Positions 1 through 64,000 of a stretch of 64,000 nucleotides of DNA are shown one piece after another. The position numbers and the translations under genes are program-made. This DNA is from Deltaproteobacteria bacterium (lineage in GTDB: Bacteria > Myxococcota_A > UBA9042), in contig VGRO01000001.1 of assembly GCA_016875335.1 (NCBI GenBank), forward strand, positions 1 to 64,000. Direction: 5' to 3'. Under the pieces are notes generated by a model. The model saw nothing but the letters and a program-made list of their open reading frames with translations, was not told the DNA's origin and did no database searches. Numbering within the stretch: the stretch's first letter is position 1; the number at the start of each line of letters is the position of its first letter.

Positions 1-150
1 CAGTTGCTTCGTAAAGTCGCCGCCTTGCAGGCCGAACTCGGCCATGGCAGCAACGCGCTGGGCGTTGACCTCCGCCTTGAGCTGCCGCAGCAACTCCTCG
101 GCTTGGGCAATCAGCACGCGGGTGGGCGCTGGGTAAGCGGTGTCGCGCAT
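1..150 (-). CDS. Unidentified protein, N-terminal 50 residues (cut by left edge)
   Basis: The frame opens with an ATG at 150-148 and stays open for 50 codons to the window edge. The visible part is mostly helical and charged (for example AEELLRQLKAEV) and has no recognisable domain. It lies back to back with the restriction enzyme that starts at 162. In PstI-type systems the endonuclease and methyltransferase genes are divergent, so this could be the start of the methyltransferase, but no methyltransferase motif is in view. A different small regulator is equally possible. Confidence 0.4.
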   Translation of the reverse strand, partial: MRDTAYPAPTRVLIAQAEELLRQLKAEVNAQRVAAMAEFGLQGGDFTKQL

Positions 151-161
151 CGTGGGCTCCT

Positions 162-1028
162 TTGGGCGCCGGCCAAGGCTTGGAGGCGTTGGCCGACCTG
201 GGTTTCACGGGCACGCAGGCCAACGAACTGGCTGCGCGCACGTTGCTGGCCCTGTGCGAATTGCGGCCCGCGACGCAGTGGGCAAACGCGACCGGCAGGC
301 CGTGGACAATCCGCGGAATCATCGATTGGATCGGCGAATACTATCCTCCGCGGCCAGCCGAAAACACGCGCGAGACGATCCGCGACGAGGCGGTCAAGCA
401 CTTCGTTGCGTATGGCCTGCTCGATCGCAACGCCGATGACCCCGCCAGGCCGACGAACAGCAGCAAGACCAACTATCGTCTGCGGCCGGAGGCACTGAAC
501 GCCATGCACGGCTTCGGTACCCCGGCTTGGCACGACGCCGTGGACCAGTTCCGCGATGCCACGGTGGCGATCCGCAGCGAAATGGCGCGCACCCGTGACC
601 GTGCGCGCATGGAAGTGCCGCTGCCCGATGGCACGCTGGAGAGCCTGTCGCCGGGCGGTCAGAACCCGCTCATCAGGTCGGTGGTCGTCGAGTTCGTCGG
701 CCGTTTCGTGCGCCGGCCCCGAGTGGTGTACTTGGGCGACGCCGACGGCAAGCACCGGGTTTTCGAGCGCGCGTATCTGGCGGGCCGCGGCGTGGCTATC
801 GGCAACGCCTCGAAGATGCCCGATGTGTTGGTGGTGGACGGCGAACGAGATTGGCTGGTGGTCATTGAGGCTGTGGCCAGCGACGGCCCGGTCGACGCAA
901 AGCGCCGCGCTGAACTCAGCGTGCTCTTGCAGGGCTGGCCGGGCGGGCTGGTGTTCGTGACCGCGTTCGCTGACCGCGCGACACTGCGCAAATGGATACC
1001 GGTGCTGGCGTGGGAAACCGAAGTCTAG
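162..1028 (+). CDS. BsuBI/PstI-family type II restriction endonuclease
   Basis: The protein has 288 residues from a TTG at 162, close to the roughly 315 of PstI/BsuBI. The C-terminal third holds the family's PD...E-V block: MPDVLVVDGERDWLVVIEAV, followed by a Ser, Gly-Pro and KRR. The PD and the following Glu are the metal-binding positions of this nuclease fold. The N-terminal half (WTIRGIIDWI...RETIRDEAVKHF) matches the helical DNA-binding part of the family. If active it would cut an unmodified PstI-like site as part of a restriction-modification system. The partner methyltransferase is not in the window; the divergent gene on the left is the candidate. A start upstream of 162 would overlap that divergent gene. 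Confidence 0.75.
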   Translation: MGAGQGLEALADLGFTGTQANELAARTLLALCELRPATQWANATGRPWTIRGIIDWIGEYYPPRPAENTRETIRDEAVKHFVAYGLLDRNADDPARPTNSSKTNYRLRPEALNAMHGFGTPAWHDAVDQFRDATVAIRSEMARTRDRARMEVPLPDGTLESLSPGGQNPLIRSVVVEFVGRFVRRPRVVYLGDADGKHRVFERAYLAGRGVAIGNASKMPDVLVVDGERDWLVVIEAVASDGPVDAKRRAELSVLLQGWPGGLVFVTAFADRATLRKWIPVLAWETEV

Positions 1029-1455
1029 CTGGCCGAGGAGCCGGACCACTTGGTCCACTTCAATGGCGACCGGTACTTGGGGCCACATGAGGCGCAGTCG
1101 GCCAACAAGGGCCCATTGCCGGGCGCGTGAAGCGATGTCGACGGCGGCGAAGCGCAGATTGTGACCTGAGGTTCCCCATTGCACCGCGCGCCCCACCTCG
1201 CCCCCAACGCCCCAAGAGCTCCGCATCCTCGGCACTCACGCCCTTGAGCGCGCCGGCTACCGAGCATGCCACCGGCGCAAGCGCCGCACAGGGTCTGGTC
1301 AGAACCATGATTGACAGCGCATATTGTCTGGCACGGCTTTGCGTGCGCCAACTTCCGATCCATCTTGGGATGGGCCGCTGCCCATTGAGCCCTTGCCCAC
1401 CCGGCGCGCCCGCCCTACCTTTGGCGCCCGCGCGGCCGCGGCACAGGGCAAGACC
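1029..1455. other. 427-base intergenic stretch with no supported gene
   Basis: It lies between the restriction gene and the peroxiredoxin gene. Open frames run through it on both strands, as expected at this G+C, but none has a recognisable product or a convincing start. A TTGACA hexamer is present near 1311, but no matching -10 box follows at normal spacing. Nothing else is visible. Confidence 0.4.
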
Positions 1456-1941
1456 ATGTTTGGATTCGGATTCGGCACACCACTGGCTGTCGGGACCAAG
1501 GCGCCCGAATTCACGCTGCCCGACCAAGACGGCCGGCCCGTCGCGCTGGCTGACGCCCTCAAGGCCGGCCCCGCGGTCGTGTATTTCTACCCGCGCGACG
1601 ACACCCCGGGCTGCACCGCCGAGGCCTGCAAGTTCCGGGACGATTACCAGGATTTCACCGACGCCGGTGCCCAGGTGTTCGGCATCAGCCAGGACGACGT
1701 CGCCAGCCACAAGCGCTTTGCGGAACGTCACCGCTTGCCGTTTCGCCTGCTCGCCGACACCGACGACAGTGTCCACAAGGCCTATGGCGTGCAGGCCGCG
1801 CTGGGGGTCCTTCGCGGCCGCGTCACCTACGTCATCGACCGCCAGGGCATCGTGCGGCACAGCTTCGACGCCCGCATCAACGCCGTCGCCCACGTCCGCG
1901 ATGCCTTGCAGGTGCTGCGCGCCCTGAAGGACGCCCCATGA
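1456..1941 (+). CDS. bcp: Peroxiredoxin, PrxQ/BCP type
   Basis: This 161-residue thiol peroxidase reduces hydrogen peroxide and organic hydroperoxides in the cytoplasm. Residues 43-62 carry the family block YFYPRDDTPGCTAEACKFRD. Cys53 is the peroxidatic cysteine and Cys58 the resolving cysteine, five residues apart as in atypical two-Cys PrxQ proteins. The ATG at 1456 is chosen because the fold starts just after it (GTKAPEFTLPDQDG); the longer upstream frame is low-complexity. The stop overlaps the next start by four bases (ATGA), so the two genes are translationally coupled. Confidence 0.93.
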   Translation: MFGFGFGTPLAVGTKAPEFTLPDQDGRPVALADALKAGPAVVYFYPRDDTPGCTAEACKFRDDYQDFTDAGAQVFGISQDDVASHKRFAERHRLPFRLLADTDDSVHKAYGVQAALGVLRGRVTYVIDRQGIVRHSFDARINAVAHVRDALQVLRALKDAP

Positions 1942-3695
1942 CCCGCCTGCCGAACGCTGAACCGTGGTCGGCGCTCGACCCGCGGCAGCCGCTGCCGTTG
2001 CTGGTCGTGCACCTGCGCGGCACCCAGGCCGAGATGGGCCGCCAGCACGGCGAAATCCTCAAGGTGCACGGCGGCTGGGAGCGCGCGATCGCCTACTACC
2101 CCAACATGGTCGAGCAGATGCTGCGCGGCAGCGCCATCCGCCCCGCCGACCGCGTCGTGCCCGCCTTGGCCCGACCGGCGCTCAACGCCCTGGCCAAGAA
2201 GCTCTACAAAGACCGGCCGGCCGAACTGCACGCGCGAACCTTGGCGTTCCTGGCGGCGCTCGGCATCGACACGCGGCAGGCGCAGTACATCCTGGCCATG
2301 GACATGTTCCAGAACGCCATCGGCATCGCCGGCCGCCACTTGCTCGGGCCCTTTGGCGACCCGTGGATCCGCCGCGGGGTTCCCGCGTGCAGCACGCTCA
2401 TGGCTTGGGGGGCGGCGACCGCGGACGGCAAGCTCTTGCACGGCCGCAACTTCGACTTTCCCGGCGTGGGTGTATGGGACGCAGCGCCCGAGCTGGTGTT
2501 TTGCAGCCCCGACCAAGGGCTGCGCTATGGCTTCGCGACCTGCCGCGGCGCCGACGTGGCGGCCATCAGCAGTTTCAACGAGGCCGGGCTGGTGGTTACG
2601 CCGCACACCCGCTTGCACAAGGACATTGCGTTTTCGGGCGCGGCCATCGCCGACCTGTGCCACGACATCGCGCGCAAATGCCGGACGATTGGCGAGGCCG
2701 AGGCCGTGGTCCGCGAGCGCAAAGTGGCATCGACCTGGGGCATCGCGGTGTCGTCGGCCCGCGAGGGTCGCTCGGCCGTCATCGAGGCGCACGCCGCCGG
2801 CGTGGGCGTGACCTATGCCGACGGTGACCGGCCGTTCAAGACCTGCACCAACCACTACCTCGCCACCGCATTGCGGCACCGCGAGCTTGCACCGGCGCCG
2901 GGCTGGACCTGGCACACCCACAGCCGCAAGAAGCGCCTGGAACAGGCCGGTGAACGTGCGCTCGATGGCGAGCCGCTGACGCCCTTGGCGCTTTTTCGCT
3001 GGCTCGGCGACCGCCACGACGCCGACCAACCGACGCTGGAGCGCGCGGCAGGCGGCGTGCTGGCCCAATCGACCGGCGTGCACACGGTGGTGGTCGAACC
3101 CGAGGCGCGGGTCGTCCACGTGTCCATTGGGCGTTGCCCGAGCGGCCGCGGCGCCGTGCAGTCGGTCGCTTGGGACTGGGACCAAGCGGTGGGCGGCGTC
3201 GAAAAGCGGTCACCGCCCAGCCTGCTGCCCGCCAGCGACTCGGTCTACGATGGCGACACGGCATTGGGCCACGCCTACCGCCACTACCTTCGGGCAGCGC
3301 AACTCGAAGCCCAGGGCTCCAAGCCCAAGCCGGTCGAGGACGAACTGCTGACGGCGGTGCAGTTGGCGCCGCACGACCCGACGTTCTTGCTCTTGGCCGG
3401 GGCGGTTGCGCTGCGCCGCAAGGACCTGGCGACGGCCTATGCGCGCTTCGACCACGGCGCGGCGGTCGAGACCTCGCCGTTTGCCAAGGGTCGCTTGCAC
3501 TTGTGGGCAATGCGCGCCGCGCGCCACCTGCCCGACCGCGACGGCGAAGAGCGCCACCGGCAGGCACTATTGGCGCTGCAGCACCCGCTTTTGGGGATTC
3601 TGCACGAGCAGGCCCGCCACGAGCGCGACAGGCCCTGGAGCCGGCGGCGCCTGACCGGGTGCCCGCTGCATACGCTTTTGGGGGACATCGGGTAG
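1938..3695 (+). CDS. C45-like autoproteolytic acyltransferase/amidohydrolase with C-terminal helical extension
   Basis: The protein has 585 residues. Residues 23-430 look like the Ntn-hydrolase family of penicillin acyltransferase and C45 peptidases: an N-terminal HLRGTQAEMGRQHGEIL block, then PACSTLMAWGAATADGK with Cys151 as the likely N-terminal nucleophile after self-cleavage, then GRNFDFP and SSFNEAGLVV. Such enzymes hydrolyse or transfer acyl groups on amide bonds; the substrate is unknown. Residues 440-560 form an extra TPR-like helical region that the basic family lacks. The gene overlaps the peroxiredoxin gene by four bases. There is no clear signal peptide. Confidence 0.7.
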   Translation: MTRLPNAEPWSALDPRQPLPLLVVHLRGTQAEMGRQHGEILKVHGGWERAIAYYPNMVEQMLRGSAIRPADRVVPALARPALNALAKKLYKDRPAELHARTLAFLAALGIDTRQAQYILAMDMFQNAIGIAGRHLLGPFGDPWIRRGVPACSTLMAWGAATADGKLLHGRNFDFPGVGVWDAAPELVFCSPDQGLRYGFATCRGADVAAISSFNEAGLVVTPHTRLHKDIAFSGAAIADLCHDIARKCRTIGEAEAVVRERKVASTWGIAVSSAREGRSAVIEAHAAGVGVTYADGDRPFKTCTNHYLATALRHRELAPAPGWTWHTHSRKKRLEQAGERALDGEPLTPLALFRWLGDRHDADQPTLERAAGGVLAQSTGVHTVVVEPEARVVHVSIGRCPSGRGAVQSVAWDWDQAVGGVEKRSPPSLLPASDSVYDGDTALGHAYRHYLRAAQLEAQGSKPKPVEDELLTAVQLAPHDPTFLLLAGAVALRRKDLATAYARFDHGAAVETSPFAKGRLHLWAMRAARHLPDRDGEERHRQALLALQHPLLGILHEQARHERDRPWSRRRLTGCPLHTLLGDIG

Positions 3696-3861
3696 GGGCG
3701 GCGCCGCGGCCGCCGTTGCGCGACTGCGACCACCCGCGCCATGGGATTGCCCGGCCGGGGCGCCGCCTCGCGCCCAGGGCACCAACCGCCGCTGCCCTTG
3801 CACCGCGCCCCGCGCGCCCGTACCCTCCCGCGCGCGCGACCCTTCGCGCAGGACCACCGCC

Positions 3862-5676
3862 ATGCCCGACTCCGGCCCATCTCGCTCGCCCGTCACCGCC
3901 CCCGCCGGTGGCGCATTCCTTTTCACCCCCGCCGGCACCGACCGCATCTTCTCGGTCGAGGACCTGAACGAGGAACAGCGCGCCATGGCCGCCGAGGCCG
4001 GCCGCTTCGTGCAAAAGGAGGTGCTGCCCCGCGAACGCGCCCTGGAGTCCAAAGAGGGCAAGGCCGCCAAGGACATGGTCAAGGTCCTCAAGAAGGCCTG
4101 CAAGCTCGGCTTGGCCCAGGTCGAAGTCCCCGAGGCCTACGGCGGCCTGGGCGCAGACAAAGTCACCTCGCTGCTCATCGCCGACAAGGCCGGAGAATCC
4201 GGCGACTTCTCGGTGACCTGGGGCGCGCACTCGGGCATCGGCCTCGCGCCCATCCTCTACTTCGGCACCGACGAGCAAAAGCAGCGCTGGGTCGAGGCGA
4301 TCGCCGGCGGCAGCAAGGTGTCGTGCTACGCGCTTTCCGAGCCGGGCTCAGGGTCCGATGCGTTGGGGGCCCGCTGCAGCGCGCGCCTGAACGAGGCGGG
4401 CACCCACTACATCTTGAACGGCACCAAGCAGTGGATCACCAACGCGGCGTGGATGGACATCGGCGTGGTGTTCGCCAAGGTCGACGGCGACAAGTTCACG
4501 GCGTTCGTGGTCGAGCGCGGCATGGCTGGCCTTGAACACGGTACCGAGGAGCACAAGCTCGGCCTGCGTGGATCCAGCACCTGCCAGCTCATCTTCACCG
4601 ACACCCCGGTCCCGGTCGACAACGTGCTCGGCGAGGTTGGCAAGGGCCACAAGGTGGCCTTCAACACCTTGAATCTCGGGCGCATCAAGTTGGCCGGCGG
4701 CGTCATCTCCATGGCCAAGCGCGCCATCGGCGAAGGCATCCGCTACGCGGTTGACCGCAAGCAGTTCCACACGCGGATCATCGATTTCGGCGCCATTCGG
4801 GAACAGGTGGCCGACAGCATCATCCAGACGTACTTGGTCGAATCGCTGACCTACCGCATCGCCGGGGCCATCGACGCCCGCCTGGCCGACGTGGACCACG
4901 ACGCCGCGGACTACGTCGACCGGCAGATGGCGGCCATCGAGGAGTACGCCGTCGAGGCCTCGATCGCCAAGGTGTACGGCAGCGAAGCGTTGGCGCAGAT
5001 CCTCGACCGCTGCTTGCAGTGGCACGGCGGTTACGGCTTCGTCGAGGACTACAGCGTCGAAAAGTTCGTGCGCGACGCCCGCGTGTACCGCATCTTCGAG
5101 GGAACCAACGAAATCAACCGCTTGCTGATTCCGGGCACCCTTTTCAAGCGGGCGATGCAGAAGCGCCTGGGCCTGCTGCGCGCGATTGGCGCCACCGAGC
5201 AGGCGGCGACGGCCGGGTTTGCACCCATCGCCAGCGATGTCGCGCCCCTGGCGCTGGCACAGACCGCGCTCGAGCGCATCAAGGCCCTGGCGCTGCTGAT
5301 GTTGTCGGCGGCCTCCGGTCGGCACGGCATGGCGCTCGACGGCGAACAAGAGACGCTGGTGCAGCTGGCCAACCTGGTCATCGACGCCTATGCGGTCGAC
5401 TCGGCGGTGGCGCGCACGCTGCAGCGCACCGAGGCCGGCGACGGCGACCCGACCCTGGCGGCGGTGTGCGCGGTGGCGGCGGTCGAGGCCCTGGAGCGCT
5501 CTGCCCTGGCGGCGCGGCGGTTGGTGTTCACGCTTTTCGCCGGCGACGAGGCGGCTGCGTGGCTGGCCAAAGTGGCTGCGGTGCGGCCAGAAGCCCCGGT
5601 CAACCTGCTGCCGTGGCGGCGGGCCATCGCGGCGCGGGCGGTCGACGACGGCGGGTACAAGTTGTCGAGCTACTGA
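3862..5676 (+). CDS. Acyl-CoA dehydrogenase (VLCAD/FadE-like, C-terminally extended)
   Basis: This 604-residue flavoprotein catalyses alpha,beta-dehydrogenation of acyl-CoA, the first step of beta-oxidation. The sequence shows the FAD/substrate blocks CYALSEPGSGSDA and NGTKQWITNA. In the C-terminal domain it has QWHGGYGFVEDYSVEKFVRD and RIFEGTNEINRLL, where Glu413 aligns with the catalytic base of medium-chain enzymes. The extra 170 residues after that block are typical of very-long-chain-type enzymes. It ends in a 7-base tail-to-tail overlap with the phosphatase gene on the other strand. Confidence 0.92.
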   Translation: MPDSGPSRSPVTAPAGGAFLFTPAGTDRIFSVEDLNEEQRAMAAEAGRFVQKEVLPRERALESKEGKAAKDMVKVLKKACKLGLAQVEVPEAYGGLGADKVTSLLIADKAGESGDFSVTWGAHSGIGLAPILYFGTDEQKQRWVEAIAGGSKVSCYALSEPGSGSDALGARCSARLNEAGTHYILNGTKQWITNAAWMDIGVVFAKVDGDKFTAFVVERGMAGLEHGTEEHKLGLRGSSTCQLIFTDTPVPVDNVLGEVGKGHKVAFNTLNLGRIKLAGGVISMAKRAIGEGIRYAVDRKQFHTRIIDFGAIREQVADSIIQTYLVESLTYRIAGAIDARLADVDHDAADYVDRQMAAIEEYAVEASIAKVYGSEALAQILDRCLQWHGGYGFVEDYSVEKFVRDARVYRIFEGTNEINRLLIPGTLFKRAMQKRLGLLRAIGATEQAATAGFAPIASDVAPLALAQTALERIKALALLMLSAASGRHGMALDGEQETLVQLANLVIDAYAVDSAVARTLQRTEAGDGDPTLAAVCAVAAVEALERSALAARRLVFTLFAGDEAAAWLAKVAAVRPEAPVNLLPWRRAIAARAVDDGGYKLSSY

Positions 5677-6533
5677 TCGACGGCCCGCGGCGGCACCTTT
5701 TGCCCTGCGGCGCCCAACAAATCCACAAGTTCCGCATGGACCCGCCCGTTGCTGGCGACGGTACTGGCGGCGAAAACGTCGTGGTCCTTGCCGGCGAAGT
5801 TGCTCAACTGGCCACCGGCGGCCTGGACGATGGCGTGTCCAGCCGTCAGGTCCCACGGCTTGAGGCCGATTTCGTAGAAGCCGTCGCTGCGGCCCATGGC
5901 GAGGTCGCACAAATCGGTCGCCGCCGAACCCGAACGCCGCACGCAATGCGCGGTCGCCAACACCGCACCCAGCCAACCCAGCAACTGCGGCAGGCGCTGG
6001 CGGCGGTCATACGGAAAGCCGGTGACCACAAGCGCGCGCGACAAGGTCGCCACCGGCGACACCGCGATCGGTCTGTCGTTGCAGGTGGCCGGGATGCCAG
6101 CGCCGCCCACGAACATTTCTCCGCGCGGCGGGTTGGCGACCACGCCGATGACCGGCCGGCCGTAGTACAGCAAGCCAACGGACGCGCACCACGCGGGGTA
6201 GCCGTGGGCGAAATTGGTGGTGCCGTCGAGCGGGTCGATGGCCCAGGTCCAAGGCAGTTCACGGACCCGGTCGCGCAGAGCCGCCGCGCCTTCGGGACCA
6301 TCGCGTTCTTCGGCGAGTACGGTGTCGCCGAGGTCGGCGGCGCGCAGTTCTTCGAGGATCCATGCCTCGGACGCGCGATCGGCCGCGGTCACCAGGTCGA
6401 TGGGCGATTTCTCGTCGTAGTCCGTCAACTGCCCGGCATGTCGGCGCAAGAGCTCGCCGGCGCCCTGGGCGAGGTGTTTCGCCAGCCTGAGGCGCAGTTG
6501 CAAAGCCTCGGCCAGCGGACCGCGGTCGGTCAC
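5670..6533 (-). CDS. Inositol monophosphatase family protein (SuhB/CysQ-like)
   Basis: The protein has 287 residues and all metal-binding motifs of the Li-sensitive phosphatase family: VTAADRASE, an acidic EE pair at 75-76, DPLDGTTNF (Asp100 and Asp103) and WDLTAGHAIVQAAGG. Members hydrolyse inositol-1-phosphate, related sugar phosphates or 3'-phosphoadenosine phosphates, and the sequence does not tell which. Its ATG overlaps the stop of the thioredoxin-like lipoprotein gene by four bases (ATGA), so the two are co-transcribed. Confidence 0.88.
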   Translation of the reverse strand: MTDRGPLAEALQLRLRLAKHLAQGAGELLRRHAGQLTDYDEKSPIDLVTAADRASEAWILEELRAADLGDTVLAEERDGPEGAAALRDRVRELPWTWAIDPLDGTTNFAHGYPAWCASVGLLYYGRPVIGVVANPPRGEMFVGGAGIPATCNDRPIAVSPVATLSRALVVTGFPYDRRQRLPQLLGWLGAVLATAHCVRRSGSAATDLCDLAMGRSDGFYEIGLKPWDLTAGHAIVQAAGGQLSNFAGKDHDVFAASTVASNGRVHAELVDLLGAAGQKVPPRAVDQ

Positions 6534-7186
6534 GGCCAGGCGGCGGGCGTGGCGGTGCCGGCGGGCAAGACGCCGTCGGCCTGGCCGCGGTCCATGGCAT
6601 GGCGCAGGCTGTCTTCGGCGGTGCCGACGCGGGCATCAAAGCGGCGTTGGCTTGCCAGCAGGCGCTGCAACCGCGGCGTGATGTAGTCCACCGCCTCTGC
6701 TCCCTTGACCGCGCCCTGGAACTTGCGGGCGGTGCCGCGACCGTCGGGCGCCGTGCCGGCAAGCAGCGGAATCATGTCCGATCCATAGCCCGCCGCTTCC
6801 AGCCGCTCCTTGTCGCGGTCCAGGTCGTAGGCGAGCAGGCGCAGGCCGTCGGCGACCCCGTCGAAGCGCCGCGCCTGCACGGCCTCGTGAAAGTAGCGGC
6901 ACGGCTCGCACCACTTGGCGCCGACGTAGACCAAAAGCGACCGGCCATCGGTCTTGGCGCGCGCCCACTCGCGCCGCACCTGGTTCGCGACGTCGCCTTC
7001 GGCGGGGGCGTCGACCCAGTCCACGCCGCCCGCCTGGCCGCGGTCTGGCGGTGCCCGCCTTTGCTCCGGTGGCACTGCCGGTGCGACCGCCGCTGGTTTC
7101 ACCGCTTCGGTGGCGGGCGCAGGGGGCGCAGGGCGAGAACAAGCCGAGGCGGCCACAACGGCGAGGGCGAACAAGCGACGGGTCAT
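6530..7186 (-). CDS. Thioredoxin-fold lipoprotein
   Basis: The protein has 218 residues. The ATG at 7186 gives a signal sequence ending at Cys16 (AASAC), consistent with lipidation and periplasmic exposure. After a Pro/Ala-rich linker of about 45 residues comes a thioredoxin-like domain with KWCEPCRYFHEAV, Cys93 and Cys96 being the redox pair. The motif CEPC and the following YFHEA resemble DsbD-gamma/thiol-reductase-like domains rather than cytoplasmic thioredoxin. It probably reduces or oxidises envelope proteins. It is translationally coupled to the downstream phosphatase gene. Confidence 0.75.
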   Translation of the reverse strand: MTRRLFALAVVAASACSRPAPPAPATEAVKPAAVAPAVPPEQRRAPPDRGQAGGVDWVDAPAEGDVANQVRREWARAKTDGRSLLVYVGAKWCEPCRYFHEAVQARRFDGVADGLRLLAYDLDRDKERLEAAGYGSDMIPLLAGTAPDGRGTARKFQGAVKGAEAVDYITPRLQRLLASQRRFDARVGTAEDSLRHAMDRGQADGVLPAGTATPAAWP

Positions 7187-7457
7187 GGGCTCAGGGCGGT
7201 CGGCCGCGACAGGCGGGCAAAAGGACGCGCAGGGTACACGGTTTGGGGGGCAGGCGGAATAGCGTGCCCCGGTCGTCCCGCCGTCATCACGCCCCATATC
7301 CTCCGCGACCGCCCACGCCTTTGGCACCTCGTCGGGCGCGACCGCGACTGACCATGCAACCGTGACCAAACGATGACGCCCTCCGCGCCGCCCTTGTGAC
7401 GCACAGGGCGCATCCTCGCCCTGCGCCCGGCACCCCGCCGCGCGTCCGCGAGGCCCC

Positions 7458-8447
7458 ATGCTCCTGCTCGAACCGCCCAGACCCGATCCGGCGCCCGTCG
7501 CCGTCCATCCCGTCGCCGCGCTTGCCGACGCCGGCCCGCAAGTCGCCCCGGACAAGGGCCATTACGAGCCCAGCGCCATCGCGCTCATGGTCACCGTCCA
7601 CGTGCTCGGCGTGCTCGGGCTTTTCCTGTTCCCGCCGACCTGGCCGCTCGTCGCCTTGTGCGTCGGCAGCTACTACCTGCGCATGTTCGGAATCACCGCC
7701 GGCTACCACCGCTACTTCGCGCACCGCACCTACCGCACCAGCCGCTGGTTCCAGTTCGTGCTGGCGTTCTTGGGCAGCACCGCGACCCAGCGCGGGGCCC
7801 TGTGGTGGGCGGCGCACCACCGCGACCACCACCGCCACAGCGACCAAGAGCGCGACCTGCATTCGCCCCTGCGCCGCGGCTTCTGGTGGTCGCACATCGG
7901 CTGGATCGTCCACTCGTCGAGTACCGAGACCCGCTGGGGCAACATCAAGGATTTCACCAAGTATCCCGAGCTGGTGTGGCTCGACAACTGGCGGCTCTTT
8001 GCGCCGGTGGTGTACGCCGCGACCCTGTTCGCGCTGGGCGGCGCTCCAGCGTTGTTTTGGGGCTACTTCCTGAGCACGGCTTTTCTCTGGCACGGCACCT
8101 TCGTCATCAACAGCTTGTGCCACGTGTGGGGCAGCCGGCGCTTTGAGACCACCGACACCAGCCGCAACAACCTGTGGCTGGCGCTCCTGACGCTTGGCGA
8201 GGGCTGGCACAACAACCACCACCACTACCAGAGCTCGGTGCGGCAGGGCTGGCTGTGGTGGGAGGTCGATGGGTCGTTCTACGCGCTCAAGGCCTTGGAG
8301 AAGTTGGGGATCGTCTGGAAGCTCAAGAGCGTGCCCGAGCGGGTGTGGACGCCGGGCGCCGCCAGCGAATCTGTAGACCCGGCAAAGACCGCGGACGGTG
8401 GCGCCGCGGCCATCGAGGCGCTGGCGGTGGCGGAGCCGGCGAGTTGA
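7458..8447 (+). CDS. Membrane fatty-acid (acyl-CoA type delta-9) desaturase
   Basis: This 329-residue integral membrane di-iron enzyme introduces a cis double bond into fatty acyl chains. Three histidine boxes are visible: HRYFAH at 84-89, HRDHH at 121-125, and EGWHNNHHHY near 260. Hydrophobic stretches at about 42-80, 95-112 and 185-215 fit the four-helix topology of the family. The ATG at 7458 is preceded by about 270 bases shared with the divergent thioredoxin-lipoprotein gene, so the promoter should lie there. It faces the histidine kinase gene. Confidence 0.9.
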   Translation: MLLLEPPRPDPAPVAVHPVAALADAGPQVAPDKGHYEPSAIALMVTVHVLGVLGLFLFPPTWPLVALCVGSYYLRMFGITAGYHRYFAHRTYRTSRWFQFVLAFLGSTATQRGALWWAAHHRDHHRHSDQERDLHSPLRRGFWWSHIGWIVHSSSTETRWGNIKDFTKYPELVWLDNWRLFAPVVYAATLFALGGAPALFWGYFLSTAFLWHGTFVINSLCHVWGSRRFETTDTSRNNLWLALLTLGEGWHNNHHHYQSSVRQGWLWWEVDGSFYALKALEKLGIVWKLKSVPERVWTPGAASESVDPAKTADGGAAAIEALAVAEPAS

Positions 8448-8519
8448 GGTGGGCCGGTGCCTTGTGCGGTTGGGGTGGCGGATTGGCACCCGCTGGCCGC
8501 CGCCGCACCGCCGGGTCCT

Positions 8520-8550
8520 GCCGACCCCAATGAGCGAAAACCGGGTCGGC
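8520..8550. terminator. Candidate bidirectional terminator hairpin
   Basis: GCCGACCC at 8520-8527 and GGGTCGGC at 8543-8550 form a perfect 8-bp inverted repeat with a 15-base loop. It lies in the 123-base gap between two genes that end facing each other, where a shared terminator is expected. There is no T tract on either side, so it is a structure candidate only. Confidence 0.35.
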
Positions 8551-8570
8551 CCGAGCGCACCGGCGTCGCC

Positions 8571-10061
8571 TCAAGCGCGCGGCACCTGCAGCCAGAACCG
8601 CGTCCCCTCGCCCTGTGCGCTCTGCACACCCACGGTGCCGCCGTGCCCCTCCACCGCGGCGCGCACGATGGCGAGCCCGAGCCCCGTGCCGCCCGCACTG
8701 CCGCGGGTGGTGAAAAACCGCTCCCAAACCCGCGGCAAGGTCGAGGGCGAGATCGTCGCGTCGTTGTGGACAGCGATCTCCACCGTGCCCCCAGGACCAT
8801 CGACCAGCGTTGCGGTGACGCGGCCACCCGGCGAGCAGTGTTGCCGCGCGTTGTCGATGAGGTTGCGCAGCGCAGAGCCCAACTGCGCGGCCCGCCCGAG
8901 CACGAACGGCGCCTGGGCCGTCACCGCGACAGCGACGTCAGGTTGGCCGACGATGGGCGCCGCAGCATCGCGCAACAAGGCCCCGAGGTCCACGCGCTCG
9001 CGCGGACCGTCGTCTGCCTGTAGCCGCGACAGTTCCAGCAGCCGCGTCACCAGGCGATCCAACCGGCTGGAATCTGCGAGCATATTGCGCAAGAACCGCT
9101 CCCGCGCCGCAGGGTCGTCCGCGGCGCCTTCCAGCAAGAGCTCGGTCGCGCCGCGCAGGCTGGTCAGCGGCGACTTGAACTCGTGCGACATCCGCGCCGC
9201 CAACTCGGCGAGTTCACGCGGTCGGTCGGCCAAGCGTTGGCGCATCTCGTCGAGCGCGCGCGCGAGTTCGCCGATCTCGTCCTTGCGCTCAAGTGCCAGC
9301 GACTCCGTCAGATCGCCCGCAGCTATGCGCCGCGCGGTCCGGGTCAGTCGCTCCAGCGGCCGGGCGATGGTGGCGGCGAACAAAAGCGACAAGACGCCAG
9401 TCGCCAGGACCGCAACGACAAGGACCCGCCACAGGTCGCCGCGCAGGCGGTGCATGGCTTGCAGGACCGGCAGCGACGATCGGGTCAGATACACGACGCC
9501 GACCACATGGCCGTCGCGCAGCATCGGCACGGCGGAAAACAGGAACACGCGGTTGCCGTTGCGCCAGACCCTCGTCGCCGCGCCGTAGTGGCCCGCAACG
9601 GCTTTGCGGATTTCTGGGCGAGCGGCGAGGTCCGATGGCGCCAAGGCGACCACTCGGCCGGTGCGCGTTACCGTGGCCGGCAAGTCGATGGGCACAAGGT
9701 GCGGCGCGTCTGGCTCGCCGCCTTCGGGCGGACCGTTGGCGTGCGAGTCGGCCTGCAGCAGCCCGCGGGCATCCAGAAGGCGAATCCTCGATCGCGTGGT
9801 GCGGACGGCCGCAACCAAGAGCGGTGCGCGCTCGGCCAGGCGCAGACCTGTCGGATCGGCCAAGAGCGCCGCCTTGAGCACCAGCGCTTGGTGGACCATG
9901 TCGGTCTCCAGCGCGGCCAACATCTCGCGTTCGAAAAAGCGCGCAAAGCCGATGCCAGCGATCGGCACGGCGACCAACAACAGGTGGACCAGCAACAGGC
10001 GGACCCGAATCCGCCACAGCCACCCGAGCACGCGCCGCCAGCTTGCCGGTCGCGAATTCAC
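8571..10061 (-). CDS. Membrane sensor histidine kinase (CreC-like)
   Basis: The protein has 496 residues. It has a membrane helix at 20-40, an extracytoplasmic sensor at about 42-208, a second helix at 210-232, a HAMP segment at 233-285 and the dimerisation block [14 protein letters not shown] with His293 as phospho-acceptor. The ATPase domain shows [11 protein letters not shown] and [12 protein letters not shown]. The layout and the SHEFKSPLT motif resemble CreC. It phosphorylates the regulator encoded just upstream, whose stop overlaps this start by four bases. It is the last gene of the five-gene operon running from 12908. Confidence 0.9.
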
Positions 10062-10783
10062 GGAGCCCTGGCGGACAGGGCGGCGCGATAGCCGAGACCG
10101 TGGACGGTTTCGATGGGGTCAATGTCGAACGGGCGCAGTTTGGCGCGGATGCGGCGCACGTGGGTATCGACCGCGCGCTCGGTGATGGCGTGGCCCTCGC
10201 GCCAGGCCCGGTCGATGAGTTGGCCGCGCGTGAAGACCAGGCCCGGCCGCCCGAGGATGGCGCGCAGCACCGCGAGTTCGGTCACGGTGAGGTCCACGGG
10301 CACGCCCGCCACGGTCGCCTCACAGCGCGCTCCGTCCAGTCGAAGTGGTCCAAAGTGGAGATCCGGGCGGCCGGGCGGTGGCGGCTCGGGTAGCGTGTGT
10401 GAAGCCGAAGGCGTGGCTTGGGCGGCGCTTCGACGCAGCACGGTGCGCACACGGGCCACCAGCTCGCGTGGGCTGAACGGCTTGGTGACGTAGTCGTCCG
10501 CGCCCAGGTCCAGCCCGGCCACGCGGTCCACTTCCTCGCCGCGCGACGACAGCAAGATGACGGGCAAGCTGCCCGACGCACGCAACCGCCGGCACACCGA
10601 CAGGCCGTCGAGTTCGGGCATCAGCACGTCGAGAATCGCCAGATCGACGCCGCCCTGGCCCACTGCCGCCAAGGCCGCCTGGCCATCGGCCGCCCATGCC
10701 ACAGCGAAGCCCTCGCGTTCCAACGCATACTGCACCACTTCGCGGATGTGGGCATCGTCGTCAACCACCAGAATGCGCGCCAA
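10058..10783 (-). CDS. OmpR-family response regulator, partner of the adjacent kinase
   Basis: The protein has 241 residues. A receiver domain at 1-120 has the acidic pair at 8-10, phospho-acceptor Asp52 ([13 protein letters not shown]), and the conserved Ser-Ser and Lys (YVTKPFS). After a Pro-rich linker comes a winged-helix DNA-binding domain at about 145-235 with [14 protein letters not shown] and VHGLGYR. It overlaps the kinase gene and is separated by 61 bases from the upstream membrane protein gene. The target genes are unknown; the three co-oriented membrane-protein genes are natural candidates. Confidence 0.9.
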
Positions 10784-10844
10784 TCGGACACCTCCGGGGC
10801 GATGCTACCCTTGGCGGCCGGCGACGCCAATCCCCGCGAGTGGA

Positions 10845-11516
10845 CTACGTTGCCGTCGGCGGGACGGTGAATTCGGGTTCGTCCAGGACGCCGTCCAGGC
10901 CTTCAACCCTGCACACCAGCTCTCGGACCAGCCCAGCGGTATCGGCGTCGGCCGCACCGGCCAGGCGCACCAACTCGGCCTGGGTCTGCAACTGGGCGAT
11001 CAGTTCATGCACCTCTTCGATGTCACGCGCGGCGCGGTCGCGCATCGCGTGCAGGCGAGCGATGTTGGCCCTGCGCAGTTGGGCGGTCCGAATAGCGGTC
11101 GCCGAGGCCGCGCCCGCCTGCATCGCAGCAATCCGCGTGGCCGCCGCCGCATCGTCGAACGTCGGCTGGTGCAATAGAGCCTCGATGTCGCGGACCCTCG
11201 CGACGGCGCGCTCAAGCCGGTCGAGCAACAGGCGTGCCGTCGCAGCGTCGGGGAGCAAGGTCGCCAGCGCCGTGCCCTCGGCAGCGCGCAGAGCGGCGAT
11301 GAGGTCCGCAGCCGGCCCTGTCGCCGGAGCGATGGGCACAACCGGACGGGTCTGGGCGAACAACAGCGGGCCGTAGAGCGGCCACAGCAGCAACAGCAAG
11401 GCCGCGTCGGTCGCCCAGCGCGCCGGCCCTGGCACCGTCCCCGACCGCTGCACCATCACGACCGCGCAGCCGGCACCGACGAGGCCATACAGGACCATCA
11501 GTTCCATCAGTTTCAC
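10845..11516 (-). CDS. Membrane-anchored helical protein of unknown function
   Basis: The protein has 223 residues. Two hydrophobic helices near the N terminus (about 5-22 and 36-54) are followed by about 160 residues of Ala/Leu/Arg-rich helix that looks coiled-coil (for example LLLDRLERAVARVRDIEAL and HELIAQLQTQAELVRL). I do not recognise the family. It overlaps the upstream membrane gene by four bases, so it is translated with it. It precedes the response-regulator gene. A signal-relay or scaffold role with the neighbouring sensor kinase is a guess from context only. Confidence 0.6.
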   Translation of the reverse strand: MKLMELMVLYGLVGAGCAVVMVQRSGTVPGPARWATDAALLLLLWPLYGPLLFAQTRPVVPIAPATGPAADLIAALRAAEGTALATLLPDAATARLLLDRLERAVARVRDIEALLHQPTFDDAAAATRIAAMQAGAASATAIRTAQLRRANIARLHAMRDRAARDIEEVHELIAQLQTQAELVRLAGAADADTAGLVRELVCRVEGLDGVLDEPEFTVPPTAT

Positions 11517-12358
11517 TGGTCACCGCCGTGGACGGTGGACGGCAACGGTGCGCTGCCACGCCGGAACTCGCCGCGAGCAGAATCCGCGCTGCCTTCCAAG
11601 GCCGCGCCCAGGTCGCCCTCCAACGCGCGCAGGAACACCGGCGCTGGGGCACGCGGCCGCAGCAACCACGGGCGCGCCGTCCAGGCCAACTGGGCAGCGG
11701 CAATCGCGAATACGGTGACGAGCCCCACCGCGGCCAGCGAGGAACCCGGCCGCGCGGTCGAGCGAAGGCCGCGGACCAGCGTCGCGACGGCGACCAGACC
11801 GGCACCGGCGTATGCGGTCACCGTGGCCAGCACCGCTGCGTGGTAGCCGACGTCGGCCAGCTCGCACAGCCGCAAAAACGGCACGGCGCCGACCAACGCC
11901 AGGCTCATCCGCGCCAGTGCGATCAGGAATAAGGCGAGATCGCGGCGCAATTGGGCGGGACGACCGAGCGCGCAGTTGAACGCGGTCAGCGCCGGTGCGC
12001 TCACTGCCGCTGTCGCCAGCAACACCAGTGGCAGCTTGACCGCCGCATAGACGACCTGGACGCCGCCGTAGTAGGCGCCGACCGCACCGCCAAACACGGC
12101 GCCAGCCACGGCGATGGTGGCCAGCGCCGCGCGGGCCAGGCCAGCCAATTCGTCGTCGGCGGCGACGCGGGTCAGGACCCGGTCGGGATGGCGCAGCAGT
12201 GCGTCGAAGTCGGCGCCAAGACCGCTGTGGGCCGGCGGACCCGACGACGCCGGCGGCGGATTGGACCGCGCGGGGGGAAGAGCTGGCTCCGTGGCATGCT
12301 GCCATACGGCCGTGGTGCCATCGACCATCGACGGCAGTTGCGGGGGGCCTGCGTGCAT
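11513..12358 (-). CDS. Polytopic membrane protein of unknown function
   Basis: The protein has 281 residues. A Pro-rich cytoplasmic N terminus of about 70 residues is followed by roughly five or six hydrophobic helices between 80 and 235, an arrangement like Yip1-type or other small integral membrane proteins. The GGAGG six bases before the ATG at 12358 is a strong ribosome-binding site. It is the second of three membrane proteins in the operon with the two-component system. No catalytic motif is visible. Confidence 0.62.
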   Translation of the reverse strand: MHAGPPQLPSMVDGTTAVWQHATEPALPPARSNPPPASSGPPAHSGLGADFDALLRHPDRVLTRVAADDELAGLARAALATIAVAGAVFGGAVGAYYGGVQVVYAAVKLPLVLLATAAVSAPALTAFNCALGRPAQLRRDLALFLIALARMSLALVGAVPFLRLCELADVGYHAAVLATVTAYAGAGLVAVATLVRGLRSTARPGSSLAAVGLVTVFAIAAAQLAWTARPWLLRPRAPAPVFLRALEGDLGAALEGSADSARGEFRRGSAPLPSTVHGGDQ

Positions 12359-12389
12359 GACGCCTCCGAATGAACTGTACTGCGCCGGT

Positions 12390-12908
12390 TCAGCGCCCTA
12401 GAGTTTGCTGAAAAAGGCCCGTACCGATGGGCACCGCCACCAAGGCCCAAGCCCAGACCAGCCAAGTCGCCCGTGCACCCAACACGCCGTTGCCGAGGTG
12501 CGCCGCCAACGCGCGAAGGGCAACGATCGCACCGGCCAACAGCGCGTAGCCAAACAGAGTTTGTGTGTGGCGGTCGGTGCGCGTCGCCTCAAGCAGCACC
12601 AGGAGCGGCGCGACACCCAGGAGCACCCAGCTGAGCGCGGCAAGCGCCCGCAGCGTGGCCGCTCCAAGCGCGGCAATGCTCGGCGACTCACCGCTCAGTG
12701 CGGCGCCCACGAACAGGGCCGGCATCGCGGTCAGCACCGTCAGTTGCAGCACGCCCGCGGCCAGAGCGCCGTCGACCAGTCCGCTGCCAGCGGCGTCAAC
12801 GCCACCGTTCGCCATGCCAGCCACGACCGGACCCGCCACCGCGACCCAGCCTGTGCGTGTCCATCCGGCTTGGAGGTTGGCCTCCGGTTCCAACGCTTGC
12901 TGACTCAT
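12390..12908 (-). CDS. Small polytopic membrane protein of unknown function
   Basis: The protein has 172 residues from the ATG at 12908 (MSQQALEPEANLQAG). About four hydrophobic helices span residues 20-165. It ends 31 bases before the next membrane-protein gene, so it is probably the first gene of the operon. The frame stays open far upstream, but that part reads like antisense of the VWA gene region and is not credible. A cytoplasmic N terminus followed by TM bundles is the same architecture as the downstream 281-residue protein, and the two may be partners. Confidence 0.55.
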   Translation of the reverse strand: MSQQALEPEANLQAGWTRTGWVAVAGPVVAGMANGGVDAAGSGLVDGALAAGVLQLTVLTAMPALFVGAALSGESPSIAALGAATLRALAALSWVLLGVAPLLVLLEATRTDRHTQTLFGYALLAGAIVALRALAAHLGNGVLGARATWLVWAWALVAVPIGTGLFQQTLGR

Positions 12909-13186
12909 TCTCGCCCTGTCGCGTCCATCGTGGACACCGACAGTATGGGCGGGAGTTGTGGCTTGCGTGCGGCACTGCGGTGACAGGTCCGCGGCACAAT
13001 TGTGGCAGCTGTGTGGCGCCGCAGGACGATTCCTGCGCAGCGCGCGATCGACCAAGGGCACATCCGCGCAGTCCACAAGCGAAAAAGGCGTGCCCGAGAG
13101 GGTCTTGGGCCCATGCACGCCCGCCACCCGCCCGGACACGCCCACCGCGGCGACCGGGATCGCGGCCGCCGTCGCGTCCCTGACCG

Positions 13187-14908
13187 CTACGGAATCAGCG
13201 CCTTGAGCTGACCAAGCAGCGCCTTGGCATCGGCCAGGTTGGGTTGAAATTTGTCCACGGTCGCCAACTCTGCGCCACCTTCGGCCAGTTGGGTGTCCAC
13301 CCGCTTGACGGCCGCATCCAGCACGGCCAGCGCCGCCTCTTTCTGACCGGCCTCGACCAGCTTGCACGCGTCGAAGAGGTCGATGCCCGTGTGGAGCACG
13401 ACGAAGGTGCGGCGCACGATGGGGCTGGCGAAGTAGGCCAAGCCGCCATCGGGGATGCCGAACAGCCCTGGCACCTGCACCGGCACGCTGTAGCTCTCGC
13501 TCGCACCGGTCTTGGCAATGCTGTAGCCGTATTGCACGGTCGAGAGCAGCAGACCTTGGAACGCCTCGGGCTTGAGGTCGGCCGGCGGCTGCAGCCGCAC
13601 CATCACGATGCCGTTCTTCTTGCTGGCAAAGAGCGTCGGCATCGCGACCTTGCCTGCGTTCGGGTCGGGGTTGGTGCCGGGGTCGGGCTTGCCGGGCTCG
13701 GTCGTCTGGGTGGCTTTCTTGGTGCCGGTGATGGTCACGGTCTTGCCTTCGGTTACCCATTCGAACCCGGGGATGTCCTGCACCTTCCAGCCCTCGCCGA
13801 TGCTGAACTTCATCCACAGCTTCTCGGCGACTGGCAAGAGCATCGTTTCGAGGTCTTGCACGAACACCGCCTTGGCGTGGTCGCTGTTCTGCACGAACCA
13901 GGCGGTGCCGTTGCCGACCTGGGCCATCTCTGTCATCAGCTTGACGTCGAAATCGAAGCCGACGCCCACGGTCGAGACGCTGCACCCTTCCGCGGCGGCA
14001 GCCTTGACCAACGAAACGATGGCGGCCGCGCTGGTGTTGCCCGCGGTGGCCACGCCGTCGGACAAGAAGAGGATGCGCTTGTTCTGGAAGGCCGCGCCGG
14101 CGCCAAAGCAGTGCTTGTGGCCTTCTTGCATGCCGCCGTGGATGTTGGTGCCGCCGTTGGCGACCAAGGCATCGATGACGTTATGGACCTTTTGTGCTTC
14201 GTCGGGTCCAACGATCGCGGGCGCGTAGTCGGTCTTGACGTCGCTGGAGAACGAGACGATGCCTAGCCGCGTGCCTTTGGGCAGGTGGTTCACCATCTCG
14301 TGCAGGCCCGCCTTGACGTCGGTCATCTTGTTGCCGCTCATCGAGCCTGAACGGTCGATGACAACGGTCAGCGCGAGCGAAGTCTGCACATCGTCGAGTT
14401 TCTTGTGGCTGTTCAGCCCGATCTGGATCACCGCCTCGGGCTTGCCCCCCGCCGGCTGGAACGCGGCGCCGAGCGCGTGCAGCGACACCACCCGGTCCTT
14501 GGAAGCCGGCGGCAGCATCGTGTCGTGTTCGTTCAGAAAGCCCTCCAGCGTCATGTCGGTCGCCTTGGGCAGTTGCTTGGCGTTGAGCTTGGACCGGAAG
14601 AACGCGATGTCCTGGGCGCCGCCCGGCTTGAGTCCGATGCCGCTATCTTCGGCGTTGGCCGCGCCACCCGAACCCGTGCCGCCCTGCTTTGCGGGACCGG
14701 CCGAGCCGGGATTGTAGGCCCCACTCGATGCGTCGGCGCTGCCCCGGTAGTTGCTGCTGCCGCCTCCGCCTGTTTGGGTCGCCTGCGCGCTGCTTGCTGT
14801 GCCACCGCCGGCCGGGTCGATGGCCATGCTGGCGCAGCCAAACAGCGCGGTTGTGGCCAGGGTCGCGGCCAGCAATCGCAGCGCGCTGCGGATGATCTTG
14901 GTGTTCAT
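13187..14908 (-). CDS. Von Willebrand factor A domain lipoprotein
   Basis: The protein has 573 residues from the ATG at 14908, five bases after a strong GGGAGG ribosome-binding site. The signal sequence ends LFGC, a good lipobox, so it should be an envelope lipoprotein. A Gly/Ser/Ala-rich linker leads to a VWA domain at about 180-360 with the metal-ion motif DRSGSMSG, the Thr of KGTRLGIVSFSSD, and LSDGVAT. The region after it (VQYGYSIAKTGASESYSV) is like the C-terminal part of bacterial VWA proteins related to YfbK. It probably binds protein ligands; the partner is unknown. Confidence 0.8.
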   Translation of the reverse strand: MNTKIIRSALRLLAATLATTALFGCASMAIDPAGGGTASSAQATQTGGGGSSNYRGSADASSGAYNPGSAGPAKQGGTGSGGAANAEDSGIGLKPGGAQDIAFFRSKLNAKQLPKATDMTLEGFLNEHDTMLPPASKDRVVSLHALGAAFQPAGGKPEAVIQIGLNSHKKLDDVQTSLALTVVIDRSGSMSGNKMTDVKAGLHEMVNHLPKGTRLGIVSFSSDVKTDYAPAIVGPDEAQKVHNVIDALVANGGTNIHGGMQEGHKHCFGAGAAFQNKRILFLSDGVATAGNTSAAAIVSLVKAAAAEGCSVSTVGVGFDFDVKLMTEMAQVGNGTAWFVQNSDHAKAVFVQDLETMLLPVAEKLWMKFSIGEGWKVQDIPGFEWVTEGKTVTITGTKKATQTTEPGKPDPGTNPDPNAGKVAMPTLFASKKNGIVMVRLQPPADLKPEAFQGLLLSTVQYGYSIAKTGASESYSVPVQVPGLFGIPDGGLAYFASPIVRRTFVVLHTGIDLFDACKLVEAGQKEAALAVLDAAVKRVDTQLAEGGAELATVDKFQPNLADAKALLGQLKALIP

Positions 14909-14994
14909 GGCGTCCTCCCGGTGTGCGCCCGCGGCGGGATGCGGCGGGGCTGCTCGGGTCGGCTGCAAGGGGCGTGCCAACGTGACGGACAGAC

Positions 14995-15021
14995 ATAACA
15001 CCATCAAATCAGGCGTGTTAT
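14995..15021. promoter_or_regulatory. Operator-like inverted repeat upstream of the VWA lipoprotein gene
   Basis: ATAACAC at 14995-15001 and GTGTTAT at 15015-15021 are perfect 7-bp inverted repeats 13 bases apart. They sit in an A/T-rich island about 90 bases before the VWA start and 65 bases after the stop of the orphan regulator. The form suits a dimeric regulator site. No T tract follows, so a terminator is less likely. Confidence 0.35.
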
Positions 15022-15085
15022 TTCGATGCGCTGCCTGAAGGAGTCGGCATGCGGTGCAGATAATTTCTACATGAGCTGGAAAACG

Positions 15086-15820
15086 TCACTCGCGGCCGAT
15101 GTCGCCGTTCCCCTGTGGACTGAAGCGGTAGCCGATGCCGCGCACTGTGACAAAAAACTTGGGCGCGTCCGGGTTTGGCTCCAGCTTGCCGCGCAGGCGC
15201 ATCACGAAATTGTCCACCGTGCGCAAGGTTGCGTGCTCCGTGCTCCACACGTGCTGCAACAGCGTATCGCGGGTCAACACGCGGTCTGGTCGGTCGAGCA
15301 GGTAGGTCAAGAGCGAAAATTCCCGCGCCGTCATCGGCACATCGAGGCCGGCCTTGCGCACGCGGTGGGCGGCGCGGTCCACTTCGACATCGGCGAACGC
15401 CAACATCTGGCGCGGCGCCTGCGACCGACCGTTGGCCCGGCGCAGCGCTGCCCGGATGCGCGCCCGCAGTTCGCCGAGGCTGAACGGCTTGGTCACGTAG
15501 TCGTCGGCCCCGAGTTCAAGGCCCAGTACCTTGTCGGCTTCGTCGATGCGCGCCGTCAGCATGATCACCGGCACGTCGATGCCGCGCGCCCGCATGGTCC
15601 GCAGCACTTCGAAGCCGTTGCGTCCCGGCAGCATCACGTCGAGCAACACCAGGTCCACGCGTTCGCGCTCCAGGATCGCCAGAGCGCGCTCGCCGTCCGC
15701 GGCCAGGATCGGCTTGTGGCCCTCAAGGCTGAGCGTGATCTCGAGCCCTTCGCGAATGGCGGCGTCGTCTTCGACCGCAAGGATGCGGGCGTTGGCAGGC
15801 GGCGGGGTCGGTGGCGGCAC
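15086..15820 (-). CDS. OmpR-family response regulator (orphan)
   Basis: The protein has 244 residues from a GTG at 15820. The receiver domain begins ARILAVEDDAAIREG, with phospho-acceptor in LVLLDVMLPG and YVTKPFSLGELRARI. The winged-helix output domain follows with MTAREFSLLTYLLDRP, RTVDNFVMRLRGKLE and VRGIGYRFSP. The start is uncertain; an upstream ATG would add a basic, improbable N terminus overlapping the neighbouring gene. No histidine kinase is adjacent, so its partner is elsewhere. The VWA gene downstream is a possible target. Confidence 0.85.
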   Translation of the reverse strand: MPPPTPPPANARILAVEDDAAIREGLEITLSLEGHKPILAADGERALAILERERVDLVLLDVMLPGRNGFEVLRTMRARGIDVPVIMLTARIDEADKVLGLELGADDYVTKPFSLGELRARIRAALRRANGRSQAPRQMLAFADVEVDRAAHRVRKAGLDVPMTAREFSLLTYLLDRPDRVLTRDTLLQHVWSTEHATLRTVDNFVMRLRGKLEPNPDAPKFFVTVRGIGYRFSPQGNGDIGRE

Positions 15821-15920
15821 GGGCGCTCGCGGCCGCCGGGGGGCGGTCGGGGGGTTTTGCCGGGTTTTCGGGTCGTGCGCAAGCGCATGGGCAGGTGGCT
15901 TTCGCTTTGCGCGGTGGCGC

Positions 15921-16571
15921 CTATTGCGCCCGCACCAACCCCAGCCCCAACGTCCAACTGCTCCCCTCCGCCACCGGCGACCCCGACGAGTCGACCAACG
16001 CACTGTGCGCATAGGCCGCAAAAAGTCCATACATATTCGCCTGATTCAACACCAGGTACAGGCTGACATCGCGCGACGTCTGCCGCAGCCCGCCCAGGTG
16101 CCACACCGCCCCCCACGCGGCCGATGCTCCGCCGAGCGCCCCGACATGCAGCGCCGCAACGGCCTTTGCCCCCACACCCATGGCGCTCTGCTGGCCCTTG
16201 GCGTAGTCGCCGGCCGCTTTGGTGTGCAGCAACGTGTTGGTCTCGCCCAGCGCTGCTGCGGCGCCAAGCGCCAAGGGTCCCAGGGCTACCGGCAGGGTGC
16301 CAAGGTCGCACTGCCACACCGTGGTGCGCTGCCCAGGCGCCAAGCTCGGCTTGTCGTAGGCGCCAAAACTCAGGATGCGCAGCGGCGCCGCCTGCACCCG
16401 CAGCACCACGTTCTCCGTGAAAGCCCCGAACTCGCGCCAGCCCATGGCGTCAACCCGCAGCGCCGTGCTGTACGGCTGCTCGTAGCCCAGCACCACCGCG
16501 CCCAGGGCGTGGCCGTCGGCATGGGCAGGGGTCGGCAAAAGCAGGGCAAGCATCCCCAGCGCAAAACACAC
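15921..16571 (-). CDS. Exported protein of unknown function
   Basis: The protein has 216 residues. The GTG at 16571 gives a short signal peptide (CFALGMLALLLPTPAHADG) with cleavage expected after Ala. The mature part has alternating hydrophobic/Gly-rich segments (ALGPLALGAAAALGE, AALHVGALGGASAAWGA) and ends in GLGLVRAQ, which could be an outer-membrane beta-barrel, but the case is weak. Its start lies about 10 bases from the first copy of the C-tract element. An ATG at 16553 is the alternative start. Confidence 0.5.
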   Translation of the reverse strand: MCFALGMLALLLPTPAHADGHALGAVVLGYEQPYSTALRVDAMGWREFGAFTENVVLRVQAAPLRILSFGAYDKPSLAPGQRTTVWQCDLGTLPVALGPLALGAAAALGETNTLLHTKAAGDYAKGQQSAMGVGAKAVAALHVGALGGASAAWGAVWHLGGLRQTSRDVSLYLVLNQANMYGLFAAYAHSALVDSSGSPVAEGSSWTLGLGLVRAQ

Positions 16572-16580
16572 GCGAAAACA

Positions 16581-16608
16581 TGGATCTGAACAATGGGGGG
16601 GGCGGTTC
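16581..16608 (-). repeat. C-tract hairpin element, copy 1
   Basis: Strand is given for the C-first reading. Right arm GAAC at 16605-16608 reversed, two bases, 8 C (16595-16602), ATT, then GTTC (16588-16591), AGATCCATG and TTTT. The arms pair perfectly with a 13-base loop. It lies about 10 bases before the GTG start of the exported-protein gene and downstream of the MenH-like gene. Confidence 0.8.
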
Positions 16609-16705
16609 TGACGGCCGATTTCCGGTCGCGCCGTCAGCCGCGACGCTGGCCCACAATGCGGGCGGGGACTATGGGAAGCGAATCCAAAAACAATACGTGA
16701 AAACA

Positions 16706-16735
16706 AGGATCTGAACAATGGGGGGGGGCATGTTT
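16706..16735 (-). repeat. C-tract hairpin element, copy 2 (variant arm)
   Basis: It has 9 C (16720-16728), ATTGTTCAGATCCTTG and TTTT in the C-first reading. The opposite arm is AAAC and the loop would be 15 bases, so the hairpin is degenerate here. The tract and its 3' flank are intact. The conserved GTTC is 125 bases from that of copy 1. Confidence 0.75.
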
Positions 16736-16786
16736 GCCTCGACGGAGGGGCGATCGCAGCGCAGCGAAAAACCCATTCTAAAACAT

Positions 16787-16813
16787 GGATCTGAACAATG
16801 GGGGGGATCATTC
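16787..16813 (-). repeat. C-tract hairpin element, copy 3
   Basis: C-first reading: GAAT, three bases, 7 C (16800-16806), ATT, GTTC (16793-16796), AGATCCATGTTTT. The loop is 13 bases and one arm pair is a U-G wobble. The GAAT arm overlaps the last codon and stop (GAA TGA) of the MenH-like gene, so the element starts inside that gene. Confidence 0.8.
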
Positions 16814-17665
16814 CAGCCACCTCGCGACCGCCTCTGCCCAGGCCTGGGGGCGTTCCAGGGAGACGTGATGGCCGGCGCCGGGAACAGCGACCAATCGCGC
16901 GCTCGGCAGCACCGCCGACCATGCCGGGGCCAGCGCCGCGAACTTGACGTCCATTCCGCCCGTCCATACCAAGGCGGGCAACTCGGGCCGCGACGGACAG
17001 GCCCGCAGGTCGGGCATCGTCCCCGTGCCCCACAGCCGCAGGGCGCGCGCGAGTGCGACCGGGTCTTGGGAAAGGCGCTGGGATTGCTGCATGCGCCACC
17101 CTTGCGGATTGGAGGCCAGCACCCGCTCGCGTTGACCGGCGAAGATCGGCTGCGCTTCCCACACGGCCGCGGCGCGATCGGTGGTCAGCGTGGCCATGTG
17201 CGCGGCCAGGACGGCGTCGGCGTCGCGTCTGCCCTTCGCCTCGGCTGGTTCCAGCCCTGGGTGGCCGGACTCCAGCATCAACCCGGCAAGCCGCGGGCGC
17301 GCACCGTCGACGTGGTGCGCGAGCGCCCACGAAGCCGCCACCCGCGCGCCCATCGAGTAGCCGATGACCAACGGCGGCTGCGCCAACTGCGCGACGACAG
17401 CGTCCAAGCAATGCCACAGCCACTGCCAAGCCCCCTCGCCGTCGTTGGGTCCACAAGCGCGCGATCGGCCATGCCCCGGCAAGTCGATGGCGACCCACCG
17501 GCGCCGCACACCTTGGCGTTCCAGATGGGCCAGCGGGAGCCGCCAGCCCGTGCCGTCCGCGAAGAAACCGTGCAACAACACCACAGGCGGCGCCTCGCGC
17601 GGACCCCATACTTGGTAGTGCAGTGGCAGGCGGCCCCCAGCCGCCCGGGGGGCGGTCCCGCGCAT
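16808..17665 (-). CDS. menH: Alpha/beta hydrolase, MenH-like
   Basis: The protein has 285 residues. The nucleophile elbow is IGYSMGARVA with Ser104, the acid is in VWTGGMDVKF and the His in PGAGHHVSLERP. The lid segment WEAQPIFAGQ...SNPQGW...LRLWGTG matches the pattern of MenH (2-succinyl-6-hydroxy-2,4-cyclohexadiene-1-carboxylate synthase), which makes the menaquinone precursor SHCHC. No other men gene is in the window, so a related hydrolase cannot be excluded. Its stop codon lies in copy 3 of the C-tract element. Confidence 0.68.
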   Translation of the reverse strand: MRGTAPRAAGGRLPLHYQVWGPREAPPVVLLHGFFADGTGWRLPLAHLERQGVRRRWVAIDLPGHGRSRACGPNDGEGAWQWLWHCLDAVVAQLAQPPLVIGYSMGARVAASWALAHHVDGARPRLAGLMLESGHPGLEPAEAKGRRDADAVLAAHMATLTTDRAAAVWEAQPIFAGQRERVLASNPQGWRMQQSQRLSQDPVALARALRLWGTGTMPDLRACPSRPELPALVWTGGMDVKFAALAPAWSAVLPSARLVAVPGAGHHVSLERPQAWAEAVARWLE

Positions 17666-17791
17666 TGTGAATCAGGTCGCCCACGAGCGGCAGTTTTCTG
17701 GCCGCCGCCGCGATTTGACACCCCGCCGCTACACAGGCTAGATCCCGCGCCCCGCGGTCGGCCCATTGCCCCGCGGCCAGCGAGGCCCGGC

Positions 17792-18415
17792 ATGGGTTTA
17801 TCAAGCGGCAGCGTCAGTTACCTGCGGTTCGTGGCCGAACCCGTGCCCGAGGCTTTCGAGCCGCGTTTCTGCGAGGCGCTGTGGAACCACCGTTTCCAGG
17901 AGATCGATCCCCACGGCGAGATCGAGAAAGCCCACGGCTGGGTACGCTTTGACGACGCGTTCGAGGCTGAGATTGACCCCGAATCGCTGGTCCTGGAGTC
18001 TGGACAGTTGTTGCTGCGCCTGCGCATCGACACATTGAAGATCCCAGCGGCGACGCTCAAGGCCTATGTGGACAAGGCCGCCAAGGACCGGGCCAAGAAA
18101 GACGGCCGCGATCTGCCGGGCAAGAAGGAGCGCGAAGCCCTCAAGCTCGAGGTCGCCAAACAACTGCGCGTGCGCTCGCTGCCGCGCATGCAGCTCGTCG
18201 AGGCCGCATGGAACGTCCACGACGGCGAGGTGCGGCTTTTCTCGACCAGCAAGGGCGTCGCCGGCCTGTTCGTCGACCACTTCGAAAAGACCTTCGAGCG
18301 CAAGCTGCAGTTCGTCGGGTTGCTCGAGGTGCTGCCCCTGCGCGGCATGACCCAGCAAGAAATCGATGGCCTCGCGCTCATCGACGCCGAACGCTTCCAC
18401 TTGATTGCCCGCTAG
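17792..18415 (+). CDS. RdgC-like protein (short form)
   Basis: The protein has 207 residues from the ATG at 17792. The middle resembles RdgC, a DNA-binding protein that limits RecA: a segment of about 100 residues with LRIDTLKIPAATLKAYVDKA, KKEREALKLEVAKQL and RVRSLPRMQLVEAAW, then FSTSKGVAGLFVDHFEKTF. RdgC is usually about 300 residues, so this form lacks roughly the last third. It starts a plus-strand group and is followed after 10 bases by a gene that looks like its partner. Confidence 0.55.
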   Translation: MGLSSGSVSYLRFVAEPVPEAFEPRFCEALWNHRFQEIDPHGEIEKAHGWVRFDDAFEAEIDPESLVLESGQLLLRLRIDTLKIPAATLKAYVDKAAKDRAKKDGRDLPGKKEREALKLEVAKQLRVRSLPRMQLVEAAWNVHDGEVRLFSTSKGVAGLFVDHFEKTFERKLQFVGLLEVLPLRGMTQQEIDGLALIDAERFHLIAR

Positions 18416-18425
18416 GAGGCTACCC

Positions 18426-18935
18426 ATGGCCGGCGCCGACCGCTTTTCGTTTCTGGGCCGCGAGTTCTTGACCTGGCTGTGGTTCGAGGCCGAACGCAAC
18501 GGCGGCCGTATCGGCGTCGGCGACCAGAGCTACGGCATCGAGTTCGCCCAGAAACTGGTGCTCGAGAGCGCAGGCACCCTGCGCGAGGGGTCCACCGTGC
18601 AGGCCGAGGCTCCTTCCCAGGCCGAGGAGGCCCGCACGGCGCTCCGCGTCGGCAAGAAAGTGGCGCGGGCCCGGCTGGTGCTGTCCTTGGGCGAACGGCA
18701 GTTCTCGTTCAACCTCGACGCCGAGACCATGGCGATCTCGAACGCCAAGCTGCCGACCGAACTCGGCGTGCGCGACGCGGCTGGTCTGGACGAACGGGTG
18801 GCGCTGCTCGACCAGCTCGAAGCCGCGGTCGACGGCCTGTACGTTGCCTTCGTGCGGATGCGCAGCCAGGAGGCGACCTGGGGCCCGGTGCGCGACGCCA
18901 TGCGCGCCTGGGTGTCGACGCCGGCCGACGCATAG
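18426..18935 (+). CDS. Unknown protein paired with the RdgC-like gene
   Basis: The protein has 169 residues, soluble and acidic, with no signal peptide. It opens MAGADRFSFLGREFLTWLWF and contains VGKKVARARLVLSLGERQFSFNLDAETMAISNAKLP. An AGGAGGCTACCC stretch before the ATG at 18426 is a good ribosome-binding site. It sits 10 bases after the RdgC-like stop, so the two are likely co-translated and may form a complex. I do not recognise the family. Confidence 0.6.
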   Translation: MAGADRFSFLGREFLTWLWFEAERNGGRIGVGDQSYGIEFAQKLVLESAGTLREGSTVQAEAPSQAEEARTALRVGKKVARARLVLSLGERQFSFNLDAETMAISNAKLPTELGVRDAAGLDERVALLDQLEAAVDGLYVAFVRMRSQEATWGPVRDAMRAWVSTPADA

Positions 18936-18962
18936 CCAGACACTGGGTCGCGGCGCGCGGCG

Positions 18963-20393
18963 ATGCTGTTCAACTCGCTCCTCTATCTGCTGTTTCTCGC
19001 GGCTGTCGTCGGCGGGTCGTGGGCGCTCGTGCGCTGGCCGACGCCGCGGGCGTTGCTGCTATTGCTGGCGAGTTGCACCTTCTACATGGCGTGGAGTCCG
19101 CGCTATGTGCTGTTGATCCTCGGAGCTGCGGCGTTCGACTGGGCGATGGCCCGGGTCATCGAGCGCACCGACGACAGCCAACCGGTGCGCAGGCGTGCGC
19201 TCATGCTCGCGTCGGTCGCCGTCAACTTGGGGCTGCTGTGCTACTACAAGTACGTCGGCTTTTTCGCTGAAAACTTCGTGGCCTTGGTCAAGCTCTGCGG
19301 GTTCGACGTGAGCTTGTCGATTGCGCGCACGGTGTTGCCGGTGGGCATCAGCTTCTTCACCTTTCAGTCGATGGCCTACGTCGTCGACGTGTGGCGGCGC
19401 GAGATCCCCGCGGAAAGGAGTCTGTGGCGGTTCTGGCTTTTCGCGACGTTCTTCCCGCAACTGGTGGCCGGACCCATCTCGCGGGCGCACATCCTTTTGC
19501 CGCAACTGCACCGCAACCCGGTATTGCGCGACGACGACGTGGGCGAAGCACTTTTCCGCATCGGCCGCGGCCTGGTCAAGAAGGTGTGCATCGCCGACTG
19601 GCTGGCGCTGAACCTGGTGGACCGGGTGTTCAGCAACCCCGGTGTGTACTCTGGCGCCGAAATCATGGTTGGGTTGTACGCCTATACCTTGCAGATTTAC
19701 TGCGATTTCTCAGGGTACACCGACATCGCCATCGGTTCCGCGCGGTTGCTCGGCATCACCCTTCCCGAGAACTTCAACCGGCCGTACCGGGCGCGCACGG
19801 TCGCCGAATTCTGGCGGCGCTGGCACATGACGTTGTCGACGTGGCTGCGCCACTACGTGTTTTTCCCGCTCGGCGGCAGCAAGGGCAGCGTCTGGTTGGC
19901 GCATCGCAACACCTTGATTACGCTGACGTTGATTGGCTTCTGGCACGGCGCGAACTGGACCTTCGTGCTCTACGGCCTGTTGCACGGGGTCGCCATTGCC
20001 GTCAACCGCACCCAGCACAGAAAGATGCCCAAAGGCTGGACCCACGACCAGCTGCCGTGGGCGAGCAACCTGTGGCGCATCGCCCTGACCTTCCATTTCG
20101 TGGTGCTGGCGCGGATCTTGTTCCGTTGCCCCACCTTGCAAGCCGCGGGTGACATGGTCGGCCACTTGTTCAGCAACGGCGCCGGGCTTGCGCGCATCGA
20201 CGGCGGCACTTGGGCAGTTCTGGCGCTCGGCTACGCGGTCCATTTCGCCCCGCCGGCCTGGCTGGAGCAACTGCGCATTCGGTTCATCGCCCTGCCTGGG
20301 TATGCGCAGGGTGGCGTGCTGTCCGCGGCGGCCGCCGGCATGGCGCTCGTGGCCGAAACCGACGCCGTGCCCTTCATCTACTTCCAGTTTTGA
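18963..20393 (+). CDS. MBOAT-family membrane O-acyltransferase (AlgI-like)
   Basis: This 476-residue protein has about ten hydrophobic helices. It shows the AlgI/DltB blocks NLGLLCYYKYVGFF, LPVGISFFTFQSMAYVVDV, FFPQLVAGPISRA, YCDFSGYTDIAIG and LIGFWHGANWTFVLYGLLHG, where the His of FWHG is the catalytic residue. These enzymes move acetyl groups across the membrane onto extracellular polysaccharide or other envelope polymers. The SGNH gene five bases downstream is the usual partner. The polymer acetylated is not known. Confidence 0.88.
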   Translation: MLFNSLLYLLFLAAVVGGSWALVRWPTPRALLLLLASCTFYMAWSPRYVLLILGAAAFDWAMARVIERTDDSQPVRRRALMLASVAVNLGLLCYYKYVGFFAENFVALVKLCGFDVSLSIARTVLPVGISFFTFQSMAYVVDVWRREIPAERSLWRFWLFATFFPQLVAGPISRAHILLPQLHRNPVLRDDDVGEALFRIGRGLVKKVCIADWLALNLVDRVFSNPGVYSGAEIMVGLYAYTLQIYCDFSGYTDIAIGSARLLGITLPENFNRPYRARTVAEFWRRWHMTLSTWLRHYVFFPLGGSKGSVWLAHRNTLITLTLIGFWHGANWTFVLYGLLHGVAIAVNRTQHRKMPKGWTHDQLPWASNLWRIALTFHFVVLARILFRCPTLQAAGDMVGHLFSNGAGLARIDGGTWAVLALGYAVHFAPPAWLEQLRIRFIALPGYAQGGVLSAAAAGMALVAETDAVPFIYFQF

Positions 20394-20397
20394 CCCG

Positions 20398-22005
20398 ATG
20401 ACGAGCGACCCTGCCAGCCCAACCGACCGCAGCGCGCGCGACCGCGTGGCCCGCGTGGCGTCCGACGCCTTTGCCCCTGCGCCGGGCGAGGCGGTGGCTG
20501 GGGCGGCCTTCCCCAAAGGGCCCTTGCTGCGGTTGCTGCAAGCGGTTGTGGTGCTGGTGTCGGCGAGCCAGGTGCCCGCTGTCATCCCCGGCCTGGACGA
20601 CTACCGCTATTGGGAGCGCCTGGACCCCTCGCCGCTCGTGCGCGCCCTGACCCTGCAAGACCCGCCCGCGGCTGAGATGTTGCCTGCGACAGCAGGGGCG
20701 CCCAAGGCGAACGGCGACGACGACCTGGACGACGCCGAACTCGACCGCATGGCAGGCGTGCATGGGGCGGCGCAACTGCCGAAATCGGCATCGGAAACCG
20801 ACGACGCGACGACTGGCTTGCCCAGTGCGCCGACCGGTGACGACCCTTTGGCCGTGGACGACGAGACCCTCAAGGGCCAGGCTGTGTGGCTCGAAGGCGA
20901 CCTCGAACACGGCGCGCCGCTTTTCCGCGCCCTGGCCGACCTTGCGCGCGGCCGGCGCACCCACGTGCGCATGGGCCACTGGGGCGACTCGCACATCGCC
21001 AACGACGGCATCACCCACGTCACGCGCCTCTTGCTGCAAAAGCGCTTCGGCGACGGTGGCCACGGCTTCGTCCTGCCGCAAGGTCGGACTGAGTGGTACA
21101 GCCACAAGGGCGTGACGCTCGCACCTTCCGAAGGCTGGTCGCTCGTCAACTTCTTGAACGGCAACGCCAGAGATGGCGCGTACGGCTACGGTGGAGTGGG
21201 CCTCGACGGCGGCCCCGGCGAGACCGTGGCCTGGACCACCACCGCCAAAAGCCCATGGTCGCGCGCCCACCTGTACTTTCGCGCCAAGGGCCGCGGCACC
21301 TGGCAAGCCCGCCTCGACGGCAAGGCGCTGCCCAAAGCTGATTTTGCGCCCGCGGCACCGACCGATCTCGCATTCTCCTGGACTTCCACCGATGCCGCAC
21401 ATGCCATCCAAGTCAAACTGGCGGCCGGCAGGGCGCGGGTTTTCGGCATCGCCCTGGAGCGCGAACGGGGCGTCGTCTACGACAGCTTGGGCGAGGTCGG
21501 CGCCCGCGGCGTGCGCTGGAAGAACGCCGACGCCGTCCACCTGCAGGCGACCATGGCCCTGCGCCGGCCCGACGCGGTCATCGTCAACTACGGCGGCAAT
21601 GAGCGGCTGGACAAGCTGGCTGAGGCGACCTACGTGCAGCGCATGAACGACGTGGTGACGCTGCTCAAGGCCGGCCGCACCGACGTCGCCTGCCTGGTTT
21701 TCGGCCCATCGGACCACGGCCTCCGCGAAAAAGGCGCCATCGTCAGCGACCCGGCCATCGTCAAGCTCATTCGCTGGCAGCGGCGGGTCGCCAAGGAGTC
21801 CAACTGCCTCTTCTTCGACACCAGGGCGCTAATGGGCGGCGACGGCAGCATGGGCCGCTGGGTCAAGCAGGGCCTGGGATGGAGCGACTACAGCCATTTC
21901 ACCGCCAAGGGCGAACGTGCGATGGGCCAAGGCACCTACCACGCGCTCTTGCGCGGTTTGCGCGACTGGCTGCGCGCCCATCCCGAACGCGGCAGACGCG
22001 AGTGA
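20398..22005 (+). CDS. Membrane-anchored SGNH/GDSL-like hydrolase, MBOAT partner
   Basis: The protein has 535 residues. A transmembrane anchor near 45-62 (LLQAVVVLVSASQVPAVIP) is followed by an acidic linker and an SGNH domain from about 185: HWGDSHIANDG (Ser nucleophile), YGGNE (Asn) and WSDYSHFTAKGE (Asp/His). The Ser-His arrangement resembles AlgJ/AlgX/PatB-type acetyl-transfer partners. It starts five bases after the MBOAT stop. The likely role is to transfer or remove the acetyl group delivered across the membrane by the MBOAT protein. Confidence 0.8.
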   Translation: MTSDPASPTDRSARDRVARVASDAFAPAPGEAVAGAAFPKGPLLRLLQAVVVLVSASQVPAVIPGLDDYRYWERLDPSPLVRALTLQDPPAAEMLPATAGAPKANGDDDLDDAELDRMAGVHGAAQLPKSASETDDATTGLPSAPTGDDPLAVDDETLKGQAVWLEGDLEHGAPLFRALADLARGRRTHVRMGHWGDSHIANDGITHVTRLLLQKRFGDGGHGFVLPQGRTEWYSHKGVTLAPSEGWSLVNFLNGNARDGAYGYGGVGLDGGPGETVAWTTTAKSPWSRAHLYFRAKGRGTWQARLDGKALPKADFAPAAPTDLAFSWTSTDAAHAIQVKLAAGRARVFGIALERERGVVYDSLGEVGARGVRWKNADAVHLQATMALRRPDAVIVNYGGNERLDKLAEATYVQRMNDVVTLLKAGRTDVACLVFGPSDHGLREKGAIVSDPAIVKLIRWQRRVAKESNCLFFDTRALMGGDGSMGRWVKQGLGWSDYSHFTAKGERAMGQGTYHALLRGLRDWLRAHPERGRRE

Positions 22006-22026
22006 CGCTCGCGTGACGCAGGGCGT

Positions 22027-22054
22027 TTTGCCGTCCACGGATTTGGCCTACACT
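22027..22054 (+). promoter_or_regulatory. Possible sigma-70-type promoter for the orphan regulator
   Basis: TTTGCC at 22027-22032 and TACACT at 22049-22054 are 16 bases apart, in the gap before the regulator that starts at 22162. The -10 box is fair and the -35 box poor. The 5' leader would be about 100 bases. Confidence 0.3.
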
Positions 22055-22161
22055 CTGGTCTAGGCGTGCGCGGGGGCCCCGAAATCCGCGCGGTGCGGGT
22101 GCACACGCCGCCACAAGGACGAGCAGCCACCGGCGCGGCCGGACTGGCGGGCGAGGATTGC

Positions 22162-22848
22162 ATGCGGGTTTTGCTGGTCGAAGACGACAACCTCATCGGC
22201 ACGATGGTGCGGCTGAACCTGGAGCAGGACGGCTACGCGGTCGACTGGCAGCGTTCGGGAGAGGCGGCGTTGCAGACGCTGCGCGGCGGGCGCTTTGATT
22301 GCCTGCTCCTCGACATCGGCCTGCCCGGCATCAGCGGCATCGACGTCGCCAAGCAGGCGCGCAAGCTGGGGGTCGGCACGCCGATTCTGATGCTCACCGC
22401 ACGCGACGAGACCGACAGCAAGGTCCAGGCCCTGGACTACGGCGCCGACGACTACCTATGCAAACCCTTCGAAATGAAGGAGTTGCTCGCCCGGGTTCGC
22501 GCGCACATCCGCCGCAGCCAGGGCAGCCTTGAGGTGCCGACCGATCAGGAACTGCGCATCGGCCTCGCCACGGTCAACATGGAGCGGCGGGCTCTGACCA
22601 CCCACGACGGCTTGATCCAAGAACTGTCGGACAAGGAGGCCGTGCTGCTCGCCTTGTTGCACAAGAACCCCGGCCGGGCCCTGTCGCGCGCCGACATCCT
22701 CGAAGAGGTGTGGGGTATGGACGCCACGCCGACCGAGCGCACCGTCGACAACTTCATCGTTCGCCTGCGCCGTTGGGTCGAGCCTGAGCCCGATCGCCCG
22801 CGCCACATCATCACCGTGCGGGGCTGGGGCTATCGCTACGAGCCGTGA
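22162..22848 (+). CDS. OmpR-family response regulator (orphan, QseB-like)
   Basis: The protein has 228 residues from the ATG at 22162. The receiver domain opens MRVLLVEDDNLIG, with phospho-acceptor in CLLLDIGLPGISG and YLCKPFEMKELLARV. The winged-helix domain has LSDKEAVLLALLHKNPG, RTVDNFIVRLRRWVE and VRGWGYRYEP. The order and motifs resemble QseB/PmrA. No kinase gene is near; the next gene downstream faces it. An upstream start would need about 30 more residues of poor quality. Confidence 0.88.
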   Translation: MRVLLVEDDNLIGTMVRLNLEQDGYAVDWQRSGEAALQTLRGGRFDCLLLDIGLPGISGIDVAKQARKLGVGTPILMLTARDETDSKVQALDYGADDYLCKPFEMKELLARVRAHIRRSQGSLEVPTDQELRIGLATVNMERRALTTHDGLIQELSDKEAVLLALLHKNPGRALSRADILEEVWGMDATPTERTVDNFIVRLRRWVEPEPDRPRHIITVRGWGYRYEP

Positions 22849-22883
22849 TCGCTATCGCTTCAGTTTTCGCAGCGAATTCAGTG

Positions 22884-22910
22884 TTCTGAACAATGGGGGG
22901 GTAGGTTCAA
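22884..22910 (-). repeat. C-tract hairpin element, copy 4
   Basis: C-first reading: TGAAC, three bases, 7 C (22895-22901), ATT, GTTCA. It gives a 5-bp stem with a 13-base loop. It lies 17 bases after the stop of ccmE and 36 bases after the opposing regulator gene, so it is placed like a terminator between convergent genes. Confidence 0.8.
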
Positions 22911-22926
22911 GCCCCGCATTCGGTCG

Positions 22927-23445
22927 CTATTTTGACGCCGGCTGCGCCGCCTTGTGCTTGGCGTACTCTTCGTCGTAGTACTTCTTCTGGTCGGCCTCGC
23001 TCATGTTCTGGGCGTCAGCGTAGCGGCTCGGGCACTTGACGGTCAGGTTCGATGCGCTGAGTTCGCCGTTGTCCAGGCGGCCCTGCACGATGGCTTCACG
23101 GCCCTCTTCGAACGGGTCGGGCAGCAACCTCGGATAGGCCACAGTCAACTGGTGGCCCTGGCCGTCTTCGAGATCGAATCGGAACTGGGCGCTGCCAGGC
23201 TCTCCGCGCACGCTGCCCTTGCGCACCTTGCCGCTGACCTTGATTTCGCGCCTGCCGATGTCTGACTTGTTCTCGGCCAGTTGCTGCAGGGTGTAGTTGT
23301 ACATTCCCGCGCCGCCGCTCGTGCTGGTGCCGACGACGCCGAGGCCGATGCCCACGACCGCGACGACGACGACGACCGGTGCCCACGAGCTTTTCTTGCG
23401 CTGAATCGGGGCGTCATTGGTTGGCGGCTGGACCTGCTCGGACAT
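22927..23445 (-). CDS. ccmE: Cytochrome c maturation heme chaperone CcmE, CxxxY type
   Basis: The protein has 172 residues. A cytoplasmic N terminus and one membrane helix (22-40) precede a periplasmic OB-fold: KVSGKVRKGSV, AQFRFDLEDG, LLPDPFEEGREAIVQGRL, and the end of the strand reads LTVKCPSRY. In classical CcmE this last block is HxxxY, the His binding heme covalently. Here it is Cys138-x3-Tyr142, the variant reported from Desulfovibrio-type bacteria and archaea. It carries heme to apocytochromes c. No other ccm gene is nearby, which is unusual. A start six bases upstream (23451) is possible. Confidence 0.85.
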   Translation of the reverse strand: MSEQVQPPTNDAPIQRKKSSWAPVVVVVAVVGIGLGVVGTSTSGGAGMYNYTLQQLAENKSDIGRREIKVSGKVRKGSVRGEPGSAQFRFDLEDGQGHQLTVAYPRLLPDPFEEGREAIVQGRLDNGELSASNLTVKCPSRYADAQNMSEADQKKYYDEEYAKHKAAQPASK

Positions 23446-23542
23446 GGGCATCTCGCGCGCCCCGTCGGGCGCCGGGTGCAGGGTAGGCCCGCTCCACCCG
23501 CCATTCAAGCGCGAACGGCGATTGCCCTGCCGGAGCGCGGGA

Positions 23543-25195
23543 CTACGGCGCAGTGACCGTGATGGGCGTCGTCGTCGGCTTGTAGGTGTTGTCGGCTTCG
23601 CCGTCGACGACGCGCAGCGCGTCTTTGCCCCAGTCGTAGGCCGGGCCCTCGGTGCCGGCCATCTTGAGCAATTCCAGGTAGCTCGGCTGCTTTCCGCTCA
23701 GCAGGCCGACCAGGAAGCGCCCGAGCCCGGCGCCCGATCCGCCCGAGAATGATTCGAGGCCATTGGTGATGGTCTCCAGATCCTTGCTGCCGTTGACCTT
23801 GAGCTTGAAGTAGTCCTGGTTGTAGTAGTTGTAGCTGATGCACGAGTCGATAAAGAAGATCTGGTAGCTCTTGGGAAAATCGCTGGCGGTGTACAGCTCT
23901 GGGTCCCACGGGCCGCTGCCGATGTAGCTGTGGCCGTTGTACAGAACCACGTCCGATTTCTGGATGGCGCGCTTGTGCGGCCCATTGGACTCGCCGGCGC
24001 CGAAGAACTGGTTGATGCGCAGCGTGACTTTGCGCGGGGCACCGCTGCCGATCTTGACCGTGACGGTTTCTTCGAGCGTCACCCAGCGCTTCATGAGCGC
24101 CTCGCCCACCGCCTTGCGCAGCGCCAACTGGTCCGCCGACGAGAACCCAGCGGGAAACTCGCTGCGATCGAGCTCCCACTGCACGAATTTCTGGAAAGTG
24201 GCGCCGGTGACGGCCTTGCCATTGACGGAGAAGCTGCTCAGATCCTTGGGCGGGTCGGTCGCCACGATCTTGAGGCTGGGCCGCGCTGCAAGAATGGTCT
24301 GCATCTGCTCCATCATCTCCAAGTAGCCCGAGTCGTCGATGACGTGGTGGGCTTGTCCTGGCTCCGGGTGATCGATCTCGCCGTTGACGAGCGCGACGAC
24401 GAGCTTGTCCTTCTCGACGCCGCCCGCCCACAAGCGCTGGTATTCCGGCCAGATCTGCCCGGCGGTCGACTTGCCGGGTGCGAGCCGCACCGTCAATGGC
24501 AAGTAGAGGCGGTCCACCTCTTCCTGCACGATCTGGCCGGTCTTGACGGCCTTGGCTTTCCTCACCGCGTCGATGGCCTTCTGCTCGCCGTTCATCGCGG
24601 TCTTGCAGGCGTTGCGCGACGGGTTGAACACGTACCAGAGGTCGAAGCGGAAATCCTGGTCGTGCTTGTCGTTGGCCGTGCAGTCCTTGAGCACCTTGTC
24701 CGACTGCGCCTGGTAGTCGCCGCATAGCGCCCCGAGCGCGAGCGAGCTCTTGCGCGACATGGTCTTGGGCACGATGCCCTTGTCGGTGAACTTGTAGCGG
24801 ACCCGCAGCAGTTTGGTCGCCGCGCCCGCCTTGGGGTTGACGACGGACACTGCTTCCTTGTTGGTGGCGGCGATCTGGATGTCGGCCAATTCGCGCTTGG
24901 CAACGCTGACGTTGGCGGTGCGCAGGGGTCCGAACACGGTGCGGGTCTGCTTGCGCACGGCGTCGAGGATTGAGGATTCCGATGCAGTTTCACTTACATA
25001 GACCATGCCCTCGAACGAGAGGTCGCGCTCGAGCGCCGTCTGGCTCACCAGCTCCTGGTCGTCGCCGGCCTCGGTGGCCTGCTCGGCCTCGCAGCCCCAG
25101 GCACCGAAGACCAGGGCCGTCAGCCCCCACGCGGCCCAATGACGCGGTCCGAAATTGCACGAGCGCTCTGCTCGTGGCCCGTTGAAAAGCAGCAT
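23543..25195 (-). CDS. Lipoprotein with possible clan-CD (caspase/gingipain-like) peptidase domain
   Basis: The protein has 550 residues. An N-terminal hydrophobic stretch ends in WGC (residue 35), a weak lipobox. Most of the protein is unlike anything I know. Residues 420-500 have a hydrophobic strand ending VLYNGHSYIGSGPW and, after about 25 residues, another ending IFFIDSCISYN. A strand ending in His-Gly and a strand ending in Asp/Ala-Cys mark clan-CD peptidases (caspases, gingipains, CHAT); here the His is followed by Ser instead of Gly. This reading is an inference from two motifs. The neighbours are lipoproteins with an FGE-like fold and a redoxin-like fold. Confidence 0.4.
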   Translation of the reverse strand: MLLFNGPRAERSCNFGPRHWAAWGLTALVFGAWGCEAEQATEAGDDQELVSQTALERDLSFEGMVYVSETASESSILDAVRKQTRTVFGPLRTANVSVAKRELADIQIAATNKEAVSVVNPKAGAATKLLRVRYKFTDKGIVPKTMSRKSSLALGALCGDYQAQSDKVLKDCTANDKHDQDFRFDLWYVFNPSRNACKTAMNGEQKAIDAVRKAKAVKTGQIVQEEVDRLYLPLTVRLAPGKSTAGQIWPEYQRLWAGGVEKDKLVVALVNGEIDHPEPGQAHHVIDDSGYLEMMEQMQTILAARPSLKIVATDPPKDLSSFSVNGKAVTGATFQKFVQWELDRSEFPAGFSSADQLALRKAVGEALMKRWVTLEETVTVKIGSGAPRKVTLRINQFFGAGESNGPHKRAIQKSDVVLYNGHSYIGSGPWDPELYTASDFPKSYQIFFIDSCISYNYYNQDYFKLKVNGSKDLETITNGLESFSGGSGAGLGRFLVGLLSGKQPSYLELLKMAGTEGPAYDWGKDALRVVDGEADNTYKPTTTPITVTAP

Positions 25196-25506
25196 GGTTC
25201 CTCACCTGCCCGCCGCCGACCGACTGGGCGATTCGCTTGCGCCGGCTGCCTGTGCCCACAGGCGTTCAGCGCGCGAAGGGTTGCGTGCTGACCCGGCTGC
25301 GTGGGCGACCGGGCCCGCTGCGGGGCGCCCCAATCGGCCACCGCGGCAAAGACGCGATTTTGCGCCGGGTTGGCGCTCGGGTCAAGGCTTTTTTCGCCGC
25401 GAGCTGCCGGCCGCGTTCGGGCGGGAGCAGGGCGGCAGAATCGCCCCCCCCATTGTTCAGATCCATGAACTCGTTGCGATTTTATGCGTCGTCTGCCGCG
25501 TTCAAT
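25196..25506. other. 311-base gap containing one C-tract element
   Basis: The gap lies between two minus-strand lipoprotein genes. The only feature seen is copy 5 of the C-tract element at 25438-25467, which here is reversed relative to all other copies. A T-rich patch (TTTTTTCG) occurs near 25389. No ORF with recognisable product was found. Confidence 0.5.
25438..25467 (+). repeat. C-tract hairpin element, copy 5 (inverted orientation)
   Basis: GAAT (25438-25441), two bases, 8 C (25444-25451), ATT, GTTC (25455-25458), AGATCCATG. The loop is 13 bases, with one wobble pair. This is the only full copy whose C-rich strand is the plus strand, opposite to both flanking genes; it lies 39 bases beyond the stop of the FGE-fold lipoprotein. 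Confidence 0.8.
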
Positions 25507-26694
25507 TCACGGTGCGTCCGCGCAACACCGAAACCCGGTCGAGTAGTCCCAGTGGCCCATGTCGTGCGCGGTGGTCGCGTACAAGCACCCGGGACCGTTG
25601 AGCTTGGTATCGACGTAGAATCCGCCCCGAAAAGTGCCGGCCGGGTCGGAGGTCCACTCGTGCAAGTTGCCCACGAGATCGAAGAGGCCCTCGGCGCTGG
25701 CGCAACCAGCAAACGCCCCGGTCTTGGCGACGCTCTCGGGCAACTGGTTGATGCACGGATGGCCCAACTGGCTCCAGATCCAAGCGGCGCCGGTGCCGAA
25801 GTACTCGACGGCTGGATGCACGGCGCGGCTGTCATTGCACAGTTTGGGCTGCAAGATCGGGCCGTACGGATAGGTCGTGCCGTTGGGACCCTTGCACGCG
25901 CGCAGCCACTCGGCGTCGCTGCACAGGCGCTTGCCTGCAGCCTTGCACGCGCCCTCGGCTTGCTTGCCGGAGATGTATCCCTGCGGCACCTGGCCGGGCC
26001 TGGCGACCGCGCGCACCTTTTCCTTGGCCGGGTTCCAGTACGGAGAATGCGGCTGCCATCCGGCTGCGGTCTCGACCTCCAGCGCCGCCTCCCATCGATC
26101 GATGCAAAACGGCTTTGTGAGGCCCTGGGTCAGCTTGGCCATGCCGGCCGGGCAATTGCCGAGGCCCGCGGGTGCTGCGCCCATGGTGGCGTTCGGCTGC
26201 GGCTTGGCCTCGGGGTCACACTGCGCCGCAGCGGCCTTGGGTGTGCAGCACTGGATGTCCTTGGGGCCGGGGCAGAAACCCGCGGTGGCGGTTCCTGGAC
26301 AGGTGGCGACGGGCTGGCACGTGCCCGTGCCCTTGCCGGGCACCGCGCAGGGTGTTGCGGTCATCCCGTCTACCACCCCTGCACTGTCGTCTGTCGCTGC
26401 ACCATCGCTGCCCGAGTCGCCAGCGCCGCCCGGTCCGCCATCGGCGACCGCCGGCCCATCCAAGGTCGCGCCGTCGCCGAATGCGTCGGGCGTCAGGGCC
26501 GCGTCGGCCGTGCGCCGTGGCGCATCGACGAGTGCGGCCTCAGCGCTGTCCGAAGTTGCGACCTCTCCGGCGCGGTTCGCGTCCCCGGCGGCGTGGCCCA
26601 CGTCTGCGTCGGCCGCCTCGCCAGACGGCGACTGGGTCCCCACGGCAGAACACGCGACGCACGCGAAAACCAGCGGGGAGATGCGTCCAGTCAC
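25507..26694 (-). CDS. Formylglycine-generating-enzyme-fold (SUMF1) lipoprotein, probably non-catalytic
   Basis: The protein has 395 residues from a GTG at 26694. A signal sequence (RISPLVFACVAC) suggests lipidation. About 100 residues of Ala/Asp linker and a Cys-rich segment follow, then an FGE-sulfatase domain at about 175-390: KPFCIDRWEA, YISGKQAEGACKAAGKRLCSDAEWLRACKG, and the end EGLFDLVGNLHEWTSD, FRGGFYV and GFRCC. In true FGE enzymes two cysteines near the end form the copper site; here the pattern is altered, so a binding or structural role is more likely. The GTGA overlap couples it to the gene upstream. Confidence 0.75.
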   Translation of the reverse strand: MTGRISPLVFACVACSAVGTQSPSGEAADADVGHAAGDANRAGEVATSDSAEAALVDAPRRTADAALTPDAFGDGATLDGPAVADGGPGGAGDSGSDGAATDDSAGVVDGMTATPCAVPGKGTGTCQPVATCPGTATAGFCPGPKDIQCCTPKAAAAQCDPEAKPQPNATMGAAPAGLGNCPAGMAKLTQGLTKPFCIDRWEAALEVETAAGWQPHSPYWNPAKEKVRAVARPGQVPQGYISGKQAEGACKAAGKRLCSDAEWLRACKGPNGTTYPYGPILQPKLCNDSRAVHPAVEYFGTGAAWIWSQLGHPCINQLPESVAKTGAFAGCASAEGLFDLVGNLHEWTSDPAGTFRGGFYVDTKLNGPGCLYATTAHDMGHWDYSTGFRCCADAP

Positions 26695-28034
26695 GGTGTC
26701 ACACCCAAGCTGGCGAGCGCGTCAAGCAGCGCGGCCGGCTCCCAGCCGAGGCGTGCATCGACGATGACCCCTTTGGCATCCACAACGTACACGAGCGGCA
26801 TGGGCGCGGCGTTGTTGGCCGGTTGCGCGAGCGTGTCCTGCAGCAGGGCTGAGTAGGCGTGGCTGTCGGCCGTCGTCAGCGGCGAGAACAGCACAGGAAA
26901 GCTGACCTTGGGCACCGCCATCTGGGGCACGGTCGCAGGCTTGTCCCACGGGTCGATGGCGACGACAGCCAACTTGCCCTGCGCCACCCACGGCTCGACC
27001 AGCGCGGCCAGACCGGAGAGCGCCACCAGGGCCATCGGGCACGCATGGGCCGCCACCACCACGACCCCGGGCTTGCCCGCAAGCGCCTTGTGGACGTCGA
27101 TGATTTCGCCCTTGGCGTTCTGGTACGCGAGCTTGGGCAAGGCGTCGCTCAGCAGGTGCGCACCGCCGGCTTGGGTCGAGGGGGGCGAGACTTCGGGGCC
27201 GGCCTGGAGCACGGTCTGCGTTTTTGGTCCGCCAGCCGCGGCGCCGCCGCAATCGACCCCGCCGCCCTTCGGGTCTGCCATGGCCGTCAACGTGACTGCG
27301 ACCGCTGGCGGCACGCTCGACGTGCCATCGCTTTGCACCAGTTGCGGTGCGTTGCCCGCGCACGCAAATCCCATCGCTGTCACGCTCGTCTGGGCGAACG
27401 ATGCGGCGCCAAGGGCCGCGACGATGCCCCAACCTCCCGCCGGCACTGCTACCGTGGCCGTCCACGGCAAAGTCACCGATGGCGCCGAATGCAAGACCAC
27501 CACGCCGTTGAGGGCGGGTACACCTGGATTGGCCAGCGCTGCCGCGGTGACGCCAAGGACATGGAGGTGGACCAGGCCCGCTTGGCTGCCGTGCACCGTG
27601 ACCTGCAACCCAGGCTGCAGAGGCGCGGCCGCAGCATCCACGGGTCCGACCGCCTGGCCAGCGTCCGCGACCAACGGCAGCGCATCGGGTTGGCCTGGTG
27701 TACCGTCCTGGGGTAACGCCGTTGCATCGATCGGTTCGAGGTCGCCGGCAGCGTCTGGCGCGCCGTCGGGTCCAGCCACGTCAAGCATTTCGGCGTCGTC
27801 TGCCGCCGGGGCTTCGCCGCCGGCCTCGTTCCACGGGTCGGCCGTATCCACTGCAACGACGGCGGGCGCGGGCACCTCGGCTTGGTCTGGTCCCGCCGCG
27901 GCTGCGGCAAGATCGTCCTTCGCCCTCGACGGGTCGCTTGCCGCAGAGGCCGCAGTGCCTGCCGGAGAAGGCGTTTCGACGCACGCCGCGCACGACAGCG
28001 CCAACGTCCCTCGCGCCAGCAGGCGATGCACCAT
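26691..28034 (-). CDS. Lipoprotein with C-terminal thioredoxin-like (redoxin) domain
   Basis: The protein has 447 residues. The ATG at 28034 gives a signal ending LSCAAC. A 120-residue Ala/Asp/Pro linker leads to a beta-rich middle (GVVVLHSAPSVTLPWTATVAV), then a peroxiredoxin-like domain from about 300: GEIIDVHKALAGKPGVVVVAAHACPMA, LAVVAIDP, and MPLVYVVDAKGVIVDARLGW. The AHACPMA site resembles the redoxin active-site position but has only one Cys (AxxC, no CxxC). It may be a redox sensor or an inactive scaffold. Confidence 0.65.
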   Translation of the reverse strand: MVHRLLARGTLALSCAACVETPSPAGTAASAASDPSRAKDDLAAAAAGPDQAEVPAPAVVAVDTADPWNEAGGEAPAADDAEMLDVAGPDGAPDAAGDLEPIDATALPQDGTPGQPDALPLVADAGQAVGPVDAAAAPLQPGLQVTVHGSQAGLVHLHVLGVTAAALANPGVPALNGVVVLHSAPSVTLPWTATVAVPAGGWGIVAALGAASFAQTSVTAMGFACAGNAPQLVQSDGTSSVPPAVAVTLTAMADPKGGGVDCGGAAAGGPKTQTVLQAGPEVSPPSTQAGGAHLLSDALPKLAYQNAKGEIIDVHKALAGKPGVVVVAAHACPMALVALSGLAALVEPWVAQGKLAVVAIDPWDKPATVPQMAVPKVSFPVLFSPLTTADSHAYSALLQDTLAQPANNAAPMPLVYVVDAKGVIVDARLGWEPAALLDALASLGVTP

Positions 28035-28163
28035 GGCAAGTCGGGATTGGCGACGCACGGCATCCACGGTCACAGGATGGGGCGGGCCGGCGCGCCGCGC
28101 AACTGCCTGGCCGGCGCAGCGTGTCGCGGCCCAGAGCACACACAGAAAGCTCTGTGCGATCAA

Positions 28164-28190
28164 GGATCTGAACAATGGGGGGGTGCGTTC
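28164..28190 (-). repeat. C-tract hairpin element, copy 6
   Basis: C-first reading: GAAC (28187-28190), three bases, 7 C (28177-28183), ATT, GTTC (28170-28173), AGATCCTTG. The arms pair perfectly with a 13-base loop. It lies 27 bases after the stop of the miaE gene on the same sense strand. Confidence 0.8.
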
Positions 28191-28217
28191 TGCGTTCTGC
28201 TCGTTCTGCGTGCCCGT

Positions 28218-28793
28218 TCAGGCATGAATGCGCGACAGCGGCGGCATGCTCTCCAGAATGGCGACCTCGGCACTGGCCAAATCGTCCAGGCGCACACGCA
28301 CGGCCTCGGCGTCGTCGAACCGTCCCGCGAGCCGCACAAAAACCGCGTGGTGTCTGGCTTCGGCGGCGAGCAGGCCTCCAAAAGCGTCGCGCAGTTCGGC
28401 ATCGGGGTGGTGCTCGGCCAGCAGCTTGAACCGCTCGCAACTGCGCGCCTCGATGAGCGCGGCGACCAGGAGCAGGTCCACCAGCTTGCCAGGCATCGCC
28501 TTGCGGCAGAGCGCGTGCAACTGCGCTTGGTAGCCGCTAGGAGCCAACGATTCCATGGTCCAACCGCGGCGCTGCAGCAACGCCAGCACCAGTTCGAAGT
28601 GCTCGAGTTCCTCCCGGGCCAGGTCGAGAAGCGGCTCCACCAGGGCCGTCACGTCGGGGAAGCGCCCGAGGAGCATCAGCGCCTGGGTGGCCGCCTTGCG
28701 CTCGCAGTGGGCGTGATCCACCAGGATGTCGCGCGTCGCTCCGATGGCCCGCTGCAGCCATGCGTCTTGGGTCCTGCTGCGCAAGCAAAGCAT
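28218..28793 (-). CDS. miaE: tRNA-(ms2io6A)-hydroxylase, MiaE-like
   Basis: The protein has 191 residues, the usual size. It is a ferritin-like di-iron monooxygenase that hydroxylates the isopentenyl side chain of the modified adenosine next to the anticodon. The iron-ligand helices show ILVDHAHCERKAA, REELEHFELV, LIEARSCERF and AAEARHHAVF, the ExxH pattern of MiaE. It is last of a probable thrS-elaA-miaE operon, 10 bases after elaA. Confidence 0.82.
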   Translation of the reverse strand: MLCLRSRTQDAWLQRAIGATRDILVDHAHCERKAATQALMLLGRFPDVTALVEPLLDLAREELEHFELVLALLQRRGWTMESLAPSGYQAQLHALCRKAMPGKLVDLLLVAALIEARSCERFKLLAEHHPDAELRDAFGGLLAAEARHHAVFVRLAGRFDDAEAVRVRLDDLASAEVAILESMPPLSRIHA

Positions 28794-28803
28794 CGCCGTG
28801 CCG

Positions 28804-29244
28804 TCACGCCTTGCCCGGCCGCTTCATGCCGATGTGCGGGATGTTGGCCTCGAAGTACGGCTCGCCGTAGGCAATCCAGCCCAGCGCCGCGTACCACGAT
28901 TCCAAGTGGGCCTGGGCGCTCAGCCGTGCGGGCCGATCGCAAAGCACCGTGTGGACATAGCGCATCAACTGCGTGCCGACGCCGCGGCGCTGCGCTGAAA
29001 TGGCGACGGCGACCCGGCCGACGACGATCGGCTGCTCGTCCACGAACAGCCTTGCCGTGGCCACCAGTCGGCCCGCCGCATTGCGGCCCATCACGTGGAC
29101 ACATTGCGGGTCGAGGCCGTCCACCTCGGGCTCGGCGGTGATCTTCTGGCCGACCACGAAGACTTCGTCGCGCAACTGCAGGATCGCGTACAGCTCGCGC
29201 AGCCCCAGGTCTTCGAATCGCTTGTGATCGAAATGCAGGTCCAT
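28804..29244 (-). CDS. elaA: GNAT-family N-acetyltransferase, ElaA-like
   Basis: The protein has 146 residues. ElaA-type features: an N-terminal YAILQLRDEVFVVGQK, the strand VGRVAVAISAQRRGVGTQLM with the acetyl-CoA loop QRRGVGT, and HLESWYAALGWIAYGEPY near the C terminus. The substrate is unknown. The ATG at 29244 is 10 bases after the thrS stop. Confidence 0.8.
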   Translation of the reverse strand: MDLHFDHKRFEDLGLRELYAILQLRDEVFVVGQKITAEPEVDGLDPQCVHVMGRNAAGRLVATARLFVDEQPIVVGRVAVAISAQRRGVGTQLMRYVHTVLCDRPARLSAQAHLESWYAALGWIAYGEPYFEANIPHIGMKRPGKA

Positions 29245-29254
29245 TGCGCGCCAC

Positions 29255-31168
29255 TCAGTATTCGTTGTCCGCAGCAACCTCTGGCGCGCTGTCGAACGTG
29301 CGCAGGGGCCTGACCTCGACGTCGAACACCCGGCGGGCAACCGCATCACACAGTTCGGCCTCGACCGCCTCGACGCTGCATTGCGGGCGCGCGCCGTCCC
29401 TGTAGGTGCGTACCGACACCGTCCCGGTCTCGGCCTCCTTTTCGCCGACGACCAGCATGTACGGCGTTTTGAGCAGTTCGGCCTCGCGAATCTTGTAGCC
29501 CATCTTCTCGCTGCGCTCGTCCACTTCGACACGCAGGCCGGCGGATTGCAGACGCCTGGCCACCTGCCAAGCATAGTCCAGCGACTTGTCGCTGATCGGC
29601 ACCACGACGGCCTGCACTGGACTCAGCCAGGTCGGCAGCGCGCCGCCCGTGTGTTCGAGCAGCACCCCGATGAAACGCTCAAAACTGCCAAAGACCGCAC
29701 GGTGGATGACGATCGGCCGGTGCGGCGTGTTGTCGCTGGCCGTGTACTTCATGTCGAAGTTGATCGGTTGCTGGAAGTCGAGTTGGATCGTCGCGCACTG
29801 CCACTTGCGGCCGAGGCAGTCGTCGATGCGGATATCGATCTTGGGACCGTAGAACGCGCCGCCGCCCGGATCCAGCGCATAGCGTTCGCCGGTCTTGTCG
29901 AGCGCCGCCTTGAGGTCCGCCTCAGCCCGGTCCCACAGCACGGCCTCGCCCATGAAGCTCGCGGGTCGCGTCGACAGCGTGAGCGACCACGTCATGCCGA
30001 AAAGCGCGTACACCTCGCGCACGATGTCGAGCACCTCGAAGATCTCGGATTCGACCTGCTCCGGCATCACGAAGATGTGCGCATCGTCCTGCATGAACTG
30101 CCGCACCCGGAACAGCCCGTTGAGCGCGCCTGCTACCTCGTTGCGATGCAGAATGCCGCCTTCGGCTACGCGCAGCGGCAGTTCGCGGAAGCTGCGCTTT
30201 TTGGACGTGTAGTACAGGAACGTGTCGGGGCAGTTCATCGGCTTGAGGCAATACTCCGTGTCCTCCTGGTGGATGATGAACATGTCGTCTTTGTAGTGCG
30301 TGTAGTGGCCGCTGCGAATGTACAGGTCCTTCTTGTAGAGCATCGGGTTGAAGATCTCCTGGTAGCCGCGCCGCCGCTGCTGTTCGCGCCAGTAGCCGAG
30401 CAGCGTTTGCAGCACTGCGAAGCCGCGCGGTGTCCAGAACGCGGCGCCCGGGGCCTCAGGGTGGAAGTGGAATAGGTCCAGTTGCTCGCCGAGTCGCTTG
30501 TGGTTGCGCTTCTTGGCCTCTTCCAGAAAGAGCAGGTAGGCGTCCAGATCCTCCTGCGTTTCCCATGCCGTGCCGTACACGCGCTGCAACATCGGATTGC
30601 CCGCGTTGTTCTGCCAGTACGCCGCTCCGAGTTTGGTCAGCTTGAAGTACTTGAGCTTGCCTGTGCTCGACACGTGGGGGCCGGCGCACAGGTCGACGAA
30701 CTGGTTCTGGCGATACAGGCAGGCAGTGGCCTCGCCGCGCGCCGCGATCTTGTCGAGGATCTCGACCTTGAAGCGTTGGCCCGCGCCCGAGAACAACTGT
30801 CGAGCGTCGGTCAGCGGCACCTGGGCAACCTGGAACGGCCATCCCCGTTTGATGAGTTTTTTCATGCGGCGCTCGATCTCGTCCAGATCGGCGGGCACCA
30901 GCGACCTCGGCAACTCGATGTCGTAGTAGAAGCCGTTTTCGACCGCCGGGCCCGCTCCGAACCGCGCCTCTGGAAACATCTGCAGCACGGCCTCGGCCAT
31001 CACGTGCGCCGCCGAGTGTCGCAGCCTGTGCAGCCGTTGTGTGCGCGTTTCGTCATCTGGGACGCGGTTGTTGGCGAAATCGACGCCTTGCGCCATCTGG
31101 GCGAGCAGCGACCCCGGTTCGCCCCGATCGGCGGCAGCATCGGGTTGGGCGGCAGGCAGGTCGTTCAT
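29255..31168 (-). CDS. thrS: Threonine-tRNA ligase, without the N-terminal TGS domain
   Basis: The protein has 637 residues. It attaches threonine to tRNA-Thr. The editing domain is present (HSAAH at about 51-55 and FVDLCAGPHV), followed by the class II core: RNEVAGALNGLFRVRQFMQDDAHIF, MNCP with the zinc-binding Cys, AFYGPKIDI, and RPIVIHRAVFGSFERFIGVLLEH. The C-terminal anticodon-binding domain ends it. Family members usually have a 60-residue TGS domain before the editing domain; here only about 45 low-complexity residues are there. Confidence 0.93.
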   Translation of the reverse strand: MNDLPAAQPDAAADRGEPGSLLAQMAQGVDFANNRVPDDETRTQRLHRLRHSAAHVMAEAVLQMFPEARFGAGPAVENGFYYDIELPRSLVPADLDEIERRMKKLIKRGWPFQVAQVPLTDARQLFSGAGQRFKVEILDKIAARGEATACLYRQNQFVDLCAGPHVSSTGKLKYFKLTKLGAAYWQNNAGNPMLQRVYGTAWETQEDLDAYLLFLEEAKKRNHKRLGEQLDLFHFHPEAPGAAFWTPRGFAVLQTLLGYWREQQRRRGYQEIFNPMLYKKDLYIRSGHYTHYKDDMFIIHQEDTEYCLKPMNCPDTFLYYTSKKRSFRELPLRVAEGGILHRNEVAGALNGLFRVRQFMQDDAHIFVMPEQVESEIFEVLDIVREVYALFGMTWSLTLSTRPASFMGEAVLWDRAEADLKAALDKTGERYALDPGGGAFYGPKIDIRIDDCLGRKWQCATIQLDFQQPINFDMKYTASDNTPHRPIVIHRAVFGSFERFIGVLLEHTGGALPTWLSPVQAVVVPISDKSLDYAWQVARRLQSAGLRVEVDERSEKMGYKIREAELLKTPYMLVVGEKEAETGTVSVRTYRDGARPQCSVEAVEAELCDAVARRVFDVEVRPLRTFDSAPEVAADNEY

Positions 31169-31249
31169 TGGCTTTTCGGCTTCCGTCAGGTGGCGCAGTC
31201 TGGCTGGGGGCGAGGCGGCGGGTTGCGTAGTCTAGCAGACGGTCGGATC

Positions 31250-31268
31250 GGACGCACCCTTTGTTCAG
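31250..31268 (+). repeat. Decayed copy of the C-tract element
   Basis: GGACGCACCC followed by TTTGTTCAG matches the C-first element (GAACGCA, C tract, ATTGTTCAG, as in copy 6) but with the tract cut to three C and a 9-base loop. It is inverted relative to copy 7, about 100 bases away. It could be chance similarity. Confidence 0.35.
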
Positions 31269-31367
31269 GGCGTTGAAATCGTGCGTGTATCTGTGGGCGT
31301 CCACCAAAGCCTCGCCGGGCGCGTCAACTGCGCGCACGACGGAGATGCAAGGATTATTGAAAATCAA

Positions 31368-31396
31368 GGACTTGAACAATGGGGGGGATCGTTCAA
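31368..31396 (-). repeat. C-tract hairpin element, copy 7
   Basis: C-first reading: TTGAAC (31391-31396), three bases, 7 C (31381-31387), ATT, GTTCAA (31372-31377), GTCCTTGATTTT. It has a 6-bp perfect stem with a 13-base loop. It lies 128 bases after the guaB stop, in the same sense. Confidence 0.8.
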
Positions 31397-31524
31397 CTCA
31401 TTGAAATCACGTAGGATTGTCGGCTGGAGGGTGCGTGGCGCGCCACGGCGCACACTAGAAACGCGAGTTCGGCAATATCAGTAACGGAAACAGGGCCATG
31501 GACAATGGGTGCGTCGGGATCGGG

Positions 31525-35045
<3,521 letters not shown>

Positions 35046-35113
35046 CGCCGTCTGCTGCGCGCCCGAGAACAGCGCGGCGCGCAGTCTAGCCCAAAGCACG
35101 CCGGGGCGCACCG

Positions 35114-35644
35114 CTATCGAGCCCTGCTGTGCAAGTGTCCGCACGCCTTGCAGGTCGTGTCCGGGCTCGACCAGTAGCGGTCGAAGGCCGGCGGCAGTTG
35201 GCTCACGATGTCGGTCAGGTGCAGCCGCTCGCGGTGCAGTTCGGCGTCGCAGCGGTCGCAGATCCACAGGAACTGGTCGATTTCGTGGGGCAGCCTTCGC
35301 CGCTCCAATACCAGGCCCACGGTGCCGGCGGGTCGCTGTGGTGAATGTGGTACGTTGGCCGGCAGCAGGAAGATGTCGCCCTGTTGCAGCACGATCGGCA
35401 CGCGCTGTCCGCCCTGCAGGGTCAGCAGGGTGACCTCGCCTTCCAGTTGGTAGAAAAACTCCTCGCCTTCGTTGATGTGGAAGTCGCTGCGCGCATTGGG
35501 GCCGCCGACGACGGTGACCATGAACTCGCGGTCGGGCCACACCTGGGCATTGCCGACCGGAGGCCGCAACAGCGGGCGGTGCGCGTCGATCCACTGGGCG
35601 AAATTCAAAGGCGGGTGCGACACCGCGGGCGCGTCTCCGGCCAT
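35114..35644 (-). CDS. nbaC: 3-hydroxyanthranilate 3,4-dioxygenase
   Basis: The protein has 176 residues. It opens the ring of 3-hydroxyanthranilate on the kynurenine route of tryptophan degradation or de novo NAD synthesis. The cupin iron ligands are visible as His56, Glu62 (HINEGEE) and His100 (PANVPH). Two CxxC pairs near the end (Cys129/Cys132 and KACGH) form the rubredoxin-like site found in bacterial enzymes. Other kynurenine genes are not in the window. It starts three bases after the kinase stop, so the two are co-translated. Confidence 0.9.
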   Translation of the reverse strand: MAGDAPAVSHPPLNFAQWIDAHRPLLRPPVGNAQVWPDREFMVTVVGGPNARSDFHINEGEEFFYQLEGEVTLLTLQGGQRVPIVLQQGDIFLLPANVPHSPQRPAGTVGLVLERRRLPHEIDQFLWICDRCDAELHRERLHLTDIVSQLPPAFDRYWSSPDTTCKACGHLHSRAR

Positions 35645-35647
35645 CGG

Positions 35648-37156
35648 CTACTCCTTGGGCAGCGCTTCGCTCATCTGGTGGGCATGCAGGATGGCCACGC
35701 CGTCCAGACCTGCCAGCTCTTCGCGCAGCACCTCGATCGCCCGTTGCACACGCGCCCGCCGGCTCGGGTGGTAGCTGATGGCGAGCGTGGTCAGCTCAAT
35801 GCTGCGCACTACTGGCAACTCGTTGGCAAGTTTCAAGAAGTCCACGGCCGCCGCGCAGCTTGCAAAGCGGTCCCGTGCCCGCTTCTCCGTGGCGATCCTG
35901 ACGAATTCACACAAGTCGGGCGGTGCGTCCGGCACGATTTCGCGCGGATCCGGCGTCGGGGCGTTCAAGTGCCGGTTGAGCAGTTCGTCGATGGTGTCGG
36001 CGTCGAACGGCACCTCGCGGGTCATCAGTTCGTAGGCCAGGATGCCGAGCGAATACAGATCGCTGCGGCCATCGAGCTTCTGGCCGAGGATCTGCTCGGG
36101 GCTCATGTAGTAGGGCGTGCCGAAAAGCTGCTCGCCCGGCCGCGCCGCCGACGCATCCTGGGCGATGGCGATGCCGAAGTCCAACAGCTTGACCCGACGA
36201 TCCTCCTCGGTCAGGAACACGTTGCTCGGTTTGACATCGCGATGCAGCAGCCCCAAGTTGTGCGAATAGGCCAGCGCCCCAGCCACCTCGCGCAGGATGC
36301 GTCGCACCGTGCCCCACGCCAGGTGTTGGCCGTGCTGCACGATGTCGTCGAGCGTCAGTCCGGTCAGCTTCTCCATGACGATGAACTGGGTGCCGTAGGC
36401 TTTTTCGGTGTCGTACACCCGCACGATGTGGTCGTGGTTGAAGTTGGCGATGAGCTGCGCCTCGCGCTGGAACTGGTCGAGGAACGCCAGGTTGCTGGCC
36501 AGCGAGTGGCCGAGCATCTTGAGCGCCACCGTGCGCTGCAATCCCGGGTGGATGGCCTCGAACACCGTCGCGACGGCACCGGCCCCGAGCCGGCCCACCA
36601 CGCGGTATTTGCCGACGTGCTGGATGGAACTGGACTCCAACAGCCTTTCGCCGACGGCCCGCGTCAGGAACTCGCCCACCGGCGGGTGCTTGCGGATGAG
36701 TTCGTTGAACGCCGCACGGCCCAAGCGCAGGCACCGCACCTTGGATTCGGCGGTGACCGTGGCCGATCGCGGTGTGGCGATGACCAGCGCCATTTCTCCG
36801 AACACCGCCGGGGCACTGAGCACGCGCTCGAAGTGGGTGTCGTGCATGTGGCCGCGGACACTGACCCGCACCGAGCCCACGTCGAGCAGGAACATCTCAT
36901 CGCCTTCGTCGTTTTGGCGAATGATGATCTGGCCGGGCTCGAACTCGATGCCCTCCACGGCCGCGCGCAACTGCACCACGGCCGGCAGCGACATCGACCG
37001 GAACATCTCCAGGTTGGCCCACGCCGGCCGGTTGTTCAGATCGTGTGCGGTAACGCGAAACAGCCGCGGGGCCACGGCCGTCACTGGCGCCGGACCCGGC
37101 GGAGGGGGCGGCGGCAGGTTCGGCGCCATCATCGGCATGCTCGGGTTCTTGGTCAT
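35648..37156 (-). CDS. Ser/Thr protein kinase with N-terminal cyclic-nucleotide-binding domain
   Basis: The protein has 502 residues. Residues 45-165 form a cNMP-binding domain with FGEMALVIATPRSATVTA, whose Glu and Arg bind the ribose and phosphate. A Hanks-type kinase follows at about 183-440: GAGAVATVFEA, Lys213 in ALKML, HRDVKPSN with Asp307, Asp326 of DFG, and GTPYYMSPEQ. The last 60 residues form a small unrecognised domain. A plausible reading is that cyclic nucleotide gates the kinase. It overlaps the permease gene upstream by four bases. Kinases fused to cNMP domains in this order are not common. Confidence 0.88.
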   Translation of the reverse strand: MTKNPSMPMMAPNLPPPPPPGPAPVTAVAPRLFRVTAHDLNNRPAWANLEMFRSMSLPAVVQLRAAVEGIEFEPGQIIIRQNDEGDEMFLLDVGSVRVSVRGHMHDTHFERVLSAPAVFGEMALVIATPRSATVTAESKVRCLRLGRAAFNELIRKHPPVGEFLTRAVGERLLESSSIQHVGKYRVVGRLGAGAVATVFEAIHPGLQRTVALKMLGHSLASNLAFLDQFQREAQLIANFNHDHIVRVYDTEKAYGTQFIVMEKLTGLTLDDIVQHGQHLAWGTVRRILREVAGALAYSHNLGLLHRDVKPSNVFLTEEDRRVKLLDFGIAIAQDASAARPGEQLFGTPYYMSPEQILGQKLDGRSDLYSLGILAYELMTREVPFDADTIDELLNRHLNAPTPDPREIVPDAPPDLCEFVRIATEKRARDRFASCAAAVDFLKLANELPVVRSIELTTLAISYHPSRRARVQRAIEVLREELAGLDGVAILHAHQMSEALPKE

Positions 37157-38310
37157 CGCGGCTCCGGTGCGGGGGACGGGTCAGCGGCCTCGGTGGTCTC
37201 GGCGCCGAGATAGGCTGCAGTCAAGCGATAGCGCGCCACGGCCTCCAGCAGCAGGATGCGCCCGCAAGCCAGCAGCGGGACGGCGAGCAACACCCCAATT
37301 ACGCCGAAAAGCTCGCCAAACGCAATGATCCCGAGCAGCACCGCAAGCGGCGGCAGGCCGACGCGGTTGCCGATGATGCGCGGCGTGATGAACAGCAGGT
37401 CGGCGGTGTAGAAGGCCGCAAATGCCAACGCGAGTCCCGCTACGTGCCACCCTGGTTCGCCGCCCAGCAATTGCAATAGGACCGTGATCGCCAGACCGGT
37501 CAGCACTCCGACGTACGGCACAAGGTACACGACCGCCGCAATCGGGCCCATCACCAGCCAGAAAGGCACGTCGAGCGCGGCCATCGAACCGGTCAGCCAC
37601 GTCGTGGCCAGCGCCAGCAGCAGCAGTTGGCCGCGGACGAAACCCGCCATCACATCGTCGATGCGGCGCACAATGCGGGTGACCTCGGCGAGGTGCCGGC
37701 GCGGCACCAGGTTGCCAGCGATCTGCACCGTGCGCTCGTAGTCGTCGAGCAGGAAGAAGGCGACCACCACCACCAGCAGCAGCTTGCCAGTGGCCAGCAA
37801 TACGTCGCGGGCGCTGGACAACAGGGCCGTCACCAACGACTGGGCCGGGCCGATGACTGCGCGCGCCAAGGCCTGGACCATGCCCGAAAGGTCCTGGTAG
37901 GGTACGAGATCACTGGCCTTCTGGCCCAGGTGGGCCAGCGTCCACGGGTCGATGCGCAGCAGGTAGTTGTAGATGCGCGCCGGGGTGTGCTGGCTGGCGC
38001 GGATGAACTGCTCGGCCATCGATGGCAGCACCACCAGGACGAACACGGCGAGCAGCGCTGCCACCAGCAGCACCGGCACCGTCAGCGCCAGGATCGGCGG
38101 CACCCGCCACCGCTGCAAGCGGACGACCAAGGGGTTCAGCGCGTACGCCACGAAGAAGCCGATGAGGATCGGCGCCGTCACCACCCGCAGGCGCGCGATG
38201 AGCCACAGCATGCCCACCAGCGATCCGCCGAGCACCAGGGCCTTGAAGAACAGCGGTTGCCAGCCAAAGGGCTGCGCAGGGGGCGCGGTGGGCGGCTCGG
38301 GAGGTGGCAT
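37153..38310 (-). CDS. AI-2E family transporter (permease)
   Basis: The protein has 385 residues with about eight hydrophobic helices. It shows the family block PILIGFFVAYALNPLVVRLQR near residue 45 and GNRVGLPPLAVLLGIIAFGELFGVIGVLLAVPL near the end. The family name comes from AI-2 export, but many members export other small molecules or are Na+/H+ antiporters. The ATG at 38310 was chosen because the first helix follows it closely. It is the first gene of the permease-kinase-dioxygenase run. Confidence 0.85.
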   Translation of the reverse strand: MPPPEPPTAPPAQPFGWQPLFFKALVLGGSLVGMLWLIARLRVVTAPILIGFFVAYALNPLVVRLQRWRVPPILALTVPVLLVAALLAVFVLVVLPSMAEQFIRASQHTPARIYNYLLRIDPWTLAHLGQKASDLVPYQDLSGMVQALARAVIGPAQSLVTALLSSARDVLLATGKLLLVVVVAFFLLDDYERTVQIAGNLVPRRHLAEVTRIVRRIDDVMAGFVRGQLLLLALATTWLTGSMAALDVPFWLVMGPIAAVVYLVPYVGVLTGLAITVLLQLLGGEPGWHVAGLALAFAAFYTADLLFITPRIIGNRVGLPPLAVLLGIIAFGELFGVIGVLLAVPLLACGRILLLEAVARYRLTAAYLGAETTEAADPSPAPEPR

Positions 38311-38360
38311 GGCATACTGGCGCCGGCACACCGTGGGCTCGGCGTGCGGCGAGAATAAGG

Positions 38361-39482
38361 GTGGATCGCGAGATTGTCAGACTTTTTGCCCTGACCGTCC
38401 GTTCGCTGGTTGCGCTCGGATGCAGCGTTGCGGTTTGCGGCTCTGCGCCTGTGTACGCGGCGGCAAGTGATCCCCGCGCAACGCTGCGAGATTTGGTGCC
38501 GGCGGGCCGCGCCAACCAGCCGGCCCGATTGCGCCCACTGTGCGATTTCGCCCGAATGGCGGCAGAGCTGCAACGTGTGCCCCTGGCGCAGGACGCCGTG
38601 TTCCGGCCGCCCACGGTCCTGGGCAAGGCCGAACTGGGCCGACTGCGCAAGCAACCCCCGCCCGGTCAGGCACTCGAAGGTGCGCTGGACGGGCTGTTCG
38701 GGCAACCCGACGGTCCGGCGCTGGCGCGTCTTGCCGTGCAGGACAAGGACCCACGCGTGGCCGTGGCCGCCGTGCGCGCGGCGGCTGTGCTGGCCGAACG
38801 CCATCCGCGCCTCTACGCCTTTCTGCCGACGCTCGATGCGCGCACGTCGGTCGAACTGGCTCAGGCGATCGTGCAGTTCGATTTCGCGACGGGTTGCGAT
38901 ACGCCGGTCCACTTTGCCCTGGATGCATTGCACCATCCCGACGCGCGCGTCGTGGCCATGGCTGCGCACGGCGCCCTGGACCTCGCTGAAGCGACCACGG
39001 CCAGTGCGCCGCTCAACCGCACGGTGCAATGGTTGGCAGACGCCAAGGGGTCTCCGGCCCTGCGCGTGGCCATCGCGCGCCGCCTGGGCAACGCAGGTTT
39101 CGTGCAACTGCTGCCGTTGTGGCAGAGGCTGGCCGCCGATCGCGATCTGGCCGTGGCAGCCGAGGCCCAAGTGGCCGCAGCGCGCCTTTCGCCCGCTGCT
39201 GCCCGCGGATGGGTGAAGGCCGCGATGGCGGACCGCTCGCCATGGCGGCAGATCACGGCGCTGCGGGCTGCGCCCCTCGCCTATGCGTTCGACCCAGACG
39301 CATTGAGCGGGCACCTGGCGAGGCTCTGCGCCAGTTCAGCCTTTTGGCGCGACGCGGCCAACGGCGCCCCGGTGCGTGTCGCCGACGTGTGCGCACGGGT
39401 CAGCGCGCTGCTGCGGGCCGAGGCCGTCGATGCAATGCCGATCAATCCTTCGACATCGAGCAAAAAAGCTCGTAGTCGATGA
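38361..39482 (+). CDS. Exported HEAT-like repeat protein
   Basis: The protein has 373 residues from a GTG at 38361, with a hydrophobic signal (ALTVRSLVALGCSVAVCGSAPVYAAA). The mature part is a series of about 30-residue helical repeats (DPRVAVAAVRAAAVLAERHP, DARVVAMAAHGALDLAEA, SPALRVAIARRLGNAG) like HEAT repeats, probably a protein-binding scaffold in the envelope. Its end overlaps the end of moeB on the other strand by 41 bases. An ATG at 38304 is the alternative start. Confidence 0.65.
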   Translation: MDREIVRLFALTVRSLVALGCSVAVCGSAPVYAAASDPRATLRDLVPAGRANQPARLRPLCDFARMAAELQRVPLAQDAVFRPPTVLGKAELGRLRKQPPPGQALEGALDGLFGQPDGPALARLAVQDKDPRVAVAAVRAAAVLAERHPRLYAFLPTLDARTSVELAQAIVQFDFATGCDTPVHFALDALHHPDARVVAMAAHGALDLAEATTASAPLNRTVQWLADAKGSPALRVAIARRLGNAGFVQLLPLWQRLAADRDLAVAAEAQVAAARLSPAAARGWVKAAMADRSPWRQITALRAAPLAYAFDPDALSGHLARLCASSAFWRDAANGAPVRVADVCARVSALLRAEAVDAMPINPSTSSKKARSR

Positions 39483-40611
39483 GTTCCTTGATCGTCGGTT
39501 GTTCGCCGCACAGCGGGCAATCGGGGTCGCGGCGGATCTTGAGGTCGCGGAACTTCATCTGCAGCGCGTCGAAGGTCAGCAGCCGGCCCACCAGCGGCTT
39601 GCCGATGTCGAGCGCCACCTTGACGACCTCAATGGCCTGGGCGACGCCGATGATGCCAGGCAGCACGCCGAGCACGCCCGCCTCGGCGCAACTGGGCGCC
39701 ATGCCGGGCGGCGGCGGCTCAGGGTACAGGCACCGGTAGCACGGCCCGTCGGTGCCCGGCTTGAACACCGTGACCTGACCCTCGAAGCGAAAGATCGATC
39801 CGTGCACGTTGGTCTTGCCGAGCATGTAGCACGCGTCGTTGACCAGGTAGCGGGTGGGAAAATTGTCGCAGCCGTCGACGATGATGTCGTAGTCCTTGAA
39901 GATGTCGAGCACGTTGCCGCTGTCAATGCGCGTCGCGTAGGTGCGGATGTCGATGTCGCTGTTGATGCCGCGCAGCATCTTGAGCGCCGACTCTACTTTG
40001 GGCATGCCGACGCGGTCTTCCGCGTGCAAGATCTGGCGCTGCAGGTTCGACATGTCCACCGCATCGCCGTCGACCAGACCGAGCGTGCCCACCCCTGCGG
40101 CCGCCAGATACACCGCAGCCGGCGACCCCAGCCCTCCCGCGCCGATGAGCAACACCTTGGCGTCGAGCAGCTTGAGCTGACCCTCCTCGCCGACCTCGGG
40201 CATCAGCAGGTGCCGCGAGTAGCGGGCGGTTTGGCTCTGCGTCAGCGACTTGCGCGTCTTGACCGGCAGCCCGGCGCGCGCCCACCGCGTGAAACCGCCG
40301 GCCATCGAGCGCACATGGGTGTAGCCCATGTCTTGCAGCGCGGCCGCTGCCATCGCCGAGCGCACGCCGCCTGCGCAGTACACCACGATGGGCGCGTCTG
40401 CCACGTGGGCGACGCTGGCGATTTTGGCCTCCAGGTGGCCGCGGCCGAGCAGGTTGGCGGTCGGCAGAAAGCCGTTTTCGATTTCGTCGCGCTCGCGGAC
40501 GTCGACCAGCACCATGGGCGCGCCAGACTTGAGGTTCGCGGCGACCTCCTCGGGCGACACTTCCCGGATGCGGGCCTTGACGCGCGCGAGGTGATCTTGG
40601 AACGAGGTCAT
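39442..40611 (-). CDS. moeB: Rhodanese-MoeB/ThiF-type sulfur-carrier adenylyltransferase fusion
   Basis: The protein has 389 residues. Residues 15-125 form a rhodanese domain with catalytic Cys79 (VVYCAGGVRSAMA). Residues 130-385 form the E1-like domain with GAGGLGSPAAVYLAAAGVG (ATP), a zinc site of two CxxC pairs (CYRCL and CPLCG) and GVLPGIIGVAQAIE. It adenylates the C-terminal Gly of a sulfur-carrier protein (MoaD or ThiS) and supplies sulfur. In MOCS3 the rhodanese is at the C terminus; here it is at the N terminus. It supports the molybdenum enzymes in this window. Confidence 0.9.
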   Translation of the reverse strand: MTSFQDHLARVKARIREVSPEEVAANLKSGAPMVLVDVRERDEIENGFLPTANLLGRGHLEAKIASVAHVADAPIVVYCAGGVRSAMAAAALQDMGYTHVRSMAGGFTRWARAGLPVKTRKSLTQSQTARYSRHLLMPEVGEEGQLKLLDAKVLLIGAGGLGSPAAVYLAAAGVGTLGLVDGDAVDMSNLQRQILHAEDRVGMPKVESALKMLRGINSDIDIRTYATRIDSGNVLDIFKDYDIIVDGCDNFPTRYLVNDACYMLGKTNVHGSIFRFEGQVTVFKPGTDGPCYRCLYPEPPPPGMAPSCAEAGVLGVLPGIIGVAQAIEVVKVALDIGKPLVGRLLTFDALQMKFRDLKIRRDPDCPLCGEQPTIKELIDYELFCSMSKD

Positions 40612-40694
40612 GGCGGTCCTTGGCCGCGCCCCGGACCGGGCGCAAGGTCGGCAAGATAGGCACGGGCGGCGCACTTGCAACCCGCCTCGGCAAA

Positions 40695-41435
40695 CTACTC
40701 GGGTTTTCTGGCGAAACCGATGACGCTGCGGTGTGGGAAGCCGCTGGTCACCGTAAGCGCCGCCACCACCACCGCCTTGATGCGCTGCAGCGCCGATCGC
40801 CCAAACGTGCCCTGGCTGCTGTAGAAGCGTTCGGCGCCGACGAAGCCGGCCCGCTGCAGCGCCCGCGTCATGCGTCCCCAGCCCATGCCGCGCTCCGTGG
40901 TGCCGTAGTGCTGCCGATCGTGGCGCGCCGATCGGCCGTATTCGTGGAACCAGTCTGGTTCGACCAGCAGGATGCCACCACCCGGGCGCAGGGCCGCGCA
41001 CGCGTGGCGCAGCACCGCCGTTTCGTCCTGGCAATGGTGCAACGCGTCGTAGATGAGCACGCTGTCGAAATCGCGGCCGACGTCGAATCCCGCCTGCATG
41101 TCGGCCTCGCACAGCCTCACCTTCACGCCCATGCGCGCCGCGTTGTCGGCGGCGATGGCCAGCATGTCGGTGCTGAGGTCCGTGGCAGTGACGTCCAGGC
41201 CGCGGGCTGCCAGAAAGATCGAGGTCCACCCCGGGCCGCACCCGAGGTCGAGCACCTTGGGTCCAAAGGGCTTGCGCGCCAACACCTCGGTCACGGCGCC
41301 CCAGGTCTGCACGAAACTCGGGTCCACAAAGCCTTTGGTGCGCAGGTGCTGCACGAACGCGTCGCCGTCCTTGGCGGTAGCATTGCGGACGTAGGCGCGC
41401 TCCTGTGCGGCAGTCTGGCTGGTGGCGGCTGGCAT
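40695..41435 (-). CDS. SAM-dependent class I methyltransferase
   Basis: The protein has 246 residues, with motif I VLDLGCGPGWTSIFLA, VTATDLSTDMLAIA, the acidic motif EADMQ, and FDSVLIYDALHHCQDE followed by LRPGGGILLVEPDW. The substrate is unknown; similar proteins methylate small molecules. It lies between moeB and argF with no overlaps. No signal peptide. Confidence 0.75.
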   Translation of the reverse strand: MPAATSQTAAQERAYVRNATAKDGDAFVQHLRTKGFVDPSFVQTWGAVTEVLARKPFGPKVLDLGCGPGWTSIFLAARGLDVTATDLSTDMLAIAADNAARMGVKVRLCEADMQAGFDVGRDFDSVLIYDALHHCQDETAVLRHACAALRPGGGILLVEPDWFHEYGRSARHDRQHYGTTERGMGWGRMTRALQRAGFVGAERFYSSQGTFGRSALQRIKAVVVAALTVTSGFPHRSVIGFARKPE

Positions 41436-41585
41436 CGGGAGATCCTTGTGGCAGGCAGCAGGAGGGCGGGCAGTTTAGACGCAAAGTGCGGCCTCGTCTT
41501 GACCCCAGGCCGCGAAACGGCGAAAACCCGCGCCCTGCGCGCCGCCGGCCCCGGTCGGCAACTCCCGCGCGGGTTTGGAACATCC

Positions 41586-42533
41586 ATGCCGTTCAAGCAC
41601 TTTCTCTCCGTCACCGATCTCACGCCAAGCGAAGTGCGCGAGGTCCTCGTCCTGGCCAACGACATCAAGCGCGCGCCCGACCGCTTTCGGACCGCGCTGC
41701 AGGGCCAGACGCTGGCCATGATCTTCCAGAAGAAGTCGACGCGGACCCGCGTCAGTTTCGAGGTCGGCATGGTGCAGTTGGGCGGTCACGCGCTGTTTCT
41801 CAGCTCTGCTGACATCCAGATCGGTCGCGGCGAGACGATTGCCGACACCGCCAGGGTGCTGTCGCGCTACTGCAACGGCATCATGGCGCGCGTCTACGGC
41901 CACGACACGGTCGAGGAACTTGCGCGATGGGCCTCGGTCCCCGTGATCAATGGCCTTTCGGACCTGGAACACCCCTGCCAGACCCTGTGCGATGCCCAGA
42001 CCCTGGTCGAAAAGTGGAACCCCGCCGGCACCTTCGACCCCGACGTGCTGCGCGGCAAGACCCTGGTGTACGTGGGCGACGGCAACAACATGGCGCATTC
42101 GTTGCTCGACACCGGCGCCGCGCTCGGCATGCACGTGACTGTCGTCGCGCCCCACGGCTACTGGCCCGACCCGGCCATCGTCGACCGGTGCCAACGGCTG
42201 GCGGCGCAGACCGGCGCCCGCATGGCCGTCACCGATGATCGCGAGCGCGGCGTGATGGGTGCCGACTGCATCTATACCGACGTGTGGGCGTCGATGGGAC
42301 AGGAAGAAGAGCACGCCAAACGCCTGCGCGACTTCGACGGCTACATCGTCGACGCGGCGATGATGGCGCGCGCCAACCCCGGCTGCGTCTTCATGCACTG
42401 CCTGCCCGCCCACCGCGGCGAAGAAGTGAGCGCAGACGTCTGCGACGGCCCGCAGTCGATCATCTTTGACCAGGCCGAGAACCGCCTGCACGTCCAAAAG
42501 GCGCTCATGTGCAAGCTGATGGGCGGCCGGTAG
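41586..42533 (+). CDS. argF: Ornithine carbamoyltransferase
   Basis: The protein has 315 residues. It makes citrulline from ornithine and carbamoyl phosphate in arginine synthesis. All signature blocks are present: KKSTRTRVSFE (phosphate loop), HPCQTLCDAQT, and HCLPAHRGEEVS (ornithine site). The ATG at 41586 gives the family's typical N terminus (FLSVTDLTPSEVREVL). A lipoprotein gene starts four bases after its stop. No other arg gene is here. Confidence 0.95.
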   Translation: MPFKHFLSVTDLTPSEVREVLVLANDIKRAPDRFRTALQGQTLAMIFQKKSTRTRVSFEVGMVQLGGHALFLSSADIQIGRGETIADTARVLSRYCNGIMARVYGHDTVEELARWASVPVINGLSDLEHPCQTLCDAQTLVEKWNPAGTFDPDVLRGKTLVYVGDGNNMAHSLLDTGAALGMHVTVVAPHGYWPDPAIVDRCQRLAAQTGARMAVTDDRERGVMGADCIYTDVWASMGQEEEHAKRLRDFDGYIVDAAMMARANPGCVFMHCLPAHRGEEVSADVCDGPQSIIFDQAENRLHVQKALMCKLMGGR

Positions 42534-42536
42534 GCC

Positions 42537-43607
42537 ATGGTCCGCACGCGCTGGATCGCGGTCCTGGCCGTGGCCATGGCGTGCGGGCGCGCCCGGGTCC
42601 CCGCGCCGGCCGACGTCCCCGTTCCCGGCGAAGGCGATCCCGTTGTCGCCAAGGTCGATCTCGGCGTTTTGCGCTGGTCGCAGCTGTCCGAGCGGCTGCG
42701 GGAGTTGCGCGGTGAGGACCAGGCCGAGGTCCGCGCGCTGGCCCTGGCCGCCTCGGACGTGCTCGTGGTGCGCGAAATGCAGGTCGTCGGCCAAGCGCCC
42801 GCCGCGACGGAGACCACCGCGCAGGCCGCCGATCGTTTCCTGGCCAGCGTGTGGAACGAGCGCCGCGGTTGCGCGCTGACCGACGACGAGATTCGCCTCG
42901 CCTACCTGCAAAACCTGGCGCGCTACAAGCACCCGCCCGGCTGGACGGTGTGGCAGGTGCAGACGCGATGCTGCCCCGAGCCGCCGTGTGCGCTGGCCGA
43001 AAAAGAGGCGTGCCTCGGCGCCGCGCGACCGGCCGTCCAGGCGCTCGCCGGGCAGTTGCGCAAGGCATTCGCAGACCTGCCCGCGATGGGCGCCGCCGCG
43101 GACGCCACCGCAGTCCAACTCGCCCATTCGCCCCTGCGCGACAGACACGTGCCAGCGTTCGAAGAAGTAGTCGCCCAAGCCCAGGCCGCGGGTGCCAAGC
43201 TGCAACTGCTGCGCTACAGTTTCTGGCAGACGGGGGTGGCGGGCTTCGAGAAGGCACCCTTCCGCCGCGCCGATCCCGCGGTCGAGCGCACCGCCGCCCA
43301 GGCCCGGCTCGGCGACATCGTCGGACCGGTTGACACCGAGGACGAGATCGCAGTCTTCACGGTGGCCGCGCGCCAACCTCTGGCTCTGGGCCTGCCGCGC
43401 GATGCGTCCGCCAGCGTCGATCCTCAGGTCATCGAAGCGCAACGCGAGCTGCGCCTGGACCTGTGTCGCGACGTCGCCAAGCGCGAGCGCCAGGAGTACC
43501 GCGAAAAGCTGCTGGCCGGCGCCGTGCTGCAGTGGGACGAACATGCGCTGGCGGGCAAGGTGTCGGCGCAAGCAGTTGGCGCGCTGCAGGCGCTGTCGAA
43601 ACGCTGA
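42537..43607 (+). CDS. Lipoprotein, parvulin/SurA-like
   Basis: The protein has 356 residues. The signal ends VAMAC (residue 16), a fair lipobox. The layout, with a helical N-terminal part (EVRALALAASDVLVVREMQV), a long helix DDEIRLAYLQNLARYKHP and a C-terminal block (RLGDIVGPVDTEDEIAVFTV), is like SurA/PrsA-type peptidyl-prolyl isomerase lipoproteins. The parvulin core itself is degenerate, so it may be a chaperone without isomerase activity. It starts three bases after argF. Confidence 0.55.
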   Translation: MVRTRWIAVLAVAMACGRARVPAPADVPVPGEGDPVVAKVDLGVLRWSQLSERLRELRGEDQAEVRALALAASDVLVVREMQVVGQAPAATETTAQAADRFLASVWNERRGCALTDDEIRLAYLQNLARYKHPPGWTVWQVQTRCCPEPPCALAEKEACLGAARPAVQALAGQLRKAFADLPAMGAAADATAVQLAHSPLRDRHVPAFEEVVAQAQAAGAKLQLLRYSFWQTGVAGFEKAPFRRADPAVERTAAQARLGDIVGPVDTEDEIAVFTVAARQPLALGLPRDASASVDPQVIEAQRELRLDLCRDVAKRERQEYREKLLAGAVLQWDEHALAGKVSAQAVGALQALSKR

Positions 43608-43611
43608 AGCG

Positions 43612-45135
43612 TCAGTTCATCCAGTTCTGGTCGGCCTGGATCGCCCACTTGCTCGTGACCTTCTTGGGCCGCGACCAGAAGCGATAGCCGTCCAGGCCCG
43701 TCAGATCGCCGTGGCCGAACTTGCTGTCTGCAAACCCGCCGAAGCTGAACGGCTCGCGCGGCACCGGCACGCCGATGTTGATGCCGACCATGCCCGACTC
43801 CAGGCGTTCGACCGCGTACCGCGCCACCGCGCCGCTGGTGGTGAAAATCGCTGCACCGTTGCCGTAGGCGTTGGCGTTCTCGACCTGGATCGCCTCGTCC
43901 AGCGTCCGGGTGCGCACGATTGACAGCACAGGGCCGAAAATCTCGTCGCAGGCTGCAGGCATGTCGGGCCGCACGTGATCGAGCACGGTTGGGCCGACCC
44001 AGTTGCCGGCCTCGCAGCCCGCGACCGTGGCGCCGCGGCCGTCGACCAGCACCTTGGCCCCCGCGGCCTCGGCGCCCGCGATGTAGCCCTCTATGCGCGC
44101 TTTGGCTGCGGCAGAAATGACCGCGCCCATGTCCTCGCCCAGCCGGATCTTGCGCGCGACCGCAACCATGGCGTCGATGATGCGCTGGGTGGGGCCGACC
44201 GCGACCATCAGTGAACTGGCCATACAGCGCTGCCCCGCGCAGCCGAACGAACTGGCGACGACGTTGGCGGCCGTCAGGTCCACGTCGGCGTCGGGCACCA
44301 CGAGCACGTGGTTCTTGGCGCCGCCCAGGCACAACATGCGCTTGCCGAGCGCTGAACCGCGCGCATACAGCAGTCGCGCGACCTTGGTCGAGCCCACGAA
44401 ACCGACCGCCTGCACCGCAGGGTGGTCGACCAGCGCCTCCACCGCGGCCTGCTGGCCGTTGACGGTTTGGAACACCCCGTCGGGCAGGCCAGCCTCTTGC
44501 AGGTACTTCGCCAACCGCATCGCGCCGTAGGGCACGACCTCGCTCGGCTTGAGGATGAAGCAGTTGCCGGCGACCAGCGCGTTGGGGATCATCCACAACG
44601 GCACCATCACCGGAAAGTTGAACGGCACCACGCCGCCGACAATGCCCAGCGGTTCGTAGCTGACCTGGCAGTTGACGCCGCGGCTGACGTCGATTTGGCC
44701 GCCAGCGGCGAGGTTGGGCAGCGAGCAGGCGAACTCAATGCATTCGATGCCTTTTTCGATGTCGCCCTTGGCCTCCGCATAGGTCTTGCCGTTCTCGGCG
44801 CTGAGCAGCCAGCACAGCTCGTCCAGGTCCCGCTCCAGCAAGGCCTTGAGCCGGTACATGACCTGGGCGCGCTCTTTGATCGGCGTCGCGCGCCAACCAG
44901 GCCAGGCCGCCTGGGCCGCCTCGACCGCGGCCTGCATGTCGTGCCCATCCGACAGCGTGACCTGGCCCATTGCCTTGCCGTGGCGGGGGTTGTCGACCGG
45001 GAGCGACTTGCCGGTCGCCCCTGGCCGGAAGGCGCCGCCCGTCCAGTTCAGTGCAGTTGTGTATTCGGCAAAGGCATAGTTGCGCGGTCCATAGGCGAGC
45101 GACTGCCCCGAGTGTGCGCGGGATTGGGTGTGCAT
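43612..45135 (-). CDS. mmsA: Methylmalonate-semialdehyde dehydrogenase (CoA-acylating)
   Basis: The protein has 507 residues. It converts methylmalonate or malonate semialdehyde to propionyl-CoA or acetyl-CoA in valine and pyrimidine breakdown. It shows VPFNFPVMVPLWMIPNALVAGN, GSTKVARLLY, and FGCAGQRCMASS with the catalytic Cys. The C-terminal FSFGGFADSKFGHGDLTG is typical. The first 25 residues precede the usual start of the fold (LNWTGGAFRPG). Its stop is four bases from the opposing lipoprotein gene's stop. Confidence 0.93.
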   Translation of the reverse strand: MHTQSRAHSGQSLAYGPRNYAFAEYTTALNWTGGAFRPGATGKSLPVDNPRHGKAMGQVTLSDGHDMQAAVEAAQAAWPGWRATPIKERAQVMYRLKALLERDLDELCWLLSAENGKTYAEAKGDIEKGIECIEFACSLPNLAAGGQIDVSRGVNCQVSYEPLGIVGGVVPFNFPVMVPLWMIPNALVAGNCFILKPSEVVPYGAMRLAKYLQEAGLPDGVFQTVNGQQAAVEALVDHPAVQAVGFVGSTKVARLLYARGSALGKRMLCLGGAKNHVLVVPDADVDLTAANVVASSFGCAGQRCMASSLMVAVGPTQRIIDAMVAVARKIRLGEDMGAVISAAAKARIEGYIAGAEAAGAKVLVDGRGATVAGCEAGNWVGPTVLDHVRPDMPAACDEIFGPVLSIVRTRTLDEAIQVENANAYGNGAAIFTTSGAVARYAVERLESGMVGINIGVPVPREPFSFGGFADSKFGHGDLTGLDGYRFWSRPKKVTSKWAIQADQNWMN

Positions 45136-45220
45136 GGTGGGTCCTTCGGCGCGGAGGCCAGGAAAAGGGCCGCGATTCTACGCGTTTCCTCCCGGCGATC
45201 AACGCGAATCGGCGATCGCT

Positions 45221-45859
45221 TCAGCCGCGCAAGGCCTTGCGCAACCGCTCAACTACCATCTCGACCGCCACCTTGTTGTTGCCGCCCTCCGGGATGATGA
45301 CGTCGGCGAAGCGCCGCGAGGGCTCGACGAAGGCCTCGTGCATGGGCCGCACCGTCTTGAGGTACTGCCGGCGGATGTCGTCGAATTGGCGCGCGCGGCG
45401 CTCCATGTCGCGGCGGATGCGGCGCAGCACGCGGATGTCGGCGGGCGTGTCGACAAACACCTTGACGTCGAAACGCTCGCGCAGCGCCGGCTCGGCGAAG
45501 ATGAGGATGCCCTCGACCACCACCACCCGCGCCGGATCGACGCGTGTGGTGTGGTCGGTGCGCCGGTGCAAGGTGAAGTCGTAGTTCGGTCGCTGTATCG
45601 ACTCGCAGCGGCACAGCGTATCGAGATGATCGGCCAGCAGTTCGCTTTCCAGGCTGTCGGGGTGGTCGTAGTTCAAAAGCGCGCGCGCCTCGAACTCCAG
45701 GTCGGGCCGGTCGCGGTAGTAGTGGTCGTGCTCGATGAGCGCCACCGACTCACCGGCCAGCTCGGCGACCACGGTGCGCGCGATGGTGGTCTTGCCTGCG
45801 CCGGTGCCTCCGGCGATACCGATGACCAGGGGGCGAGGAGTGGACGGGGACTCGGGCAT
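45221..45859 (-). CDS. udk: Uridine kinase
   Basis: The protein has 212 residues. It phosphorylates uridine and cytidine with NTP in nucleotide salvage. It has the Walker A loop GIAGGTGAGKTTIA, EHDHYYRD, NYDHPDSLESELL, and RPNYDFTLHRR, then VVVVEGILIFAE and RDMERRARQFDDIRRQYL. The ATG at 45859 was taken because the P loop follows at the usual distance. It lies between the pirin and mmsA genes. Confidence 0.93.
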   Translation of the reverse strand: MPESPSTPRPLVIGIAGGTGAGKTTIARTVVAELAGESVALIEHDHYYRDRPDLEFEARALLNYDHPDSLESELLADHLDTLCRCESIQRPNYDFTLHRRTDHTTRVDPARVVVVEGILIFAEPALRERFDVKVFVDTPADIRVLRRIRRDMERRARQFDDIRRQYLKTVRPMHEAFVEPSRRFADVIIPEGGNNKVAVEMVVERLRKALRG

Positions 45860-46001
45860 GGCTGCGCAAGGCCGCGGCGGCGGCGAGCGAACGCTACCTT
45901 TGATCCGCAAGCGGCGACAACCCCCTGGCTGCGGAAACGCACGCACATCGACAGGCCCAGGACCTTGGGCTGAAACAATCCGCGGGCTCGGCCACCATCT
46001 G

Positions 46002-47171
46002 CTAGGCCGGTTTCTCGATCGTTCCGTCGGGCCTGCGGGCAAAGCGCTGCGGTTCGGCGCCGTGGACCGGGTCATGGCGCGGCCACGGCCAACCGCCAAA
46101 CGCCGTGCGCTGGTAGTCGCTGTACGCCTGAGCGATCTCTTCGCGGGTGTTCATCACGAAGGGGCCGTACTGCACAACCGGTTCGCCGATGGGCTTGCCC
46201 TGCAGCACCAGGGCCTGGGTCACACCCTCGCCCGCGCGCAGCACCACCGGCACGTCGGGGCGCAGCCGCACGGCGTGGCGCAGGGGCACGTCGCGCGGTC
46301 CGACCCGCAGCGAGGTCCCAGCGAAAAAGTACAGTGTGCGATTGCTGGTGGGCTGGGCCGGCGGCAACGTCCAGGTCGCCCCGCCCTCCAAGCGGATCGG
46401 CCAGATGGCCAGGTCGCTGTCGGGCTTGGCCGCGTAGGAGTTGGGCGGCGGAGGCGGGGCGCGTACACCGGCCAAAACGCCTGCCACCACTTTGACCTCA
46501 GTGGCGCGGCCGGCCTCGTCCCGGTGCCGAAAGACGCCGATGGCATCGTTCCACAACATCGAGAAGTGCGGCGTCGCCATCTTGTCGGCTTTGGGCAGGT
46601 TGAGCCAGATCTGGAACAGCTCGACCGGGTTGTCCGCATCTTGGCGCAAGAGCGGAAACATCTCGGCGTGCTGGATGCCGCGCCCGGCCGTCAGCCACTG
46701 CACATCGCCCTGGCCGTAGCGCGCCGCCGCGCCCATCGAATCCGCGTGGTCGAGCAGGCCCCGGCGCACCACGGTCACCGTCTCGAACCCGCGGTGCGGA
46801 TGCGAAGGAAAACCCGGCACCTTGCGCCCATGGTACATGCGCCAGCCGTCCAGACCGGCAAAATCCTGGCCGATGTCGCGCCCGGCGAGCGAAGCCTGCG
46901 GTCCAAACTCTGCATTGCCCTTTGGATAGGCGTCGTCGTGGTGGACGCAAAAAAGGAACGGATCGAACGTTTTCCACACGAACTCCAGGGGATGCTGGGA
47001 CAAGACCGGGTCGACGCCGGCAGCGGCAAGGTGTGCAGTCATTGCGGATACCTCAGGAACGGCGGCAGGCCGTGCCGCAGGCGTGGGCTTGGGCGCGCAG
47101 CCGGGCACCGCGGCGGCTGAGGCTGCGGCGGCCAGGTTGTGCAGGGCCTCGCGGCGGGTCAGGCTGGACAT
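46002..47171 (-). CDS. Pirin-family protein with Tat-like signal
   Basis: The protein has 389 residues. The ATG at 47171 gives an N terminus with twin arginines (SLTRREALHNLAAAASAA) followed by PGC, which suggests Tat export and possible lipidation. The bicupin core has PSHPHRGFETVTVV and GRGIQHAEMF, which supply the iron-binding His residues and Glu of pirin/quercetin-2,3-dioxygenase proteins. Pirins are usually cytoplasmic, so an export signal is odd. The extra C-terminal 40 residues are also unusual. Confidence 0.75.
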   Translation of the reverse strand: MSSLTRREALHNLAAAASAAAVPGCAPKPTPAARPAAVPEVSAMTAHLAAAGVDPVLSQHPLEFVWKTFDPFLFCVHHDDAYPKGNAEFGPQASLAGRDIGQDFAGLDGWRMYHGRKVPGFPSHPHRGFETVTVVRRGLLDHADSMGAAARYGQGDVQWLTAGRGIQHAEMFPLLRQDADNPVELFQIWLNLPKADKMATPHFSMLWNDAIGVFRHRDEAGRATEVKVVAGVLAGVRAPPPPPNSYAAKPDSDLAIWPIRLEGGATWTLPPAQPTSNRTLYFFAGTSLRVGPRDVPLRHAVRLRPDVPVVLRAGEGVTQALVLQGKPIGEPVVQYGPFVMNTREEIAQAYSDYQRTAFGGWPWPRHDPVHGAEPQRFARRPDGTIEKPA

Positions 47172-47343
47172 CGCGGCACCGTGCGCAGCGTTCGGTTCGC
47201 TGGCGTGCGTGCAGCCAAGCATCGGCGTCCATGGCCGTCAAGTCGCTGTTCTGGAAACGGGCTGTGCACCAGCGCGCAGTCCGCGGATGCGACCCTGCAC
47301 GGCCTGGGCTACGCTCAAGGTGGGCCGCCGCCCGAGGACCGCC

Positions 47344-49269
47344 ATGATCACCCGTGCCACCACCTGCACCCGCGACTGCCCCGACGCGTGCCGTATCCTC
47401 GCCGACGTACACGACGGCCGGGTGACTGCCTTGCGCGGCGACCCGGACCACCCGGTTACGCAGGGCTTCTTGTGCCATCGCACGGCCCAGTACCTGGGAC
47501 GCCAGTACGCGGCTGACCGCGTCATTCGTCCGCTGGTGCGCAACGGCGACGGGTTTGAGCAGGTGTCGTGGGACGTCGCGCTCGACCTCATTGCGCAAAA
47601 GATGCGGCAGATCCGGGCCGAATCGGGCCCGGCTGCGATCTTCCACTATCTGAGCGGAGGCTCGCTCGGGCTGTTGCAGGGCGTTGTCGGCCGCTTTTGG
47701 CAGGCGTTCGGGCCGGTCACCGTCAAGCGCGGCGATATCTGCAGCGGCGCTGGCGACGCCGCGCAAATGTTGGACTTTGGGGTGGAAGACAGCAACGACA
47801 TCCACGACTTGCTCAACAGTCGGTGCATCGTGCTGTGGGGCAAGAACCCCGCCGTGTCCGGTCCACACCTCATGCCGATCCTCAGGCAGGCGCGCGCCCG
47901 CGGGTGCAAGGTCGTGCTGGTCGACCCCGTGCATCACAAGACGGTGGGGCACTGCGATGCCTACGTCCAGGTGCGGCCGGGCGGCGACTTCGCGTTGGCG
48001 ATGGCAGTCGCGCGCGTGCTGTTCGAGCGCCGCTTGGTGTCGTCAGCGGCCGCCGCCCAGTGCGACAACCTATCGGGGTTTCAGGCCATGGCGCAGGCCC
48101 GGTCGCTGCAGGACTGGTGTCGCGTCGCCGATGTTTCGCCCAGCGTCGCCGAGGGCCTCGCGCACGACCTCGCCAACGGTCCCAGCAACATCCAGGTCGG
48201 CTGGGGCATGGGCCGGCGCGGCATCGGCGGGGCGATCGTGCGGGCGCTCGATGCCCTGTGCACGCTGTCGGGCAATCTGCGCGTTGCCGGGGGTGGCGTG
48301 TCGTTCTACTACAAGCGGCGCGGTGCGTTCGACTCGGCGGCGCTGCATTTGGCCGATCCCCCGCGCACGATCTGCGAACCGCTTTTCGGCCGCGAGGTGC
48401 TGGCGGCCGCCGACCCGCCCATTCGGATGGTGTGGGTGACGGCCGGCAACCCGGTCGCGATGCTCCCAGCGTCAGATGTCACCGCGCAGGCCCTGCGCAG
48501 CCGCGAATTCGTCGTCGTCGCGGACAGTTGGATGAGCGATACCGCCCGGCTGGCCCACGTCGTGCTGCCCGCGGCGACACTGCTCGAAACTGACGATTTG
48601 GTCGGTGCCTACGGCCACCACTACCTGGGCAGCGCCGACGCCGTCGTACCTCCGGCGGGCGAGGCCCGCACCGATCTGCAGATCGTCCAGGCGCTGGCCG
48701 ACCGCCTGGGCCTGGCCGAAGTCGTCGCTGGTTCGCCCGAAGCGTGGCGCCAGCGCCTCATCGCCGCGACGATCGCGCCGTTGGGGGTCGGTCTGGATGG
48801 ACTGCGAAGCGGCTACGTGCGCAATCCGCTGGCGCCAAAAGTGTTGTTTGCCGACCAGGACCCGCGGACACCGACCGGTCGGGTGCAGTTGCCGACCGAG
48901 GCAGCGGACGACCCCGCGGACGACCCCGACCATCCGCTGCGCCTGATGTCGCTTTCGACCGAGAAATCGCAAAGCTCGCAGTGGGTGCGGCCGCAGGCGG
49001 GGCCGGCTGAGTGTACGGTACACCCAGACGCCGCTGCGGGGATCGCCGACGGCGGCCGGGCGTGGCTGCGCAGCGCGATCGGCCGCATCGAGGTGCGTGT
49101 GCGCTGCGACCTGCGCCAGCGCTGCGACGTGGCCATCGTGCCCAAAGGCGGCAGCTACCTGGACGGCCGCGCCGCCAACGCACTGGTGCGGGCCCGCCTG
49201 ACTGACATCGGCGAAGGCGGGGCGCTGTACGACGAAGGCGTGCGCCTGGAGCCCATGGTTGAAGATTAG
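47344..49269 (+). CDS. Molybdopterin oxidoreductase (DMSO-reductase family) with N-terminal 4Fe-4S site
   Basis: The protein has 641 residues. Cys8, Cys12, Cys16 and Cys44 (CTRDCPDAC and GFLC) bind a 4Fe-4S cluster. The region GDICSGAGDAA is where the molybdenum ligand lies in the family; ILWGKNPAVSGPH-like and VWVTAGNPVAMLP are cofactor-binding segments, and the C-terminal beta-barrel follows (LMSLSTEKSQSSQW). There is no Tat signal, so it acts in the cytoplasm. The substrate is unknown; no partner subunits adjoin. It starts at the ATG at 47344. Confidence 0.85.
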   Translation: MITRATTCTRDCPDACRILADVHDGRVTALRGDPDHPVTQGFLCHRTAQYLGRQYAADRVIRPLVRNGDGFEQVSWDVALDLIAQKMRQIRAESGPAAIFHYLSGGSLGLLQGVVGRFWQAFGPVTVKRGDICSGAGDAAQMLDFGVEDSNDIHDLLNSRCIVLWGKNPAVSGPHLMPILRQARARGCKVVLVDPVHHKTVGHCDAYVQVRPGGDFALAMAVARVLFERRLVSSAAAAQCDNLSGFQAMAQARSLQDWCRVADVSPSVAEGLAHDLANGPSNIQVGWGMGRRGIGGAIVRALDALCTLSGNLRVAGGGVSFYYKRRGAFDSAALHLADPPRTICEPLFGREVLAAADPPIRMVWVTAGNPVAMLPASDVTAQALRSREFVVVADSWMSDTARLAHVVLPAATLLETDDLVGAYGHHYLGSADAVVPPAGEARTDLQIVQALADRLGLAEVVAGSPEAWRQRLIAATIAPLGVGLDGLRSGYVRNPLAPKVLFADQDPRTPTGRVQLPTEAADDPADDPDHPLRLMSLSTEKSQSSQWVRPQAGPAECTVHPDAAAGIADGGRAWLRSAIGRIEVRVRCDLRQRCDVAIVPKGGSYLDGRAANALVRARLTDIGEGGALYDEGVRLEPMVED

Positions 49270-49404
49270 TGGCTTGAAAACAACTGGTTGAGTACTCGCG
49301 GCCACTCCGAGGAGCCGCGCGTCGGCCGTTCAGGACGCCTGTGCGCGACCCGCGAAGTAGATATCTGGGCCCAGAGAGTGATTGGCGAGATCCCTTTCGG
49401 GCGC

Positions 49405-52212
49405 CTACGGCAAGACCACCACGGGCACAGGTGGCACGAAAAGGCCCTGCTCGTCGGCAACCTGCACCTGGTTGGCATACCACAGGTTGCCGGTCATCAT
49501 GGCCTGGACCGGCGGCTGCTTGACCAGGCCGAAATGGCCCTTGGTCGCCGCGCAACCCTGGATGACCGCGTTGGTCACCTGCCGCAGAAGCAAGCCACTG
49601 CGCAGTTGGTTGCTGACCAGCGTGCGGGCAACTACGGCGCGCGAACTGCCGTCGATGACGATGCCGTCGGCGTAGTAGCGCACGTCGCCGGGCGGGGCGC
49701 CGCGCTCGTCGAAAGGTTGGTAGCTGCTGGGCTTGGTGTCGATCACCACGGAGTCGGTCAGTTCGAAGCCCGCGACGCTGGCCGAGAAACCGCCCGCGTG
49801 GTTGCGACGGAAAAGGCACGCCGAAAACCGCGCCGCGTCGCCCGCCCCCACCAACATCACGCCCGCCCCGGCAATCCCGGTGGTTTCGGGCAGCGAGTCC
49901 TCGAACACGTTGCCAGCGGCCTCAACCGCGGTGCCGCCCGCGAGATTGGCGTTGAGCGATCCGACATGGTTGGCCGACATCACACTGCCGTACAAGACGA
50001 GGTGAGCGCCCTTGTGGACGAAAAGGCCCGCGCCCCACCACCCGTCGCTTGCACGTGGCAACGTGTGGTCCACCCGCAAACCCACGGCCACCAGCCGCGT
50101 GCCCGGGTCGCGCACGGCGATGCCGGTCGTCCGGTTGGCGGCGAGGCGTACCTGGCGCAGCCGCGCAGTTGAGCCCGTGCCGACGCCCACCCCGTAGCCC
50201 ATGTCGAGCACGTCGCTGCGGGGTTCCGTGTGATCCACGAGCACATCTTCGGCGTCGAGGGCCGTGCCTCCCCCGCCGACCGCAATGCCCATGGCGCGGT
50301 TGCGGTGGACGCGCACAGACGACAGCCGGACCTGGGCCCCGCCCATCGCCTGCACGCCGATGCCCGTGGCGTTCGACAACGCCGTAGCCACGGTATCGTC
50401 CACGAGCGTATGAGTCGCCGTCACGGAGCTGCCCTTGCCGGCCGCATACAGGCCCACGTTGGCATTGCCGGTGACGCGGGCGCCAGAGAGCGCGATGCTT
50501 CCGCCGAGTTGGGCCACGGCCGCCCCGCCGTCGTGGTCGGTGGCCTGACCGAGCGTGCCGTCGATGACCGCGCCGCGCAGGTTCGCGCTGCTTTTCTTGT
50601 CCACGGCGACCAGCCCACTGGTCCGGTTGCCGCTCAACCGCACACCGACTCCCTGCAACGTGGCGCCCTGCTGCACCAGGATGCCGACGCCGCGCAAGCC
50701 ATCGGTCTGCTGCGGTTGCGTCGCATCCACGATGGCGCCCCGCAGCGCCACCTTCGCTCCCAGCGTGAGCGCAGCTCCGGCCAGGTGGTTGCGGTGCACA
50801 CGCAGGCTGGAAAGGTCGGCGGCTGCGGATTGCACCAGCATACCGACGCCGTACTTGCCGCCCAGCGCAGGTTGGGTGTGGGCGACCAGCACCTGATCCC
50901 CGTTCAGTGCACTGATGGCGTGGTCTACGAAAAGGCCGGCGAGCCGCGCCCGCAGCACCGCGACCTGGTGCAGCGTCGCCTTGGCGCCGCCATCGACGGC
51001 CACGCCGATGCCAGTGTTCGTGCTCAGCGCCTTGACGTCGTGAATCACGGCGCGCCGCAGCGTCAACTGCGTACCCTTTCCAGTGGCCCACAGACCGCCG
51101 TCCACGGGCATTGGCACGTGCACGTCTTCTACAACGGCCTCGGCGCCCCCTTGGACCAGCAGGCCCCAGGTGCTCTGGGCCAGGGTCAGGTGTTGCAGGG
51201 CATAGCCCTGCGGATCGCCGCCGTCGGGCAGGATCCGCAGTGCAAACGCCGCACCGCCCTCAATGCGCACCTTGGACGCACAGACGCCGCGCACCACCAT
51301 GGGCTTGGTGATGTCCATGCCGCCCTTGTAGGTGCCGGCTGCCAGCAACACGGTCTGGCCCGCCTTGGCCTTGTTCAGGGCGGTCTGCAACTGGGCGAGC
51401 GGTGCGGATGCCGAACCGTCCCCCCCAGGCGGGGCGCTGCTGTCGACGAAAAGCCAGTCGGCCTGCCCTGCGAGGCTGCCGTAGCCGCTGCCGGGGCACG
51501 GCGCCGGGTCCGGGGCGCAGTTGGCGGGTGCGGCCTGGTTCGCGGGCGCGACGACGATGAACCCCGGCGGACAGGTCCATGGCACGCCCACGGGCTGGCA
51601 CGTCGCCCCCGTCGCAGCCGGCATCGTCGCCGGCCCGCAAGGCCCCGGTTCGCACGGCTTGACGCCCTCGAACGGCGTCGCGTCGCAAAAAGACTGCGCC
51701 TCCGTCGCGGCGACGGGCGTCGGAGCGGCTACGCCGACCGGTGCGGCGAGTCCATCACCCCAAGCCGGGCCGGCGCTGGCGAGGCCCGCTGGAATGCACC
51801 CGCCGCTGCCGTGGGCGACCGTGCCGGCGAGGCAAGCCGCCGCTCGTTCCTGGGCTGTGCAGGTCGCGTTTGCCGGCAGGCAGTCCGCATCGCCCGCGTC
51901 ACAGGAGTCTCCCGCCTCGGTCCGCCACACCAGGCACCAGCGCGGCACGCACTGCTCTGGGTGTTCGACCGCCTGCGATGCGCATTCTGGCGGTCCGACC
52001 GCCGCGCACGCCGCGGAAGGCCCGTCCCAAAACCTCCCGGTCGGGCAGCAGCCTCCGCCGGGCATTCTGGCGACCTCGGCACATGTCACGTTGGCCTGCG
52101 CCTCGCCGTCGACGGACGCGTCGCTGCGTCCGCCAGGGGCGGCTTCGCCGCTGCACGCCGTGGCGGCGACCGTGCACCATGCAGGCAGCGACCGCTCGAT
52201 GGAATTTCGCAT
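49405..52212 (-). CDS. Parallel beta-helix lipoprotein (pectate-lyase-like repeats)
   Basis: The protein has 935 residues from an ATG at 52212; the signal ends TAC (residue 20). Residues 20-290 are Cys/Pro-rich linker with many short motifs. Residues 300-900 are about twenty repeats of roughly 25 residues (for example VRVHRNRAMGIAVGGGGT, VRLAANRTTGIAVRDPGT, VLVDHTEPRSDVLDMGYG), the pattern of a right-handed beta-helix. It starts with the PbH1-type opening LAQLQTALNKAKAGQTVLLA. It could bind or cut surface polysaccharide, or be an adhesin. No catalytic residues were identified. Confidence 0.75.
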   Translation of the reverse strand: MRNSIERSLPAWCTVAATACSGEAAPGGRSDASVDGEAQANVTCAEVARMPGGGCCPTGRFWDGPSAACAAVGPPECASQAVEHPEQCVPRWCLVWRTEAGDSCDAGDADCLPANATCTAQERAAACLAGTVAHGSGGCIPAGLASAGPAWGDGLAAPVGVAAPTPVAATEAQSFCDATPFEGVKPCEPGPCGPATMPAATGATCQPVGVPWTCPPGFIVVAPANQAAPANCAPDPAPCPGSGYGSLAGQADWLFVDSSAPPGGDGSASAPLAQLQTALNKAKAGQTVLLAAGTYKGGMDITKPMVVRGVCASKVRIEGGAAFALRILPDGGDPQGYALQHLTLAQSTWGLLVQGGAEAVVEDVHVPMPVDGGLWATGKGTQLTLRRAVIHDVKALSTNTGIGVAVDGGAKATLHQVAVLRARLAGLFVDHAISALNGDQVLVAHTQPALGGKYGVGMLVQSAAADLSSLRVHRNHLAGAALTLGAKVALRGAIVDATQPQQTDGLRGVGILVQQGATLQGVGVRLSGNRTSGLVAVDKKSSANLRGAVIDGTLGQATDHDGGAAVAQLGGSIALSGARVTGNANVGLYAAGKGSSVTATHTLVDDTVATALSNATGIGVQAMGGAQVRLSSVRVHRNRAMGIAVGGGGTALDAEDVLVDHTEPRSDVLDMGYGVGVGTGSTARLRQVRLAANRTTGIAVRDPGTRLVAVGLRVDHTLPRASDGWWGAGLFVHKGAHLVLYGSVMSANHVGSLNANLAGGTAVEAAGNVFEDSLPETTGIAGAGVMLVGAGDAARFSACLFRRNHAGGFSASVAGFELTDSVVIDTKPSSYQPFDERGAPPGDVRYYADGIVIDGSSRAVVARTLVSNQLRSGLLLRQVTNAVIQGCAATKGHFGLVKQPPVQAMMTGNLWYANQVQVADEQGLFVPPVPVVVLP

Positions 52213-52328
52213 GGCAGAGACGCGTCGCATGGTGGCAGGGGACCTGCATCGCCCGGCGTTGTCAAGCGCGCGCGGCACGCGTTTTGCACTCCACGATCGA
52301 CATCGTCCGACTTTTCGAAACAAAACCA

Positions 52329-52356
52329 TGGATCTGAACAATGGGGGGGGGCGATC
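52329..52356 (-). repeat. C-tract hairpin element, copy 8 (variant arm)
   Basis: It has 9 C (52343-52351), ATTGTTCAGATCCATGG and TTTT in the C-first reading. The opposite arm is GATC at the same 13-base distance, giving three of four pairs. It lies about 117 bases before the start of the beta-helix lipoprotein gene. Confidence 0.75.
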
Positions 52357-52402
52357 GCGGGCCACGAGGATTCGCACTCGACAGGAATCTCCAGTAAATC
52401 CA

Positions 52403-52428
52403 TGGATCTGAACAATGGGGGGGGCAGC
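52403..52428 (-). repeat. C-tract hairpin element, copy 9 (no arm)
   Basis: It has 8 C (52417-52424), ATTGTTCAGATCCATGG in the C-first reading. The opposite arm is not recognisable, so no hairpin. It lies 74 bases from copy 8. Confidence 0.75.
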
Positions 52429-52595
52429 ATGCGGCCACGGGGCAGCGCGCCGGATTTTTCCGTCAAAACAACGGTCTGGGATGGCCGCGCTGCTTGACGA
52501 CACCGGGCCGATGGCGATAATCGGCGCCGGGCGAACCGCGGACTGTCGCCCGAGGACATGCACTGGACACCACGCGACCGCCCAGCCGACCCGCC

Positions 52596-54173
52596 TTGCG
52601 CTTGCCCACCGTGCTGGCCCTGGCTGTGGCCGTGGCAGTAGCGGCCGGATCGGCCTGGATGCGGTTTCGCGGCCCGGCGCTCGGCTACTGGGACACGTAC
52701 ATCGCGGCCCCGGCCATGCTGATCAACGGGATGCCGGTCGATTTCGTGCTGGCCGACGGCGCGCCGGCATGGACGTACAACCTGAGCGGCCGGCTGCCCG
52801 AAGATCTGGTGTCGCCGCACGCCTACGGCATCGCGACCAAGGACCAACGGTTCGGTTCGGCGCTGGCGGCCGCGCAGGGTTTCGCGTTTGCGGGCGTGCT
52901 CGGGTTCCGCCTGACGTTTTGCCTGTGCGTCGCCCTGCTGCCGCCGCTGACGTTGCTGGTCTGGCGCCGCTCGGGCGGCTCGGGCGACTGGCCGGGCGTA
53001 GTCGCGGGGCTGTGGCTGGCGTGCAATCCGTTGATGCTGGCGACCGACCGCTTGAACCCCAGCGTCTTTGCCTTGCCCCTGTTGCTCGCAGTCATCGCCC
53101 TGGTGGTCGACGCTGCACCCCGAGGCGCGCTGGCCCGAGCTGCCGTCGCGGGCTTGGCCCTGGGGCTGTGCGCGTCGATGCGCGAGGAGGCGGTCTGCTT
53201 CGTGCCTGCCCTGGGTGCGTGGTTGCTGTGGGGTCGAGCTGAGCTGCGCGGGCAGCGCTGGAAATGCGTCGCCGTCTTTGGCACGGCATGTGTCGTCGCG
53301 ATGGCGCCGAGCCTCGCGTGGAAGGCGTTCGTCTTTGGCGACCCCTTGATGCACCCCAGCCAGTACGATCACCACGATGGCTGGCGACCGACGTTTCCTC
53401 ACCAATTCCTCGGGGTGCGGTTTGCATTCAACGGCCTGCTGAACTGGCCGTTCGCCCAAGAGTGGGTGCGCACGCCGCACTTCGCGTTCCCGGTGGTGCT
53501 GCTGTGGCCCTTGACGGCCATCGTGGCGCTTGGCATGGCCGGCGTGGGCCTTGTCGGGGCGGGTTGGTGGCGGTTGCGGCGCAGGTCACCGGACCTGGCC
53601 TGGCTGTGTGTCGGCTGGGTGGTGCCGCTCTACGCACTTTTCGGGCCGCAGGAGAACTGGGAGGAGGTCAAGATGACCTTCCTGCTTTTGGCGTTTCCGG
53701 CCGTGGCGCTGCCGCTGGGCGAAGGGCTTGTCGCGGCGGTTGCCGGTATCTCTGCTCTGCGTTTGCGGTGGACTTGGCTGTGCCCGCCGGCGCTGCGCGC
53801 TGGGCTCGCATCCGGCGCCGTGGCGACCGTCGTGGTGCTGGCATGCCGGACGGTCGACGTGCCTGCCGACCCGCGCTGGTACGTGCGGTTTCCCAACGCC
53901 GATGTGCGACGCAACCCGGTCGCGTCGCGCGAACTTGCGCAAAGCGAACGCGGCGACTGGACCTTTTTCCAACGCGCCGACCATCCAGCCGAGCTCGCGC
54001 GCGAGAGGGCGCGCCTGACGCGCTGGACGCTGTGGCCGGCCACCTATCTGCCGGCGCGGTGGTCGTGGCACGAGACCATGCAGCAGACCGCAGCGGAGGC
54101 CGGCGCCCGTCGCTGGAAAGTGCTGGACGTCTGGGGCTACATCTACGGGGCACGCCGGTGGCCGAGCGGCTGA
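52596..54173 (+). CDS. Polytopic membrane protein, glycosyltransferase-like (ArnT/mannosyltransferase type)
   Basis: The protein has 525 residues from a TTG at 52596; a CTG at 52563 has a better ribosome-binding site (GAGGA). About ten hydrophobic helices are present. The first extracytoplasmic loop has WMRFRGPALGYWDTYIAAPA with an acidic residue, and a loop SMREEAVCFVPALGAWLLWG follows, a pattern like GT-C family glycosyltransferases, where an Asp/Glu in the first loop is the catalytic site. The assignment is by shape only. It is the first of five coupled genes; the next gene overlaps its end by 16 bases. Confidence 0.55.
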   Translation: MRLPTVLALAVAVAVAAGSAWMRFRGPALGYWDTYIAAPAMLINGMPVDFVLADGAPAWTYNLSGRLPEDLVSPHAYGIATKDQRFGSALAAAQGFAFAGVLGFRLTFCLCVALLPPLTLLVWRRSGGSGDWPGVVAGLWLACNPLMLATDRLNPSVFALPLLLAVIALVVDAAPRGALARAAVAGLALGLCASMREEAVCFVPALGAWLLWGRAELRGQRWKCVAVFGTACVVAMAPSLAWKAFVFGDPLMHPSQYDHHDGWRPTFPHQFLGVRFAFNGLLNWPFAQEWVRTPHFAFPVVLLWPLTAIVALGMAGVGLVGAGWWRLRRRSPDLAWLCVGWVVPLYALFGPQENWEEVKMTFLLLAFPAVALPLGEGLVAAVAGISALRLRWTWLCPPALRAGLASGAVATVVVLACRTVDVPADPRWYVRFPNADVRRNPVASRELAQSERGDWTFFQRADHPAELARERARLTRWTLWPATYLPARWSWHETMQQTAAEAGARRWKVLDVWGYIYGARRWPSG

Positions 54174-54931
54174 CAGTGACCTGGGTCCGCACCTCGTGCG
54201 TGCTGCTGCGCTCCGTTGGCCTCGGCCTGCTGACCGATCCGTGGTTTGCGCGTCACATGCGCGGGCTGCCGGTGTTCCGCAAGCCGGCCGTGGCCCTGGA
54301 CGCGCTGCCGCGCATCGACTTCGTCTTGGCGTCGCATCTGCACAGCGACCACTTTGACCCGGCCGCCGTCGCGGCTCTGGCCGCCAAGGGCGCGACCGTG
54401 GTGGGGACTGTCGGTACGGCTGCACATGTGCGGGCCCATGGCATTGGCGCCGAGGTCATCGAGCTGTCGCCGTGGCAGACGTTTTCGCGCGGCGCGCTGC
54501 GCGTGGTGGCGACGCCCGCGTTGCACACGGGTCCCAAACCCGACGAAATCGGGATGTGGCTCCAGGTTGGAGATTTCCGATGTTATTTCGCTGGAGACCA
54601 GCGATTCGGGCCGGTCTTTCGTCAGGTCGGCGCGAGATTGCCGCGGGTCGACCTGGCCCTGCTGCCGGTGGGCGGCACGCTGATCTTCGGCCACCGGACG
54701 ACCATGGACCCTGCCGATGCGGTTCGGGCGGCCCTGGTGTTGCGGCCGCGTCACGTTCTGCCTATCCACGAGGGCGGCGAATGGCTGCCGGTGCCGCCGG
54801 CCAGTTGGCACCCGGGTCGCCGCGGCGCCTTCCTTGCCAAACTGCGCACGACGGGCGCCGACGTCGTCGGTCTCGATGCGGCCCCCGGGGTGGAAGTCGA
54901 GGTGCCACCCGCGCCACCCGAGGCTTCGTGA
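54158..54931 (+). CDS. Metallo-beta-lactamase-fold hydrolase (UlaG/phosphodiesterase-like)
   Basis: The protein has 257 residues from a GTG at 54158. The metal sites are visible: H60-x-H-x-D-H65 (SHLHSDHFD), His123, Asp147 (FAGDQRFG) and His204 (PIHEGGEW). The order and the N-terminal TWVRTSCVLLRSVGLGLLTDP match the UlaG/N-acyl-phosphatidylethanolamine phospholipase D branch. The overlap with the previous gene and the GTGA overlap with the next place it in a tight operon. The substrate is unknown, perhaps a lipid or sugar phosphate. Confidence 0.82.
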   Translation: MAERLTVTWVRTSCVLLRSVGLGLLTDPWFARHMRGLPVFRKPAVALDALPRIDFVLASHLHSDHFDPAAVAALAAKGATVVGTVGTAAHVRAHGIGAEVIELSPWQTFSRGALRVVATPALHTGPKPDEIGMWLQVGDFRCYFAGDQRFGPVFRQVGARLPRVDLALLPVGGTLIFGHRTTMDPADAVRAALVLRPRHVLPIHEGGEWLPVPPASWHPGRRGAFLAKLRTTGADVVGLDAAPGVEVEVPPAPPEAS

Positions 54932-55875
54932 CGGCGCGCGTGCCCGCCTGCGAGGTCGCCGGCGACGTCGACGCGGTCGCAGCCGCCCTGCGCTGGATCG
55001 GCTGGATCGTCGATCCGCGCAGCCGTGACGCGGCCACTGGCCATTGGTGGTCGTGGGTCGGCGAGGGTGGCTACCCCTACGCCGAGGCGACAGCCTGGGT
55101 CTTGCTCGCACTGGCAGAAGCGCGCGCCGCCGGCATCGCCCACGGCAGCGCCTTGGCCGAAATCGGTGACGCAGCGTGCGAGGGCCTTGCCCGCGGCGCG
55201 CGCCAGGGGGGCCTGGGGCGAGGCGGCCGCTGGTACGCGTTCGACACCGCCGTGGGGCTGGCCGCGGTCCACGCGTGGCGACCCGAACATCCCGCAGTGA
55301 ACGCCCTGTGGCTGCAGTTGCGGACGATGGCGGCCGAGCGGCGGGCGGTGCAAGGTGGGCCGCGTCTCGGACAACCGGCGCCAGGGGCGCGGTGGAGTGA
55401 AGTCTGGGGCGCGCATCTGCTGTGGCTGGCCGTGGCGGCGCACAGCCTTGGGGAGGTCGCGTGGGCCCGATCGTTGGCGAAAGACTTGTTGGACCCCGCG
55501 GCGTTGGTACCGATGCCGACGTATTGTCATGCACTGGCCTACGCTTGCGAAGGCTTGGTTGCCCTGCGCGGCGAAGCAGTGTTCGATACGCAGTTGGGGG
55601 CGTGGTGGACAAGGTTGCGGCGCGCCGCCACACCGGGTGGGGTCGTCGCCCATGCCGGCGAAAAAGGACCCGTGCGCGCTGACACCACCGCCCAAACGGC
55701 CCGGCTGCTGCGCACGCTCGAACCGCAGGCCGATGCGGCGCCGTGGCTGCGCCTGCTGTGGGACTGGACCGACGCCCAAGGGGCGGTGCACTACGAGCCC
55801 GGGTCGCCGCATGCCAACGCGTGGTGCACGGCAATGGCGCTGCGCGCAGCGGTCGCTGCACTGGAGGACGGGTGA
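54928..55875 (+). CDS. Alpha/alpha-toroid-like protein of unknown function
   Basis: The protein has 315 residues from a GTG at 54928 in a GTGA overlap. The sequence is a series of helical pairs: GGYPYAEATAWVLLALAEA, RWYAFDTAVGLAAVHAW, TYCHALAYACEGLVAL, and ADTTAQTARLLRTL. Repeats of this kind occur in terpene-cyclase/prenyltransferase and glycosidase (alpha/alpha)6 barrels. No DxDD, aspartate-rich or catalytic motif is evident. It might bind a polyprenyl or sugar substrate for its neighbours; this is inference. Confidence 0.5.
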   Translation: MTARVPACEVAGDVDAVAAALRWIGWIVDPRSRDAATGHWWSWVGEGGYPYAEATAWVLLALAEARAAGIAHGSALAEIGDAACEGLARGARQGGLGRGGRWYAFDTAVGLAAVHAWRPEHPAVNALWLQLRTMAAERRAVQGGPRLGQPAPGARWSEVWGAHLLWLAVAAHSLGEVAWARSLAKDLLDPAALVPMPTYCHALAYACEGLVALRGEAVFDTQLGAWWTRLRRAATPGGVVAHAGEKGPVRADTTAQTARLLRTLEPQADAAPWLRLLWDWTDAQGAVHYEPGSPHANAWCTAMALRAAVAALEDG

Positions 55876-56930
55876 CCACCCATCACGTGCCGCTGGTCAT
55901 CGTCGGGGCAGGTCCCTACGGCTTGTGCGCGGCATGGGCGGCGCGAAGACGCGGCTTCGAACCGATGGTGCTGGACCGCAACCCACTGCCTGGCGGGGCG
56001 TGGCAGCACATGTGGCCCAACATGCGTTGCCTGTCGCCGCGCCAGTTTGACGCCACGCCCGACGGCTTCGTGTCGCGGGGCCCGCACGAGTTTGCGACGG
56101 CCGAAGAAGTCGCAGAGCAGTGGCAGCAGTTTGCGCGCCGCCAGCATTTTTCCCTGGCGCTCGGCACGACGGTGCGGGGCATCGCGGCGCAGGCCGACGG
56201 TTTCGCGGTGCACCTCGACGCCGACGTCGTGTGGGCCCAGCGCGTGATCCTCGCCACCGGCGAGTTCGACGCACCGGTCTGTGCGAACCTCGCGCCCGAC
56301 ACGCGACAACTGCCCGCAGGGGTCGTGCACGTGCGGGATCTGTTGCCAGATCGGCTGCGCGGCCTGGGTCGGGTCATCGTGGTCGGCGCGGGCAACTCCG
56401 CCGCGCAGGTGTTGGCGACCGCGGTGCACGCAGGGGCGCGGGTCAGCCTGTGCGCCAAGACCGTGCCGGGCCACGTCTCCGCATGGAAAAGCGGCATTCT
56501 CGGCCACGCCCGCTGGCGCTTGTCGGGCCTGGATCTCAAGGTGTGGTCGCTGTCGTCGCGCTGCCAGATGCGCGCGCCGCTGATGGATCCCGCGCTGCTC
56601 GAACTGTTGGGCAGCGGCGCTGTGCAACGATTCGGCGCCGTGGCCGAGTTGTTCGATGGCGGCGTAGTCACTGCCCAGGGCGAGCGCCTGACCGCCGACC
56701 TCGTCGTGCTCGCTACCGGCTACCGCCGCGACCTCGATCTGGTCGCCGGTCTCGACCAGTTGGGCCCGAGTTCGTTTCCGGCCCACAAGCGCGGCGTCAG
56801 CGTCCGCCACCCGGGACTGGGCTACGCCGGACTGCCGTGCGCCCGCACGCTGCGCAGCGGATTCTTGCGCGGTGCAAAGGGCGACGCGATTGCCCTAGTA
56901 GGTGCGGTACTGCGCGGAGTTCGGCCGTGA
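55872..56930 (+). CDS. Flavin-containing monooxygenase-like oxidoreductase
   Basis: The protein has 352 residues from a GTG at 55872 in a GTGA overlap. An N-terminal FAD-binding block IVGAGPYGLCAAWAARRRG (GAGPYG at 12-17) and a second nucleotide-binding block VIVVGAGNSAAQV near 170 mark a two-dinucleotide-binding flavoprotein. It also has VILATGEFDAP and VVLATGYRRDL. The layout is like lysine/ornithine hydroxylases and Baeyer-Villiger enzymes; the FMO fingerprint is not fully there. It may hydroxylate or oxidise the product of the operon. Confidence 0.78.
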   Translation: MTTHHVPLVIVGAGPYGLCAAWAARRRGFEPMVLDRNPLPGGAWQHMWPNMRCLSPRQFDATPDGFVSRGPHEFATAEEVAEQWQQFARRQHFSLALGTTVRGIAAQADGFAVHLDADVVWAQRVILATGEFDAPVCANLAPDTRQLPAGVVHVRDLLPDRLRGLGRVIVVGAGNSAAQVLATAVHAGARVSLCAKTVPGHVSAWKSGILGHARWRLSGLDLKVWSLSSRCQMRAPLMDPALLELLGSGAVQRFGAVAELFDGGVVTAQGERLTADLVVLATGYRRDLDLVAGLDQLGPSSFPAHKRGVSVRHPGLGYAGLPCARTLRSGFLRGAKGDAIALVGAVLRGVRP

Positions 56931-57772
56931 CGCCGGCCGCGTGGTTGGCCTGGTCTGGCGTCGCGCTGGTTGCCGCGCCCATGGTCGCCTACTGGGCGAT
57001 GACGTTGGGGGGGCGACGGAGCCTGTGGCGGCTGGTCGGACTTCGCCACAGCATGATTGCCGTGGGGTGCAGTGTAGTTGCCGTGGGGTCGCTCGTCGCC
57101 GGCAGCCCGGCACCTGCGTTCCTGGCCGTGCTCTCGGTCGCGTACCAGGGCCGCCGGCAGTGGCTCTTTCCCATCGGACCGATTCCGTTGGCCGCTGATA
57201 CTCGACCGGTGCCCGATGACGCCTGGCTGGCGGTGTTTGAGGACGGTCGCGCCGCCGCGCTAGAGGAACTGCGCCGCTGCCGCTTGGCCCGCACCGGCCG
57301 CGGTGAACTGCTGGCGTGTTGCGGACTCGCCCGCTCGCTCATCGCCGTGCGCGTGCCGGATGTCGCTGCGGTGCAATTGCACCTGCCCTTGCCGGTCGGG
57401 TTTGCCTTTCGCGTGGGCGCCGAGGTCTTCGACGGCACCACGGGCATCCTTTTGGATGGCGATCGCCGCCTGACGCCTGTTGCGCTGGCGTTGGCTTCGG
57501 GCGCGGCTTGGCGCCGCCGCTTTCCCGACGGCGTGCTGTTGACCGCGGGACTGCCGTTGGCGCCGCTGCGGTGGCCGCGCGCACCAGGCCGGACCGGGTC
57601 CAAGCTCCCCATCGTCAGCGGTAGTCTGGAAAGGGGCCTGTGGACGCCGCTGCCCGACCACGCGAAGGATCTGCCGGAACTGCCGCCAGCGGGGGTGCCG
57701 TGGCCAGAACGACGGTTTTGCCCGCGGCCTGCCGAGGTTGGGCAAGTTTCGTCAACAGTTTCATCGATCTGA
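56927..57772 (+). CDS. Protein of unknown function with N-terminal membrane anchor
   Basis: The protein has 281 residues from a GTG at 56927 in a GTGA overlap. Two hydrophobic helices occur near 5-25 and 40-75, then a soluble domain of about 190 residues (PDDAWLAVFEDGRAAALEELRRC, LPLPVGFAFRVGAEVFDG). I do not recognise it. DUF3179-like proteins, and other proteins of unknown function with this length, could fit. Its stop codon TGA (57770-57772) is part of copy 10 of the C-tract element. Confidence 0.5.
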   Translation: MTPAAWLAWSGVALVAAPMVAYWAMTLGGRRSLWRLVGLRHSMIAVGCSVVAVGSLVAGSPAPAFLAVLSVAYQGRRQWLFPIGPIPLAADTRPVPDDAWLAVFEDGRAAALEELRRCRLARTGRGELLACCGLARSLIAVRVPDVAAVQLHLPLPVGFAFRVGAEVFDGTTGILLDGDRRLTPVALALASGAAWRRRFPDGVLLTAGLPLAPLRWPRAPGRTGSKLPIVSGSLERGLWTPLPDHAKDLPELPPAGVPWPERRFCPRPAEVGQVSSTVSSI

Positions 57773-57791
57773 ACAATGGGGGGGTCCGTCC
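57765..57791 (-). repeat. C-tract hairpin element, copy 10
   Basis: C-first reading: GGAC (57788-57791), three bases, 7 C (57778-57784), ATT, GTTC (57771-57774), AGATCGATG. The stem has one G-U wobble and a 13-base loop. The TGA of the opposing plus-strand gene lies inside it. It is 124 bases from copy 11, further downstream of the same minus-strand gene. Confidence 0.8.
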
Positions 57792-57884
57792 GAGCGGCCC
57801 TGGCGGCGGCGATGCCTCTCGGGCGCCGCACCCACGCCGACTCAAGGCTGCGCGATCAAAGCAACCCCAAAATCCTATTCGAAA

Positions 57885-58895
57885 TCAAGCGTCTGAACAA
57901 TGGGGGGGATCGTCCAGCAGCCCCAGCGCCAGCCGCCGGACCTCGACCGCCAGGCGCTCGCGCCGATAGTCGGCGTCGTAGGGGATGTTGGGCAGCGGCC
58001 GGCAGCGGTCGAACGCCATCCGGCCGAGTTCCGCGGCGAAGGCGGCGCCCATTGGCCGACCGGCCAGGCCCTTGAGGTCGAGCACGCGCGGCCGCGGCCC
58101 CAGCACGCCCACGACCAATCGACCGCCGACTAGCGCGCCCCCTGCCAATTCCAGGCGCAGCGCCACAGAAATCAAAGGAAAATCGATGCTCTTGCGCACC
58201 GCCCACTTGCGGTGGCCGACGCGGACGTGCGGACCTGGTACTGGCACTCGCACACTGGTCAGCAGTTCACCCGGTGCCAAGCGCACATGGCGCGTGCCGT
58301 CGCTGTCGTAGAGGTCGGCGAGCGGCAACTCGCGCCGTGCGACCTGTCCATCGCGCCAGCCTGCGACCTCCACCACGGCGCCATAGGCGATGAGCACAGG
58401 CGCGGTGTCGCTCGAGAGCGCGGCCACGCACCCCTGGCCCCCGGGTACGACATGGCACTCGCTGCCGTGGCTCTTGAGGCAGCCACCGAGCGCCGAGCGC
58501 CAGAACTCGCTCTGGTTGATGTAGCGACAACGGGTGTCGAGGCACAGGTTGCCGCCGAGCGTGGCCATGTTGCGGATCTGCGGGCTGGCGACGCGCGCAG
58601 CGGCCCGGCCAAGTGCGGCGCATGTCTCCAGGATCGTCGGGTCCGTGGCCAACTCCGCAAGCGTAGTGCCCGCGCCGATCCACACGTGGTCGCCGCGCCG
58701 TTCGAGGCCGCACAGGCCGCCCACATTGCGCAACAGCACGGCGGTGCCGAGGCGCGTCTGACCGAGTTTGGCGTTGGGCACCAGGTCGGTACCGCCAGCC
58801 AGCGGCCGCGCGCCCTGGTTCGGATCCGCAAGCAAGTGCAGCGCGCCGGGCAAGTCCCGCGGCGCCGCGACGTCGAACGCGGGCAACCTCAGCAT
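57885..58895 (-). CDS. hcrB: Molybdenum hydroxylase FAD subunit with extra 4Fe-4S site (4-hydroxybenzoyl-CoA reductase beta-like)
   Basis: The protein has 336 residues. The FAD block is RPLAGGTDLVPNAKLG, and SPQIRNMATLGGNLC is the second. Then Cys123, Cys139, Cys147 and Cys156 occur at spacings 16, 8 and 9, in RCRYINQSEFWR and CLKSHGSECHV. This is the insertion that binds an additional 4Fe-4S cluster in the beta subunit of 4-hydroxybenzoyl-CoA reductase (HcrB), and each position is one above the residues I recall for Thauera. Ordinary CoxM/XdhB lack it. The last ten residues are encoded by copy 11 of the C-tract element. It is the end of hcrC-hcrA-hcrB. Confidence 0.85.
   Translation of the reverse strand: MLRLPAFDVAAPRDLPGALHLLADPNQGARPLAGGTDLVPNAKLGQTRLGTAVLLRNVGGLCGLERRGDHVWIGAGTTLAELATDPTILETCAALGRAAARVASPQIRNMATLGGNLCLDTRCRYINQSEFWRSALGGCLKSHGSECHVVPGGQGCVAALSSDTAPVLIAYGAVVEVAGWRDGQVARRELPLADLYDSDGTRHVRLAPGELLTSVRVPVPGPHVRVGHRKWAVRKSIDFPLISVALRLELAGGALVGGRLVVGVLGPRPRVLDLKGLAGRPMGAAFAAELGRMAFDRCRPLPNIPYDADYRRERLAVEVRRLALGLLDDPPHCSDA
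57890..57917 (-). repeat. C-tract hairpin element, copy 11
   Basis: C-first reading: CTGGAC (57912-57917), three bases, 7 C (57902-57908), ATT, GTTCAG (57893-57898), ACGCTTGATTT. It has a 6-bp stem with one G-U wobble and a 13-base loop. It encodes the last residues of the FAD subunit (LDDPPHCSDA), whose stop follows directly. Confidence 0.8.
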
Positions 58896-61300
58896 GTGCC
58901 CGACCTCTCGCGCAGCGCCCGCAGCACCTTGGCCGGCGAAATCGGCAGGTGGTCGATGCGCACCCCCACGGCGTCGAACACAGCGTTGGCGATGGCCGGG
59001 ATGGCGCTGTGCAGCGGGCCTTCGCCGGCCTCCTTGGCGCCGTAGGGGCCGTGTGGGTCGGGCGCTTCGACGATGATCGCCGACAACTGCGGCACATCGA
59101 GCGACGTCGGGATGCGGTAGTCCAGCAGCGACGATGCGGCGAGCAAGCCGTCGCGGCCCGGGCCACTGTCGCGCCGCTGCCGAGGATCGCGCAGACCGCT
59201 CGGCATCACCTCGTGCAGTTCCATCACTGCCTCGGCCGCGCCCATGTACACCGAGCCCTCGATCTGCCCCTCGACCAGCACCGGGCTGATGGCCTTGCCG
59301 CAGTCGTGGGCGCACCAGATCTGAACCACGCGGACCTCGCCGGTCTCCTGGTCCACTTCAACCTCGGTGACGTGCGCCGTGAACGAGTAGGCCGGACTGG
59401 CGCCGATGGTGCCGCCGCGGTAGTCGCCGTGCACGCCGGTCTTGGGCGTGTTGTACGAACCCGTGGCGCCGAGCAGTCCGTACTTGCCCTCGGCCAGGAT
59501 GAAGGCCTCTTGGATTGGCATCCAGCGGTTTGGATCCTCCGGGTCGGTCGCGCGGCGGTGCGCGAGCACGATCCGCTCGGCAGGGACGCCCCACGCCTCG
59601 CCCACGACTTCGCGGACGCGCATTCCCAGTGTCTTGGCGGCCTGTGCACAGGCGTTGCCGGCCATCAAGGTGATGCGCGAACTGTAGGCGCCGAGGTCCA
59701 CCGGGCACAGGTCCGAATCGGCGGCGACCACGCGCACGTCGTCGAGCTCCACGCCAAGCTCGTGGGCGGCGATGGTGGCGATCATTGTGGTGCTGCCTTG
59801 ACCGATGTCGCTCGTGCCCGCGAACACCCGCACCCGGCCCGAGCGATCCAGCGCCATCTGCACGGCGGACTGCGGCAATTCGGTCGGGTAGATGCAGTAG
59901 TTGGTGCCGCTGATATAGCACGACCCCGCGACGCCGATTCCCCGACCGGCCGGCAGCCTTCCCCATTTGTCGCGCCAGCCGCTCGCCCGCTCGACGGCAT
60001 CCAAGCAAAGCAGAAAGCCGTTGCTGCCGACGTGAAAGCCGTTGACGGTCGTGGCGTGTTCGCCCATGAAGTTGCGGCGGCGCAGTTCGAAGGGGTCCAG
60101 GCCGAGCGCACGGCTGGCCTTGTCAAGCTGGACCTCCAAAGCGAATCGCGGCTGCACCGATCCATGGCCGCGCTTGGGGCCGCACGCCGGCTTGTTGGTG
60201 TAAACGCGCGTCGAGTCGAACCGGTAGCTGCCGAACGCGTAGGGCGCCGCGAGCAACTGGCCGGAGTAGTAGGTGGTGACCAGCCCAAACGAGCTGTAGG
60301 CGCCGCCGTCCAGCAAGGCCCGCGAATCGACGGCCAGGATGCGACCATCCGCCGAGAACGCCGTCCGGTAGCGCATGTCGAACGGGTGGCGGCCGCGGTG
60401 GGCCAAGAACACCTCTTCGCGGGTGTACAGACACTTGACCGGCCGGCCCGTCTTCTGGGCCAACCGCGCGACGCAGAACTCCAGGGCAAACGGCTCGGAC
60501 TTGCCGCCAAATGCACCGCCGACTGCCGGCTGGATGACGCGGATCTGCCGCATCGGCAGGCAGAGCACCTTGGACAGCTCGCGCTGCAGGTAGTGCGGCA
60601 CCTGCGTCGCCGACCACACCGTCAGCAGCCCCTTGCCATCGACGACCGCCACCGCGCAGTGGGGCTCGATAGGCGCGTGCGCCGAACCGTGGAAGCGGTA
60701 GTGTCCCTCGATGACCAGTGGGGCCTCTGCCAGCGCTGCGTCCACGTCGCCAAACGCCAACTGCACACGCTTGGTCACGTTGCCGTGCTTGTTGTCGTCG
60801 TGGATCTTGACGTCACCGCGGCGCAGCGCCTCCTCGGGATCGACCAGCGCCGGCAGCACCTCGTACTGGACGTCGATGCGGCGGCACGCTTCGTTGGCCA
60901 CGTCTTCGCTTTCGGCGGCCACCGCGGCGACCGGGTCGCCCACGTAGCGCACCTTGTGCAAGGCCAACGCGTGCTCGTCGGGAGTCCAGGGAATCACGCC
61001 ATAAGGCGTCGGCAACTCGCTGCCCACCAGCACCGCATGGACCCCCTGCAGCGCCTCGGCGCGGCTGGTGTCGATGGCCGCGATGCGCGCGTGGGCGTGC
61101 GGGCTGCGTACGAGCTTGCAGTGCAACATGCGCGGCAGCGCGAGGTCATCGGTGTACCCCGCCGCGCCGGTCATGAGAGCCAGCGCGTCGTGCTTGCCGT
61201 GGCGACCGCCCAGTAGCGGCGCCGCTTCGGCACGGCCGTCGTCCTGCGCCAAGCGGTGCAACTGCGCGGCCGTCTTGTCGCTCGAGATCGGTCCGGTCAC
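58889..61300 (-). CDS. hcrA: Molybdenum hydroxylase large subunit (HcrA-like)
   Basis: The protein has 803 residues from a GTG at 61300. It carries the molybdopterin-cytosine cofactor. Signature blocks are LVRSPHAHARIAAIDTSRA, PYGVIPWTPDE, QPAVGGAFGGKSEPFALE (FGGK binds cofactor), TSDIGQGSTT, and the C-terminal GPYGAKEAGEGP with the active-site Glu. With the 2Fe-2S and FAD subunits it forms an (alpha-beta-gamma)2 enzyme. 4-Hydroxybenzoyl-CoA or a related aromatic thioester is the best guess for substrate. It overlaps both neighbours (GTGA upstream, 7 bases downstream). Confidence 0.85.
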   Translation of the reverse strand: MTGPISSDKTAAQLHRLAQDDGRAEAAPLLGGRHGKHDALALMTGAAGYTDDLALPRMLHCKLVRSPHAHARIAAIDTSRAEALQGVHAVLVGSELPTPYGVIPWTPDEHALALHKVRYVGDPVAAVAAESEDVANEACRRIDVQYEVLPALVDPEEALRRGDVKIHDDNKHGNVTKRVQLAFGDVDAALAEAPLVIEGHYRFHGSAHAPIEPHCAVAVVDGKGLLTVWSATQVPHYLQRELSKVLCLPMRQIRVIQPAVGGAFGGKSEPFALEFCVARLAQKTGRPVKCLYTREEVFLAHRGRHPFDMRYRTAFSADGRILAVDSRALLDGGAYSSFGLVTTYYSGQLLAAPYAFGSYRFDSTRVYTNKPACGPKRGHGSVQPRFALEVQLDKASRALGLDPFELRRRNFMGEHATTVNGFHVGSNGFLLCLDAVERASGWRDKWGRLPAGRGIGVAGSCYISGTNYCIYPTELPQSAVQMALDRSGRVRVFAGTSDIGQGSTTMIATIAAHELGVELDDVRVVAADSDLCPVDLGAYSSRITLMAGNACAQAAKTLGMRVREVVGEAWGVPAERIVLAHRRATDPEDPNRWMPIQEAFILAEGKYGLLGATGSYNTPKTGVHGDYRGGTIGASPAYSFTAHVTEVEVDQETGEVRVVQIWCAHDCGKAISPVLVEGQIEGSVYMGAAEAVMELHEVMPSGLRDPRQRRDSGPGRDGLLAASSLLDYRIPTSLDVPQLSAIIVEAPDPHGPYGAKEAGEGPLHSAIPAIANAVFDAVGVRIDHLPISPAKVLRALRERSGTC

Positions 61301-61860
61301 GCCGCGCCCCCGGGTCCGTCGCCGATTGCCTGCGCTCGCGAACAGGTCTCTTGCGCTGCGGCCTCGACCGCCTCGAGAATCTTGGTGTAGCCCGTACACC
61401 GGCACAGGTTTCCGCCGAGCGCAGCCGCGATGTCGGCCCGGCGGATGACCGGCGCATCCGCACGGCCCAATTCGTCGAGGTAGTGGGCCGACGACATCAG
61501 CATCCCAGGCGTGCAGAAACCACACTGCGCCGCTCCGCGCTCGGCGAAAAGCCGTTGCAGCGGATGAGGTTCGCCACCGACGCCCAAGCCTTCGACGGTC
61601 TCGACGTGGCGACCCTCGGCGGCGACGGCCAGCGTGAGGCACGCAAGGGTCGGCAGGCCGTCGACCAGCACCGTGCATGCGCCGCAGTCGCCCTTGTCGC
61701 ACCCCTGCTTGCTGCCGACCAAGCCGAGCTGGTAGCGCAAGAGTTCCAATAGCGTCCAATGGGTGGGCGCGGCCACGGCGTGAGCTTGGCCATTGACGTG
61801 CAGTCGCACGACGGCAATGCGGCGGGCCTGCGCGGGGTCGAGGGGTTCGGCGATCGGCAC
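61297..61860 (-). CDS. hcrC: Molybdenum hydroxylase 2Fe-2S subunit (HcrC-like)
   Basis: The protein has 187 residues from a GTG at 61860. The plant-type cluster ligands are Cys54, Cys59, Cys62 and Cys74 (GCDKGDCGACTV) and the second cluster ligands are Cys113, Cys116, Cys153 and Cys155 (CGFCTPGM and CRCTGY). It transfers electrons between the molybdenum centre and FAD. The ends overlap the large-subunit gene by four bases. It is the first gene of the three. Confidence 0.88.
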   Translation of the reverse strand: MPIAEPLDPAQARRIAVVRLHVNGQAHAVAAPTHWTLLELLRYQLGLVGSKQGCDKGDCGACTVLVDGLPTLACLTLAVAAEGRHVETVEGLGVGGEPHPLQRLFAERGAAQCGFCTPGMLMSSAHYLDELGRADAPVIRRADIAAALGGNLCRCTGYTKILEAVEAAAQETCSRAQAIGDGPGGAA

Positions 61861-61870
61861 GGCTGCGAAC

Positions 61871-62380
61871 CTACTTGGCCTTTGCGGGCGGTTTGGCGCC
61901 CTTCTTGCCCTTGGCCGGCGCTTGGGTGGGGGGCAACAACGCTGGGCGTTCGCCAAACTCGAAGCGCAGTTGCACGGCGCCGACCGAGATCTCGATGTGC
62001 TGCAAGATGCGGAACGGTTTGCCCTTCTTGAGGGCCGCCCCAGCGGCAAGGGTGCCGGTCCTGCTGCCGAGGTCCTCGACCGTCACCGTACCGGCGTCAT
62101 GGCGCACTTTGCAGTGGACCTCGGACACCGACCTGTCTTGCAGCCGCACGTCTGCCGTAGCGGCGCTGCCGACGACAATCTCGGGCTTGTCGAGCGACCA
62201 GGTCTGCTTGCCGTCGCTGGTCGCCAGTTTGCCCCACACCGGGCCCTTCGCGGCTGGGGCGGGGTCGGCAAGGGCGGTGGTCGCGCCCGCGACGCAGCCG
62301 AGGGCCACAGCGGTCAGCACGCGCAGCAAACGGGTCGGGTCGCGAAGCACTGCGGTCAGGATGCGAAGCAAGGGCACCAT
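61871..62380 (-). CDS. Exported FHA-domain protein
   Basis: The protein has 169 residues. The ATG at 62380 gives a signal (LLRILTAVLRDPTRLLRV, then LTAVALGCVAGATTALAD). An FHA domain follows at 48-140: IVVGSAATADVRLQDRSVSEVHCKVRHD and LGSRTGTLAAGA. FHA domains bind phosphothreonine, but they are usually cytoplasmic, so a secreted or membrane-anchored form is odd. A Lys/Pro/Ala tail ends it. It is 10 bases before the hcrC start. Confidence 0.75.
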   Translation of the reverse strand: MVPLLRILTAVLRDPTRLLRVLTAVALGCVAGATTALADPAPAAKGPVWGKLATSDGKQTWSLDKPEIVVGSAATADVRLQDRSVSEVHCKVRHDAGTVTVEDLGSRTGTLAAGAALKKGKPFRILQHIEISVGAVQLRFEFGERPALLPPTQAPAKGKKGAKPPAKAK

Positions 62381-62468
62381 GCAGGACTCCCACCCGCCAC
62401 GTGGTGCGGGCGCGCAACGATGCGCCATGCCGGCCGCAAGCGTCAAGGCAGAATCGGCGCAATCGCGG

Positions 62469-64000
62469 TCACGCGGTCTCTTGCGCCGCGGGAACCGGCA
62501 GAAGACCAGCGAGCGCGGTCAACGCGTAGACCGCGGCGCCGGCCAAGAAGGTCGCGGCGAACCCAAAGCTCATGCAGCACAGCGCCGCTGCGCACGACCC
62601 GACGACCGAGGCAAAGCCGTTCAGGCCCCACGCCCATGGAACCAGCCGCGGCGCCGTGGCGGCCAGGCGCGACATGCCCAGCGGCATCAGCATCCCGAGC
62701 ACGAAGCCGATGACGCCGACCAGCACCAAGGTGACGGCGACCTTGACGGCGAACTCAGCCTCTTGGCTGGCCTCGAGCACCCAGCCATGCAGCGCGTTCG
62801 ACACCAAGAGCACAACCACCGCCACGGCTGCGGCCACCGCCACGGTCTTGGGCCGTGCACCGACGTCGCCACGGGTGAAGCGGGCGGCGAAGAACGAACC
62901 AAGGCCGGCACCGACCAGCAAGCCTGCGAGCACGGCCGTCAGGGCGTGGGTCGGGTGACCGAGGTACAGGACAAAGCGCTGCATCATGCTGACCTCGACC
63001 AGCATGAAGCCAATGCCCAGCCCCAAGTAATACGGCATCGCCCGCAGCGCCGCGCCGGGGTTTGCGCCCAACGCCGCCCGGCCGCCGCGCCACAAGGGCA
63101 AAAGCAAACACGCAGAACCGAGCACGATAGCCAGGATCAGCATCTCCAAGAGCATGAACTCACCATTGAGCATCAGCACGGTCGGGTGCTTGATCAAGGT
63201 GCCCAAGGTGTCGTGGTGTGGCCGGTAGAAGAAGAACGGCCAGTCGTCGGTCGACGGCCGCAGTTCGTAGTGTTGGTCGCGGCTCGCGTTGGCGACGGGG
63301 TCGTCGGCGCGCGCGATCTCGGCGTAGCGGGTCGGCGTGGGCCGCCGCGGGTCGTGCAACCAGTCGAAGCCAGCCTTCTGGGCTTGGTCGCGCAGCGCCT
63401 GCACCGCCGTTTCGTCGAATGGCGAGCGCCGAAAAAGCACGTTGGCCGCGCGCGCCGACTCGGAACCGGTGTGGTGACTGCTCAAGATCGCGATGTGCGC
63501 CGCCGGGTTGGCGATGCCGAGGTTCTTGGCGGCCGCGTGCATCATCGTCAACAGGCGCACCACCTCGTCGCCCTCCCAGCGGATCATCATCAGCACGCCG
63601 TCAGGGGTCAGGTGGCCTACGTACTCCTCGATGGCTTGTCGGGTGTAGAGGTTGTTTTCCGACGCGGCGAACGCCCCTGCGGCTGTGGCTGCCCACGTAT
63701 CGACCAGCGACAACTGGATGGTGTCGTAGCGGTCTTTGCTGCGGCGCACAAATGTACGGCCGTCTTGCACGTGCACCGTCAGGTCGGGGCGCTCGTACAA
63801 CCGGCCGCTGTACTCGGCGAACTGGCCGCGCATCACGGCGTTGGCGATGAGCGGGTTGATCTCGACGGCATCGACGCGCTGCATGCCGTGCATGAACGCC
63901 GTCAAGATGTCGCGGCCACCGCCAGCGCCGATGACCAGGCCCCGGCCCTTGGGTGCGCCGTGGTAGCCGACGGCCGTCAGCTCGTAGCGCAGGAATTCGT
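62469..64000 (-). CDS. Spermidine-synthase-like protein with membrane domain (N terminus cut by right edge)
   Basis: At least 510 residues, open through the edge. The visible N-terminal part has the Rossmann block VIGAGGGRDILTA and the acidic DAVEINPL and VQDGRTFVRR, as in spermidine synthases; then STDDWPFFF and from about residue 275 (of the visible part) about seven or eight hydrophobic helices. Such fused proteins are often annotated as spermidine synthase, but whether they use putrescine is not clear. The start lies beyond the window. Confidence 0.75.
   Translation of the reverse strand, partial: EFLRYELTAVGYHGAPKGRGLVIGAGGGRDILTAFMHGMQRVDAVEINPLIANAVMRGQFAEYSGRLYERPDLTVHVQDGRTFVRRSKDRYDTIQLSLVDTWAATAAGAFAASENNLYTRQAIEEYVGHLTPDGVLMMIRWEGDEVVRLLTMMHAAAKNLGIANPAAHIAILSSHHTGSESARAANVLFRRSPFDETAVQALRDQAQKAGFDWLHDPRRPTPTRYAEIARADDPVANASRDQHYELRPSTDDWPFFFYRPHHDTLGTLIKHPTVLMLNGEFMLLEMLILAIVLGSACLLLPLWRGGRAALGANPGAALRAMPYYLGLGIGFMLVEVSMMQRFVLYLGHPTHALTAVLAGLLVGAGLGSFFAARFTRGDVGARPKTVAVAAAVAVVVLLVSNALHGWVLEASQEAEFAVKVAVTLVLVGVIGFVLGMLMPLGMSRLAATAPRLVPWAWGLNGFASVVGSCAAALCCMSFGFAATFLAGAAVYALTALAGLLPVPAAQETA

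Follow-up and report, generated by a model that had tools for sequence, protein, structure and literature searches.

Several described systems come close to parts of the locus analyzed here. These include pairs of an AglJ/PpgS-type sugar synthase with a PMT/ArnT-type glycosyltransferase, UPF0173 and NAPE-PLD-like hydrolases, the NodU/CmcH/TobZ carbamoyltransferases, QueC/MnmA-type PP-loop ATPases, alpha/alpha-toroid glycoside hydrolases and epimerases, and type II terpene cyclases, whose catalytic motif is DxDD. In the PP-loop thiolase MnmA, a pair of cysteines serves persulfide or Fe-S chemistry (PMC11784392), and selenoprotein members of the DUF3179 family (PF11376) carry UxxC/T in place of CxxC (PMC9312934). 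No description of the present gene set was found in the family libraries (Pfam, NCBIfam) or in the literature searched, which is consistent with the first-pass annotation of this DNA, where no described cluster with this set was known.

The window, a 64,000-nucleotide stretch of contig VGRO01000001.1 from a Deltaproteobacteria bacterium, contains five plus-strand open frames, designated g1 to g5, with coding-like codon statistics (GC3 0.78–0.85). The stop of g1 at 54173 overlaps the GTG start of g2 at 54158 by 16 bases, and overlaps of 4 bases each follow between the g2 stop at 54931 and the g3 GTG at 54928, the g3 stop at 55875 and the g4 GTG at 55872, and the g4 stop at 56930 and the g5 GTG at 56927. 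These coordinates bear out the five tightly overlapping genes proposed in the first-pass annotation, and the five genes are a real operon. The proposed right end at 57772 was also upheld. The proposed left edge at 52563 is a CTG and the ordinary in-frame starts are TTG at 52596 and GTG at 52611, so the start of g1 is uncertain among these three. Since 4-base overlaps within an operon are ordinary in a genome of 70% GC, the evidence beyond chance lies in conserved gene order and co-occurrence rather than in the overlaps. A promoter-like site 5′ of g1 (TTGACG-16-GATAAT, plus strand, 52494..52521) was found by consensus scan, where one such site against 0.2 expected is not evidence of function. 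Two copies of a genome-wide repeat, ATCTGAACAATGGGGGG, lie 5′ of the operon (plus strand, 52332..52422) and two more lie 3′ (plus strand, 57767..57907), the first of which provides the TGA stop of g5. An Rfam search of the window returned no match.

All five genes are present in the same order in a second genome of the same genus (G005), with identities of 61, 74, 42, 56 and 39% for g1 to g5, respectively. On the same strand, 3′ of the five, this genome carries genes for a PP-loop ATPase, a small Cys-Cys (CC) protein, a cysteine desulfurase, a NifU-like scaffold and a radical SAM/SPASM protein, and a NodU-type carbamoyltransferase adjoins the operon. The window genome holds the missing partners in scattered form: the CC, cysteine desulfurase, NifU-like and radical SAM genes on C33, a carbamoyltransferase (CarbA, 79%) on C6, a family 2 glycosyltransferase (GT2) on C5 and the PP-loop gene on C103, whose product has diverged further (50%) than those of the remaining partners. 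Joint conservation of the five, set as the test of the original proposal, was half borne out: all five stand together only in these two genomes, but g1 sits next to g2 at 17 of 26 loci, and the same loci also hold g3 in 14 cases. Genes for GT2, g1, g2, g3, CarbA, a second carbamoyltransferase (CarbB), radical SAM, PP-loop and CC proteins are clustered in other Myxococcota families and in named metagenome-assembled genomes (MAGs), and the core is clustered in part in Omnitrophota, with PP-loop, CC, g1 and CarbA contiguous in two. All of the named organisms with the set are uncultured MAGs. The genes g4 and g5 are missing from most g1-bearing genomes and lie away from g1–g2 in G034 and G031; outside G005, g1 plus g2 and g4 plus g5 are separate modules.

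The five genes thus belong to a larger, apparently undescribed set: roughly a dozen genes recur jointly in uncultured aquatic bacteria, and beyond the five these include GT2, two carbamoyltransferases, radical SAM, the PP-loop ATPase, the CC protein, cysteine desulfurase and the NifU-like protein. The idea of a single pathway was supported, strongly so for g1, g2 and g3, while its five-gene extent proved too small a unit; g4 and g5 are a separate accessory pair.

Co-occurrence was evaluated with p-values that ignore phylogeny, yet the set is patchy even inside one genus (2/6 genomes): across the phylum, g1 and the PP-loop gene were each detected in 21 of 331 genomes and shared 20 (p 8e-30), and the CC gene was detected in 19 of the 331, with g1 also present in 18 (p 1e-25); within the class (52 genomes), g3 occurred in 14, 12 with g1 (p 2e-7), and g5 in 5, each with g1 (p 1e-3). 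Exceptions were G050, which carries g1 without a strong PP-loop match, and G035, which shows the reverse. That five genes without a common function came to form an operon by accident is scarcely credible on this evidence, and for g1–g3 it is largely refuted. The position of g4–g5 apart from g1–g2 in two genomes and the frequency of 4-base overlaps in dense genomes speak for it; the same gene order in G005, the co-occurrence of g1, g3, PP-loop and CC far above chance, and the confinement of g5 to g1-bearing genomes speak against it.

The g1 product (plus strand, 52596..54173 when read from the TTG) is a GT-C/PMT_2-like polytopic glycosyltransferase. It scores 29.4 bits against Pfam PMT_2 (PF13231, curated cut-off 26.1) and has about seven hydrophobic stretches, as befits the GT-C-like membrane protein of the first-pass annotation. 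Alignment of 11 orthologues showed an invariant GYWDTY motif, including the acidic first-loop residue D33, and a conserved C-terminal domain. The partner GT2 resembles the polyprenyl-phosphate sugar synthases AglJ and PpgS, and its position beside g1 recalls the AglJ/PpgS and PMT/ArnT-type pairs. Unlike the glycosyltransferases of those pairs, g1 has its own conserved C-terminal domain, returned no solved relative in a PDB sequence search, and sits among carbamoyltransferase, radical SAM and sulfur genes.

GT2, the GT-C protein and a WecB-like epimerase found at the loci of G026 and G040 would also suit a conventional locus for surface polysaccharide or O-antigen whose product is unusually decorated, and polymers of this kind are known to contain carbamoylated sugars. 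We consider this reading unlikely. Genes for Wzx, Wzy, Wzz or an ABC exporter and a series of glycosyltransferases were not seen recurring on inspection of the mapped loci, made without a family search; a fixed core recurs across phyla, in contrast to variable O-antigen loci; and such a locus would not explain why desulfurase, PP-loop and CC genes recur.

The second gene (g2, plus strand, 54158..54931) encodes a metallo-beta-lactamase-fold hydrolase of UPF0173/NAPE-PLD-like type, which passes Lactamase_B_2 (PF12706) at 94 bits and whose GTG start is backed by the N-termini of relatives. The metal ligands HxHxDH (H60, H62, D64, H65), H123, D147 and H204 are invariant among 10 aligned relatives, confirming the hydrolase assignment made at first pass. 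The best solved relatives by PDB sequence search were NAPE-PLD (4qn9, E 1.8e-14) and TM1162 (E 5e-14). While all metal ligands of UPF0173/NAPE-PLD-like hydrolases are kept, g2 falls below the cut-off of the UPF0173 equivalog model (NCBIfam PRK00685, 66.7 bits against 144), carries the extra conserved motifs GTLIFGHRTTM and EWLPVPPASWHPGR, and is a common neighbour of g1.

No family match was obtained for g3 (plus strand, 54928..55875) in Pfam or NCBIfam. Its AlphaFold2 model is a confident toroid (pLDDT 91, pTM 0.90), in agreement with the alpha/alpha-toroid protein originally described. Foldseek retrieved the type II terpene cyclase MstE (E 4.6e-6), UGL-type glycosidases, GH76 and AGE epimerases, with TM-scores of about 0.6–0.65 against terpene cyclase, toroid glycosidase and epimerase folds alike. 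The invariant residues of the family (F105, D106, W156, S157, H201, E208, D252, Q256 and W299) differ from those of these enzymes, and DxDD is absent from all 16 family members. Two of the 16 touch the SQHop_cyclase_C profile (E 1.3e-3).

With MstE and squalene-hopene cyclases as the closest folds, these two profile contacts and the patchy distribution of the genes, the set could make a diffusible secondary metabolite, such as a glycolipid or sugar-linked terpenoid, in which g3 would act like a terpene cyclase, the flavoprotein would oxidize, carbamoyl and sulfur groups would be tailoring and g1 would glycosylate a lipid precursor. This appears rather unlikely considering the missing DxDD, the nearly equal scores of GH76, UGL-type and epimerase toroids, the lack of any recurring prenyltransferase, PKS or NRPS gene in the mapped loci, and the presence of GT2, GT-C and small membrane proteins, which indicate the membrane.

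The g4 product (plus strand, 55872..56930) is a class-B, two-Rossmann flavoprotein of FMO/ArsO-like type. It exceeds the cut-off of Pyr_redox_3 (PF13738, 90.6), has the two GxGxxG motifs expected for FAD and NADPH, located at 12 and 172, and matches the solved chain 4usr (E 2e-15). It had been described earlier as an FMO-like flavoprotein. The FMO-like profile falls short (PF00743, 16.2 bits, cut-off 22), the full FMO fingerprint FxGxxxHxxx(Y/F) is not matched, and the ArsO model gives 114 bits against a cut-off of 425. The last gene, g5 (plus strand, 56927..57772), had been described as an anchored protein, and its AlphaFold2 model (pLDDT 80) indeed consists of an N-terminal helical membrane anchor and a beta domain. 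It had no match in Pfam or NCBIfam, and a PDB fold search with the model gave nothing significant. The PF11376 profile was not detected in the window protein and appeared in one of six relatives at E 0.13. By profile comparison, g5 is a divergent DUF3179 relative: hhalign with a 21-sequence profile scored 42 (P 3.6e-5; maximum of 150 shuffles, 28.7), and a single-sequence run gave no clear result. The RAxP, C-x-L and C-terminal W..hP pattern is shared with DUF3179; unlike that family, g5 lies below the Pfam cut-off, has an N-terminal membrane anchor and keeps one Cys of the usual CxxC, only the first Cys of the family's CPLC being conserved (C132, the single invariant Cys).

Among the partners, CarbA and CarbB resemble NodU, CmcH and TobZ, with both carbamoyltransferase Pfam domains far above cut-off. 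Unlike in those systems, the fuller clusters have two distinct members that favour different neighbours: CarbA is found with a small 3-TM protein, and CarbB with g3 and radical SAM, near which the toroid lies in many clusters. The PP-loop ATPase has the SGGxDS loop of QueC/MnmA-type enzymes, with weak QueC, MnmA and ThiI matches, and differs from them as a distinct family with two invariant cysteines (C120, C211) and the CC protein as its usual partner. Its nearest solved chain is 9kq6_N (E 1.6e-23), which lacks the first invariant Cys at the aligned site and on which nothing relevant was found in the literature. The PDB sequence search gave no MnmA match, so the two-cysteine parallel with MnmA is only a lead; the same search returned nothing for the CC protein. 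Nitrogenase-like genes adjoin the cluster in G026 and were rejected as pathway members because no other mapped locus has them.

The sulfur and radical SAM core might instead belong to a metallocofactor or thio-modification system, with g1–g3 delivering to the envelope. Such a system would account for the cysteine desulfurase, the NifU-like and radical SAM/SPASM proteins and a PP-loop protein that is two-cysteine like the thiolase MnmA (PMC11784392); carbamoyltransferases belong, moreover, to the HypF superfamily, and G026 offers its neighbouring nitrogenase-like genes. These last occur in a single genome, many clusters lack cysteine desulfurase and NifU, GT2 and GT-C are among the most constant members and the PP-loop protein shows no MnmA match by sequence, all of which makes this explanation distinctly improbable.

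From the observed existence, order, conservation and co-occurrence of the genes, and the fold or family of each part, we infer a pathway of roughly twelve conserved proteins, together with its substrate, step order and product; it would make or decorate a lipid-linked envelope glycoconjugate, and we give this an about even chance of being correct. The polyprenyl or glycolipid product suggested at first pass is plausible because the partner GT2 resembles AglJ/PpgS and g1 is a GT-C protein. In this pathway, GT2 would charge polyprenyl phosphate with a sugar, which g1 would move to an acceptor at the outer membrane face; g2, as a NAPE-PLD/UPF0173-related zinc hydrolase, may cut an intermediate at an ester or phosphodiester bond, and the toroid g3 may work on the glycan or lipid part. 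Modification would proceed by carbamoylation, through the two NodU-type enzymes, and by radical and sulfur chemistry; the cysteine desulfurase, NifU-like, CC and PP-loop proteins would supply sulfur or assemble an Fe-S cluster that the pathway requires, with the accessory g4–g5 pair providing a putative flavin-linked redox step at the membrane. GT2 and g1 could also serve a general glycosylation route with which the other genes are merely co-located.

An unannotated five-gene operon thereby becomes a defined group of some twelve genes whose phyletic co-occurrence is clear, and the toroid, CC, PP-loop and g5 proteins, which have no family name, become concrete markers for mining. Tentatively, the set may represent a portable pathway to a hitherto undescribed carbamoylated, sulfur-containing envelope glycoconjugate, shared by several families of Myxococcota, by Omnitrophota and perhaps by an archaeon, in which g3, g5, the PP-loop ATPase and the CC protein would each found a new enzyme or carrier family. 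The analysis thus gives a testable claim that bacteria documented solely by metagenomics have an undescribed sugar linked to a lipid.

Five overlapping plus-strand genes, each an open frame with coding-like GC by codon position, were located in the window: g1, encoding a GT-C membrane protein (52596-54173; alternative starts 52563 and 52611), g2, a predicted hydrolase (54158-54931), g3, a toroid protein (54928-55875), g4, a putative flavoprotein (55872-56930), and g5, a membrane-anchored protein (56927-57772). The overlaps of 16, 4, 4 and 4 bases reported for this coupled operon by the first-pass annotation were read from the window with the same values. The operon start that it had placed at 52563 is a CTG codon, one candidate among possible CTG, TTG or GTG starts of g1, near which a promoter-like site lies at 52494-52521.

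The operon is bordered by copies of a mostly intergenic repeat, CATGGATCTGAACAATGGGGGG, present in 100 copies in the genome (0 for the reversed pattern) and without an Rfam match. Copies in the window begin at 16584, 16709, 16789, 22884, 25446 (minus strand), 28166, 31370, 52332, 52406, 57767 and 57891, and the copy at 57767 supplies the g5 stop codon. The repeat occurs on both strands, often in pairs or triples spaced 70-145 bases apart, and is often followed by GTTC, with GAAC...GTTC arms possibly flanking it. Divergent from g1, 49405-52563 (minus strand) encodes a large, secreted-looking beta-helix-type repeat protein; L023:14603-17314, located 78.6-81.3 kb into the contig, encodes one of similar appearance. 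Three minus-strand genes convergent with the operon (57885-61860) appeared by eye to encode molybdenum hydroxylase subunits (xanthine dehydrogenase- or 4-hydroxybenzoyl-CoA reductase-like).

Conservation of the five genes as a unit was upheld in part: all are present in the same order in a MAG of the same genus, G005 (isolate Baikal-deep-G136, contig SHZD01000054.1), whereas other families cluster parts of the set without g4 and g5. In G005, g5 is followed on the same strand by genes for a PP-loop ATPase, a small Cys-Cys (CC) protein, a cysteine desulfurase, a NifU-like protein and a radical SAM/SPASM enzyme, and then, on the opposite strand, a NodU-type carbamoyltransferase. Loci L104/L178 carry, over ~11 kb, the carbamoyltransferase CarbA, a small TM protein, a NifU-like protein, the glycosyltransferase GT2, g1, g2, CC, PP-loop, g3, a second carbamoyltransferase (CarbB) and radical SAM; L111 carries, on a single strand, PP-loop, CC, desulfurase, g3, GT2, CarbB, radical SAM, g1 and g2. 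In 17 of 26 loci, g2 comes immediately after g1, with GT2 and CarbA each in at least 16, g3 in at least 14, radical SAM in at least 13, CarbB in at least 11, PP-loop in at least 10 and CC in at least 8; these counts are minima because many loci are contig ends. PP-loop, CC, g1 and CarbA are consecutive on two Omnitrophota contigs, and on a contig labelled archaeon, genes for PP-loop and B12 radical SAM proteins accompany a fragment of g1. In G026, a NifH-like gene and two nitrogenase-component-1-like genes, one of 751 aa, adjoin the GT2/toroid part of the cluster (L020:10750-15249).

In the window's own genome, the partners absent from the window are dispersed: contig C33 carries CC, desulfurase, NifU and radical SAM genes together, C6 carries CarbA (79% to G005) alongside its small TM protein, C5 carries GT2 and C103 carries PP-loop. 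The cluster was therefore probably broken up in this lineage. Among 331 phylum genomes, strong orthologues (E < 1e-100 for g1) of g1 and of PP-loop were each found in 21, and both in 20 (hypergeometric p 8e-30, relatedness of genomes ignored). CC was found in 19, of which 18 carry g1 and all 19 PP-loop. Of 52 genomes in the class, 14 have g3, and g1 is present in 12 of these; the five that have g5 all carry g1 as well. Patchiness extends down to the genus, where 2 of 6 genomes have the set, and the genes were therefore likely gained or lost together repeatedly.

The g1 protein passed the Pfam PMT_2 cut-off, has ~7 hydrophobic stretches and shares an invariant GYWDTY motif with its orthologues. 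Longer g1-like GT-C paralogues (720-770 aa; L104:1641-3809, L096:10074-12251, L154:2432-4747) recur, either close to the clusters or at other positions in those genomes. Judged by sequence, g2 is a metallo-beta-lactamase-fold hydrolase, closest to NAPE-PLD (E 1.8e-14) and UPF0173 TM1162, with all metal ligands invariant across ten relatives. Family libraries gave no match for g3, and its toroid assignment was borne out by a confident AlphaFold2 model built from 16 relatives (pLDDT 91, pTM 0.90), an alpha/alpha toroid closest to the type II terpene cyclase MstE, UGL-type glycosidases, GH76 and AGE-type epimerases. The DxDD motif is absent from all 16 family members; invariant F105, D106, W156, H201, E208, D252 and W299 look like a putative active site.

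The g4 protein, first annotated as FMO-like, is a two-Rossmann flavoprotein akin to class-B monooxygenases, but did not reach the FMO-like cut-off. The anchor ascribed to g5 was recovered in its predicted structure, an N-terminal helical anchor plus beta domain (pLDDT 80), for which a PDB fold search returned nothing significant. Profile comparison relates g5 to DUF3179 (score 42, P 3.6e-5; maximum 28.7 for 150 shuffles and 22.9 for five other alignments). Since DUF3179 includes selenoproteins with UxxC/T (PMC9312934), a redox cysteine is hinted at for g5, which, compared with these, keeps a single Cys. Adjacent g4 and g5 occur distant from g1 in G034 and G031; g5 is also present in G026, and G055 has both genes on separate contigs. 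Because the pair occurs away from g1 and is missing from other-family clusters, it is an accessory module. A five-TM protein conserved between G034 and G031 (39% identity; L145:4865-5479, L147:6834-7427) precedes the pair there and does not adjoin it in the window.

The PP-loop family has two invariant cysteines, C120 and C211, whose parallel with the MnmA pair Cys102/Cys199 (PMC11784392) is a lead only; a PDB search gave no sequence match to MnmA. The closest solved relative, PDB 9kq6_N ('asparagine synthetase domain-containing protein'; 70 chains, 5 entries), for which a literature search found no paper, lacks the first of these cysteines in alignment A2. Together with the desulfurase and NifU-like protein, this two-cysteine ATPase would transfer sulfur or assemble Fe-S. 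As GT2 is closest to the polyprenyl-phosphate sugar synthases AglJ and PpgS and g1 is a GT-C protein, the simplest reading, from family knowledge, is that both work through a lipid-linked sugar donor; two NodU-type enzymes imply that the product would be carbamoylated. Each component is a member of a known superfamily or is similar to one, and, in keeping with the first-pass annotation, no described cluster with this set was found in the family libraries or papers searched. The larger gene set very probably forms one functional system, and the chances are about even that its pathway makes a lipid-linked glycoconjugate.
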